DNA from: Syncephalis fuscata
Lineage: Eukaryota > Zoopagomycota > Zoopagomycetes > Zoopagales > Piptocephalidaceae
DNA length: 64,000 nucleotides
Direction of reading: 5' to 3'
Assembly (NCBI GenBank): GCA_025786725.1
Contig: JAHLTZ010000019.1
Coordinates: forward strand, 1 to 64,000
Shown here piece by piece: positions 1 through 64,000 of this stretch. The notes beneath the pieces are model-generated. The model saw only the letters and a list, made by a program, of their open reading frames with translations. It had not been told where the DNA came from and did not search any database. The translations under genes and the position numbers were made by a program. The number at the start of each line of letters is the position of its first letter. Positions within the stretch are counted from its first letter, which is position 1.

Positions 1-917
1 TCTACTTCCGTTTGACTATCCCGAAACGCCACGCCTACACCATGGACATTGACAACGACATTACCAAGGCTACCAAGGATATCGGCAACGTCTTGAACAA
101 AAATGCCGATGACCACGATCGTGATATTGCCGCTGCCGCCCAGGTTGCCCAACAACACGTTAAGGAAACTCCTAAGGCATCATGGAGCGATTTCTGCCGC
201 CACTTTTCGCAATGGTCGAACCTGAAGGTTTTACTCGGTACTTCAATGTCCTGGTTTGCTCTTGATGTTGCCTTCTACGGTACCGGTCTTAACAATGCGA
301 TCATTCTCAATGCAATGGGCTTTGTTGACCATAGCTCGCCATACCGTGACTTGTTTACCTCTTCGGTTGGTAACATCATTATTGCTATGCTTGGTACTGT
401 ACCTGGCTACTGGGTCACTGTATTCCTGGTCGACCGCATTGGACGCAAGCGCATTCAGCTCGGTGGTTTTGCCATTCTTACGGTTCTTTTCTTGATCATG
501 GGCATTGGCTTCAATGCTATTCGCGACACCAGCATTGTACTATTTATTGTTATCTTCACGCTTACGCAGTTCTTCCAAAACTTTGGTCCAAACACCACTA
601 CTTTTATCGTACCGGGCGAGGTGTTCCCTACACGTTACCGTTCAACGGCCCACGGTATCTCGGCTGCTTCTGGTAAATTGGGTGCCATTGTTGCCCAGGT
701 TGGCTTCTCTCAGATGAAGGACATTGGCGGCAAGGGCGAATTTGTCCCCAAGCTTATCATTATTTTCGCCGTCTTCATGTTCATCGGCCTCTTGTTTACC
801 TTCTTCATTCCCGAAACAGCCGGCAAGTCGCTTGAGGAGCTATCCGGTGAAGATGAGGATTTGTACACCCCACAGCCAAAGCCTTCGTCCCCTGAAGAAG
901 GCATGGTGGAAAAATAG
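1..917 (+). CDS. PHO84: High-affinity inorganic phosphate transporter (Pho84 type), 3' part
   Basis: The frame is open from the first bases of the window (codons start at base 3) and ends with TAG at 915-917, so this is the C-terminal ~304 residues of a larger major-facilitator protein. It starts at the family's YFRLTIP segment at the end of transmembrane helix 6, followed by a charged cytoplasmic loop and six hydrophobic helices. The Pho84 signature PGEVFPTRYRSTAHGISAAS is present near residue 200, and the tail ends in an acidic, proline-rich stretch. The family imports phosphate with protons across the plasma membrane. The visible part has no intron and is more GC-rich than its surroundings, as expected of a well-expressed gene. 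Family identity is firm; the particular paralogue is not. Confidence 0.93.
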   Translation, partial: YFRLTIPKRHAYTMDIDNDITKATKDIGNVLNKNADDHDRDIAAAAQVAQQHVKETPKASWSDFCRHFSQWSNLKVLLGTSMSWFALDVAFYGTGLNNAIILNAMGFVDHSSPYRDLFTSSVGNIIIAMLGTVPGYWVTVFLVDRIGRKRIQLGGFAILTVLFLIMGIGFNAIRDTSIVLFIVIFTLTQFFQNFGPNTTTFIVPGEVFPTRYRSTAHGISAASGKLGAIVAQVGFSQMKDIGGKGEFVPKLIIIFAVFMFIGLLFTFFIPETAGKSLEELSGEDEDLYTPQPKPSSPEEGMVEK

Positions 918-3900
918 CTTTAAGCAAAGTATGAATTACTTTTTATGATTAGCCCTTTCTATTATGTTTATCCCTATTAATGTAACGCACTAAATCAACG
1001 ACTTCCACATGAAGTTAAAAGGCGCTTATTGCGCACTGTCTGCTCATTGTTTGCACATTGTCTATTGGTAGTTAATTGCGCAACAGAAATGACATGTTTT
1101 TGTATAGTCCTGCGTATACATAACTTGAACTAATTGTAGATAGTTGCCAGTGGAGTGTCTGCGTTACTGTATCTTTATTGATTACAAGTAAGTTTGCATT
1201 CTGTAATAACCAATTAGTTAGCATATCCATTTATAATAAATATACTATTACTATATCAGCATATAATAATTCGGTGTCAAATGGCTTTTATTCTTAATGC
1301 ATTTATTCATTTACTATTAATCTGTTCTATAATGTACCGACATGTTGGGTAGATTGACTTTTATTATTTACACTCTATTCATTACTAAATTAAACTCAAC
1401 TGTTTATAAATATTGACTGACAGGCTCACATCTCACAATCTACGTCATCACATTTCCCTTTCTCTTTCTTTACACTTGACAGCATATATCCATAGCATAT
1501 ATTTGTACACTCCATATATACCAATTAGATCGTGTCAGTAGTTGACTGACTACTAGTTATGTACAAACACCTTTTACACTATGTCCTTGCATTACTATTT
1601 TATAAACTGACCTTTTTTACAAATCACCTTCAGCACTCCGATCATTAGTATTGGTATTTTTACTAGCATATTAAGTGCATTTTTAGCTTTTTTCTATGTT
1701 GTTTTGATTATATGTTGTCGATATTTTGTTGTATGCTTCATTTTTACTATAGATCACCATTGCAGGTCATCTGCTAACAACTTTGCAATCTCCATAGTGG
1801 CAGTGCAATTTGCTATTATTGAAACTGTACAAGCTGTTGTTAATACGATCTGCAGTGGCAATCTATAACAAAACAAAGCATACAATGACTTTGACAGCAT
1901 ATAGTCATTACAATGATCATTTACAGATACTGTACGCATACAACAGTAGTAGTACAATATACTACTATTGCTATTGTATGTGCACAGCCACCAACACGAT
2001 GATTACGATGGCTATATGTGCTGTTAACTCTCCACCGATGGAACAGTATATAATATTGAGGTATATGATGGGAACGCTATATGCAACTGGATAATAAATC
2101 TATAATACTAATTATTTTATTCATTAATATTACTCATTATCCAGTTCCATGTTCAATAGAACGAATGGCAGTTTAATCTTGCAAATGTTATAATTTTAGC
2201 CATTTAATCCCAAATCATACTAAATGATACATTTGTTTAACTTAATGAGTTGTAACAAGTATCATGAACTTTTAAGGGTATACCAAGATGGTAAACGACG
2301 CATATATAGTTAATTGGCTAATAAAATAAATAGCTTTATGATAACTTTTATTTAGCATCGTGGCTTATTGGAATACAATAATAAAATACATTTTATTAAT
2401 AATTTATATATCTTGCAGTGGCAGTTTGAGACAGCTTAAACACATGGCTGCTTTCTGGTTGGTGTGCCAAACTAACGTTTTTGCCCATATTTTGGCAATG
2501 GTTGACCAATACTGTCGTCATAACCATTCTAAACATATGCTAATCCAGTTTAGCTGGTTATTCGACACTACTTACCAATCTACGTTAGAAATAAGTCACT
2601 ATTGATTGCAGTCAAGTATGTAATGATAAAAATAGAGCAAATAATATCGCACATTGTTTGTATTCCCTTGCCTGCCAGTTCTTCCATACCTCTAATCCAA
2701 ATAAATGATATTGATTTAAAGCAATATGACAAAATATACTGCACCTATCTTTGTCGGCAAAGCGCTAAATACATCTTTTGAAGCAGTATTATGTTGTTGC
2801 CAGTCATTGTAAATGACATACTAAATAGAGAAATCCATGTCATAATTCGACAGATATCAAAAAAATCAAGTACATGAATATAATCATCAGACTAGTTGTA
2901 ATGTCCAAAGTAGAAGGAACAAAACAGCGCCAAGATGCCATGTTATGAAGTCGTGATATGAATATTCTGCTGACAATAACAATATTGCGTCCAAATATAA
3001 AAGATGCGATAGCAAACGTTACATGCTGAACTTGCATGTCAACTGGCCAAAGACGCTGCTTAGCAATGTCGTCAGCGATTTATGTAAGGAAATTAAATAC
3101 GTGCATTTCTTCAAGTGGGCGGAGACAAGTTCTCAATTGTTTTATGTCGCTGTTAATCTTTTATCTCAAATTTGTTGTATATATCACAATTACAATGAAA
3201 TACATAGTAACATGTACATAATACTCGCTATACGCTCATGACAGTAGTAGGCTAAATAGGTGCACATTAATACAAGCAAATATCTTGAAGAATGATTGAA
3301 TCTATACTCGATTGTAATGATATTTTAAATGATTAAAATTAATACTGTAAGACTATTAGCACTGACTAAACTAAACTGTGGCCATGCGTTTAATCAGCCA
3401 TTGCGTGTTATATGAATATTGACTGTGGATTGGATATAAATGCAACAAGAAAAACCACGTCTAATAAGTCATAAGGCCAACTTTAAAATCACAAACAGCT
3501 AATGCGTTAACGTGAAAGTCTAAATCAATCACTGCACCATAAATAGAGTATACATTGCATTTTGGATTAAATTCTGATGGCTAATAATGATATTAAAATG
3601 TGCATTTATGCGATATTGATTTGAAGCAATGCCAATAATATATATAAGCACTGCAGGTTAACATGATTATAAAGCAAAGCAAAGATTGGTATACTATATC
3701 ATTTACAGTAGCTACATTCTTTTAAAGTTTATTAACAAAAATGGATTTGGGTGCAATGAACGCATGTAAAAATCTGCTAGGCTATAATTTAGTACCATTT
3801 GCCTTGGGTATACAGCAAAAGCATCAACTGCAGTATATAATTCATAACAATCGCGTTGAACAATTGATATTGCTAAAATGTCTATATCTAATATGCAGTA

Positions 3901-4602
3901 TAATAAATAGCCGGCATTGTTGACATGGTTATAAGCTTCACTCTTGCTTTGTTTCAATGCTGTAGAATAAGAGTTAGAATACACAACAGTATAACACTTG
4001 TTTATTTGCATTAATTTGAATGATCTTAATAAAGTAAATGTGTTTCAGTAATAATACGTGGGTTTTCCGTAGTTTTCCTAGCCACATCCATGCTAAATAC
4101 ATGCAGATGTTTAAGCATAGAAATCACCTATCATTAGTTAAGAACTCAAGCAAGCTGGTCCAATCATTAGCCTACTGTGAAAAATAAAACAATGCATAGC
4201 TGGCCTAAGCTGCATAATTTGGCTAGACGTATGTCCTTGGTGTGCTGTTGTTGAATCTAGAATCTTACAATAGTTTAATGGTTTCTCTATATATTACCTG
4301 TCGGAACTAATATTGTAATGTTGCTGTGGCACAATGTTGTTTTCAAGTTTAATGTTTTATCAGCTATTATCATTATTCAACTTGCAATTGCTGTCATTTC
4401 TGGATAATGCATAATACTGCAGTTGATGTCGCGTACATACATGGTTGAATGCCCGTGTACCGCATCAGCTACTATGCATGAATAGCAAAACTAGTAATGG
4501 CCTTTGCCCCGAATATCTCCTTGCAAACCATCCAACATTACGTGCCTGTACTTCTATTACCTAGTTATCTATACATACTACTGTTATTATTACAAAGTTA
4601 AA
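918..4602. other. Gene-poor AT-rich block
   Basis: No recognisable gene lies between the phosphate transporter and the first seven-helix gene. The short open frames here are AT-rich and match no family I know. The block holds the first copy of repeat family A. Near 2137-2180 there is a degenerate motif (CCAGTTCCATGTTCAATAGA) that recurs near 18700 and, more loosely, within repeat family B. Confidence 0.6.
1294..1883. repeat. Repeat family A, copy 1
   Basis: About 590 bases match 6157-6733 at roughly 95 percent by eye, in direct orientation. Weaker similarity continues to about 2040, including matching stretches around GTGCTGTTAACTC. Both copies keep a ~70-codon open frame with a hydrophobic start, ending at 1866-1868, but the differences between copies are not biased towards silent sites, so I do not call it a gene. 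No terminal inverted repeat or target-site duplication was evident. Confidence 0.85.
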
Positions 4603-5578
4603 ATGCCGTTTATTAACAATACCGATCCAACGCAAACCGAGTGGAGACATAATGCTGCAAAGAAATGGGGCATCGATCTTCATCCGCTTGGCGAAATGAT
4701 GTGCCTGATTTCTTGATGGAAGCTACAGGTCATACCGACGAACAGCGCCTCCGTTTAACGGGCATACAGATTCAGCTTGTATTTTCTGTTATGCTATTTT
4801 TTATCTTTTTATACAATATTATTGTAACGACCAAAATGGTTCTATCACGACCATATAGCATATTTTCATGGTGCTGTTTAATGCTTGCTATTAATGGTAT
4901 GATATATAGTATAACGCCTATATTATTTTTGATAGGCTATGACTTTGGTTGTAGAGCATTGGCATGGTGGTCTGGATTCCTTATTTCGTTAGGAGTAATT
5001 CTTAATAGCATGATTCTTCTTTTAAAAGTCAATCTGGTTCTTTACCAAAAGAAATGGGTCACTTATATCGGCATTATTTTTATATTACCACAGTCAGGTT
5101 TTGCTTTTATTTTGATATACTGCTGCTTTTTTACTCTAGAAGCCAAAATTGGCTGCTCAATCTATTATCCACCTAGCTTCCTTTGGTACTGGGTTGGAGT
5201 AAATATGCCAATCAACGTGTTTTTTTCAGCTGTCTTTTGCCGTATTGCTCTAAAACAATATTATATGTTTGGATCTGATGCATGGAAGCGACTAGCACAA
5301 GATGGAATACAAACAATATGTTTGGCCTTAGCAATTAATCTTGCTTGCTGCATTGCTATAATTAGCTGCGTTGGCAGTGCTAACCGTGATATGCTTTTTC
5401 CCGCCGATTGGTAAGTACTAGTGGTTGACTGAATACACATAGCTAAACTGTTTATAGGATTACTGTTGCAACCATATTGATTAGACACTGCCAAAATATG
5501 GGGAATGGAAACCACTCTGCATATCGTCCCAAGACTTACCATATTCTTCACTTGTCGCAAATCGCCACTGCAAACTAA
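4603..5578 (+). CDS. Seven-helix membrane protein, family unknown (paralogue of the gene at 16896)
   Basis: Two exons (4603-5410 and 5458-5578) joined through a split Trp codon encode about 310 residues. The N-terminus has an Asn-glycosylation-type NNT, then hydrophobic helices follow at roughly residues 50-70, 80-105, 115-145, 150-175, 190-215, 235-255 and a shorter one crossing the intron. The paralogue at 16896 shares the WCCL motif, a loop of the form QY-x-FGS-x2-WK-x-LA-x-DG before helix 6, and the same intron position. This topology suggests a receptor-like protein; no known receptor family is recognised. The ATG frame and the helix frame differ by one base near 4690, in a GG run, which fits loss of one G. 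The gene lies between the two copies of repeat family A. Confidence 0.7.
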
Positions 5579-7141
5579 ATAATCTGATGCTTCGATATAT
5601 TGTATCTATATATTTTATTCTGAATGCAATTTGTATATATTCAATATAACATTAAACCAAGTTATATTTTATAATATACTACATTGGCTATTCATTTATT
5701 AGGCACTTTATGTTTTAAATTGTAGTGTACTAAGAATGTACAGCAACACAAACTAACTAAAGCTTAACAAATTGCATAATAGTTTAATCATTACAAATTA
5801 ATCGTGAATATAACAGTTGTCAATACAGATAACAAAGCAGCAGACAAAATTCAAACCAAGCTATCAACTATCTGCACAATTGAGACTAGCTGTTTTGTTT
5901 AAACACATTTAACTGACAACATGTGCATTTTCACAGCCTGCTGATTCGTTTTATATACCATAAGCTTACTAATGTAATAAGCAAACCATCTTTTTTTTTA
6001 TTATGCGAGTGATTTACCACTTTATTTTCTAAAGTATAGCAAACTTATTTTCCATTTATATGATAAAGTTGGTCGTCGTGTCTTTAATGTACTGATTTAT
6101 AAACATTACATCATGGTAACAAATTTTAAATAGTAAACGATTTATAATATTATTTATTAATGCATTTATTCATTTACTATTAATCTGTTCTATGATGTAC
6201 GACATGTTGGGTAGATTGACTTTTATTATTTACACTCTATTCATTACTAAATTAAACTCAACTGTTTATAAATATTGACTGACAGGCTCACATCTCACAA
6301 TCTACGTCATCACATTTCCTTTCTCTTTCTTTACACTTGACAGCATATATCCATAGCATATACTTGTACACTCCATATATACCAATTAGATCGTGTCAGT
6401 AGTTGACTGACTACTAGTTATGTACAAACACCTTTACACTATGTCCTTGCATTACTATTTTATAAACTGACCTTTTAATACTTACCTCCGATCATTAGTA
6501 TTGGTATTTTTACTAGCATATTAAGTACATTTTTGGCTTTGTTCTATGTTGTTTTGAGTATATGTTGTCGATATTTTGTTGTATACTTCATTTTTACTAT
6601 AGATCACCATTGCAGGTCATCTGCTAACAACTTCGCAATCTCAATAGTGGCAGTGCAATTTGCTATTATTGAAACTGTACAAGCTGTTGTTAATACGATC
6701 TGCAGTGGCAATCTATAACAAAACAAAGCATATAGTCATTGTAGTCAACGTGTACAGCTGCTCTATGTATACGGTTGCCAACACGATAACTGTATCAACT
6801 ATATACGCTGTTATCTTTCCGCTTATTATTTTCTTGGTTCTTTCACTATATGTTTTGTAAACTTGCATTTAAATATACATTTTTCTTTAAATTCTCAAGT
6901 AAATTTATTACAGTTTATTTAATTTGATATGTTTTTGTAAATATAAACATACAAGTAAATTGAATCGAAATATAAAAGAATAAAGCATAAAACAACATAG
7001 AGTAAACGACTAAATAAAAGAAGCTAGTGGATAATAAATCCACCTAGTAATTATGTTTGCTAAATGCGAAATTATTATTCCACTATTAAATTATAGACTG
7101 AGTACAAATCATTGCTTCTCTTTACTTTTTCTTATTCTACA
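5579..7141. other. Gene-poor block with repeat A copy 2
   Basis: AT-rich sequence between the seven-helix gene and the cytochrome b5-like gene. Apart from repeat family A at 6157-6733 and its degenerate tail to about 6860, I see no coding or RNA gene. Confidence 0.6.
6157..6733. repeat. Repeat family A, copy 2
   Basis: Direct-orientation copy of 1294-1883. Compared with copy 1 it has a short replaced stretch near 6475-6488 and lacks 19 bases at its right end. It also shows three one-base length differences, all in runs of C or T (for example CC in copy 1 at 1337 against a single C here at 6200). Confidence 0.85.
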
Positions 7142-7920
7142 ATGTCAGCTACTTTAAAGCAACGCAAACCAGATCGTCTTACAAAAGACAAAAACGCAGC
7201 TCATTCATTCGACGATGAGACTGAGGAGTTGTCGACAAGTAGCGGCGTTAGTATAGGTGGCATAGCTCGAGCTATTCTTGCTGTACTTGCGTTCTTCTTT
7301 CTCTCTTCCTACGTCATCACGGATACTTGGCTATGGGGCTACGAGGGAAAATGGTCCAATATACGCCAGTGGTTCCCGGTAAGTAATGCTGGTGGCAATA
7401 ATAAGCAATATGTAACAAAAAACGGATGGTTTAGAGAAAACAGCTTGTATTTACAGAAGAGGAATTGCTAAAGTATACGGGCCAAGACCCATCCTTGCCT
7501 ATTTACATAGCCATCAAGTGAGTTACTGTCTAATTAATGATCCACTTTTATTTAATATACCAATTAGTGGTGAAGTCTATGACGTGACAGAAGGCAGTGG
7601 CTATTACGGACCAGGCGGTGGCTATCACTTTTTTGCAGGTCGTGATGCTGCACGCGCCTATATCACTGGCTGTTTTGAAGATCATCTTACACACGATTTA
7701 CGTGGACTATCCAGTGACCAAATCAAGGTATTTTCACCACTTATTATACATTATATTACACATTATATTGACACACGACATTTAGCAATTGGATGGCTGG
7801 GTAGACTTTTATCGCAATAGTCCTAAATACTACCTGGTAGGACGTGTTATTCATCCAGCTATCCCACGCGATGCACCCATTCCAAAAGATTGTAACGATG
7901 CAAAAGGCCAAAAGCCCTAA
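7142..7920 (+). CDS. Cytochrome b5-like heme/steroid-binding protein (MAPR/neuferricin type)
   Basis: Four exons (7142-7378, 7444-7517, 7568-7727, 7786-7920) give about 200 residues. A basic, polar N-terminus precedes one hydrophobic helix near residues 40-60, then a cytochrome b5-like domain typical of membrane-associated progesterone receptors. Diagnostic segments are FTEEELLKYTG, the YGPGGGYHFFAGRDAARAY block and THDLRGL. The family binds heme through Tyr rather than paired His and acts in sterol and P450 metabolism at the ER or in secreted form. All splice junctions are GT-AG and restore the frame. It is oriented head-on against CCT2, whose stop lies 114 bases downstream. Confidence 0.88.
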
Positions 7921-8034
7921 TTGAAACTACTGGACTGATCTGTGTCCATTAATTTATTGTTTGCAACACAACTGCCACCGGTTTTGGTGTTATCAATAAA
8001 TTGGCTTGATTGTTTACTCAGTTTTTAAAGCCGG

Positions 8035-10551
8035 TTAAGCGGTTCGTTGCCTATAAATAGTTGTGTTAGTGTATTTGAATAATTGTATCGCTGTGTATAG
8101 CAAATACTTACCGAGGAGCGCATCGGATGATGTTATCGACCGAAGAATAAGTTCAGCGGCTTCCGAAGCACTTGATACAACTTGGCGCTTCAATTTAAAT
8201 GACTCTGTGATGCCGAGTTCACGGACATCGCCTACACTACCCTGATACATATCTATTGATGTGTAAGTATTAAATAAACTAAATATTGCAGCCAGTTAGA
8301 CTACTGTAACCTACCAAGACCGGCTGTGTTGTTGCCTTCGTAATGGGCAGCACGGAGCTTAGTGACCAATTCAGCGCTGTCATAACCGGCATTGTCGGCC
8401 AAAATTGTTGGTAGCTATTTCAATAATAGATTTGTATTAAATAATGAATGGCAATTAAATACATGGATCATACCTGACGTAGTGCACGGGCAAATCCTTC
8501 AATGGCAAGTGCCTTCTTTCCAGGGGTGATTGCTGCAATATCATCAATTGCCTTTGACATAAGCATTTCTGAACAGCCTAGTAAACATAGTGCAAATAAG
8601 TCAATTTGTTAAATAAAAATCTACCATCTTACCTCCACCTAGAACAGTGCGTGGTTCCTTGACAGTTTGTGAAAGTACACAAAGAGCATCGTGTAGTGAT
8701 CGCTCTGCTTCATCAAGTAACTGATTTGTTGCACCACGTAGTACAACGGTACATGCTTCACCAGCAGCAACACCTGAGAAACGTACCAACTATATCATTT
8801 CATAATTAGCTAATATTTATTATTAATCCAACTATTATCCTACCTTATCTTCACCAATCATAACTTCTTCAATCAAATCACAATGGCCTAACTTGACCAA
8901 TTCTGGATGATCAAATGTCGATGCAATTTCACCACCTTATTAATATAAATATTAATTAATTAATTAATTAATAAATAAATACGTGTTAGTATTATTTCTT
9001 TTGGTAGCTATTACACTCTTACCTGTAACCAAGACAAACGCTCAACGCCATCAAAGTCGGCGTGTTCAATAGCTGTAATACCAGCATCAGCAAATAGCTG
9101 TTCTGGCCAGTTGTAAATCAATTGACGATTAACGAAGCAGTTAATGCCATGGGCCTTGATCTTTTCAACCTTCTCCTTCATCTTGTTCTATACAATAGAT
9201 AAATACCTATGTATCCACATGATTACATCACTTACACGTTCAGCACGTTCCAACTCGGCAGTTTACCAGTGGCATCAACACGTACACGAGCACCAAAGAT
9301 CTTGATTTTATCGGTGTCCATTGCTAATATCAATTAGTGTTAGCTATTATATCGGTCTACCACTATAACTTACCTGTGTTGGCAATAAGAATCTTTGCAT
9401 TCTCAATACGCTTAGGCTGGTTAACACCAATACGCTTATCAAGGATAAATCCATCATCAAGATATGAGTCAGCAAGACGACCACCAGCCTTTTTGATAAT
9501 TTGAATATTCTCCAAATTGGTACTGCCCTGTATGTGATGGTAAGTATCAAATATGGCTTGTATCTATAAATATACCTTCAAACGAAGTACGGCATCGACT
9601 GCCAAAGTAGAGAATTGGTCTTTATCTTGAGACAATACTTTGGAGCTAAGTGTAGTACGAGCAATGTTAATCAAGTCTTCACGGAATTTAGTTGGTCCTC
9701 GCTATTATCTACTGCCGACTGTTCCAATGCCTCCAATGCTGCTTTAGAAGCAATACGAAAACCATCAACAATTACTTGTGGATGAATCTTTTGATTAATC
9801 AACAGCTCTGCTTCACGCAACAATTCAGCGCTAGAACACACACTGAAGTGGTACCATCGCCAACCTCGTCGTCTTGCACCTTGGAACAATCTATGACACA
9901 CATTTTCGGTTAAGAAACAACATAGGCAACAAAAATAGCATAATCCATTAGAAATAGCAAAAAAAGGATACTGACAAGCACTTTGGCTGCCGCATTATCA
10001 AGAGCAATTGACTTTAGAATAGTGGCACCGTCGTTAGTGACAACGATGCCTTGGTTGGACACAGATTGAAGAATTTTATCCTAATAATAGCCAGTATGAT
10101 CAACACTAGATCTAATGACGTCGATCAATCATATTTACCATGCCCTTTGGTCCAAGTGTGCTCTTGACTAGATCACCAACAGCAATAGCACCAACAAACG
10201 AGGACTACATACAACAACGATCGGATCAGCGCTTTGAATAAACTTTTCGTTTATTGATGCTTACCAAACGCGCATTTTCAGCACGTTCTTCAGTGGTGTC
10301 GTGTTGAAAGATCTGCACCGGAGCAAGACTCTAAATGATCGAAATAACGTTACTTAAGGTAAACAAGTCGTAGATCGTCAAACTTGCCATGATAACAACT
10401 ATATACGCAACAAGGCAATAAGGAAGATGAAAAGTACTATTCGACAAAGATCGAGGGCAAATGATTAGAAGTGATAGCCACGTCGTGCATCATTCATGAT
10501 GTAAAATGATTTTACCACTGTCTTGAACGAATCGGGGTTGAATCCAGTCAT
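8035..10551 (-). CDS. CCT2: TCP-1 chaperonin subunit beta (CCT2)
   Basis: Minus-strand, many-exon gene for the beta subunit of the cytosolic chaperonin that folds actin and tubulin. The order matches the family from end to end: [60 protein letters not shown] (ATP-binding core), [29 protein letters not shown], and a C-terminus on the model [10 protein letters not shown]. The first exon (10516-10551) encodes 12 residues and is followed by a 185-base intron. At least five places need one extra base to keep frame (near 8140, 9034, 9258, 9695 and 9829), mostly in runs of C or G. Since everything else is perfectly conserved, these look like consensus errors. It starts 132 bases from the divergent NDUFB4-like gene. 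Confidence 0.93.
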
Positions 10552-10683
10552 CTTTGGTTGACTAACGATAGAATCGTTGTATTTGCTTCTTTATGACAGA
10601 CGAAGGGGACAAGATCGTTAATCTTTGCATCTTCTACTTTTTCGTCATCTATTTTCTACTCTCTATCGGCTATTCAAACCACC

Positions 10684-10973
10684 ATGGCTGGCGACCAAAA
10701 CATTACTCGCGATCCAGCACTTGAACGCTGGGCTGCTATGCGCGAGAACTCGGATGCTTACTTTCGTTGGAATCGACGCAATGTCCGTCTTGGTGTGATA
10801 TTCGGTGTGGCCGTGCCTCTAGCAATCTATGGCTTGACTACCTACACAACAGTAAGTGTTTGTATTTTGCCAACTGAACTATACAAGTATCTAATATATA
10901 ACATGTCATGTAGAACAGATATGCCATGATTGGTCCACGTCGTCAAGGTCTTTTGGCTAAAAAGGACGAGTAA
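10684..10973 (+). CDS. NADH:ubiquinone oxidoreductase subunit NDUFB4-like
   Basis: Two exons (10684 to about 10851, then about 10914-10973) encode roughly 75 residues: a short polar start with DPALERWAAMRENS, an aromatic-basic stretch, one membrane helix (LGVIFGVAVPLAIYGL) and a basic tail ending KKDE. The arrangement resembles NDUFB4, a single-helix accessory subunit of the complex I membrane arm in the mitochondrial inner membrane. The start has a strong context (ACCATGG). The family call rests on short similarity recalled from knowledge, so it is good but not certain. Confidence 0.72.
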
Positions 10974-11105
10974 TTATTATGAATTGACGCGCGTATTATA
11001 GTCGTTATACGAAAGGCACACCATATGATAAAATTCACAGCCATTTATTATTGCATTTCGCTTTTTATCTTGTAATACGAAACATACATCAAATGATAGT
11101 TATTG

Positions 11106-11958
11106 TTACCATGTATTTTGTTGATTTCGATCGTGTCGACGATCAGTAAATCCACTACCACGTCCATCATGTCGTGTGCGTGGTGGATAAGGTGCGTTAC
11201 GACCTTGTCTTTTTGAATCAAAATGATCATGGCTACGTCGTGGTCCACCACTAAATTGATGTGTATTTCCTATGGGTCGACGATGACCAACACCACTACC
11301 ACCACTGACTGGAGGATTTGGTGCAGATAAGGGTTCAATAGATATACAGATATCAATCATATCACCGGGAAAATGACCCTGTGCCAATGTACGTAAATCA
11401 TCAGGGCCATGACGTGTGCCATGAACAGATCCAAATTGACGTGTTATATAACGTTCACGCGAACGATCCAAATAGACAATCTTAAACTCTAAACGAGCAT
11501 CTGGATTCTGAATTGCCGTATCCTCCTCTTTGAGTAAATGGAAAAGTTCTCGAAGTGTTGTATCTTTCCTATAGTGTTTATAATTATATTATAGTGACTG
11601 TAAATAAATGATAGAAGCGATAGTATAGTAGTTACCACTGTTGACTTACCATGCATAGAGGAGAATCTCGTCTTGAGTAGGCGTTTGTGTCAAAGTAAAT
11701 GAATTCTCTCTATATTGCATATCGATCAGCTAGTATACAGCACGACTACTTGTGTTAATGACTTACGAATGAAAATGATTCTTGCTTAAAAAGACTCGTA
11801 GAAGAAATGGACAGATCTATTTTATATGGTTAAAAATAAACTAATACGCTTTATCTACTTACCTTGTTGCGATCTATGCTGTTATCGCCTCGTTTAAACG
11901 GCTCAGATCGGAATCTAGTCGGATTGTCTGTAGCGAAAGCACCATTATTGCGTGACAT
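11106..11958 (-). CDS. SAP18: SAP18-like Sin3-associated / splicing-associated protein
   Basis: Four exons on the minus strand, starting at 11958. The SAP18 ubiquitin-like fold is clear: CPFLLRVF near residue 34, the strand around LLYAWKDTTLRELFHLL, then LEFKIVYLD and the late DLRTLAQGHFPGDMIDICI. SAP18 links the Sin3 histone deacetylase complex and is part of the ASAP/PSAP complexes at exon junctions. After the domain comes a tail of about 70 residues rich in Arg, Gly and His (repeated RR, RG and RH), absent or shorter in many homologues and plausibly RNA-binding. No frame problem was seen. Confidence 0.9.
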
Positions 11959-12124
11959 TGCGTATGGCTTGATAAGAAATAGGGATGCAAAGAGAAAAAG
12001 TAATTATAATTTGAATTCTTTTTCTTTATTATTGTTGTTGTTGCAACTATTGTTATTATATCGATATGTACGGGTATTATAGTACTCGTCGGATAAGCAG
12101 TTCTGGTAGTTATCGACCATTAAA

Positions 12125-14317
12125 ATGCACTGCAGGAACGTTTTATCGTCAATATTTACAGACCAGAAGGATACATAGCGTGTCTAAGGTAATAGTACTC
12201 GTACTAGTGTGGATAGTAGATATATAATAAGGTTTATACACATAGTTTATTGAGGCTACACAGCTTGAGCAGCAGCTTTGTCGCGTAGAAACAGAAAGAT
12301 GTTTAGCGCGTATATCTGAAAATAACGTAAAAATCAATGCTTTTATATCCGTTCAGCCAAAAAATACGTTGCTGCAACAGGCCGATGAATCTGATCGGCG
12401 TATTACTGGTAATGTATTGTCACCGTAATAACTACATGTATATATTAATAAATATAATAAGATGGACAGGCCCGTCCATTAGAAGGAGTGTTGGTGGCAG
12501 CAAAGGATAATTTCTGTACCAAGGATTTACCAACAACATGTGCTTCTACAATGTTAAAAGGTATATTTTATAAGGATTAAATAATACTAATGATTAACAT
12601 GAATAAGATTTTACATCTCCATTTAATGCAACTGTGGTGGAGAAACTACAAGAATCAGGAGCAATTATTGTTGGGAAAACTAATATGGATGAATTTGGTA
12701 TGGGGTCAGTAAATGATGCACAGAACAGTTGTAATTATATTAGTATTAATATAAACAAATATGACTATGTAATAGATCGGCTAATTTATTTAGTATCTTT
12801 GGTCCAGTACAACATCCATTATCGATTAACGAGACATCTAGCAATACAATAGCAATAATAATGAAATAAGGGTAGCTGGAGGAAGTTCAGGAGGAAGTGC
12901 AGCAGCTGTAGCAGCCGGATTATGTCACGCGTAATAATGATAGATTGTAACCATAGTAGTAATACATAATAACAAATAATGTATTTTAGAGCGATTGGAT
13001 CTGATACAGGTGGTTCAGTACGACTTCCCGCTGCTTATTGTGGTGTTGTAGGATTTAAACCATCCTATGGCCAATGTTCTCGATATGGTCTTGTATCTTA
13101 TGCTAGTTCATTGGATACAGTGGGTATTCTGGCTCAATCAGTTAATGATGCTCGCTTATTATTAGGTATACTAGTAAAAGAAGAGATAAACTAGCTAATT
13201 AATCTATTAATCTATTGCTATTATTATTATTATTATTATTATATTATTATTATTATTATTATTATTAGATGTAATGAAGGGTCATGATCAACGAGATGCT
13301 TCTATGATGCCACAGATAACATTTGATTCAAATAAAGTAGTATTATCTTCTGGCAATCTTACTGGTTTAGTAGTCGGTATTCCTAAAGTAAGTTAACTTT
13401 TAATTACCATTACTTATTAATAGCAATAATAACTGTTATACTTGGTTATTAGGAGTATTATGTCAAGAATTATCTTCAGATATTGTTACGGCCTGGCAGT
13501 CGGCAGCTGATCATTTACAAGCACATGGGGCAGAAATTAATTTGTATCGTGTCCACATACTTGTCATGCTTTAGCTGCTTATTATGTTATTGCACCGGCT
13601 GAGGCTTCCTCGAATCTAGCTCGCTATGACGGCGTGCGTTATGGTAAATATACGATTGATTAATTACTATTAGCTATTTATTAATTTTGTATTTTTTATT
13701 TAGGCTATCGAACTACAAAATCAAATTTAGGAACTTTTGAATCCTATGCTGCTACACGTCAGATAGGATTTGGTGATGAAGTGCAAAGACGTATTTTACT
13801 AGGCAGTTTTGTTCTTAGTGAAAGGTAAATAGCATATATTACATAGTGTATATTCTATTTTTTATTTATTCATGTAATGCTAGTGCCTATGATGACCATT
13901 TTGTTCGAGCACAGCGTATTCGTCGTCTAATTCAACAAGACTTTGACCAATGCTTTCGTACTGTCCGTCCATTTGTTCCAGCTTATAACCGGGTAATGTA
14001 GATGTATTACTTACACCATGTAACATTACCACGGCACCAACATTACAAAGGGCAACTGATGATGGTGTTGCAGCCTATGTTAATGATGTAATGACGGTAC
14101 CAGCAAGTTTAGCGGGTAAGTATTCATTCATTCATTCGCTGGTTATTCGCTTATTTTATCTATTCATCTATCTATCTAAACTATAGGTATTCCTGCCATT
14201 TCTATTCCATGGACAAATTCTCCACTTGACAATTACCCAATTGGCATGCAATTAATGGCTCAGTATGGACAAGAGTCGACATTGTTACGCGTGGCCAATG
14301 TACTTGAAAAACATTAA
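12125..14317 (+). CDS. HER2: Glutamyl-tRNA(Gln) amidotransferase subunit A, mitochondrial
   Basis: Multi-exon amidase-signature enzyme that converts Glu-tRNA(Gln) to Gln-tRNA(Gln) in mitochondria as part of GatCAB/GatFAB. Visible blocks, in order: [28 protein letters not shown] (catalytic Lys), [51 protein letters not shown] (Ser-cisSer-Lys triad), GFKPSYG, and the end [18 protein letters not shown]. Frame is lost by one base near 13463, 13546 and 13990, each at a C or G run. The first exon is uncertain: the frame that joins exon 2 encodes a basic, mitochondrial-type leader, but the ATG at 12125 is out of frame with it. It ends 29 bases from the stop of the convergent zinc-finger gene. Confidence 0.9.
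13219..13266. repeat. ATT microsatellite inside a GatA intron
   Basis: About 15 tandem ATT/TTA triplets with one slip, within the intron preceding the exon that begins GATGTAATGAAGGG. Likely length-variable between strains. Confidence 0.9.
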
Positions 14318-14346
14318 ATAAATGATAATATAATTCAACATGATAT

Positions 14347-15170
14347 TTATTGAGGCTTTTTAAATAAATCCTGAACATGTGGTGCTTTTGTTTTACATTT
14401 CCAGCATTCAAATCGTGTATTGCGATTAGATGCATTGCATTTCGTACAGTTCCAATCATGTCGGGCACTGATGTTACAGCACGGGCTGTACTATCATAAG
14501 GTACCCCGCACTCTCGACAATTAATACGGCTAATGTAATTATGGCTGCCACAGCCGCCGCATAGCCAATCGTGGTTACGCTGTCTAACGAGCCTTGATTG
14601 CGTTTCTTCTGTGTCACGCATCTCTTGCAAGCGATTACGCGGATACGCACATGCTTCACACTTTGAATAGGCAATATGCGAGCTATGTTTGCACTCACTG
14701 CAAGTCCAGCGATCCGGCATGGTGCGTCGAACAGTTCTAGCAGAGCTAGACATAGCATATCTATGGCTATCGCTTACCGACTTTTCTGCTTTACAGCGTA
14801 AGCATTGCTGACGTGAACTAAAGTTTTTAAAGTTGCAGTCTTTGCATACCCAATCGTGGTCATACTTCTTAGAAGTGTTATTTCCCGGTTGGCCGCACTC
14901 CCAACATGTAGTTCGGCGAGCAAAGTTATGGGCATCGCAGCTTGGGCAATTCCAGTCATTTGGTTTATATTCAGTAAAATGGCGTTGACTCTGTGCCGAT
15001 AAAGCAAGTCGTTGAGCAAAAAACCCAATCGCAGGCACAGAAAAGCGCGCATTCAATGCTGTTGACGCTGTTCGTTGAATTATGCCAGCCAAGGCCGTAC
15101 CAGCATTATTGCTATACGATCTGGCCTGTCTTACTGACACTATGGCAGTGCGAAGAGTAAAACGATGCAT
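14347..15170 (-). CDS. Protein with five RanBP2-type zinc fingers, probably mitochondrial
   Basis: Single-exon minus-strand gene from the ATG at 15170. Residues 1-25 are rich in Arg and Ser with no acidic residue (MHRFTLRTAIVSVRQARSYS), as in mitochondrial presequences. Four fingers of the form W-x-C-x2-C-x10-C-x2-C follow at about residues 78, 106, 152 and 200. A fifth finger beginning DWNCTKC lies downstream in a different frame, so one base appears lost between about 14460 and 14500; the real stop is then at 14347-14349. The longer open frame running to 14202 reads into the 3' end of GatA on the other strand. RanBP2 fingers bind single-stranded RNA or ubiquitin; an organellar RNA role is inference. 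Confidence 0.82.
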
Positions 15171-15760
15171 TGCGTTCGGAATAAAGTCTAGCCAATAAAG
15201 AAAAAAGAAAAATATTAAATCGTAGGTACAAGTAAATATTGTGAAAACAGCAATATTACGCTGTGACATTAGACAGAAAATAGTGTACACCGGTAATACT
15301 AGGATTTGATTATAGTATTAGTAGTATTTGTTATGCACTCTATCTAATAAACACTTTAACTAATTTAATAAATTGTATTAAAATAGTTTATATGGATGCG
15401 CATTCTCTGTAATATGGATTAGATCAAGAGTTAATTCACCACTGCCATGGTTGGTATTTTATGATCCAATATTTACCAACTGAACAGATCATAATGCAAC
15501 TCCAAAATACAAAAACAGCAAGGGGATATCACTTAAATACGTAACCGAACTGAGTATTTGTAAACAACATAGTATTAGTAATAAGGAGTATAATGAACCC
15601 GCAAAAGCTGGCGAGTATTTATAAATCATGCTTAGCCATGTAAAATATTATGTCATTTATTATTATTAAACAATTTATTAATTATTTAGTGTAATTCTGG
15701 GAGTCAAATAGCTATATTCAATAACATCGCTCAATTAAACTAAATATTAATCTATTAAAC

Positions 15761-16236
15761 ATAGAACTGAATAGTGAGTGACATTAGCCATGAAAATACA
15801 AATTATTATAGATTTATTATTTAGTATGCATATATTTTCATCCGTTTATATTATTTCAATTGTATATTTATACTACTATATATACTCTATGCTATATTGA
15901 GTACATTTTATTTGTTATGGGTCTTAAACACATATGGCTTGCTGAATGAATAAACAAAACAAGTCAAGCTTTATTAATAGCAAAACTAGCATCAAACTGG
16001 CAGCATTTGTAGATAACGCGTAGACAGTATATAATATAATATATTATAGCCAATATACAATGGAAAAGTATGAATAGCAGTTTATAGTTGTAGTGAATAT
16101 AGTTTAATAAATATACAATGATGAATATTCTGATTGCTGATGCCATTTACCATTCAGTTCATGTTTGATAGCTTGAATGTTGTTAAATATAATCATTTGA
16201 CCTTCTAATTATGATATAATATTAGCTAATAAAAGT
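15761..16236. repeat. Repeat family B, copy 1
   Basis: About 475 bases match 31256-31730 at about 97 percent by eye, in the same orientation. A 60-codon minus-strand frame is open in both copies, but with so few differences this says little about coding. Degenerate relatives appear near 18680-18740 (GATGCCATTTACCATTCA) and 24270-24700 (AGTCAAGCTTTATTAATA). Confidence 0.87.
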
Positions 16237-16761
16237 AACAGAAATAAATAAATTACAAATAGGATTGTTAAAAAAGATAGTGCGATTGTAATTGCATTGA
16301 ATATAGTTGCAGTATGTTAAGAGTAATACAATACCTAAGTATCTGATTACAGATAGTTGCATTCATTTAGCATGACGAATAGGGCAATGATTATCTGACT
16401 CCACTCATACCATTTTACTGGATTGGTGCAAAACGATGCCATGTAATCAGTTAGGCTATTTTAACTGAAACTGCCGTCGATGCGTAATATTATAAATCTA
16501 CCTGATTATTCAGAAATAGTATAGCTGACCAGCCAGCCATTGAAGTATCATAGAGAATATAGCCAGAGTACCTAATACACTTTCATTAACTATTAGCCTA
16601 TTTTTATCAATACTTGTAAATATTTACGAGTAAAATTGCCTACAACGTACAACTGCTAAGGTTGTAATCGTATTATTAACATATGATAAAAGCTTTGTTA
16701 GTTGGCCTTGAGTAATATGTAATGGCTAAAACAGAAGTGCAGTATAATTCTGGTTTTTATG

Positions 16762-16769
16762 TATAAATA
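16762..16769 (+). promoter_or_regulatory. TATA box of the second seven-helix gene
   Basis: TATAAATA about 130 bases before the start codon at 16896, followed by a pyrimidine-rich leader. Inferred from position and sequence only. Confidence 0.45.
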
Positions 16770-16895
16770 CCAGTTTTAAATCCTCAGCATGCATTTAGTC
16801 TTGTAAAATAAATGGCTTCAGCTTCTTCTATATCCTTCATAGCAGCACTTCATTCATCGCACTATATACACACATCATACTACTTTAACTAAAGC

Positions 16896-17857
16896 ATGTT
16901 TGGCCGTAGTATTGCTTTAAAAATGAACATGTCGCATCATAATAGCACCAATCATTTCTACCCCATGGGTGCTTATGGGTACATAGAAACAAACTTTGAT
17001 AATCTAGAAACGATGCGAGCACATTTAGCATATATTTGGATACAGCTTATAATTCATATTATTATAAGCTATGTTCAAGTGCGCAACATTAATATCGCGC
17101 TTCGGCTAGTTATAGAACAGCCGCAAGCACTCGTAAGATGGTGCTGCTTGGTACCTTCAGCTTTATGTATTAGCATAACAATATTTACAATCATATTCGA
17201 CTTAAGCAATGTCTTTTATTTGGATGCACCAGCGCTTTATTCTGGATGGGCCATTCCTATCTGTATCATGTGCTACAATATAATTTTGCTGCAAAAAGCA
17301 TACATGGTGTCCCATAAAAGCTGCTGGGTACTTGTAATAGGTATAATATTAATTATCGTGGAAGTGGCAATTCCTGTTGTAATGTTAAACGCTACAGTTA
17401 TTGCTAATATTGATTTATTTCGTCGTGGCTTTTTTGCTTATCCAAAGACATTGATTGCAATGTGGTTCTGTGCATCTCTAGTCGTCAACCTATTCCTCTC
17501 ATCAATATTCAGTTACATGGCTTATAGGCAATATCGGATATTTGGTTCTAAAACCTGGAAGCATTTAGCTAACGATGGAACTCGATCCATGTGCCTTGTT
17601 ATATTCTTTAATACAATATGTGCCATTATAATGTTTTTTTGCAATATCTTGGATATTGTTACATTTTCCTATTTTATTGAATGGTAAGTTTAGCTAATTT
17701 TAGTATCTTACTTCGTATTGACTTGAAATTATTTTAGTTCAATATGTTCAATATTTTAATTGAGAACTGTCGCAAGACACGCAATACATTAGGTGATGCT
17801 AATCACCCAAAAACCGAAAGAATGCTTCGTATTTCGCAAATACCATCGCCAATTTAG
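16896..17857 (+). CDS. Seven-helix membrane protein, family unknown (paralogue of the gene at 4603)
   Basis: Exon 1 (16896-17683) and exon 2 (17738-17857) encode about 303 residues. The N-terminus contains an Asn-glycosylation-type HHNST and then seven hydrophobic segments. It shares with the gene at 4603 the WCC motif after helix 2, the loop QY-x-IFGS-x2-WK-x-LA-x-DG-x3-MCL, the terminal ILI-x2-C block and the identical intron position after a split Trp codon. Across the junction one base is missing for the frame to continue; an extra G at the acceptor (17737/17738) would restore alignment with the paralogue exactly, matching the one-base losses elsewhere. An extracellular N-terminus and polar intracellular loop suggest a receptor. 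Function unknown. Confidence 0.72.
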
Positions 17858-18874
17858 GAAACAACAATATCGCTATAGCCAATCAATTAACCACTTATAC
17901 TATATCATAATCAACATGTTTATAACATTTGACAACTTTTGGCAATAGTTGCAATGTCTAATAAACTGAATTCGATGGTTGCTAAATGTTTCAATACAGG
18001 TGTCAATATAGTAAACAGATATTTACAAATGTTTAGACACATGGATTGGTATAAAGCCTTTATTTACATAATCTAACGAGCTAGCATTATACAAAAGGTA
18101 CGCACACACAACGCCATTCTGCGTTTTCTGGTATATTTGGAAACATATCAATTATAAGCACAATTCTATGTTATTATGCGTTTTATCACATACTAACAGT
18201 CATACATGATTACATCAAATATTTAGAAAGTATTTGAAAATATTAGCTAGTTTAAATATTTTGCTTTTTCTTGATGTTATCATTCTTGGTATATTATTTA
18301 ATTTGCATTGCATTTATCTAAACATCACACTAGTTGCACCAATACTAATTTGTGATTGAAAAGCGTATATGTAAACATTAAATTGATTATAAATAGTATA
18401 CTATATGATCAAAGCAACTCTGTCTATATTAGCAAATCTATGCGACACAACAAAATAGTAGAAATGTCGATAACCATGCCGTAGTATGCATGTTAGTAAA
18501 ATGAGCAAAATAAATCGGATTTTGCAACTAGTAAATTTAGCAACAAACGAGTAAAAACATAGAATACAGTATATTTAGAGTACACTATAATGACACAGTA
18601 GAATGAGTTTACAATAGTAGAAATACAATAGATAAAATATACATTCATACATAATAATAGCTTACGATAATAATCAGATTAATTCCTGATGCCATTTACC
18701 ATTCAATTCCATGTTCGATAGAACGAACATCTAGTTTAATTGCACAAATTTAATTGTTTAATAATATTAAAATAAACAACTAATACATTATAATCATTAA
18801 TGGCTTCTAGTCTTTCATGAACAATGGATCTTTATTTTGTATATGTGCGTGTCTTAACATGAAGTAATTGGCTA
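17858..18874. other. Intergenic, AT-rich, repeat-B fragment near the right end
   Basis: No gene seen. At 18680-18740 there is a short copy of the motif GATGCCATTTACCATTCA with a following GATAGAACGAAC, related to the right ends of repeat family B and to 2137-2180. Confidence 0.55.
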
Positions 18875-20184
18875 TTAAAATTTGCCACCTTGTTCGATAA
18901 CACTTTGGCCCCACTTCTTTAGACGAATGCTTTGTACACGGATGAATCCTTCCGAGTCTTGTGGACTGAAGCCGCCCAATACATCCATGCTGGATTCCTC
19001 CATATCGTAGAGACGTTCGGTCTTGCTGGACCGACCCTCTACGATGGTGTTGCCCTTGTAAAGCTTAAGGCGAACTTCGCCGTTAACTGTTGCCTGGGAT
19101 GAGGCAATAGCCGAGGTAATAAATACGCGTTCAGGAGAGTAGTACAAGCCGTTGTAGAGGATCTTGGAGAACTCAACGGTCAAGTACTGGTCGCGCTGTG
19201 CACGCACTTCACGGTCTACCGTCAATCCTTCAAGATCAACGTGGGCAACGCGCAAAATGGTGCCTCCGGGTGTTTCGTAACAACTAGTTATGACGCATTA
19301 GTAAGTAAATATAATACTAATTCATATAAAATAAATAACTTACCCACGGCTCTTAATACCAATGAATCGATTCTCAACGATATCAATACGGCCAATACCG
19401 TTGCGACGGGCTAGTGTGTTAAGATAGATGAACAGATCAAGAGGATCGGTCACTTCAGTGCCATCGTTATGGTTCTTAACCTTAACAGGTAGGCCCTTTT
19501 CAAAGGTAATGGTAATACGTTCTGGTGTATTGGGTGCCTTTTCTGGATCAACGGTCAATTTCCACATATCCTCTGGTGGAGTGACGTCAGGGTCCTCAAG
19601 AATACCGGCCTCGTAAGAGATATGGAAAAGATTCTCGTCAGTCGACCATGGCTTTGATGGCGTCTGCGATACAGGGATCTGCTTCTCAGCGGCATAGGCA
19701 AGCAGATCGTTACGGCCTTGGAATCGTTCGTAGAAAGAAGCAACACGCCATGGCGCAATGACTTGAATGTTTGGCTGGAGTGCATAGTAGGCGAGCTCAA
19801 AGCGGACTTGGTCGTTACCCTTGCCAGTACAGCCGTGAGAAACGTGTGTGCAGCCTTCTTGGTTGGCCAACTCGATCTGACGACGAGCGATAACAGGACG
19901 GGCAAGCGATGTACCTAGCAAGTAGACGTTTTCGTAGATACAGTTGGCCTGGACAGATGGAAAGATAAATTCCTCGACAAATTCGCGACGCAGATCTTCA
20001 ACGAATACTTTGCTTGCACCAACACTTAACGCCTTGGCCCGTGCAGCTTCAAAGTCTTCTTCTTGACCAACATCAGCCATATAGGCCAACACTTCATAGC
20101 CTCTTCGATCAACCAGGCTAGAATACAGGAGGTATCAAGACCGCCCGAGTAGGCGAGCATAACTTTGCCTTTTGTGCCTGACAT
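18875..20184 (-). CDS. ARG1: Argininosuccinate synthase
   Basis: ATP-dependent ligase joining citrulline and aspartate in arginine biosynthesis. Two exons (19344-20184 and 18875-19283) with one 60-base intron, joined inside the SRGCYETPGG motif. The N-terminus has the PP-loop ATP site [15 protein letters not shown]. Further family segments are [33 protein letters not shown] (citrulline/aspartate binding), VIAPWR and [11 protein letters not shown]. One base is missing at 20100-20101, in the codons after IEE: a third C on the plus strand restores the sequence GYEVLAYM. Apart from that the 435-residue protein is complete. It is GC-richer and more codon-biased than its neighbours, suggesting high expression. 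Confidence 0.96.
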
Positions 20185-20725
20185 GTTGTGAATCAGCGTA
20201 GCAGGAATAGCAGTGCAATAGACAAGCGTAAAGAGAAAAGATCCAGTGAAGAAGACGTAGTCTCACGTTTGGCTGTTGCGTGTGTGTATTTAACTGATTC
20301 GTTGATATGTTTCGGCCGATAAGATCATCAGTTTTTCTTTCTGGATCTAATTATTTATCCCGTTTTTGCGATCTATACGGCATCAAATATGACGTTTTTG
20401 GTAGAACGCCTGCATAAATTGGGGCAGTCTATTTGAGGTACTGTCTAAATACGATCATATACCACGTGTGATAGTATAGCAGTATATGTCACTCATATAA
20501 GCTACATAGTTATTATTAGTATTTTTAGTTTGTTATTGCTATATTAATAGATTAGACACAATACTAGCACATCAAATAATGATCAATAGTATAATAATTA
20601 TAGATCTATAGTAAAAGACCACATAAACAGAATAAAAGAATATATTGAATATTGAATATTGTAAATCTATTACTGTACTGGTTACCGAATGAAAAACGAA
20701 GAAATTGTACTAAAATGCTATGCTG
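20185..20725. other. Intergenic spacer between ARG1 and DUG3
   Basis: ARG1 promoter region plus the 3' flank of DUG3. No gene or clear repeat was seen. A CACGTG E-box core lies at about 20463-20468. Confidence 0.5.
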
Positions 20726-22113
20726 CTAGACCCATGTCTTTCTTTTTCCAGCCGTGTAATATTTGTCTTTGATCGGATAGAGTAATACATTCAATGAAGG
20801 CGTAATGGTGACCATGGTATTTGATGGAATGGTTAGCCAGTCAGTTTTTTCAAATGTAAGTGGTTCTGAATAGTAATGAATTAGTAAATGGACTAGTCCA
20901 CAAAGTTAATAATAACTCACCCGAAGCAATAACCACAATGTCTTCACGTTTATCTGCTTTAATCTACAAGTCATAACTATTAATAAAATAGCTATTGGAT
21001 GTTTACCAATTACTTACCATGCGATAATGGCCTGGTTTATACGATTCAAATCGTGTTCCTGATGAAAAGTACAAAGAGGCACCTTCGTGTTTATCATCAG
21101 TGATATAGCGGGTACAGATAATAGTCTCGCCATCGGTTACGGCAAAGTTCATCAATGAAATCTAAATAAAATGATAAGTATACGTTATTTATTAAACATG
21201 GCTAGTAACTTACATCAACAATACCAGCATCATCGAGCCATCCATTAATCAAAGCAATAGTGCGTAGCATAGCTTGTTGGAGAACTTCAGGTGTAAATGA
21301 ACCATTAAGAGGATCCTCCAGCTAATACAGCAACAATATTAGTACCCACATATCAAATGCATTATAATAGCTTATTACCTGATTTAAGAAAAGTGCAAAT
21401 GACCACTCAGAATCGGTGTTGCCTTGAACAAAGTTGTACAGCTCATCGCGTAGACTAGCCTGTAAATGTCGTTTAATAGTATTAAACTGGGCAATATTTC
21501 CATTATGCATCCACATTAGACGGCCATATTGCCATGGATGGCCTATATACAATGTCAGTCAATAGTATCAATAATACTGATATAACTTACAATTTGCTTC
21601 CGATGATGGAAATCCACCGGTAGATGCTCGAACATGACCAAATACTAATGGACTATAGATCTTTTCAGCCAATCGTGATAAATTTATATTATTCCATGCC
21701 GGTAATACAGAGGTGAAAATACAAGGCGATTCACCTAATTTGTACGCATCATACCAACCTACACATATATGTATGATTAGTATATGAATGTAACTATACA
21801 ACCCGGTTAAATTAAACATCAAACTTACCAACACCAAATCCATCACCTAAATAAAGGTAAATGACACAGAATACATTTAAAGTGATCATTAGATAGTTTT
21901 AATAGTTTTGTTATTTACTTACCATTAATTGGTCTATGACGATCAATACGCAAGCGACAATCAAATGACTGATTGATAATTGAGTGGGCTGGCCGTGTTA
22001 ACAACTAGTGACCATTTATTAACAGGACTGCTTACAACCAAGTAGTTGGTTAATCAACATACCTCTGCAATAAGAATAGGCTCTCGGCCTTTGCATACCA
22101 AAAAGCGACACAT
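20726..22113 (-). CDS. DUG3: Class II glutamine amidotransferase, Dug3-like
   Basis: Minus-strand gene with about seven exons. The N-terminus MCRFLVCKG has the catalytic Cys at position 2, as required of Ntn-type glutamine amidotransferases. Family blocks follow: SIINQSFDCRLR, NGDGFGVGWYD, VFGHVRASTGG, NCHPWQYGRLMWMHNGNI and NTDSEWSFALFL. The C-terminal part contains SLMNFAVTDGETIICTRY and IVVIASEPLT. Dug3 is the amidotransferase half of the Dug2-Dug3 complex that starts cytosolic glutathione breakdown in fungi. Splice sites are GT-AG and keep frame. No partner gene (DUG1 or DUG2) is in the window. Confidence 0.92.
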
Positions 22114-23132
22114 GTTTAAACGAAATACAAGATGAGATGACAGTTAATGTGTATGTAGTCCAAGTAAAGAATGCAATGTCTTCAAGTTCAAATAGAAAGA
22201 TCAGACACAAATAAGAAGAAACTATGAGAGAATGCGCAAGAGAATAGGAAGCAGCAAATTTACCCACAAACAATGAAGTGGTTAAAGTAAATGGTAAGGT
22301 AGAGAGTAAAAGAAATAGTAAGTGGTTAGTTGGTTAAAGTAGCAGTGGTTGTGGTTGTGGTGATTGCAAAACAGGAATAGTTCAGACGAGTAGCGGAGTG
22401 TAATAATGGCAGGGCAGTAGTGGCAGTAGCAATAGAATAAGAAAAGGAGAAGGAAGAAAGAAGAAAGAAGAGAGAAGAACTTGGATAGTTCAAATGAAGC
22501 TTATACAAGTACGCAGTTCTTCTTTTCTTTCTTTTCTTTCTTTTGTAGCCTGTTCAAGATGGTGTTTGATACTTTTGGTGCAGCCACGAGTAGCATCGAT
22601 TGATGAATGACGCGATTGGGGAAGCGCGTCACGCAAACAAGGGAATTGCTAAAACTCGTGAACAATGATGTCAATTTTGGTAGCACATTAAAGCGACTTG
22701 CATTGCAGCTATTACGATCTTGTCTATTAATGGCCGACTGGACCACATGTACATATAACTATGGCATACTGTGCACTAAAAGATAAATAGTTGTATTAAA
22801 ATTGGACGGATCTATAATAGTTTAATATTTAAGTGGTTTTAATATAAATACTATTATTAATATGGAGCTATTGAACTTTGAATTCTTATCCTTAAAATGG
22901 GAACAAAAAGATCCATAACTCGAGTAATAAATCATCAATCAGTTTTTAATACTGAGAAGGGGTTTGTTGAAGCAGTGCCACATCAACTCCGATTGAATTA
23001 ATCAGTGCCAATTAATCAGTACTATTTCCAATATCCAATATCAGTGTTAATAAATGTTAAATAGTATTTCATGCTACTTACAATAAAATATTATAGTTTG
23101 ATTATGATGTTATGCAATAGTGTCGGTTGATT
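22114..23132. other. Intergenic with polypurine and polypyrimidine tracts
   Basis: Upstream region of DUG3. A GA-only tract (about 22436-22480) is followed some 40 bases later by a TC-rich tract (about 22514-22545) that is partly its reverse complement. The minus-strand frame across 22501-22746 has no recognisable homology, and I do not call it a gene. Confidence 0.5.
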
Positions 23133-23530
23133 TCATATAATAATAGGTGGTGAGAAATCAGAAGGCCTTGATTCACCACTGGTTATTGTACTGAGTATAC
23201 TGCGCACGTTTCTGCTGGCATTAACATCACGCTGCCATACCGTACAACAGTCATTGTTTTGACAAACAAGTACGCTATGCATTGTGCTGCTGTGTTCTTC
23301 CAAATTTAAACCTGCCATCTCCTTTTTCTTGTATTTGAAACAGACTTTGATGTATTGTATTCGTCAATATCTACAATTACCAAAAGTCCTTGTCGCTCAG
23401 CAGTTTTGAGCACCTTTCTGCAACAATTGGCCAGTCCAGCAACCTTGCCTTTCATAGAAGTGGCAAATCGAACAGCTCCAAAAGTAATAAGTAAAATTTT
23501 ATCATCAAGTGGCTGTTTAATAAACGACAT
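23133..23530 (-). pseudogene. Fanzor/TnpB-family nuclease, C-terminal fragment
   Basis: About 130 residues in two overlapping minus-strand frames that join once one base is added near 23345. The fragment matches the end of eukaryotic TnpB homologues (Fanzor): FGAVRFATSMKG, then the DEYNTSK segment, a Cys-containing stretch, and CQNNDCCTVWQRDVNASRNV, where RDVNASRN carries the last RuvC aspartate. In the zinc-ribbon the first pair appears as CFKY instead of C-x2-C, so one zinc ligand seems lost. The wedge, the first RuvC Asp and the Glu-containing segment are absent upstream. In this family the full protein is an RNA-guided DNA nuclease carried by transposons; this copy is a relic. Confidence 0.82.
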
Positions 23531-25513
23531 TTATAATAACTATATTAATATTGATCTTACATCATAAATATGCTCAACATGCAATAGTAGAATATTAGAA
23601 AATAGAAAAGATTATTTAAACGCAAGAATCAATGCTGTACATAGATGCAACAACACATGCAGAATGACATGGAATCGATTGTATGGCTTCTATTGATATT
23701 CGATCAATTTGTCTACAAATGGTCAACACAATAATAATTGGCCTCAAGTGTTTCAATGAAATCAAACAGTATGGTACATTGTTTATTTAAATTAATTTAT
23801 TGACTATTTTAATAGAAGTAATATAACTATGTTGTACATCATAACGGTATGACTCTGATTGGAACGAATTTTACTTGGGGACTCAGATGTGGGAGCAAAG
23901 TAAAATGTAATCATAACTTTTAAATAAATAGTGTAACATATCATTTAATTTTTTTGGAACATTTAAGACCGATCATTGTTGGCCATATGTATGAAGATAA
24001 GTTGAATATTAGTAAAAGCCATATGCTTGATTCCATATCATTCCGCAGTCATTGTTGTTATTGTACTAATATATACATGCTATGTATTATTTCATTTTTA
24101 GCTTTAAATTTTTAGTACTTGTTAATTGAGTTAAATGAACTGCATCATCATATAAAATATTGTGTGTCATTTAACATTATTATACAATTTAATTAAATTT
24201 ATTGATAATAGTATAATTTGGATGCCAAATAATTATTTTTAATAATATGCAATTTACTGAACATGATGGTGGGTGGTGAGTGACATCAATCATCAAATAC
24301 TCATCATTGTAGGTCTATTGTCCAGTATGCATATACTATCACAGTATGTGTTATTACTATATATACTCGTCACTTTGCTTGATTAACACTAAAATCATAA
24401 CTAATTGACATAGTATAGTTTATTTATAAATAATCTTAATAAAACATAACTTTATTCATATTCATATTGTTTGTTATACCAATATAACTCAGTGAACAAA
24501 CTAATGCAATATTAATTTTATTAATAAAAGAGTTGGGACCATACCGACAACGGTCATAGACAGCGTATGGCTAATATATAATAAAATAATAAAATTATAC
24601 TAAATATCAATACTGAACGAATTAACAATGTTTAAGTTATTGAGCATATATGCATGAGCAGATGACGACATTAGTCAAGCTTTATTAATAATAAAACTAA
24701 ACAAAAATAAAGCAGTTTTAGATAGAGCAAAGCTAGGCGAGTATAGAATGATATTAGAAAAAGTTATTTATCCCAAATCACATTAAATGACTAATAAATT
24801 GTTTAATATAAAAATGTTATCTTTATTTAATTAATAAATAATGTAATATACACAAATCATAAATTGAATGGCATTGTACATAAACAGATGTCATTATATA
24901 GAACATGATATTGTAATTGACAATTAAACTTTTAAGCATTAGATCCAGTATATAAGCTACAGTGTTTATTGAATGTTAAATAAATACTTGTAAATAGATC
25001 TATTTTAAACTACGCCCTTGTACATATAATTAAATAGTGATTCACCAAGAGAAAAGAAAAAGTTAATAAAAAAGATTAGTATAAATGGTCATACCAACAC
25101 ACCACTTGAGTAAAATAAATGTTTAATATTATTGCTGATACAATGTTCTGTTACAATCAATTCTATTTTATGGAAATGATAATGTTATTACATTACATTA
25201 ATGTTTATTATGAATGATCATTTAAACACAAATTAATTTAATCAATTCGGCAACTATTTAAATCACTGCAATTGATTGCATAAAAAGATTTACTACCCTG
25301 GGGGTTTAAAGTGGATAATTAACCAACAACACGCTATGTACAAATAGAGCTGCAGACTTGTCCACACTCTACCAACAACTTATCTCTTTCTCATTCCATA
25401 GCCATATTCATCACCGACGCTCTCTACTTATCTCTTTTTACTTAGTGTGTGTGCGCTATTAACACTACACTTATTATCTATTATACGGCTCTGCCAACTA
25501 TCTAGTTTATTCA
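23531..25513. other. AT-rich intergenic block
   Basis: Flanks the Fanzor fragment. No coding region was seen. At 24270-24700 there are degenerate matches to repeat family B (AGTCAAGCTTTATTAATA at about 24673 and AGTATGCATAT near 24325). The last ~150 bases, rich in CT and CA, look like the phosphomannose isomerase promoter and leader. Confidence 0.5.
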
Positions 25514-27073
25514 ATGTCGAACTCCACTACACAAGTACCACCAGTGTTTGCCCTTCGCTGCCAGGTGCAGCAATATGACTGGGGCAAGCTTGGTGCTGAT
25601 AGCAGTGTAGCCAAGTATGCAGCAGCAGCTCATGACACCGAGATTGATGCAGAAAAGCCGTATGCTGAGGTAAATAAAGCGTGTATTTACAGATGTCAAC
25701 TTGTCGTTTAGATAAGTGCCATATACTGTATAATATAATGAATAAATGGATAAATACGCGTTGATATTAATGTGATAACTAATTAGTCGTTTATTTATGC
25801 TATTAGTTATGGATGGGCACACATACCAATGCACCATCGAAGATACACGCACCAAATGCCACGACTATTCATGGTCAATTGTTAGGTGAACTGGTCAGCA
25901 ATCAAACGACAGGTTTGTTGACGGCTCCCATTGCCGAGCAATACGGAGACCTTCCGTTCCTATTCAAAGTGCTTTCTATCCGTAAGGCACTATCGATTCA
26001 AGCCCATCCAGATAAACAACTTGCTGCTGAATTGCACGCCAATCAACCTGATCGCTATCGTGATCCTAATCATAAACCGGAAATGGCCATTGCTCTATCG
26101 GAATTCGAAGCGCTATGCGGCTTTAGACCTGTCGAAGATATTGCTATGAATCTACAAACACCAGAACTTATTCGTCTTATTGGCGAGGCTACAGTAACTC
26201 GATTTGTTCTGGCTGCCAATGCAGATGATGAGGTGGACGATGATGATACTAGCGATCTTGTTGATGATTTAAAACAACTGGATCTAACTTCCCCTATAGC
26301 TGCTGCCGCATTGAATACCACTTCATCAGCAGTCAAGGATGCATTAAAGGAGTTATTTGGCAATTTAATGCGTAGTGATCCCGCTCAAGTTTCCGAGGCA
26401 GTTACTTCATTATGTGCCCGTCTATCACGTTCACCAGCAGCAACCGAAAAGGGCACACTTGAAGAATTGATTATTCGGTTAAATACACAGTTCCCAGGGG
26501 ATATTGGCTGTTTATGTCCATTGTTATTAAATGTAATTACACTTCAACCAGGCGAGGCATTGTATTTAGGGGCAAATGAGCCACATGCTTATATTTCAGG
26601 CGGTAAGTAAACAAGTATTAGTTTTTATATGTATCATATTAATTAAATTAATTCAATTAGATTGCATCGAGTGTATGGCGGCTAGTGATAATGTTGTACG
26701 GGCCGGCCTAACACCAAAGCTTATTGATGTTGATGTGTTGGTTAAAATGCTTACCTATACAACACGACCAGCTAGCCAACTATTACTTGTGCCGGAACAA
26801 CTATCAACTACTACACAGATCTACAATCCACCTATTAGCGAATTCTCTGTTATGTGCACGCATCTCGTAGGTGCTGATGCATCAGAAACCTTTTTAGGTA
26901 GACATGGTCCAAGTGTAATGATAGTAACAGATGGTACTGGCCGTATTAAAGCAGATACAGCTGAATTAACTTTAAATCAAGGCGAAGTCTACTTTATTCG
27001 ACCAGAAACGAAGATTACGTTGACTGCAACATCCGATTCATTGCAATGTTATCGTGCCTACTGTGAGCCATGA
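25514..27073 (+). CDS. PMI40: Mannose-6-phosphate isomerase (type I)
   Basis: Three exons (25514-25669, 25807-26602, 26661-27073) give about 455 residues. This zinc enzyme interconverts fructose-6-phosphate and mannose-6-phosphate, feeding GDP-mannose for cell wall and glycoproteins. Zinc ligands are visible in LSIQAHPDK (Gln and His, about residues 117 and 119), in NHKPEMAIAL (Glu, about 144) and in NEPHAYISGDCIECMAASDN (His). The YDWGK start and RAGLTPK block are also typical. An acidic insertion of about 20 residues lies near residue 160-180. No frame problem was seen. It converges on NDUFAF7. Confidence 0.96.
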
Positions 27074-27252
27074 TTTAATTTACTCAATAAATAGATCATT
27101 GCATCAATAATCAATGTTATTATTATTAGTAGTATTATAGTATTCCTAGTATTGGTGTAAAATAAATAAACTATTTTATTTTAAAATCTAAAATGTTGTA
27201 AAATGATTTATTATTTCTGTATAGATGTACGTGCCACTTAAACAACATAATG

Positions 27253-28908
27253 CTAAGAAAAAAGGAATTTGTTATTTTCATAATAGTCCAGCATTGGATT
27301 CTCTCCAGACAGTGTCCGTGTCTGCTCGATATCTGCAAAATGAACAAGAAATTCACGTTCACCCAACACACGAGGACCAAATGCTGCATGGTCACTTCGA
27401 CAGATCAATTGATAAACATCACGTAATAGTTCAAAATTGGTAGGATAAAATATATCAAACCAGCCAGGCTGTACCATATAAGTAGAACATGGCACCATGG
27501 TGTGTTGATAGCGGGTCTGTACCACGGGCGCATCCTGTCCAGGCATGGCATCAGGTAGTTGATAGAAATCTGATAGTATAAGTCGGTGTTGTGGGAAATA
27601 ATCTCTTAATCGTTCAAGTAGTAACAAAGCTTTGGTGGGTAGGAATTCTGCTGATGTAAGATTAGGAGCAAGTGGGAAATGTTGGCGGAATCGATATAGT
27701 GGCAATTGCTGTAGTACATTACTTCGATGACCAGCTCGACGGCGTAGTGTTAAATACCGCTGGATTAGCGGATCAGTAACTGGCTCATAGACTTCTTCAT
27801 AGTCGCCATGACCATCTGTATGGACTACGGCTTGCATGGGACGGCCAGTAGTGACCTCATAACGAACAATATCATGAGCGAAGTTGTCCTATTAAATATT
27901 AATAAGTAGATATAATTGTTTAAGTGTTTAATAATGGCTTACAATGACCTCCATAGCAATAAAGAAGCATGGATGCGTTACTCGTTGATCCCAGTCAAAT
28001 ATACTGCGATTAATAATATGAACACGGCCATGATGAGCATTTTGTGTATCGCGTATTTGGTGCTGTTGTGTCTGTTGTTCAGCTAACTTTGAACTAATTT
28101 CAATAATGTAATATTGTGTACGTTCATAGACTGATGGTTCATGTTCACGGATATAATCGAGGATATTGAGCATCAGTGTTCCATTACCGGCACCCATTTC
28201 ATAGATATTTAAATCTTCACTTGGGAATCCATTAAGTTTATACTCTGCCACAAGATATTTGGCAATGGCATAACCATACCATGGCTATTATCATTATAGT
28301 ATCCATTAGTGATATACCAACGATAGCAATGCACTTACTTTGAATAGTTCAGTAGGCGTGTGCCATACTTGTCGCATGATATCATTAACATCGTTGAGTT
28401 CACCTTCTATTTCGGCATATCGTGCACCAATACAATTCATAAACTCTAGTTGATCTTTACAGGTACCGAAATCAAAGCCTTGATCATCATCTGATACGGT
28501 AAATATAGTAGCTTGTTTCGAGAAATAGCCATAATGCGGGTTATATAGTGAATCATCGACAAAATCACGGGCCAGCATCGAACATTTACGTGGTGGTGTA
28601 CGATGTTTTGCCGCCTCTATAGCAGTTATTCGTGGATAATTGGGCACTGGTTTACTACGCGGCGCCGATGGATGATCACTGCCATGTAATAAATGGAAGG
28701 CCACATCGATAATACCGCGTGTTTGTCCTTTGGCGCTTAATAGAGCTGTACTCGGTCTAGCTATATCTCTATTTATTGTTGCGGCTATTGCCGGTGATAG
28801 TCGTGATAAAGGCGCGTTAGATACACGATGTTGGCGTTGGTAGGAATGATAATAGCGGCAACTATAGCCATTGCCTACTTGAAGTAGACGGCAAGAGCGC
28901 GACCACAT
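27253..28908 (-). CDS. NDUFAF7: NDUFAF7/MidA-type protein arginine methyltransferase, mitochondrial
   Basis: Three exons, start ATG at 28906-28908. An Arg-rich N-terminus without acidic residues (MWSRSCRLLQVGNGYSCRYY) looks like a mitochondrial presequence. The DUF185/MidA core follows: ARDFVDDSLYNPHYGYFSKQ, the SAM-binding motif EMGAGNGTLMLNIL, YYIIEISSKLAEQQ and the late DNFAHD motif. In animals NDUFAF7 dimethylates an arginine of NDUFS2 during complex I assembly. That fits the presence of a complex I accessory gene elsewhere in the window. Frame is intact throughout. The promoter is shared with the PPR-like gene (264 bases between starts). Confidence 0.86.
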
Positions 28909-29172
28909 TCGTTGTTAATGCCGTTGATTCTTAATTCAAGTGGTTTAACAGAAAATGAGCAAAAACCCCACTAACCGAAAAAACAAGCAAGTCAATAGTA
29001 ATAATATAGATAGTAGCTAATAAGTAAAGAGTAATATCAAGTGTCTATATTCAAACGCGCTGATTTAAATTAAATTAAAATTATAACTTCAAGCCATTTT
29101 TACTAAGCTTTTTCTTATTTATTGAACGAAATACACAGACGCCAATAATACCTGTCTTTTAACTTCGTATAA

Positions 29173-31061
29173 ATGAATAGATTAGTACGATGGACTGCTA
29201 CAAGCAACGTTTGTCAGATACGAGATATGCAGTTGTCTTGCTTATCTTTAACGAGTATAGGTAATGGAGTTATTGGTATGATTTAATCAAGACTAACTAT
29301 AGTGTCAGTACTGAACCGCACCTGTCAGTTGCGCTTAAAGTCAACTGGAAATTCAACACGACAGAATCGCCGAGCAGTTTGTGAAGAGTTGGACAATATA
29401 AACACGTCTGACAATTCAATAAAGAATAATGGATATATTGAACGTCGCCGTCAAGGCAACAAATGGTACAACTATGAGAAATTCCGATCATCCGGACTAG
29501 AAAGACGTTCGTCGTTTGGCAAAGTAAAAAGCCATCTACTATCTAGTTCGGTGGGTGGTATTGGACAGGCAGTAAATAGAAGATCCGAATTTGATGGCAT
29601 TGGTGACAGTTCCATGAATGCAAGTGAATATCAACCTGAAGTAAATCAAAATGATGAAGAATTAGAAGTATTTATGTTACGAGATGCGTTAGTCAATAAT
29701 AACCTGGATAGTGCATGGTCTCTATTTAACACCATTAAGGATAAAGGGCTATTGCACAAGGTGTCACCCAGTCTATTCAGTCGCCTATTAGTAACTATAC
29801 GACATACATGCCAGCACCGTGTTCAAATGGCCCTAACTAGCGAACAGGGCCGTGTTACTAGTAGAATTAATATTAATGACTATTTGCATTCGCTGTTTGA
29901 AACAATGCGTAAAGCTAATGCGCAATTCTCTCGTCCTAGAGACTATGCATTTTGGATGCTTTGGATATTACAGTATCCCAAGTTCAAAAGTAAACTGCAA
30001 CTAGTATCAGGAAGAGTATCGGCGGCTAAAATGGCTCTGGGTATTTATTTTAAAGCACGCGATCAAGAATTAGAAGATGATGCACGTCTTATGATAGCTG
30101 TATCGCTTTCTGTATGGTATTTATCGCACGAAAAGTATTCTAATGACATTTGGTTAAAAAGAATGGCCATAGCCAGTAAGGATTTGACAAAAGCCAAGGT
30201 TGATCTTCATCCAACGGCCTATACACAATTACTAGCCAATGATACAGAATGGATGACGGCTCTATTAATCGAACGTTTGTTTGAAGCGGCTTACAAATCG
30301 TTAAAGAATCCGGTTGATGAATTACCGGCACCTATGTTGAATACAGCAACGCTAAAGAAGATCAAAATATCACCCGCTCATCGACTACATACTTTTGACA
30401 ATGCACTGGTGCAACTAGCTATTCAAAAAGATAATCAATTGGCACTTATATTTAAAGTATATGACTTGATGCGTCAAGATGGCTTTTATCCACAATCAAA
30501 CACTTGGACCACACTTGTTCTAAAGTGTATTCAATATTCGCAGTTTGAATCGGCAATACGGCTATGGAATGATCGACGTGAGGCTGGTCTGCCTTGCTCA
30601 TTCCGTGCTGGTCGTGAGCTTATTTGCCAGTTAGATAAAGCAGGCCAAGTTAAAAGGCGTGCATTATTTATCAAGATATATGTGCACACTCTAGTCGAGG
30701 ATATGCTATTTGGCCCGCCCATCTTGTTATTATACCTATTCTACTACGAGAGCAACGCTTACCAGAAGTGGATAGTATACTGAATGTCTGGTCATTAGAA
30801 CGGAAAAAGCGCCAAAGAGAAGTGGACGACTCGTCATTATCGCTAGAAGAAATGTTTCCGGCAATTGTTGATAGTTCAGTCGATGAAATGAATGAGCCAT
30901 TAGAATTAGCTAACTGTTACGCTTTGCTTATTGATGCGTATGCACAGAACAATCAATTAGCAGAAGCAGAACGAGTATATACACAGCTATTACAACGCAT
31001 GGAGCCTAAATACGCGGCGATAAAAACAAATCATTGGAAAATGACTTATGCAAAGCATTGA
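29173..31061 (+). CDS. PPR-like helical-repeat protein, probably mitochondrial
   Basis: Exon 1 (29173-29260) joins exon 2 (from 29303) through a split Val codon. The N-terminus MNRLVRWTATSNVCQIRD is basic and presequence-like. The body of about 620 residues is alpha-helical with pentatricopeptide-type repeats, for example around LNSAWSLFNTIKDKG-like text near residue 145, a clear one starting SNTWTTLVLKCIQYSQFES, and a last one at ANCYALLIDAYAQNNQLAEA. The frame shifts near 30717: adding one C to the CCC run joins LFGPP to HLVIIPILLREQRLPEV and carries on to the stop at 31061. Fungal PPR proteins act in mitochondrial RNA processing or translation; the specific target is unknown. Confidence 0.75.
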
Positions 31062-32341
31062 TGTGTTTTTATTCATGTAATAAATTCAATTGTATATTTT
31101 ATAATAAAATAGATATCACTTTTCTAGCTACGGCGTATGTTAGAATGACCGCAGGAGTAACAACAGAGCAAAGAACAGAAAGATCTAGACAACAGAAAAT
31201 AAAAATTAAGTGAGTGGTAGTTTCAATTGCATGAAATAGTAGGATAGCATCAATCATAGAATGAATAGCGAGTGACATTAGCCATGAAAATACAAATTAT
31301 TATAGATTTATTATTTAGTATGCATATATTTTCATCCGTTTATATTATTTCAATTGTATATTTATACTACTATATACTACTCTATGCTATATTGAGTACA
31401 TTTTATTTGTTATGGGTCTTAAACACATATGGCTTGCTGAATGAATAAACAAAACAAGTCAAGTTTTATTAATAGCAAAACTAGCATCAAACTGGCAGCA
31501 TTTGTAGATAACGCGTAGACAGTATATAATATAATATATTATAGCCAATATACAATGGAAAAGTATGAATAGCAGTTTATAGTTGTAGTGAATATAGTTT
31601 AATAAATCTACAATGATGAATATTCTGATTGCTGATGCCATTTACCATTCAGTTCATGTTTGATAGCTTGAATGTTGTTAAATATAATCATTTGACCTTC
31701 TAATTATGATATAATAATAATAATAAAAGATAATTATTGTAGCATTTGTTGTAGCATATAGTTAATATGCATCCATAAGTTTTTACAGTTATTAATTTAA
31801 TACAACATATAGTCATTGCTTTTGTCGTGCTGATAGTTTTAAGTATACAACAGTGATATTAATAGCATAAACAAAGCCAAAAATACATTTATTTTATCGA
31901 TAAAGCTGCAAAAGCAATGATTGGAGTAATGAAAGTGATTTAAAAGTTATATTAAAAAGAGCAATGTAAAGAGTAATGTAAAGAGTGTTTTTACTTAAAT
32001 ATTAACTAGTCAACTACTGACATTAGTTAGTATATATGAGTGTAAAAGTTTATACAATGGACATGTGCTATCAAGTATAAAAAAAGAAAAGTATGATGAC
32101 GTAGATTGTATGTAATTAAATACTGATATCATTTGACACCAAAGCTGCTCATTATTATAGAATGAGTTGTCAGTATTAATCAGTATATCCAAAAGCTTCA
32201 ATTGATAATGAATAATTTTGGGGGTCAAAATAGCTTTATTATATTTACTACAAATGCATGTTCAACGCTAAAAATAAAGGTGTGAATATCAAATTCACTT
32301 GCAAGTTCCTTCGTTTTTCCGCTTTCATTTTTCATCTTACG
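31062..32341. other. Intergenic with repeat B copy 2
   Basis: Holds repeat family B at 31256-31730 and a ~500-base AT-rich stretch before the kynurenine monooxygenase start. A small duplication (AAGAGCAATGTAA / AAGAGTAATGTAA) lies at about 31956-31987. No gene was seen. Confidence 0.6.
31256..31730. repeat. Repeat family B, copy 2
   Basis: Same orientation as 15761-16236 and about 97 percent identical by eye. Differences include TATATATAC against TATATACTAC and a longer AATAATAAT run at the right end. Both copies lie upstream of a plus-strand gene, by about 0.6-0.7 kb. Confidence 0.87.
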
Positions 32342-34206
<1,865 letters not shown>

Positions 34207-34703
34207 TTGCTATTGTTGAGCAATAAACAATAAATGAAAATGTTTAACTTATAGTCAGCTAGTGTTGGAAATGTATATGAATATTGCACAAGGATTTACT
34301 TTATGCTATTTGCTAATCTGCTTACGCAAAATCATTTGTACACCAGAACTACCACTGATTAATATACTGTCACTGCTTTTGTAGAACCAGTAAATTCAGC
34401 TTGTGTCATATGGTCGAATACTGTACAACAACATTGAATAAATGATGGCATTGTCATATCAGGAGTGTAAAGGCCAAACAGATTAATGCACAGGCATAAC
34501 TGCATAATATCATGCTGTCTATGTATTTGTACATGCGTGCTTTAATCCACCATATAAATTTACTTTATCGATTTACGTACACTTCAAAGGTATAATTCAT
34601 AGAATACATCCTTTGATTGCTTAGAATAAACATAGCCTTAAATAGCCCACACATACAGACAAATAACTAGTGGCATCCCTATTGCATTCTATTTTGCAAA
34701 GCC
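34207..34703. other. Intergenic, no gene seen
   Basis: AT-rich spacer between the kynurenine monooxygenase stop and the short exon at 34704. Nothing recognisable. Confidence 0.5.
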
Positions 34704-34872
34704 ATGGCTACTATTCACTTTGTTGTAAACATTTTGCAATCTTTATTTTACTCGTTTGTTTTAATAAATCAATACCAGCATGAAATTTCTATTGCCGTCG
34801 TCTGTACCATCGTCGTGGCTTTTGTGACTAATAAAGTCATGGTGGATGCTATGCCAGCTCTGATCCATCGTG
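34704..34872 (+). CDS. Putative first exon of a small membrane protein, upstream of the intron-like array
   Basis: An ATG in strong context (GCCATGG) opens 56 codons with two hydrophobic stretches (FVVNILQSLFYSFVLI and ISIAVVCTIVVAFV). The exon can end at 34872 before a GTATGT donor at 34873; unspliced it reads only six more codons to the stop at 34890-34892. The segment AFVTNKVMVDAMPALIHRG weakly resembles the N-terminus of the ALG7/DPAGT1 GlcNAc-1-phosphate transferase, but none of the rest of that enzyme is present downstream, so a relic of it is only one possibility. The next 1 kb is the tandem array of intron-like units. Confidence 0.4.
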
Positions 34873-35935
34873 GTATGTTATGCTTACAATAGATATGCAA
34901 GTTAAATATTGCATTGAAAATTCTAATATTTTGGATTTACATTGATAGAACGTGGCATTTTATAGAAAATAACTTGATACTAAACATATGCCATTATGGC
35001 TTAATAAACCGTGTTAATAGATCGTAAGTGGCATTGTGTATTATTCAGCTATGTGCTAAACATATGTCATGTACTGCGTGTTTAATAATATTTTAATATC
35101 TGGTAAGCGACATTGTATAAGGATCATCATGTATTAAATATATGCTGTGCATTATGTGTTGAATAACTTATGTTAATAGCTGGTAAATGGTACCGTATAC
35201 TAATCAGCTGTGCACTAAAACATACATCATAAACCATCTGTTTTATTATTTTTGTTGACAGCCAGTAAGTAATACTGCACAACAATTAAATATGCATTAA
35301 AATAAACCGCTTATTATATATTTAATAATCTGTGCTGATAGTTTGTAAGTGGCATTGTATATTGATCAACTTTAGACTAAACATAGGCCATACACTGTGT
35401 GTTTGATAAATTGTCTTAATAAGTGGTAAGTGACATTACATATCAGTTAACTACACGTTAAACATAGGCCATGCACTGTGCGTTTACTGATCTGTGTTAA
35501 TAGCTGATGAGTGGAATTGTATAGTAATCAGATATGCACTAAGCATATTGCATACTCTGCTTGTTTAATAATTCATATCAATAGAAAGTAAGTGATATTT
35601 CATATTAATCACTTCTGCACTAAATGTATGTCATATAATATACGTTTAATAACTTGTATTCGCAGGACGTAAGTAGTATCATGCACTAATCAGCTATGCA
35701 TTAACTATATACCATACGTTGCACGTTCAATGATTTGTATTAATAGTTGGAAAGTAACATTTTATACTTATTAACTATAGCTAAATACGTGTAATACATT
35801 ATGTGTTTAATAAGTTTTGTTAATAGGACGTAAGTAATATTACATCTTATTACTCTATACGCTAATTATATGTAATCAAGCTACTATGTCTATGCTCATA
35901 CTTGATTTGCATCCAGTAATTACCAAACATAATAG
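34873..35935 (+). repeat. Tandem array of about 12 intron-like units separated by 3-base spacers
   Basis: Units of 69-79 bases repeat with a period of about 80. Each begins with GTAAGT or a variant and ends in AATAG, CAG or similar, and successive units are separated by a spacer of 3 bases (2 in one case). Unit starts: 34952, 35024, 35103, 35183, 35265, 35345, 35426, 35507, 35588, 35669, 35750 and 35830; a 76-base leading unit (34873-34948) fits in length but not in sequence. Units have diverged strongly from each other but keep GTAAG/GTAAA in nine of twelve and AG at the end of all but the unit ending at 35099. A CTAAAC- or ACTAA-like branch-point word lies mid-unit. The spacers themselves are not conserved. 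The last unit could end at the AATAG at 35935. Confidence 0.8.
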
Positions 35936-36004
35936 CATTATAAATAAATGTGCTGTATTATTCACTATATACTCCAGCGCATTTTGCTCATAGTATAAGG
36001 GTTA

Positions 36005-36027
36005 ATTACTCGGATTTACCGAGTAAT
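36005..36027. other. Perfect 9-bp hairpin
   Basis: ATTACTCGG, a 5-base loop ATTTA, then CCGAGTAAT. It stands between the intron-like array and the 3' end of the LEA_2 gene. Role unknown; a symmetric protein site or a transcript-end hairpin are both possible. Confidence 0.6.
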
Positions 36028-36188
36028 GAAAGCAAACGTTTATTTAAGATTCGTAAGAATAAAAAAGAGAAATAGAACCATAGAATAGGTAACGTGGTTT
36101 AAGTAGTTGTTAAGAAACTGGTATAGATAATGTAGTATACCAAAAGTTATTCAATAAAGTGGATAGCGTTGTATAGATATGGCATATA

Positions 36189-37384
36189 TTATGGGGCAAT
36201 GATACGTGCTTGATTGATCGATTCCATAGGTACATTGGTGAGCAGCGTAGTATTATCATCCGCCTAATAAATGGTTAGTATATAAGTGTATTTCATAAAA
36301 ATTATGTTAATGCTACTTACCTTAACTGGGCAGTCAAAGTTGGCGGTACTCTTGAACTCGGGAAATTGGACTTGAATGGCCCCTACCTTCCATAAAGCCT
36401 CTACGGTATATGTAATGACGATGGGGCGGGGCGGATGATTCCCACGGATAGCACAGCGATCCGCCAAGTCGGCCAGAATAAGACTTTTTGGGTCATCCGC
36501 TTGGGAGTAGCGTAACGTAAATGGAAACCGAATGGTTGTCGTGTTGCGTGCAGAAACATCGACATCATCAGCTGTGCCATTGGCCAGCAGTAGGTTTGGC
36601 ATCACAGGCAAATAAGCCTAGATTGCAATATTTGTTAATCAATAACGATTAGCTGTGTATGCTGTTAATTTACCTTTGCTTTGATTGATGTGAACTGAGC
36701 ACCCAGGAAATTTGGATTGGTAACCTGGAGTAAAAGGAAAAAGTTGAGTACGAATCCGTTGCCCACCTGTTGGTACGGTGAGCCGGGTGGCATTTCAACG
36801 TTAAATGTGCCAAGCTCTGGAAGACGGGCCCATAGAAAGAAGGCCAAAAGAAAAGCAAACACAGCAAGTAGCGTCACGCAGATACCGTATGCACATAGTC
36901 GAGGACATCCATGTTTAGTGAGGCCGCAAGCATCGGCAAATCGGCCTGGACGTTTACGACGATGCATTCGTCCATCATGAGCAATCGGCCCGCCTAGTGC
37001 AGCTGCATCTATTCCAAGTACATTGGCCTCATGCTGGTCAAGAGGAAAAGTACTTGCATGTAGCAAAGTTGGTTCATTTTTACCCGTTCCAAACTTATGT
37101 GTACTAGTATCGGTGGTGGTGTTTGCGTGGTGAAGCGTATTCTGTGCTGACGACAAAGTAGTCGTGGCATGGCCGTTTTCAGCACCACTTTCCGTGATTT
37201 CAGATGTTGTCGATACAACTACAACTACATCGTCGCCTACGACAGTATCTGAAGATGCTGGGTGGTGATAGAAGAGCGGGCAAAGTTGCGCCGCAAGTAT
37301 TTGAACATAGTGGTGAAAATATACAGCTAACGAAGGTTTGAACAGGCAATAAACCGCAATAAACAAAAACAGCGTTATAAACAA
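36189..37384 (-). CDS. Single-pass membrane protein with LEA_2-like domain
   Basis: Exons run from about 36675 upward and continue at about 36610-36320 and 36265-36189. A basic stretch (MHRRKRPGRF) precedes one strong membrane helix (ICVTLLAVFAFLLAFFLW), then a beta-rich extracytoplasmic region typical of fungal LEA_2/Tag1-like proteins: NFFLLLQVTNPNFLGAQF, IRFPFTLRYS, LADLADRCAI and VQFPEFKSTANFDCPV. Such proteins sit in the vacuolar or plasma membrane; their biochemical role is unclear. The frame is open back to 37384 through a Thr/His-rich region but contains no ATG before 36967. The start is therefore either that Met or an unseen upstream exon. Confidence 0.7.
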
Positions 37385-37733
37385 GCGAAGAGGAAAAGTC
37401 GTTAAAAGAAAGTAAACAAGAGTTAAAGGCTGAGCGGAAATAAAGACGTTAGTTGTAAAACCAAGTAAGCAACAATGTACAAGTGTGGAAACAGAAAAAG
37501 GATAGGCTCACTAAATTACAATTACCATTTATGGCAGTCCATGATGGCATCACGTGTTTCTATCTCGTTCAGTCATTGATGTGGCTGTTCTGCATGAGGA
37601 TATACGTCATGTTGGTCGGTTTTTTAAATAAATTTACATAGAATAGTGTGTTCATAATGAGTCATTAGCCTGATATAAATGGTTGGGTCTGTAGCCAGTA
37701 TCAGTGTTTATTGTTTTAATTATCTGAACTTTG

Positions 37734-38690
37734 ATGCATTTGTTTAAAGCTGCTGCTCGACAATTTCATTCTACATTAATGGCCAAAGCATTGTTTGATA
37801 GCGAACTACGTAATTGGTCTTTGTTAAAAGAGGGGGATCAAAAGGTATTGAAGGATGCCATACTTGAATACCTTGGCTCGGAAGGTACGGCGACCGCTTT
37901 GGCTGGCATGAAGCGATTTGGCATAGATACCTCAAATGCATACGGTATCTCTACACCAAGGATACATGCCATTGCTAACGAGCTAAAGCCCATTTCGAAG
38001 GTATGCAGCACCTTACTGTGGAAAAGTGGCGTACGAGAGGGAAGGCTGCTGGCTTGTTTACTATGGGAGGTAGAGCAGCTGTCACGCAATGAACTGTATC
38101 AATTGCCGGCTGGCATGAACAGCTGGGATGTTTGCGACCACGCTTGCATGCATCTTTTACGCAGTAGCGAGCATCGCTGGTCACTTGTCTACGACTGGAT
38201 AAAAGATGAGGCAGAATTTACACGCCGGAGTGGGTTTGCATTAGTTGCAACGATGGCTGCAGTGCGTGACAGTGGACTGGCCAGAGATGTGGCACGTAGT
38301 GGTACAGATGAACAGTTTAGTGCGTGGCTGCAAGGTCCTGTTATAAAGTATGCCACCGATGAACGTAACTTTGTTAAAAAGGCGGTCCATTGGTCGATAA
38401 GAGCGATTGGTAAACGGAATGCCACGCTTTGGCCTCAAGCCATTAATTGTGCCCAAACACTTGTCGAGCATGCTGATGCAAATGCGCGCTGGGTAGGAAG
38501 AGAGTCATTAAAGGAACTCAAGTCTAAAGGAAGGCCGACTATTGCTAGCAAGAAACGTACAGTGGTTACTGTTTCGACTAAAGTATCGACTAATAACGTA
38601 AAGCGCAGTAAAACATCGAAAAGGTTAGAAAACAATACTGATAATAATGGTGACGTACGTCGTTCGGCTCGTTTAAAAAAGGAGAAGTAA
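37734..38690 (+). CDS. DNA alkylation repair protein, AlkD-like HEAT-repeat family
   Basis: Single exon, 318 residues. The body matches the AlkD/DNA_alkylation family of HEAT-like glycosylases: YGISTPRIHAIANELK (about residue 70), the WE and WD positions around LACLLWEVEQLSR and MNSWDVCDHACMHLL, FTRRSGFALVATMA, and FVKKAVHWSIRAIGKRN. AlkD-type enzymes excise N3- and N7-alkylated purines. The first 15 residues (MHLFKAAARQFHSTL) look like a mitochondrial leader, with a second Met at residue 16. The tail is highly basic and ends RRSARLKKEK, as in nuclear localisation or DNA-binding tails. No intron or frame problem. Confidence 0.88.
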   Translation: MHLFKAAARQFHSTLMAKALFDSELRNWSLLKEGDQKVLKDAILEYLGSEGTATALAGMKRFGIDTSNAYGISTPRIHAIANELKPISKVCSTLLWKSGVREGRLLACLLWEVEQLSRNELYQLPAGMNSWDVCDHACMHLLRSSEHRWSLVYDWIKDEAEFTRRSGFALVATMAAVRDSGLARDVARSGTDEQFSAWLQGPVIKYATDERNFVKKAVHWSIRAIGKRNATLWPQAINCAQTLVEHADANARWVGRESLKELKSKGRPTIASKKRTVVTVSTKVSTNNVKRSKTSKRLENNTDNNGDVRRSARLKKEK

Positions 38691-39586
38691 TACTTGAAAT
38701 AAATGGGACAGTGTAATAAAGCGGGTAAATGGTTTATTAATGTTAGTAAATTGATATCAACTATACTAAAAGATAGGTAGAATAGTATTAATGAGACTGT
38801 GTAAATTACGAGTAATTTAAATGATGTGATATAAACAGCTTATAATAGCGTAAAAGTAAACTAATTAATAATAATTGATGTACATGGTAATTGCAAGTAT
38901 AGATGATTTATAGTGAACTATTGTCGTTTTATTCATAGCAATCGCCATTGGATACACGTCGATATAGTTGAATATTCATTGCTTTGTCAAGTGGTTCCTA
39001 ATCATCAGCTGTTGCTTGTTTCAATTGTCGTTGGGATACAGTAGCTGCTATATTAAAGTCAATACTAATAAAAGTTGCTGTTTTATTTTAGAACAAACAA
39101 AGAAAACGAGAACAATAAATAGAAGGACGTTATTGTGAAGTAGACAAAATACATGTTGTTGTGTTACTGCAATTAGAATCTGTTCTTTGTCTTACTACTT
39201 CGTTGTTTAATCATTGGATAATAAAAATAAATACAGACAAACAACAGCCAATCAAGTGAATAGTTAGCAATCTTTCTAATGAGATCACAGCCTTTGAACT
39301 TGCTAATCAGTTGCCAGTTGCAATAATGTAGAGTACAGCAAAGGATATATCGCATTGATTTGCATATGATATTCTAACTATACGTTGCTAGTACCGCAGC
39401 ACAAATCGAATATAAAAGCAATCAATTATTTACCGTAATTTACTTGTTTCCTCACTATATTGTATTCACTGTTTTTAACAAGCAAATATTCAAGTATTCA
39501 AGCATTCATTTGTAGCATTTATATCTGTACTTTGAACATCAAGCAGCATTAACATCAGCTACCAGTACCAGCATCATTAAAACAAA
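38691..39586. other. Intergenic; promoter of the small secreted protein
   Basis: AT-rich; no gene found. A TATA-like ATATAAAA stands at about 39411-39418, some 170 bases before the ATG at 39587, followed by a repetitive leader with several CAAGTATTCAAG/AGCATTCA words. Confidence 0.5.
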
Positions 39587-40029
39587 ATGCGTTTCACCAT
39601 TGTTATCACTACTGTCTTGGCCACCGTCGCCACCATCATGTCCATGACCACACTTGCCGATGCCTCCTACGATGGACAAATGCTAAACGACCTTAACAAT
39701 TTTCGACATGGTAAAAAAGAGTTACCGCTCAAAGTAGACTATAATCTCAATAACATGGCCGACAAGCACAACAAACTGCAACAACAGCGAGGACATCCAA
39801 TAACTAATTTATACCTTAACGTATGAAGCTGAAGAATTTCAAAACCATTCCTGGTGACTGGAGTGGCTACGATGTATTGGTGGGCAGAGGCTACGTAGAC
39901 ATGAAGGATTTCCTCCGTCAAAGATATGCTAAAGATCAATATACCCCAAACTATACGCACGCTGGTATCTCTAAGAATGCTGGAAAGAATGGTCCATGGT
40001 ACACTATTATTATGGCCAAAAAGCTGTAA
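39587..40029 (+). CDS. Small secreted CAP-like protein, frame disturbed
   Basis: Starts with a signal peptide (MRFTIVITTVLATVATI, cleavage likely after ADA) followed by a region resembling the start of a CAP/SCP-like domain: MLNDLNNFRHGKKELPLKVD and NLNNMADKHNKLQQQRGHP. Text continues in other frames through 39800-39850 (a piece reading TYEAEEFQNHSW) and then GDWSGYDVLVGRGYVDMKDF to the end HAGISKNAGKNGPWYTIIMA. The three frames can be joined by adding single bases at two places, as in other genes here, or the gene may be decayed. Unlike most CAP proteins it has no cysteine. It is a plausible effector-like or cell-wall secreted protein; function unknown. Confidence 0.6.
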
Positions 40030-40199
40030 ATCAGTGCTGTTTGGAATAATATTGAATGAATAACATGTAGCTAGGATCGATTTATTTTAAATAAACATTG
40101 CTTGTTTAAATATGGTAGCAACTAAACAAAATTTATTAATGGTATTTATAGCACACTAAGTGGTATTTTAATGACATTTATTCGTTCGTAAATATAAAT

Positions 40200-40906
40200 C
40201 TACGGAGCAAGAGCAACGGCTTTTATCTCAATAAGTAGGCGGTTAGGTGGACGGCATGGCAGCTGTTTTACCGCTACTGTAGTACGTGTTGGGCCTTTTA
40301 GCAACCAGTTAATACATACAGCCTTAATGTTTATGGGTATAAATTACCTGTGTCCGCATCAAAGTATTGGTTATAAATCTACAGTATGTGTTAGTATATT
40401 ATTCAATCATATTAAATAGACAATTATTTACTTCATTAAATCCATCATAATCGGCCATATCAACCAAAAATACCGTCAAATCCACTAAATGGTCGAGTGA
40501 TGCGCCTGCTTCCTTTAAAATTGCCTTAATACTATTATTTAATATCATGGACGTTATAAGTATTTATAATAAAATAACTAAATAAATATATTTACTTTTC
40601 AAAAATGCTTTGGTTTGCGCACGAATATCAAGTTCCCAAACACCTGCTTCGCGCTCTATCGCCTATTTACGCAATATAGTTAGTTTCTATAGTTTGCAAC
40701 TGTGCTATATCGTCTTACTCCTTCATAGCTAGATAGTATCGACGTGAGTGCTTTTGTATTCAACACCTATCAACTTACGTGTTATCCGGTCGACGGGACG
40801 AAATACCCGACACGTAGATATACGGACCAGCACAACGAGCATGTGGGTAATGGGCCAAAGATGTAGCCCGGTCACCGAGAATGTAAGCTTGGCCGTTGAC
40901 AGACAT
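40200..40906 (-). CDS. RidA-family 2-aminomuconate deaminase
   Basis: Minus-strand gene with about five exons, start ATG at 40904-40906, stop at 40200-40202. The N-terminal part is diagnostic for the aminomuconate deaminase branch of the RidA/YjgF family: AHYPHARCAGPYIYVSGISS then RRPDNT. Later blocks are WELDIRAQTKAFL, DLVDFTVFLVDMADYDGFNE-type text on plus-strand 40440-40540, and the end GPTRTTVAVKQL with LLIEIKAVALAP. The enzyme releases ammonia from 2-aminomuconate in tryptophan/kynurenine breakdown. One base is needed at the start of exon 2 (CC run at 40662-40663). It starts 142 bases from the divergent VPS23. Confidence 0.85.
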
Positions 40907-41048
40907 GTTGTTGGCCTATATACTAGATTGCTGACGTTTAACGAAGAAGAAAAGGAGTTCGTCACAGAGTGAGGCGTCCCACACACACACAGTTGAATTT
41001 ATCTTTAGCCCAAATGCTTTATTATTTACTTTCTTTAACAACAACACC

Positions 41049-42651
41049 ATGACCGAGGAGTATTTACGTCGTCTTGTATTGCCGGTGGGTAGGTGGCCGG
41101 TTAGAATAGTGGCGACTATTCTATATACGCCCCTTTCCTTCCTCTATATCCATATAGCTAACGACTTGCCGTAACATGTTGACCATAGTATATGCAAACC
41201 CAATGTGTATGGGCTCATGGCATAGCGCTGCTAACCCGCTATCCAACGCTTATTCCAACTGCTAGTAGTGACCGTAAGTTACGACGTATCTTTCTATTTC
41301 TTTCTGGGCTTTCTTTACTGCTTCAGCCGTCTAATAACAATGTATGCTCGTAGAGACGATGCCTTTATGCTTTCAGGGCACGTTACCCATCACTTTTCAT
41401 GGACAGTCCTATCATATTCCATTAGGTGTCTGGTTGCCGTGTGACTACCCGGCGACTGCACCGACTGTCCGTATACTGCCTACCGAGCAGATGGCCATAC
41501 GTACTGGAGCTTATGTCGATACCAATGGACAAATACGCCACCCGTACTTGAGTAGTATTTGGTCTGAACAAACTCAGGTAACCGCATTGATGCAATAACA
41601 TCGACCACGATGGCACTGTGACATCCACTAACCTACAATATAGAGTGTCGATCTAGTTCATCTATGCGATATTCTACAAACATGCTTCTCGCAGGATCCA
41701 CCAGTATGTGCACGTTCAGCGCCACAGTCTAACAGCAGTAACAGCCATCGTCCTTTGGCAGGAGATACAAACGTAGTGCCACCACTAATACTGACAAATA
41801 TGCCACCACAGGATCCATTTGCTCAGGCACCACCTATAAAAAGTCCATTGGACTATCGAACAATATTTGGCGGTAGCAATAGTAATTCACCCGAAGAACA
41901 GGTAAGTTATTATTATTATTATTATTATTATCAATATAGTGATACTAATTAAACTATTATATATATATATTGATGAGTAGCAACATATCAGGGAACAGGA
42001 AGAAGAGCGACAGGTTATTGTTGAATCGATTCGGCAGAAGTTACGTGAAGATTTGGATATATTTCATCAGCAGCATCATGAACGTGTCAATGGTGTATTG
42101 ACCCAACATACAAAGCTTGTTGAACATGAACAATTAGTTGATACAGCCCATGCTCGGTTATTGCAGGTGGAGGTAGGCAAACAAACTATTCATCAATGGT
42201 ACATTCAGCTATTTACACATGGTTTAGGCTGAACTGGATGAAGAGCTTGCAGATTTATTGAAAAAAGGACGTGAAATTGCCGCAGCTGCCGATGCAATTC
42301 AAGTTGAACCTGAATTTGCACCCAATGAACTAATACAAGGTCGAACAGCTCTTGATGAACAGTAGGTTACAAAATCGCGAATCTAATTGTCAAATTCATT
42401 ATATTATTGTAGAATTTTTGAACTAACAGCTAAAGAACACGCAATTGACGATGTTATTGATCAATTATCGTTGGCATTAAGACGTGGCTACATTAATTTA
42501 CCCACTTTTCTTAAAGTAAGTAATTTAATAATAATAGCTAGTTAATTAATCATTTTATAATTAGCTGGTACGCCGACAATCTCGTGATCAATTTTTATGC
42601 AAAGCTTTATTATTTAAGGCTCGTTCACAAGCAAGGTTATTGCCATTGTAA
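41049..42651 (+). CDS. VPS23: ESCRT-I subunit Vps23/Tsg101
   Basis: About eight exons, the first only 36 bases (41049-41084). An N-terminal ubiquitin E2 variant domain is visible: LLTRYPTLIPTASSD, GTLPITFHGQSYHIPLGVWL and VRILPTEQMAIRTGAYVD with GQIRHPYLSSIW. A proline-rich linker follows (NMPPQDPFAQAPPIKSP), then a charged coiled coil (REQEEERQVIVESIRQKLRE) and the C-terminal steadiness box with IDDVIDQLSLALRRGYINL and LVRRQSRDQFLCKALL. As ESCRT-I subunit it binds ubiquitinated cargo at endosomes. Its stop is 61 bases from the convergent BLM10 stop. Confidence 0.93.
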
Positions 42652-42712
42652 TCATCATTTTATACGTAAAATAAAAAAACAAATATTCATTTATTACTTA
42701 TAACATCAACTA

Positions 42713-45700
42713 TTAAGCATAATAAGATGGTGATACTAATAAATCCATAAGTGTTTCTAATTGATCTTCGTTAAACTGTCGACTATCCTCGTGCCACGTA
42801 TCTTGATGTGTACGTTTAAAGTCAGCAAATGTTTTACGGACTGTCGACTATAAATAATAACTAGTAAATAAAGTGAACATAAATAGTAATCATAGCTTAC
42901 TTTAATTGGTTCAGGATCTGCCAGACATCTTGAAAGGCGTACCATTACTTCTGGCATCCATGGTGGTACTTGATAAGGAAAAGCAAGTATTATACTGGCT
43001 AGGCCGAGTACACCAGCATGTCGTTGATGCAGTTTTGTTGGATTTAGTTTTGATTTTTTAGGCTCGTTGTCATTTATTAATGCCAAACAATCAATCTAAT
43101 GTATTATAGTTATGGCTATTAATACCGGTATTAATATTATATAATTAAACTTGCCTGTAATTGATCAAGTGCTTGTTGGTTCGAACATTGAATAAGTCCG
43201 GTTAGTGCCTTTGCTGCAGCAAGTCGTACCTAATAATAGTTATTTTAGCATTATTATAAATTAAATTAAATTAAATCCATTGTATTCTCACCTCAACTTG
43301 TGTATCTTGTAGAGCAGCTGTAATATGTTTTAGTAATGTTTGAGCAAAGGACGGCTCAAGAAGGAATAGCTGATTAAAGTAAAGTCCTTGCAGTAATGGC
43401 AATATACGTCCACGCATATGCCAACTCGAGCTACTAGTAAGCAAGTGAGTTAGCTGCTCGACAATCTTTGACGTCCAGTCTGGCGGATATGGATAGCTAA
43501 TGACGTGTCGAAGCACATTCGTAGCCTGGGCTTGTAGATCGGGCCGATCGCTTAATTCTTGTATACGACAAATCTCTGGTAATAAAGCTGGAATATACGG
43601 TAGAATTGTCAAAATCCTAATCGTTTAAGGCCCGTTTGAATCCATATAAGAATGGTGTTACTGGCATTCGTGTAGTTGGAAGAACCGCCTGGTGCAGCTA
43701 GTGTATCATGTTCATCGCGCCATTGTGCTAATTGTGTCAATAGCTCAGTCATCCATGTTGGTGTCTCTTGAACTGTGACCGCCAATGGTCGTTGTAGTCC
43801 TTGGGTGTCGTGTAAAAGCCGAGCAGCAACCGATGTATATGGTGTTGGTAATTGAAGTTGTAATAGTGCATCAATCATATAGCCGAGACCAGTACGTACT
43901 TTATGGTAGGGATAATTCAAGGACTGTAGATAATGTGGTAATGTTGTTGCAAATCGAGAACGTAACGTCCAAGCACCATCAATAGCTGCTCTACGTAATA
44001 AAGTAATCCATTTAACTTGAGAAAAGGCTGACGATGACGTAGGATCAAACTGATGATCTGATCTAGTAAGCCATTCAATTAACGGTAAAACACGTCGTGG
44101 ATCTCGATTTTTCTATTATCATGCCCCATTAGTATCAGCTAACCTACTGTAACATAAATACGCGACATCACTTACCAATGCATAATAAATACAATGGTCC
44201 CATTGAGATAATGTCTCTGGTGTCATGTGATCAACGACATCTTGTAGAATAGGCAATGTACACTGCCACATTTTATCTCTATCCGACCGAGGCCAGTGTT
44301 TACTACCACGAATAATACCGGCTAGCATTTCGGCCAGTGCCCGTTGTTTATGACTTTGATCATAGGCATGGCTTAACTCGATAAGTATGGGCAGCTGAGC
44401 CTCGAGTATGGCAATACCAAATAGTTGTGCAGCTATTTTATAAACATCGGCAGTTTGTTGGACAAATTGGTTAGCATTGGGGCTATCTTGTTCCTCGGTC
44501 ATATAGCTTGATAGTCGTAACCAAAAGCTTGTTTGACCAAGTACACTTTGAAGCAGTTCATAAACAGGTTGGGCATCGGCAGGAATAAATGCTGGATAAA
44601 GTGGTGTTGAGGCAAATTGATAAACAGTCATTTGATCAGGCCATATCTGAATACCAATATGTTCTTTATCTTGTAGTGGCCTAGATTAATATACAAAGTA
44701 AATTACAAGTCCAGCAATAAATGTTAATACTACTACTTACCATGTATCTACTGATTGTTCCTCAAACGCATGTTGTATATATAACTCGGTAAAGTGATCA
44801 GGTAAAGGCCGAGGCAATATCTTGGTCGATTTCAATGGATGTGGATAGATACGCCAAGCGTATGCTTTTAATAAACAAAGTATTCGGGCCACCAATGCTC
44901 CAGAAGATATACGTAAACGTGGTAATTCTGAAACCATATACTTTAATGCTATTTCAGCAATAGCAACACTAGGCACGGTATCTGTGTGCTGTAAAGAGTG
45001 CAGTATACTTGTTGCCACAAATTGGAATGTAGCATGTAACTCGTTTGATGCTAATAGTTTAATAAATGCCGTTTCCTACATGCATTATAGATGAATGGGC
45101 TATTTGTGTATTCGCAATATACGTACTATTTCTACACGATTAGTCAATGCACGCTCTAATCGAAGATGTGCCACTTTTTCGGCTGCCACACGCCATTCCG
45201 GATTTAACGGCGTAGTATTCACCACTAATAGATCTGCTTGTGCCCTTAAATCCGTGTTGGCAATTAAAGGCCGATAACGAGCCGGTTGAAGCATACAGAT
45301 TTTAGAAAACACATCGCTTGTCAGTCGAATAATACTTGGCTATCATTTAAACAATCAGTTAACAAAATAGCAATTTATCCAATTGTATTACCTTGGATTC
45401 ACGCTGTGTTATTAATAACGCAGTTGCCATACGTGCTAATTGATCTCTATTTGCCAGTCGAAGCAGTAATGAATGACTTTTTAACGTATGATAGACACCT
45501 TTCATGGCTGCCAAAGATACATCTAATAGCAATCGATCGTTAATCGACATGGCTGTCTATTCTATCGCTTCACTTACTTGGATCTACTAGAGTATCCACT
45601 AGTTTTTTTATAACATGACTTCTCAACATAAAGAAACTACTTAATGCTGTATATAATACTGATTGTGCCTTTCTATTTAATAATGCTCTATATTAGCCAT

Positions 45701-48700
45701 ATAGCTGCAATTAATATCAAGTACTTACCGACGTGTCTCAGAATAGGCACTAGTCGAACATGCAACCAAATCATCAATAAGTACTCGATGTTCAGGCAAT
45801 AATTCCAATTGATTTGAATTATATTTAAGACGTCTTAAATGATAAACAGCCGCCCGTTCCACTAATAAAATATTAGTTAATAATGCCATTATATAAACTA
45901 TTTAATTACCTAATGCAGATCTTGGTCGTTGTTTCTTGTCAAGTGGTGTTACAAACATCGATGCTATTGTATTATATCGATTAACCGCTGATCCATAAGT
46001 ATTTGCTGTACATCCACGATCAATTAATACAAGATTAATAACCTATCATAATCGTAATAATAAGTAGCTGCATATTAATAACCAGTACTCAACTTACTGA
46101 TAACAACTGTTTAGTACAATTAACTGCATAATCTCTATGCGTCATTAGTGATTGCATTAATTGATGGAGTGTATTAAGTAGTTGTCGATGTAATTGATTA
46201 TACTCTTTATAATGTGTACTTGTTCTATCTGTAATTAGATAATTGGCCTCAATAAGTTGTCGTTCATTCTCCCATGGATGTAACATTTTTGATATGGGCA
46301 TTGCTTGTTCTGTAACTACATCAATTGCCATAGGTGCTACACCTTCACCTTCACCTTCTACTTGTTGTTGTTGTTGTTGTTGTTGTGTATCTATTGTCCA
46401 TTGATGATCAATGACCAGTTCATTTGAACCATTAACACAAGAATAGACAAGTTTTAATAAACGCTCTGCCTCATCCACCAATGATCTATCCTCTTCAGTA
46501 TTCTGACCAAGTTGACGGGCAATTGACTCAAGTCGATGGATCATTGGGGACGTGAATTCTTGTAATAAATTCATGGCTAAACTAATTTCCGCTTCATTCG
46601 CCGTATGCCATCTAACCTTTAATCCCTCCATCGTATCCAGTGTATGCCATCGATGTATATGTTGATTCATATATTCTATAATGGAAGATAGATCAATAAC
46701 AACAACTAATCTAATGCTATTTCCTACCTGGGTCATCTCCTGTAGCTTTTGATTCGCTGGCCACATCAATAGGACGACATGAAGTGATGTTGTTTAATAG
46801 CTTGCCTAATACCTCACCATATAGTTCAATCGACTTTTTTGAATGACAATGAATATCCATTAGACGCAATATAGCAATAAGTGCCGTCTTGTGAACAACA
46901 ACTTGTGGACCTGCATTGGCCAGTATGTGCGCCAATAGTAACTGATGCCAATGAAGACGCATATCCGACCGTTCACTATGATCTCGTGCACCGGCCCCAT
47001 GCGCTAGCTCTTCCTTAATTCTATCGATACATAGCTCAAGCATAGGCGCTAGACCAGTGGCCGGATAGGCAGCCACAGCCACTTGACATAGGGCAGCCAT
47101 GTCATAAGATACAGTAGGTGGACTATGTTCACGTAGATGCCGTATTAATTGACCATAAACAGTAGTATATAGCTCTGGCGATAGCTGAGCAAAGAATATT
47201 TCTGCCGTAATAAGAATATTATAGGCAATTAGACCGGATGAATTAGTAGTCGATGTAGACTGTTGTCCACCACCACTATGATCAATGGTCTCTGAAGTAC
47301 TTTCTAATACGGCAATAATACGTGTCAAGTATTGTACAGCCCACTCACTTATATCAAGTGTTGTGGCACGGCAATAATTGTCTTCAATCAATATGTCCAT
47401 TGGTTCATCATTAGACTCTGATACAGTGCCATCCCATAGATAGCTCTCAAGTGAAATGGCCTCTTTAATCTCATAGAGTGGAATACCACACAGTGCATTA
47501 TAGATAAATCGCGTAGTGGCAATACATTTTTTTGAGTCATTTGCATCCAATCCCGGTAATGTCAATTGTAATAGTGCACCCAAATATTTACCACCTTGTG
47601 GATAGTTGGATCTACAAAAGAGTGGACGAGCAATTCTAGCTAGACAATCAATCATACTTGTGGTACGATGTGTTTCCGTTAATGATTCCAATGAAGGAAC
47701 AACACGACTAAGTATTGGAGGTATTATAACTTCAGGGTCAATCCCTATCCATTAATAGTAAGTATACATACGATACCATTAATATAGAACTTACATGCCA
47801 AATAGGACAGTGTACGATGAGTAACCGATACAACCGCCGAATCTTTCGAAAACATGGCCAATAACAAGGCTGGTCTAAAAGCAATAACGATACGTCGAAT
47901 CATTTCTTTAGTTAATCGATTCTCTGGTCGAATCTGATAACGTTCATCGTCTCGCTCTACGGATCATATAAATATGTTATTGATATAATATAATATAATA
48001 CAACTACTTACCAGCTCGTACGCGGGTTAATAGTTCTTGGGCCGCTCCTTTAAGTTGATAAGCAAATTTAATTGACCAACTACCTTGATTGGATGGATGG
48101 AAATAGGATTCAAATGCTTTAAACCAGTTCTCTAATCGTTGAATACCTAATGGCATACCATTCGCGTCCACTTCATCAGTACGAGTGGTCCAAATACCCA
48201 CTAAGCCAAACCATTCTTCTTGCTATAACAGCCATTAGTGCTTGTTAATGTATGTCATACTGAATTACCTGTGCACTGACTAGACCGCGTTGATGATTAC
48301 TCAATCGATAAAGTGTCGAATTAGATTGTATCTTGCCTTGTCCAGCGATGGGTACGGCACAATGACGCAACATTAGATTATACACCCAATCAAGTGATCG
48401 GGTCTCAAATAGCGGTACAAATGTGCCCGTATTACTGGCATCCGTATATCGATAGTTGGCGTGTCGTTTAGCCAGTCTACCTATCGTTAATAGTGCCATA
48501 TCGCACCATTCAATCGATCGAGCGAATTCCATCCAGTATTGAAATAGCGTAGGTAGCCATTTGGGTGGCCCTCCATCCAATCTTGGTTCAATAGGCAGGA
48601 ATCGTCCTAGCCATAACATACCAATTAGCGAGGGTCCATGGTCGAGGGGCTGTAGCATAGGTAACCAACAGCCTAACATTTCATCTGTTGCGGTATCCAA

Positions 48701-49246
48701 ATCAAAAAATCGACTCACAATTAAAGGTAATCGTTTAAGCGAGTGTATAGACACTGCTGTATCAATCGATGTCCAATCGGACGATTTAGGTGTCCATACT
48801 TGTTTTAATTTGTAGTATAATGGTCGCCATTCAAGCTGTAAAGCATGGTTGGGTACACGATAGTCATTCGATATTAATCGAATAAGTGTATTGGCAAATC
48901 GATTGGACCAAGTTAAATCGACTTCAGGTTGGGTTAATGTTGTGTATAAAAGTTGACCCAACTGGACACGTTCACTCATTTCCAGTGGATACTTTAAATC
49001 CATATAACTATTCATGTCGTTAGTCTTATTGTATGACTAAGAAAAATACTTACTTTTCAAGTCGAGACACATATAACAGACTACCGGCCCAATCACCTAT
49101 ACTTAGATGAACTGACAGACCGGCCTTAATGTCATTGAGTAATCGTACTGGTTCTTCATTCGGTATGGTGTAGGGCAACGTTGTTGTATAAGGAAGCGAT
49201 ATTGACCCTTAAGGTCTCGCGCAGTAGGATGGGCTGGTACTGACAT
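42713..49246 (-). CDS. BLM10: Proteasome activator Blm10/PA200
   Basis: Very large minus-strand gene with well over ten introns; the protein is about 1,850 residues of HEAT-like repeats. N-terminal similarity to PA200 is clear around [20 protein letters not shown] and YVSRLEK. Later parts contain [52 protein letters not shown] and [20 protein letters not shown]. The end reads [10 protein letters not shown], so the C-terminal Hb-Tyr-X-type YYA that inserts into the 20S alpha ring and opens the gate is kept. A polyglutamine run lies near 46365-46388. One G is missing in the first exon (plus-strand CCC at 49206-49208), between the ATG and the conserved body. Confidence 0.93.
46365..46388. repeat. 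CAA/CAG-type triplet run encoding polyglutamine in BLM10
   Basis: Eight consecutive TTG triplets on the plus strand encode a run of nine Gln in Blm10, next to a Glu-Gly repeat (EGEGEG). It lies in a loop between helical repeats and is likely length-variable. Confidence 0.85.
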
Positions 49247-49629
49247 TAAGCTTATTGTATTATTAATACTGCTAATATCAATAGTATTATTAGTATTATT
49301 ATTATGGTTGGTAATAGTAATAGCAATAGTAGTAGTAGTAGTAGTAGTAGTAGTAAAAGTAAAAGTTACAATAAGCTTGAGAATTAGTGTTGTTGTTTTA
49401 ACAAAGTATTTGTATATTTGTTACATATAAATAATAAATGATCATCGTCATCACTGTAAATAGTAGTGAATGGGATGATACACACACACAACATTGAATA
49501 ACCAAATACTACTCAATCCAATGTGACTCATTTTTGTTCTTTCTTCTTCTTTTTCCTTCTTATGACTAATTCATAATGTGTGTAAAAGAATAAAGATGAA
49601 TTAATTAGAATATTAAAATAAATCTTTCT
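49247..49629. other. BLM10 promoter region with triplet microsatellites
   Basis: Contains TAT/ATA and TAG triplet runs (about 49265-49360) and a TC-rich stretch (49530-49560). No gene. Confidence 0.6.
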
Positions 49630-51083
49630 TTAATGGCGTTTAAACTGTTCTGGTGACAAGTTAAAGAATCGAAGACAATTGCCGCCTAGAATAGCATCGG
49701 CTGCCTCATCACCTAACCAGGACCGCGACTGTTCAATCAATTCACCTGGATGATGTTCTCCCAAGGGAAATGGATAGTCACTACCTAGCATTATACGTTC
49801 ATGGCCACCCATTTTGGTAATTAGAAAGCGTAGCGTATCCTCGTCATGTACCAATGAATCAACCCATATCCGTGACAATAAATCCCTATTACATTAATTA
49901 ATATACTGATTATATATCTATCTATCTATCTATCTATCTGTAATGCTTACATGGGATTCTTCTTGCATCGAGTGGCACATAGATCGGGTCGCACTTTCCA
50001 TCCATGTACAATACGTGCCAATGTACCAGGGAATGAACCAGCACCATGAGCAAAGGCCACTCTTAATCCTGGATGGCGTTCTAATACACCGCCAAAGATT
50101 AAGGCACAAATTGCCATGGTCGTCTCACATGGCTATAGTAACATTATAGTTATAGTTATTAATAGGCTGTTTGGACTAATTACGTGTCATTTACCATGCC
50201 AACTAGCCAGGGCAGCCAGTATTTCTCCCATCTTCCTTTTGTTTCCATATCCCATGGATGAATAAACACTGCTGCACCCAATTCTTCTGCCGCCTAGTAT
50301 AAATAGAGCAGTTATATGTATATGATTAACAACTTGTAATCCCTTATAAATACTAATTAATAAAGGAAAACTTACAGCAAAGACCGGCTCTAGTTCAGGT
50401 GCATCAAGATTCCAGTCACCAACATGAGTGCCAATTTGTACACCTTTAAGACCAAGTTCTTGAATGCATCGTCGTAATTCTTGTACAGCCAAATCAGGTG
50501 CTTGCATAGGCAATGTACCCAGTCCTATTATTTATAATTAATTAATACAATATAAATAACTTGTTCACTGCATCATTAATTACCAATAAATCGATCAGGA
50601 TCTTCCGCTACAGTTTGCGCTACGTGATCATTCAAATAACGTGACAGATCAAGTGTATCTTCTGGTTTGGCCCAATAACTGAACATCACAGGCACCGTCG
50701 ATAATACTTGAACATCAACGTTATCACGGTCACATTCGCGGATTCTTTGACTAGGCGACCAACAATTACACTCAATTTGTCTAAACATCTTGCCGTCCTT
50801 GTACATTGTTGCTTTGGTCTACATTATTACGTGCTGTTAGTAAAGAAAATAGTGACCATTCAAGTCTATTTACCGGATCGTCGGCCGTATGTTCTAACTG
50901 TACCCAGCCACCATAACCGTACTTTTTAGCAAGGTCGGGCCAGTTACGCGGAAGAATATGCGTGTGGATATCTACTCGAAGTGGACGTGGTCGTTCAGTC
51001 GTCGTCATCTCTGAGTCCACCACTGTAGTAGCAGTAGCAGTAGTAGTAGCTGTTGCTGTTGTAAAAGTGTTGTCTACATCCAT
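49630..51083 (-). CDS. ACMSD: 2-amino-3-carboxymuconate-6-semialdehyde decarboxylase
   Basis: Six exons on the minus strand, frame intact. Metal-dependent amidohydrolase-fold decarboxylase that diverts the kynurenine pathway from NAD synthesis to 2-aminomuconate semialdehyde. Zinc and catalytic residues lie in the family motifs: [10 protein letters not shown] (His-x-His), [42 protein letters not shown] (His), [15 protein letters not shown] (His) and [19 protein letters not shown] (Asp). Length (about 370 residues) fits the family plus a Thr-rich N-terminal extension of about 30 residues. It shares a 103-bp divergent promoter with the CDGSH gene. Confidence 0.95.
49917..49938. repeat. CTAT tetranucleotide microsatellite in an ACMSD intron
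   Basis: Five to six tandem CTAT units within an intron. Confidence 0.85.
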
Positions 51084-51186
51084 AGTGATGAGCTGCAGTC
51101 CGAGAAAGTTACAATGAAAGAAGAAAGTTTAGAAAATTCGCACACTTGTATCCATATTCGTATTCTAGTTCCGTTTCCCTTTTAAA

Positions 51187-52039
51187 ATGCAAGTACCTCG
51201 ACATGATATCGAAGAAGAACTGCAACAGCAACAGCAACAGCAGCAAGACAATGCATTGATATGCAGTAAATCATCAAATAACTGCACTATGAACCAATGC
51301 AATAACGATATATCGGCCATTGAAGACTTGGTACTACGTCCTTGTGTGCCAATGGTAGGAGACAAAAGGAGTGATATCGATACTGTTGTCATACTAATAC
51401 GGTCATAGTATCATCCCTCAACGTTAAAAGGATTAATACCTGGTAGAAAGTATCAATGGTGTACTTGTGGTCTTAGTAAACAGCAGCCATGGTGTGATGG
51501 TAAGTAGATGTTAAATACTAAATATACTATATATTAATTATTATTATTATTATACATTAGGTAAAAGCCATCAAAAGACTCGATTTAAACCATTGAGTTG
51601 GACAGTGCCTGAATATAAAGGCAATCCATCGGGTCAACGTTTATTCTCTATTTGTAATTGTAAATATACAAAAACACCACCGTAAGTGCATTGTATTTAT
51701 TATAGTAGTGTTTATAGTGATTAATGTAATTAATAGCTATTGTGATGGCATTCGTAAGCGATAACATGATATATAATATGATGTGTATTCTTATTAATGT
51801 ATTTAGATTATGATTTACCACTTAAATACCTTGCACAAATTAGAGCATGTCAACAAGAACATAATGAAATTACAATGGTATTATGTGATCATTGTGGTTG
51901 GAAACCACCACCCAAAGAACAGTCTGTATCTCAATCTTCTGTTATAGAAGAAGAAGAAGAAGAAGAAGAAGAAGAAAGTGGAGAAGAAGTTATTATTCAT
52001 GATAATGGTGACATACAAATACTAACTATAAAAGAATAG
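51187..52039 (+). CDS. CDGSH iron-sulfur protein with two cluster motifs (CISD3-like)
   Basis: Five exons (51187-51354, 51409-51499, 51561-51681, 51737 to about 51754, 51807-52039). Two CDGSH motifs bind [2Fe-2S] clusters through three Cys and one His each: WCTCGLSKQQPWCDGKSH and, after SGQRLFSI, the second CNCKYTKTPPYCDGIH. The His of the second motif is completed only by splicing exon 4 to exon 5; reading through instead would stop at 51764. The N-terminus has a polyglutamine run. The C-terminal part adds YLAQIRACQQEHNEITMV, an extra CDHC pair and a run of ten Glu. Two-motif CDGSH proteins are usually mitochondrial; a presequence is not obvious here. Confidence 0.88.
51946..51975. repeat. 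GAA run encoding polyglutamate
   Basis: About ten GAA triplets in the last exon of the CDGSH gene. Coding microsatellite. Confidence 0.85.
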
Positions 52040-52093
52040 CTATAAATAATAATAATGCTTAATTTAATAGTAATGTTATGTAATTGTGTACTG

Positions 52094-55000
52094 TTAATTC
52101 TTTATATATGGATTATTAACAGGTGTTGGTTCCACTTGGAATAAATAGAAAAAGTCTTGCAAGTTAAGCTTGCCTACACTGATTGATGGATTCTCACCGA
52201 GTGCTCCTTGTGCCAATGCACGCTATAAGCACCATTATTATTATCATTATTATAATGAATGAATTACATGCTATTCAATATGGCTTACCTTCTTTTCTTG
52301 TAATTTAACAATACGGTTCTCCACTGTATTCGCTATAGTAATTTTGTAAACATGGACAGGTTTTTGTTGGCCAATACGATGAACACGATCAATGGCTTGT
52401 TCCTCAAGTGCTATGTCACATTCAATAAATAAATAAATAAATAAATAACTTTATACTATTAGCTTACCAGGATTCCACCTAATGGATAAATAGATAAATA
52501 GATAAATAGATAAATAGATAAATATATATACTGTTAATCTATAGTTATTCGTATTATTTGTTATTACTTACCAAACATCTAATAAAATAACTTGACTAGC
52601 ACAAATTAAATTCAATCCTGTTGATCCACACAGTAACGAGATAAGCATGACAGTCGTATCTGGATCTTCTCTTATTTGTTGTAATGCCTTTTCTCGATGT
52701 GTATTATTCATGGATCCATCATCTAATAAACGATCACCTATTAGTCATATCTATTTGTATTAATAGGCTATGCTTACATCGAACATATTTAAATTTATTC
52801 TGTCGTAGTGGTTTCTCGATTAGATCTAACATTGAAGTAAACTGTATACAACGAATTAGTTATTTTATATACTAAATACTAAATACTAGATCTAGTGACT
52901 TACTTGAGAAAATATAATTGTCTTGGTAGTTGGATCTTTGGACCTTATATTACGTAATGTCGATAGCATCTTGACTACTTTGGCTGATTCAAACTCTTTC
53001 GATGAAGGCATCAAAGCATTAACCGAGAATTGTTCGGCACAATCAGCACAATGGGTTGTCTCTTCTTCATACAATCTAATATAATTAAATGTATTAGATT
53101 CTGATATTTGTTCATTTCTATTTATAATAGTTGGTTAGTATAATTACCGTTCAAAACATACTGCGCACACATTGGACTGTGTCTTGTCAACAGCAAGAAT
53201 CTTAAATGCATCCATCAAATCGCCCACTGTCCCGTCAGTAGCGGTACCTTCTGATTCACTGGCATTTATTTTTAGACTTTGCTCGTCCTTTTCCGTAATA
53301 AGTGATTGATCCACTAACGATACATGATTACATGCTATATACAACTGGTTAATACGCAAATAGTAGCATACTATACAACATAGACTTACCTTGACGAAGA
53401 CGTAGTAATAAAGTGATCATCGTTGTATAGTTGCTATTCAACTTGCCCGTTTTATACATATCACTGAAATTCTTTGACATCTTTAATTCAAGCGCATCGT
53501 AGATACGGCGTTCATGTTTACTGAATTCAACTTCAACGGCCTCTACTCGTCGTTCTGGTAGAGTAAGTAAAGGCTTGCCATTGATTTTACTCGTTTTAGT
53601 ACGTCGTAGTAGGATAGCCTTTAGAATCACTTGTAATCGTTTCATGGTCTTTTCATAGTCTGTTGCAAGTGTTGCAGTAACCTTGGCTTGGAAACTGGGA
53701 TGATCAGGGAACATGGGATGTTGTAGGAAGCGTAATAAACTGTACAGCTCATCAAGATTATTCTAAAGTATTGTTATACTAATAAGTCGTAGAATAGCAT
53801 AGTGGTGTTAATCAATCTACCTGTATAGGTGTGCCAGTAAGGCACCAACGATACTTGGCCTTTAAATTACGACAAGCAATGGCGCTGCGTGTAGACATAT
53901 TCTTAATGTTCTGTGCTTCATCTAATAAACCATTGTTGATCAGATTAAATACTTTACATAATACGGTGTCAATTTACCTAATACAACACGATACCACAAT
54001 GTACGGAATAGTGGGCCGACCTTTGTATCCTCGGCCAACGCATCAGCAATATCAGCCTCGGTCGATTTACCATTAAGATAACGAGGAAACTCGGCTGCTG
54101 CCGTGTTATACGTTGTTACAACAATGTCAAATAAGCGCAATCGAGCCGGATCTAATAGAAATAAATAGTGCATCAATCATGCTATTCAAGTGGTTATAAT
54201 AAACAAATTTACCTGTAATACGCTTAGAACCATGATGAACATAAACTGTAAGACGTCCTCTTGTGGTCTTTGACTGGCATTCTGCCTCCCATTGTCTAAT
54301 GACTGCCAAGGGTGCAATAATAAGCGTGGATTTCTGTTTTGTATCTGGTGAAGTGTTGCCCAGCATTAAAGCAATAGTTTGCACAGTTTTACCCAATCCC
54401 ATCTATAGTCATATTAATGTTAACAACTACAACGAGTACCTACTTACATCATCGGCTAGAATACCACCACGATAGCTGCCTAGTTCTTGTTTTCGCATCC
54501 AGGCCACGCCTCGTTTTTGATGCTCCATTAGAGTAACGGTTAACCCATCTGGGTCCTTTCGTTCTTCTTTTGTCCATTGTTCGCTATGGATATCATCGTC
54601 ACCGATACTGGCCAACAGGTCGCGTACATCCTTTTCCGTATCTCGTCTTGGTGTCGGTGTTGGACGGGGTCGAGAACGACTAGTAGGTGTGCCAAATGGT
54701 GTGGAGCGGAATGAATCATCATTAGATGGATTATAAGGGGTATGTAGATGACTTGGTAATGGTGTTGAGTCTGGTCGATAAGCCTTGGTATTAATGACAC
54801 TTGATGTCACTTTCTGTGTCCAGAATGGTGAATTGACTGCATGAAATGATAAAGCGTCATTAGCATGGTTCTTTGGTGCTATAAATATAAATGTTGCATT
54901 AATGTCTAGTTAGTAGTGGTTATTAAATACAATATGTGTATTACCCATTGATGTAGATGCTGCTGCTGGTTTAACTGGATGCAATGCTTGATGGCTAGGT

Positions 55001-56441
55001 CGTAGAAACGGATCTAGACCTATAATATAAAGTTAATGATTATAGCTAGATTTGTTGGTCTTATTACTACGCACCTCTAGGCTTTACCAAGGCAGGATGG
55101 GGCCGCAACGATTGATGAAGTCGTGCTGGCAATGGTGTACTGATAGGGACGGCAGATGATTCTATGTAAACTATTAGATAGTGGATTATTGTATGTTCAT
55201 TAATACTTGCTCAATTCAGTTGCTGGTACATTGGTTCTATAGGGTGTCTTGGTTGGTAAGTTGACGATAGTGGATGATGTAGTGGCAAGTTTAGTTGTTG
55301 TCATAGCCTTCGACGTAGATGGATTTGTTTGATTTACTTGATTCAACGTATTTTTCGTATAGCTGGCTGCATCATTTTGAAATGTAAATGGACGACTTGG
55401 TGTCATCATTGGTAGCATTGGTTTCTTCGGTGCCAGTGAAGGTGTTTCAGGGATGCTATTTACAGATGTAAATCGATTTGGTCGGTCTATATAAATTAGG
55501 AATAATTACAAGTGGAATTAGTATAAAATGTAATTAATGTAAAATATAATATTAGTCAAATAATCAACTTACGTGGTACTGTGGAAATGACTCGATGATT
55601 TTTTGATGTGAAAATAAAGCATGAGCTCGTTCAGCACTGGTACGACCATCATTGTGATTAAATAAATCACTTAATAGTTCTTTTGCATCATTATGTGACG
55701 ATACATCTGCATCACTGTTATCACTATTATCACTGTTATCATTGTCATTATGGTTAGAGTCATTTTCATTTTCACTTTCAGAAAACTCTTTTGTTTTTTC
55801 TCGAGGTGTATCGAATAGTTTCGAATTACGTCGACTGCCATTCTTTGCTGGTGTCAATAAAATACTGCCTATATCATCCTCATCACCGGATCCAGTTGTA
55901 AATACGTCATTATTGTCAAAATTTAACAACTTTGCAGTAATATTCATATTCTGCAGTGTTTTACTAAGATTGGCTTCATGATCAAATTCATGATCACTGT
56001 CTTCAATAACCACTTGATTTCTATTACTGCTATCTTCTTCATCCTCTTCATACTCCTCCTCCTCCTCCTCCTCCTCTTCTTCATTTTCATCATCGCTAAT
56101 AACAAATTGGCTAACAGGCTTGGTTGTTGGCGTAGTGTTTGGCGTACTTTGTTGTAGCTTTGATAATATACCAGCTATTAATGGTTAGAATTTAATAAAC
56201 TAGCGCATTTTATTTACTTACTTGGTCTTTTTGTAGCCTTAGAAGGTGAGTCTGCCAAGAAGACCGACTCTGAATATGGCAGTGGTGCAATTGTAGTTTT
56301 GGCTGAGCTGGGTTTGCTCGCTTCAGGCTTCTTTTTACGCTCTAGCAGTTTTTTATATTCTGGTGCTGGCGAGGCGAGTAAACGATCAATGTCATCTTCA
56401 AGAGCCAAAAGCTTGCTAGTATTTACGGTTTGGTCCCCCAT
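52094..56441 (-). CDS. SNF2-family ATPase, Rad16/Uls1-like
   Basis: Large minus-strand gene with many introns, about 1,150 residues. The first ~450 residues are low-complexity and acidic/Ser-Thr-rich. The helicase core follows: [10 protein letters not shown]..., with the Walker A motif reading [14 protein letters not shown] after the splice, [38 protein letters not shown], the DEAQ box, [37 protein letters not shown], and late [20 protein letters not shown]. Between the lobes, where Rad5/Rad16/Uls1 carry a RING finger, only CAVC and CADC pairs remain. The C-terminus ends [14 protein letters not shown]. Family members use ATP to move along DNA in chromatin or repair. The stop is 54 bases from the convergent CDGSH gene. 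Confidence 0.9.
52424..52525. repeat. AATA and GATA microsatellites in SNF2 introns
   Basis: AAATAAATAAAT-type run at about 52424-52446 and AATAGATA-type run at about 52486-52525, on either side of a tiny exon. Confidence 0.8.
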
Positions 56442-56819
56442 ACTGCAAGCGATATTGGGGCTAATAGTTGAGAAAAACTAAATTGTTGATGGAATGCAGA
56501 TTTAAAGAAACAAAAAAGTGTAGTTGTTAATTATACGCGCTTTGTTATTTTTACATAATAAAAATCACGGTGTATATTTATTTATTAATGTGTATATACA
56601 CAATAAAAAATATAATTTAATAAATTGTAAATTAAGTTTTATCTATTATAATTAGTTAATTAATATCATTATTAATACTGCAACTCGTACATTAATAGTT
56701 GATTATTAAATAAATACTATTATTAAACACTGATTTTTGTTCAAAAATTTATTACGTAGTTAGAAGATGGGTTGATAATATTTAATTATTATCATGGATG
56801 ACATGAATAGTAAATATAC
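56442..56819. other. Spacer between the SNF2 promoter and the 3' end of the duplicated secreted gene
   Basis: AT-rich, no gene. Contains the SNF2 leader and the 3' flank of the secreted protein gene. Confidence 0.55.
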
Positions 56820-59800
56820 TTATTGTAGCGGCATTGTAGTCGTAGTGGCTTTGGTGGTACCGCCTAAAGCACTAATGCCGCCAGCTAAACCAACATCGTT
56901 GGTATTGGCAACGGCATTGTCGATACCATTGTTGCTAATAACTCCAGATGATCCTATTAAATTAAAATCGGTGTTAACATTAGCACCGTTAATAGTTTGG
57001 ACATCAGTGGCTGTAGTAGTGCCGGACAATGGACGTGGACCATTGAATGTTGGCTTTTCAACTGGCATAGCTTGCGTCGTTGCTCTGTTGTCTTCAAAAA
57101 TATTAAGCCACTTAAAAGACCGCGACGTTGACGAATAACAGATTGTGATGCTTTACCGGCAACATTGCTCAAGACATCAACTTGAGCAACATTACGATCA
57201 GATTCTCTTATAACTGTTCCGTCCTTAAGAACTGTAACGGAATCCATAGCTGGAAGAACGGAAGCACCAGTGCCTACTGCAGCTACATCATCAACATATC
57301 TTTGTTTGTTATCGGCTGTATCGATGTTATGTGTGGCATCGCCCAATACATTTGCTAATAAATTTGTATTAGCAATTCTGCTTCCTGCTTTTCTTGTAAC
57401 ACTGCCATCGTTGTGTTTAGTTTGTGTCACTGATTGGGACAAAACATCGGTGCCACCAGCAAGATTGGCCAAATTATCGATGCCGGTAGATGTATCGCCA
57501 TTATATTTAGAGCTATGAATTGTATCGCCTAGCAGTCCTACACCATTATCAAGTGATAGCAAGCTAGTAGTCTGTGTTTGAGTAGATTCTTCTTCACCGG
57601 CCATTGGCTTAGAATTCATTGAGTTCTTAGCAGTATCGGCCATCATTTGTCAATGCTTCCTTGCTCATTGGCTTGCCATTAACTGATCGGAAATGAGTAT
57701 TGAGTGCGTCTAGCTTAGTACCAAATCCCAAAACATCATCGGTCTTTACGTCGGAGTCTCGTGTATTCATGTTGTCTAGAAGAGCACGTCGATCGTAATG
57801 AAGTGTTGTCGACTTGGATGCACCACCAAGCAACTTTGTGCCTACACCGGCACCTAATAGATTGGATAGGCCAAGGGAGTTTTCAATACCTTCGGAAGAA
57901 CCACCACTATGGCCATCTCCATTCAAAACTAACACGCCACCAAGACCGTCGACATCATTGCTTAAAGTAGTAGCAGTAAGGACTTTAGCATCCGAACCAG
58001 TAGCACGTCGTTGTAATGGCATTGTAGTCGTAGTGGCTTTGGTGGTACCGCCTAAAGCACTAATGCCGCCAGCTAAACCAACATCGTTGGTATTGGCAAC
58101 GGCATTGTCGATACCATTGTTGCTAATAACTCCAGATGATCCTATTAAATTAAAATCGGTGTTAACATTAGCACCGTTAATAGTTTGGACATCAGTGGCT
58201 GTAGTAGTGCCGGACAATGGACGTGGACCATTGAATGTTGGCTTTTCAACTGGCATAGCTTGCGTCGTTGCTCTGTTGTCTTCAAAAATATTAAAGCCAC
58301 TTAAAAGACCGCGACGTTGACGAATAACAGATTGTGATGCTTTACCGGCAACATTGCTCAAGACATCAACTTGAGCAACATTACGATCAGATTCTCTTAT
58401 AACTGTTCCGTCCTTAAGAACTGTAACGGAATCCATAGCTGGAAGAACGGAAGCACCAGTGCCTACTGCAGCTACATCATCAACATATCTTTGTTTGTTA
58501 TCGGCTGTATCGATGTTATGTGTGGCATCGCCCAATACATTTGCTAATAAATTTGTATTAGCAATTCTGCTTCCTGCTTTTCTTGTAACACTGCCATCGT
58601 TGTGTTTAGTTTGTGTTACTGATTGGGACAAAACATCGGTGCCACCAGCAAGATTGGCCAAATTATCGATGCCGGTAGATGTATCGCCATTATATTTAGA
58701 GCTATGAATTGTATCGCCTAGCAGTCCTACACCATTATCAAGTGATAGCAAGCTAGTAGTCTGTGTTTGAGTAGATTCTTCTTCACCAGCCATTGGCTTA
58801 GAATTCATTGAGTTCTTAGCAGTATCGGCCATCATTTGGTCAATGGCTTCCTTGCTCATTGGCTTGCCATTAACTGATCGGAAATGAGTATTGAGTGCGT
58901 CTAGCTTAGTACCAAATCCCAAAACATCATCGGTCTTTACGTCGGAGTCTCGTGTATTCATGTTGTCTAGAAGAGCACGTCGATCGTAATGAAGTGTTGT
59001 CGACTTGGATGCACCACCAAGCAACTTTGTGCCTACACCGGCACCTAATAGATTGGATAGGCCAAGGGAGTTTTCAATACCTTCGGAAGAACCACCACTA
59101 TGGCCATCTCCATTCAAAACTAACACGCCACCAAGACCGTCGACATCATTGCTTAAAGTAGTAGCAGTAAGAACTTTAGCATCTTGAGTAGATGGAACAG
59201 CCAACTTTGATACTTTTCTAAATTCATTATTGTTGGGCAAATCTTCAGTGGGCTCCACAGCTGGCTCTGCATCCGTATTTTTGTTGTCATTAGTAGGTTC
59301 TGGACCTTGTGGCATCTCATCGGCAAAAACGATGTTTATTCTCTTGCGTCGGTGAATTTCATATCCATCGCGGCGTTGCATGACTACTTTTGGTGTTTCT
59401 ATTGAATGAAAAGAAGTAAATGATGGATTATTACCACTGTTAGTTGTACTGCCAATAAAATTAAATGAAAGGCCGCCGCCGGCAGCATCAAAGAAATTGA
59501 GTGAATCATCGGTGCGTGCGCTTTGAGACTGGCTGGCAAAACCAAGCAAATTGCCCGCAATGTTATTTCCAAAACCACTAGAACTCTGATGCATACCTAT
59601 TACTTTACGGATATGTGGCTGAGCCGACTGAGCCGACTGGGTCGTTGTTTGTCTTCTGTAGATTGGATGTGGATTTTCGTAGTGCACATCCAGCTCGTCG
59701 CGCTTAGTCAAAGCTGGAGTCTTTGCCATTGGCTTTTTAGCATCGTTTACTGAAGCAATTCCAATGTTTTGCGTCGAACCAAGAATATTGCTTCCACCGG

Positions 59801-60458
59801 CAAATCCACCACCATTAACAAATTTAGATGCGGTGTCTGTGTGACCGTTATTTGTTTGGTCGCTAAAACCGAGAAGGTTAAAGATGCCGCTACCGCCAGC
59901 GCCAACGGCACTTTGACGTGCATCAAAGTTATCTAGATTGTCGGAAGACTTGGTGGTTGCCGAGTCTTGAGTGAATCCAAGTATAGCACCTGAGCCACCA
60001 TTGCCAATCAGATTGGTGAATTGCGTCGATGAGTCCGTATGGCCATTGGATTTGGCATCGGCGTGCCCAAGAAGATTACCTACGGTATCAAATCCAATGC
60101 CACTGGTGCTCATATGAGTGCTTGGGGCCATTGGTGCTGGCTTTGCAATCGATCTACGTGCATAGCCAGAGGACTGTGGTCGTGTAAAGAAATTATTTGC
60201 TTCGACCACCGACGAGTGCTCCGGCTGCCAGTTTTGACGACGTACAAATTTGGGTACAGAGCCGCGTAAGGTTGGCTGCTGTCCCATTCGTAGCAGCGTG
60301 CCTCTTACTGGGTCTTTAGCTAAAGCCGAGTGCACCATTCCATGATGGTCATGGTGATGATTTAGCTGCGGCTGCTGGATTGCAGCAGCATCAGTTAAAC
60401 TAAGGTTGGTAGCTAATACCAACAAAAGTGCAGCTGATAGTAATTGGCTGGCGCCCAT
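56820..60458 (-). CDS. Large secreted repeat protein with dibasic sites and an in-frame tandem duplication
   Basis: Single exon from the ATG at 60458. Signal peptide MGASQLLSAALLLVLATNLS with cleavage near LTDAA. The first ~420 residues contain repeated motifs around NLLGFSDQTNNGHTD (also NLLGHADAKSNGHTD and NLLGFASQSQ) and many Arg-Arg or Lys-Arg pairs followed by polar segments. Then comes a ~388-residue Gly/Asn/Ser/Thr-rich module with GIENSLGLSNLLGAGVGTKL, present twice because of a 1,191-bp tandem duplication. The second copy has two lost G-run bases near 57648-57656 and one lost A near 57107 (three in all, so the frame recovers), reading to TAA at 56820. Without correction the frame stops at 57627 (943 residues). 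The layout suggests a cell-surface or Kex2-processed secreted protein; no family is recognised. Confidence 0.78.
56830..57992. repeat. Tandem duplication, copy nearer the 3' end of the gene
   Basis: Matches 58018-59183 over its whole length. I count only about three substitutions and three one-base losses. The copies are separated by 25 unique bases (57993-58017) that encode a linker with a dibasic RR. Confidence 0.95.
58018..59183. repeat. Tandem duplication, copy nearer the 5' end of the gene
   Basis: Partner of 56830-57992, same orientation, intact reading frame. Corrected period 1,191 bases, which is 397 codons. Confidence 0.95.
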
Positions 60459-63400
60459 TTATACAAATTTAGTAATATTTGCTCAACTAAATACACGAGA
60501 ATCACAGTAGTAATTAAAGCCACTCGATGTATTATTAATTATTACAATCGATCAATAGAATCTACACAGCTGTCGCCAGATGTAGCAATTAACTAGTTTG
60601 CCACGTGCTATGGGTGTTAACGTGACAGTGTAAAGATTGAAACTGTTAGAAACGGAAACGAAATACTGGTTTGAAAACTAAATAAAGATAGCAAACGACA
60701 GCTTAAAACAAGTGCAACAGTTTAGCGGAAGAGCCAGCAAGATAAGGAGCGCAAATAAAAAACTAGCTTGTAAACTAAGAGGGATAAAGCTGCATTCTGC
60801 TGGCCATGAAGGAGTACTAGCAAGCAGTGATTTATATTCACTGTATTTCATATTGAGCCCACATTGGAACTGTTAGTCCCGAGGGGATCTTAAGGGGTTT
60901 GCTTTTGATGAGCAAGTGCTGTTAAAATTGCTTATCCGTTATCTATTTTAATTAGAATGACAGTTAACTGCGGTAAAAAAGGAGTCATGTTTATTTACAT
61001 TTTGTAGATTTCGCACAGATAATCCGGATGTGTAAAACCGAGCCATAAGGGAGATAGAGCAGTAGTCCTTAACTTATACGCAGGGCGGACCAATAAAGGA
61101 GATGTCAGGGGCTATTTACAAGGTGCTCCTTATTTGCTTGTGAATTAGCGGTGCAGCTGTGCAATTTACAGCCTAATCTTTTGCCGATTAATTCCAAAAC
61201 AATAGTATTAAATGTCGTAAGCATAAAAACCAAGTTTACTAAATAAATAATCTGCTTAAACTAGCTGCTACTACTATAAACAAATAGCACTATTCTTACT
61301 CTATTGTAACGATAATTAATTGTTATACTACGTCTCTATTATATTCCATGTTGATAATATTAAACTATGATATAATTTGTGTATTTTATTTAATTGCTAT
61401 TTTCGTTGAGTAAAACAGGTATTGTTGTTATTATTGGCGTGCTATTCACGTTATTATAAACTGTCAGAAGTAATACATCACGTGGTATTATTCAGTTTAC
61501 AATGAAAATAGAGTTTTAAATGATACAAGGCCAAATGGTCGCATGCTGTTTTACAATGTCTTGAATCCGCACTATATTCCGATTAAAATGCGGAGCTATT
61601 GTTTCTTATCAGCGTGTAGTTATGAAATTGAGATGAAACGCACCAATAGTATGTTTTTACATGCTTACATTGTGTCTTAACCATACAGTTTTAAAACGAT
61701 GATTTATTACAATAATCCAATTGATACTAATCAACATTAAGCATTGAATGCTTGCAAGTTGCTGGCTTGTGTGGCGATGCACTAATACTCCTATTTGTAG
61801 CCATTTAAATATTAAATATTTTGTGCTCCGACCAAATTAATAAACATTTTAAGTAATGGTATACATTAACAAAACAGACGTATTTATTGGATCTACGCCC
61901 AACAACAACAGCCTGCCAATCCAGCCGTAGCTAGAGGCAAGTAGTAAGCTGATAGAAATCGAACGGGCTACTTGTATGATCATCTCCATGTAATAGCACG
62001 GCAAAATAACTGCAGTCTTTTCCATCTGCCTCCTTCCCTTTTCGTATTTTGTTCAATCCCCTCAGCCAACTTTTACTTTCCGTTATTTCTCTGACCTTTC
62101 TTACTATTGCTCTTTTTCAACTTTGTTTCGTTCATCTATCCCTAAATAGATTCGCATTGTTGTTACCTGGTTTGACTCTGTAGTGTGGTCTAATTGTTTC
62201 TCGTCTTCAGTTTTCAGGTAGGTTATATGAACGAACAAGCGACATTGCGGCAATGCTTGGCATTCTTGGGCTACATCTTGCCAAGGAAGAACCTTACTGC
62301 TTTGTTTATGTTTGTTGATGGCTACATGAGCGATGCAACCTCATCTCGGCCAATATTACGCGAATATTGTGCCAGTTCGTAGTTATGGGCTGTGTGATGA
62401 TGGGCCGCATAGCGAGGGAAGCTTATACTGGTCGTGATACTATGTCCATGCCTAATGCTTTTATTTTTATCTGCCACCTTTGTTGGCTTTGTGCCATCTA
62501 TTCTGTATTAATACACGTCTAGTACAAGCTAGCTTTGTATGTCTGGTGAAGATAGCAAAGTTTTTATTGTATTGTGCATGCCCCCACGTGTGTATACGGT
62601 ATTTCATAACGCCAGTGCGAGCTGTAATATTAATAATTGTGTGGCATTATGATACACACACAAACACACATGTGTAGGTGTGTGTGTACACCCTTTTCTC
62701 ATTGCTCGTCTTTCTTTTCTTCATAAACGTATTATTTACTTTCATCCACAGTCATCAGTGGCGATCCTCTCTTGACCTTTTAAGCGCTTGATTTTTAATA
62801 TTTATTACTGTGTTCATCTTGTTTATTGGCTTGTTGAACAATAATTTGGTGAGTGTGACTATTGGCGATGAAAACTACAGCCCCTTGTCGTTTTATAATA
62901 CTACTATGCTTTCCGTAACATCTACAAAGGTGTTTGCTCTGGGCAAGGCAATTGCCAAGCATATGGCGCCTGTTTCAATAGGTCATCTTGTTGTATTGTC
63001 CAGTCCGCAAGCTACAAGCCATTGCGCGATACTTTCTGGTGGTAATATGCTTATTTGCTTCTGACCATTTTGAGACTTACACACTGAGGCTCACTCACTA
63101 CTTGCCTTACTCAAATTGTCCCACTCATTATCTCTCCTTCCATCACTGTTATTATCGCAACTACAATCCCCCCACACACAGCACACATATACACACATAC
63201 AGAAAGACACACCCACCCACACACTCAGTAACTTTGTTATCTTCTCAACTGGTTTTGTTAGTCTTGAACCGTTATCGCCTGACCTGTTTCTTTTGCATAT
63301 CTACCATCCACGCCTATGACTTTTTGCCTGTTTTGCATCTTGTTGTATTGGACTATTCAGTATACAGCGTTGTTTAGTCATTGGCCTCGAGTCTTTTGAT

Positions 63401-63907
63401 AACACAGTTCAGCGACCATTATATGCGTTGTTAATAGACGTATTTAAGTTTGCTTGGCAGCTCTTTATTTTCTAGCGACTAACAAACAAACAAGGAGAAG
63501 GTGACTTTGTAACCTGTTGTTGTTTTATTCTCTGTGTATTTTTCATTTCTTTCTTCTCATTGCCTCGGCCAGTCTATTGCCGTTTTATGACTGATTTGTT
63601 TTCAAACACGTCTATTTTATTCGGCGCCAAGGTTATTACCAAACCTTTCTCGTTAATATCCGTACCTCGGTTGTCATTTACCATAATTAACAGCAAATAT
63701 TTCAGTGCTGCATTACTTTAATACCTTGTATACTTACATAAAGTTATAGTGAAGGATTATCCATTGTGCAAGTATTGGTAGAAGGAAATATCTTTGTTCC
63801 CAAAAACAGAGCTTTTCGACTGCATTAAGGATTGCTGCAGTTAGCATCGTATATAAACGCACACAGCTACACAGAGATCATCTTTCAAGTAGGTTACGGC
63901 GAACGAC
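60459..63907. other. Long intergenic region, no gene supported
   Basis: The first ~400 bases are the promoter of the secreted protein gene. From about 62000 onward the plus strand is rich in T and C with CA/TG dinucleotide runs (62650-62690 and 63160-63225). Several short open frames occur (62194-62382, 62810-63064, 62988-63377), but none has recognisable domains, consistent composition or supporting splice structure. This may be a long upstream regulatory region or leader of the gene at 63908, or may hold an unrecognised non-coding RNA. Confidence 0.45.
63850..63857 (+). promoter_or_regulatory. TATA box of the His-rich gene
   Basis: TATATAAA 51 bases before the ATG at 63908, with an intervening CA-rich leader. 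Spacing is right for a short-leader gene; inferred from sequence alone. Confidence 0.6.
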
Positions 63908-64000
63908 ATGGCTCATTATCATCACGAAGATCGTGACCGTCACCATCGAATGCACGGACATCATCATAATACTGTGACCACACTTGGCAGCAACCATTCG
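63908..64000 (+). CDS. His-rich protein, 5' part only
   Basis: Open from the ATG at 63908 to the window end (31 codons). It begins MAHYHHEDRDRHHRMHGHHH and has 10 His among the first 22 residues, which could chelate metal. Too little is present to name a family. Confidence 0.6.
   Translation, partial: MAHYHHEDRDRHHRMHGHHHNTVTTLGSNHS

Follow-up and report, generated by a model that had tools for sequence, protein, structure and literature searches.

A decayed tandem array of candidate one-codon exons and its putative secreted-peptide-precursor family in Syncephalis fuscata

Among the closest described systems, the MEG genes of Schistosoma encode secreted proteins whose signal peptide is conserved and are composed of 10–20 short exons, mostly multiples of three and most of them 15 bp long (range 3–81 bp in the abstract and 6–81 bp in the text), separated by introns of 100 to almost 5000 bp, and they are poorly annotated by automatic means (PMC10526429). 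Compared with the available part of that description, the fungal family analysed here is similar in its signal peptide (judged by eye), its symmetric tiny exons and its poor automatic annotation, whereas it differs in that nearly all inner exons are 3 nt long and stand between tandem, mutually alike introns of 60–91 nt (PMC10526429). The bicycle genes of aphids are putative effectors with about 17 exons on average, the internal ones nearly all starting at codon position 2, and a related gene contains more than 100 micro-exons (PMC9168663). The internal exons of the fungal family also start at codon position 2, while neither one-codon exons nor tandem alike introns appear in the part of the bicycle-gene description that was available for comparison (PMC9168663). 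Moreover, single exons of 3 bp or 1 nt have been described in Drosophila homothorax (PMC7392893) and Fusarium CYP621A (PMC12940212), together with a microexon in Trichoderma Xlr2 (PMC11121469). These show that exons of 1–3 nt can be spliced, but each of these cases involves one tiny exon in an ordinary gene, in contrast to the dozens that follow one another in the fungal arrays. On the other hand, introners (PMC9860276) and stwintrons (PMC12403724, PMC8469720) are, in the sections available, families of sequence-alike spliceosomal introns like those of the arrays, fungi included. However, introners have insertion sites dispersed over many unrelated genes, some with target-site duplications, while the array introns follow one another in tandem and, where exon 1 was found, belong to one gene family, and stwintrons are nested, one splitting a splice element of another, while the array units lie head to tail with 3-nt spacers. 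The components, namely spliceosomal introns, micro-exons and secreted peptides, are known. The preliminary description of the locus had named no described counterpart, and no arrays of one-codon exons were found here either in the open-licence PMC literature.

The locus lies in a window of 64,000 nucleotides, by which the whole stretch of DNA analysed is meant, at the start of contig C101 of the Syncephalis fuscata assembly (Zoopagomycota, Zoopagales). Another gene of the window is 97% identical in its match to argininosuccinate synthase of this fungus. Intron-like units of 69–79 nt with short spacers had been described at 34873–35935 and were found there (Table 1). Out of 12 spacers described, 11 are 3 nt long as reported, while the single 2-nt spacer depends on cutting the sequence as AATAAG/TG (35424–35425), and the neighbouring units favour AATAA/GTG. 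Within the array, the spacers read, in order, ATC, CTG, CTG, CCA, TTT, [G]TG, CTG, AAA, GAC, TTG and GAC. The degenerate units and the degenerate acceptor pointed out before (units at 34952, 35507 and 35750, acceptor at 35099) were confirmed, and an additional acceptor at 35423 (ATAAG) was found to be shifted or lost. The coding exon described before the array exists, at other limits (Table 1); the ATG near 34704 was not upheld, lying by eye in what is the 5′ UTR of paralogs. This exon ends in ...CGTG followed by GTATGT, the same as in the paralogs, and its length compared with most of them implies a shifted frame. The intron-like segment that follows looks, in a comparison by eye, like a fusion of the family's first intron, at its start, with the closing part of a later pre-array intron, the small exons in between having apparently been lost. 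As for the final exon that had been placed after the AATAG at 35935, the sequence matches the last intron of locus L009 up to about 35872, and from about 35862 it aligns with L038 sequence lying 3′ of a polyadenylation-like region, past the 3′ UTR; moreover, no AG-NN-TAA-Y motif (found in the last exon of paralogs, see below) was detected 3′ of about 35872 in the window. The last exon thus appears, from these alignments, to have been deleted. With its shifted first exon, several dead splice sites and no last exon, the window copy fails as a working gene and is a relic of its family. Tandem Repeats Finder returned 14 rows for the window, none of them inside 34873–35935.

Table 1. Layout of the window copy (positions in the window).
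Feature	Position	Strand	Remark
Exon 1 of the family (encoding the signal peptide), degenerate	34780..34872	+	93 nt, vs 94 nt in most paralogs
First intron-like segment, GTATGT...GATAG	34873..34948	+	unmatched by the 80-nt unit profile
Array, 12 units by the family profile	34952..35876	+	introns 69–79 nt, 3-nt spacers
Degenerate donor GTGGCA	34952..34957	+	
Degenerate acceptor, ATAT in place of ATAG	35096..35099	+	
Acceptor shifted or lost; ATAAGTG, then GTAAGT	35420..35425	+	
Degenerate donor ATGAGT	35507..35512	+	
Degenerate donor GAAAGT	35750..35755	+	
Start of the family's last intron, truncated by a deletion near ATTATATG	35830..35872	+	alignment with L009
Sequence located past the 3′ UTR in paralogs; last exon and TAA absent	35862..35966	+	alignments with L038 and L041

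The window array matched at least 133 places in the 28.95-Mb assembly (E ≤ 0.001, with 40 of the 160 first-look candidates scored). The unit of about 80 bp does occur next to other exons, as the preliminary description had envisaged, since arrays were found at 39 other places, most of them preceded by exon 1. These were fetched with their flanks and form, together with the window, a comparison set of 40 sources, some of which are near-copies of each other (L016/L017, L024/L027 and L033/L034/L039). A profile built from the window units and iterated once detected 944 units in the 40 sources, window included, those of each source being all on one strand. A total of 895 junctions were classified, 860 of which had both sites intact, and in 849 of these 860 the spacer was exactly 3 nt long; one 2-nt spacer was found in L012. 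Genome-wide, a two-unit pattern mostly blind to the intron sequence gave 2462 exact matches with 3-nt spacers and none with two 4-nt spacers, while 65 and 21 matches were obtained when the second spacer was set to 4–14 nt and 0–2 nt, respectively, and the reversed pattern, used as a control, gave none in every variant. These counts, together with the 133 matches, place the array beyond chance. Scaling from the fetched arrays (476 matches for 893 junctions), the genome would hold about 4600 junctions, a figure that near-identical contigs may inflate. Furthermore, at least 150 relatives of exon 1 were found in the genome (313 candidates), and all arrays with exon 1 belong to one gene family, in which adjacent spacers are unalike. 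Near-identical arrays were also observed as inverted duplicates on opposite strands of contig C57 (418514–419351, +, and 474845–475682, −) and of contig C2 (519421–522801, −, and 537055–540443, +). A related insert of at most about 290 bp lies within five arrays (L052:2162–2450, L040:3147–3410, L018:3743–3959, L019:2282–2446 and L021:2340–2507), its copies being 80–88% alike to that of L052 over the matched part. One end of this insert resembles tRNA promoter boxes on the reverse strand, and we take it to be perhaps a SINE; Rfam gave no family for the loci L040, L021, L052 and L053.

A comparison of the conservation of splice-site positions with that of the rest of the unit had been proposed, and over the 944 units, which typically open with GTAAGT, contain YTAA and close with TAG, the donor, YTAA and AG columns were kept in 95–100%. 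In particular, the donor columns G1–T6 were kept in 95–100%, the TAA of the inner motif YTAA (columns 33–36) in 98–99%, and the final AG in 100% of the units aligned at that place, where column 1 was reached by 889 and column 78 by 849 of the 944 units, and local alignment flatters the end columns, not the inner motif. Between YTAA and the acceptor, AG was observed 58 times against 1503 expected from composition, while upstream of YTAA the depletion was far weaker (651 against 1182); the former is the pattern that would result from use of the first AG downstream of the branch point as acceptor. Intron length, in the 811 introns between clean junctions, ranged from 60 to 91 nt (median 79), and the lengths were not multiples of three (234, 232 and 345 in the classes 0, 1 and 2 modulo 3), so that intron length drifts while spacer length is constant. 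Intron identity was 72–74% within arrays and 70% between them, falling slightly with distance within arrays (from 0.738 to 0.724, and 0.700 between arrays). The units are shown by these patterns to be under a splicing-type constraint, and we infer that the array introns are spliced in vivo. Other traits of the units were that YTAA is placed some 42 nt upstream of the acceptor, unlike an ordinary minus-strand intron near 36260–36330 of the window, whose TACTAAC is close to its acceptor, and that columns outside the splice motifs differ mostly by transitions (A/G, C/T), perhaps through a mutational bias.

The spacers were read as codons in the three possible intron phases, a phase-1 codon being made of the last letter of one spacer and the first two of the next. 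With phase-1 introns, stops appeared in 2 of 768 codons, one of which, in L033, terminates the array, whereas 2000 within-array shuffles averaged 27.2 stops and never gave fewer than 14. Phase 2 gave 75 stops against 82.0 expected in shuffles, and phase 0 gave none in 720 against 13.8 expected. Synonymous codon usage, referred to 11 long ORFs of the window (4067 codons) and to 500 shuffles, scored +0.225 for phase 1, above all 500 shuffles (maximum 0.212), −0.325 for phase 0 and −0.130 for phase 2. Phase 0 was rejected as the reading phase in spite of its lack of stops, as its product would be 68% hydrophobic, its codon usage was the worst, TAY was as rare there as TAR, and exon 1 ends in phase 1. 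Phase 1 is also fixed from outside the spacers, by the end of exon 1 and by the downstream exon with TAA. The first exon of the family, ATGAAGCTTTCTATTGCC...CGTCGTG followed by GTATGT, leaves one letter over. The motif AG-NN-TAA-Y was found 3′ of the last donor in 34 of 40 sources, compared with 34 of 800 control windows; in L012, L016, L017, L018 and L042, which are among these 34 sources, it stands at a different spot from the other matches. A conserved C-terminal domain after the array was likewise considered and rejected, given that in phase 1 the TAA stands at its start, so that the sequence reads as 3′ UTR. Spacers that would create a rival acceptor (YAG) or a rival donor (GTR) were scarce, with 1 against 15.7 and 13 against 50.7 expected, respectively. 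However, AG-initial spacers, which place AGAG at the acceptor, were commoner than expected (37 against 15.8), and this counts against the codon-exon reading. Among 1667 pairs of alike junctions, which are not strict orthologs, so that no positive selection is claimed, spacer positions 1–3 differed in 58%, 34% and 62% and introns in 12.5%; these spacer differences fit with rapid change in the first two positions of the codon. With an open phase and a genome-like codon usage, the spacers of the family behave, in sequence terms, as protein-coding exons would, the window copy itself being broken.

Kexin-processed secreted peptides of fungi have a signal peptide, RR/KR sites and a short variable peptide; the predicted products of the array family would be similar in these respects, and the gene architecture is different. 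Exon 1 precedes 36 of the 40 analysed arrays, window included; it is usually 94 nt long and encodes a signal peptide (judged by eye), mostly with a dibasic RR at its end, and a second dibasic site, LAKR, is common to many members. Products were predicted with a splicer that follows site, branch and AG rules and no frame rule, with weights set by hand from the arrays, and that was run on 42 sources. It recognized exon 1 in 38 of the 42, missing L022 and L043, which do show one. Leaving the window aside, 37 loci had exon 1, and of their 1004 inner exons 931 were 3 nt long, a few others being of 6, 9 or 15 nt. Seventeen of these 37 loci remained free of stops at least through the last 3-nt exon, and three of the seventeen contained an exon whose length is not divisible by three, while the other 20 met an early stop; some of these irregularities are errors of the model (L020 is open in another reading), and the rest are due to dead sites, inserts and slips. 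Of four held-out arrays, L049 and L050 yielded complete Cys-rich secreted peptides by in-silico splicing, the predicted product of L049 being MKFSIAVVCTVVVALIAATAMVDANPALVRR-ANSKCTDACKAACKTQGASAPADKRAEWIKNCISGVCKC and that of L050 of a similar kind. L051 presented 36 consecutive 3-nt exons, open in phase 1 and phase 0 alike, and L052 was irregular and contained the insert. Predicted peptides of other family members were Pro/Arg-rich, Ser-rich or helical-looking. Pfam gave no family above the cut-off for eight family proteins, and when the spliced L049 peptide and an alignment of eight family proteins were used as queries against protein sequences, all hits listed were Syncephalis fuscata proteins (2 and 14, respectively). 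A search for TGY spacers gave 8 matches and led nowhere.

Members of the family without introns were also found. The NCBI protein P0121 combines the family signal peptide with a Cys-rich tail, and its coding sequence occurs at two places in the genome, uninterrupted by introns. In L053–L055, which are intronless, the codons run directly into TAA TCRAYG, the last-exon sequence of the array genes (AATAATCGATGG in L049 and AATAATCAATGG in L050). Intronless paralogs share with array genes both the signal peptide and the 3′ sequence, and their upstream flanks are alike too (by eye), so they are not simple retrocopies located elsewhere. P0124, P0126, P0131 and P0132 are intronless as well, P0124 and P0132 having a PLAKR segment similar to the one in the window's subfamily, and both subfamilies seem to contain array and intronless forms. 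When 150 exon-1 relatives were scored, 96 ended at residues 31–34, that is, at the exon-1 boundary, 9 at 35–38 and 45 at residue 42 or later. The five public models placed in the genome (P0121, P0124, P0126, P0131 and P0132) were all intronless, none having spliced tiny exons, and the models P0122 and P0123 apparently run into the first intron (by eye), so that public annotation lends the tiny exons no support.

With a probability of about 0.9, the window array is what is left of one gene from an extensive family of secreted-peptide precursors in Syncephalis fuscata, in which the peptide would be built from phase-1 one-codon exons. This reading draws on the array geometry, the splicing constraint, the depletion of stops in one phase, the signal-peptide and TAA exons standing in phase, and the intronless paralogs, all of them shown by the sequence. 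On this evidence, duplicated spliceosomal introns with micro-exons adding one codon each in phase, which was one of the meanings proposed earlier, is strongly supported for the family and does not hold for the broken window copy. After the signal peptide, the rest of the peptide would be encoded almost wholly by 3-nt exons between related phase-1 introns of about 79 nt, the last exon giving the TAA. The spliceosome would act by intron definition, each splicing event adding a single codon and the events probably proceeding from 5′ to 3′, because a 3-nt exon can hardly hold the factors for both sites simultaneously. The precursor would then be cleaved at RR/KR. A minisatellite born from an intron, that is, a non-coding repeat containing splice-like words that is either not transcribed or excised whole as a single large intron, had been proposed as well, and the tandem units, their many copies, the degenerate window copy and the dispersal of alike units over the genome are what it would give. 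It was nevertheless judged very unlikely, given that the splice words are kept though the spacers differ, AG is excluded only downstream of YTAA, stops are depleted in one phase, a signal-peptide exon stands before 36 of 40 arrays and coding paralogs without introns exist. Also at odds with the depletion of stops is the proposal of a recursive or nested, stwintron-like substrate, where the whole array would form a single long intron, taken out step by step with the 3-nt spacers discarded; in this case the strict 3-nt distance and the codon usage would also be without reason. Each acceptor does stand 3 nt before a donor, like recursive sites in a looser sense, but held-out arrays spell complete Cys-rich peptides, and this proposal is likewise very unlikely.

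How the one-codon exons arose is a separate matter. Array growth by tandem duplication of a unit made of an intron plus 3 nt, which would by itself leave frame and phase intact and let the codons diverge, is suggested by a block of five successive spacers that is repeated in L009 (AAT CCG AAT CTA CTC) and by the slight fall of intron identity with distance. The exons could be real and yet have been born by introner-like insertion of introns into an intronless peptide gene, with which the relatedness of introns within arrays (72–74% identity) and between them (70%) and the presence of intronless paralogs in both subfamilies would agree. However, insertion once per codon and always in phase 1 is hard to explain, and the L009 repeat and the falling identity are as tandem duplication predicts, so that insertion throughout is considered unlikely; the founding intron may have been an insertion. 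The intronless paralogs correspond to the predicted spliced form, an en-bloc loss of introns through cDNA being likelier than their repeated gain, although the direction of evolution is itself conjectural.

Tiny exons have so far been known as exceptions within ordinary genes, whereas here dozens of successive one-codon exons would be present per gene. Such a family would offer a natural test of intron definition, splicing order and splicing fidelity at the size limit, would illustrate how a protein can lengthen by single residues through duplication of an intron together with a codon, and would represent a class of genes that is invisible to standard annotation. As nearly all inner exons are 3 nt long and in phase 1, the frame would survive the omission of any one of them or of several in succession. 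Tentatively, a single array gene might thereby yield, by alternative splicing, a library of secreted peptides differing residue by residue, with gain, loss and shuffling of single codons at the DNA level. Syncephalis is a parasite of other fungi, and, if such a library were true, it would be a device for peptide diversification in a parasite of this kind.

Elsewhere in the window, three other ORFs were observed, with no Pfam match for any of them. Those at 4653–5414 and 16893–17687 (+) encode 253 and 264 aa, look like multi-pass membrane proteins and are of one kind, and the ORF at 57627–60458 (−) encodes a secreted-looking protein of 943 aa, of low complexity and with internal repeats.
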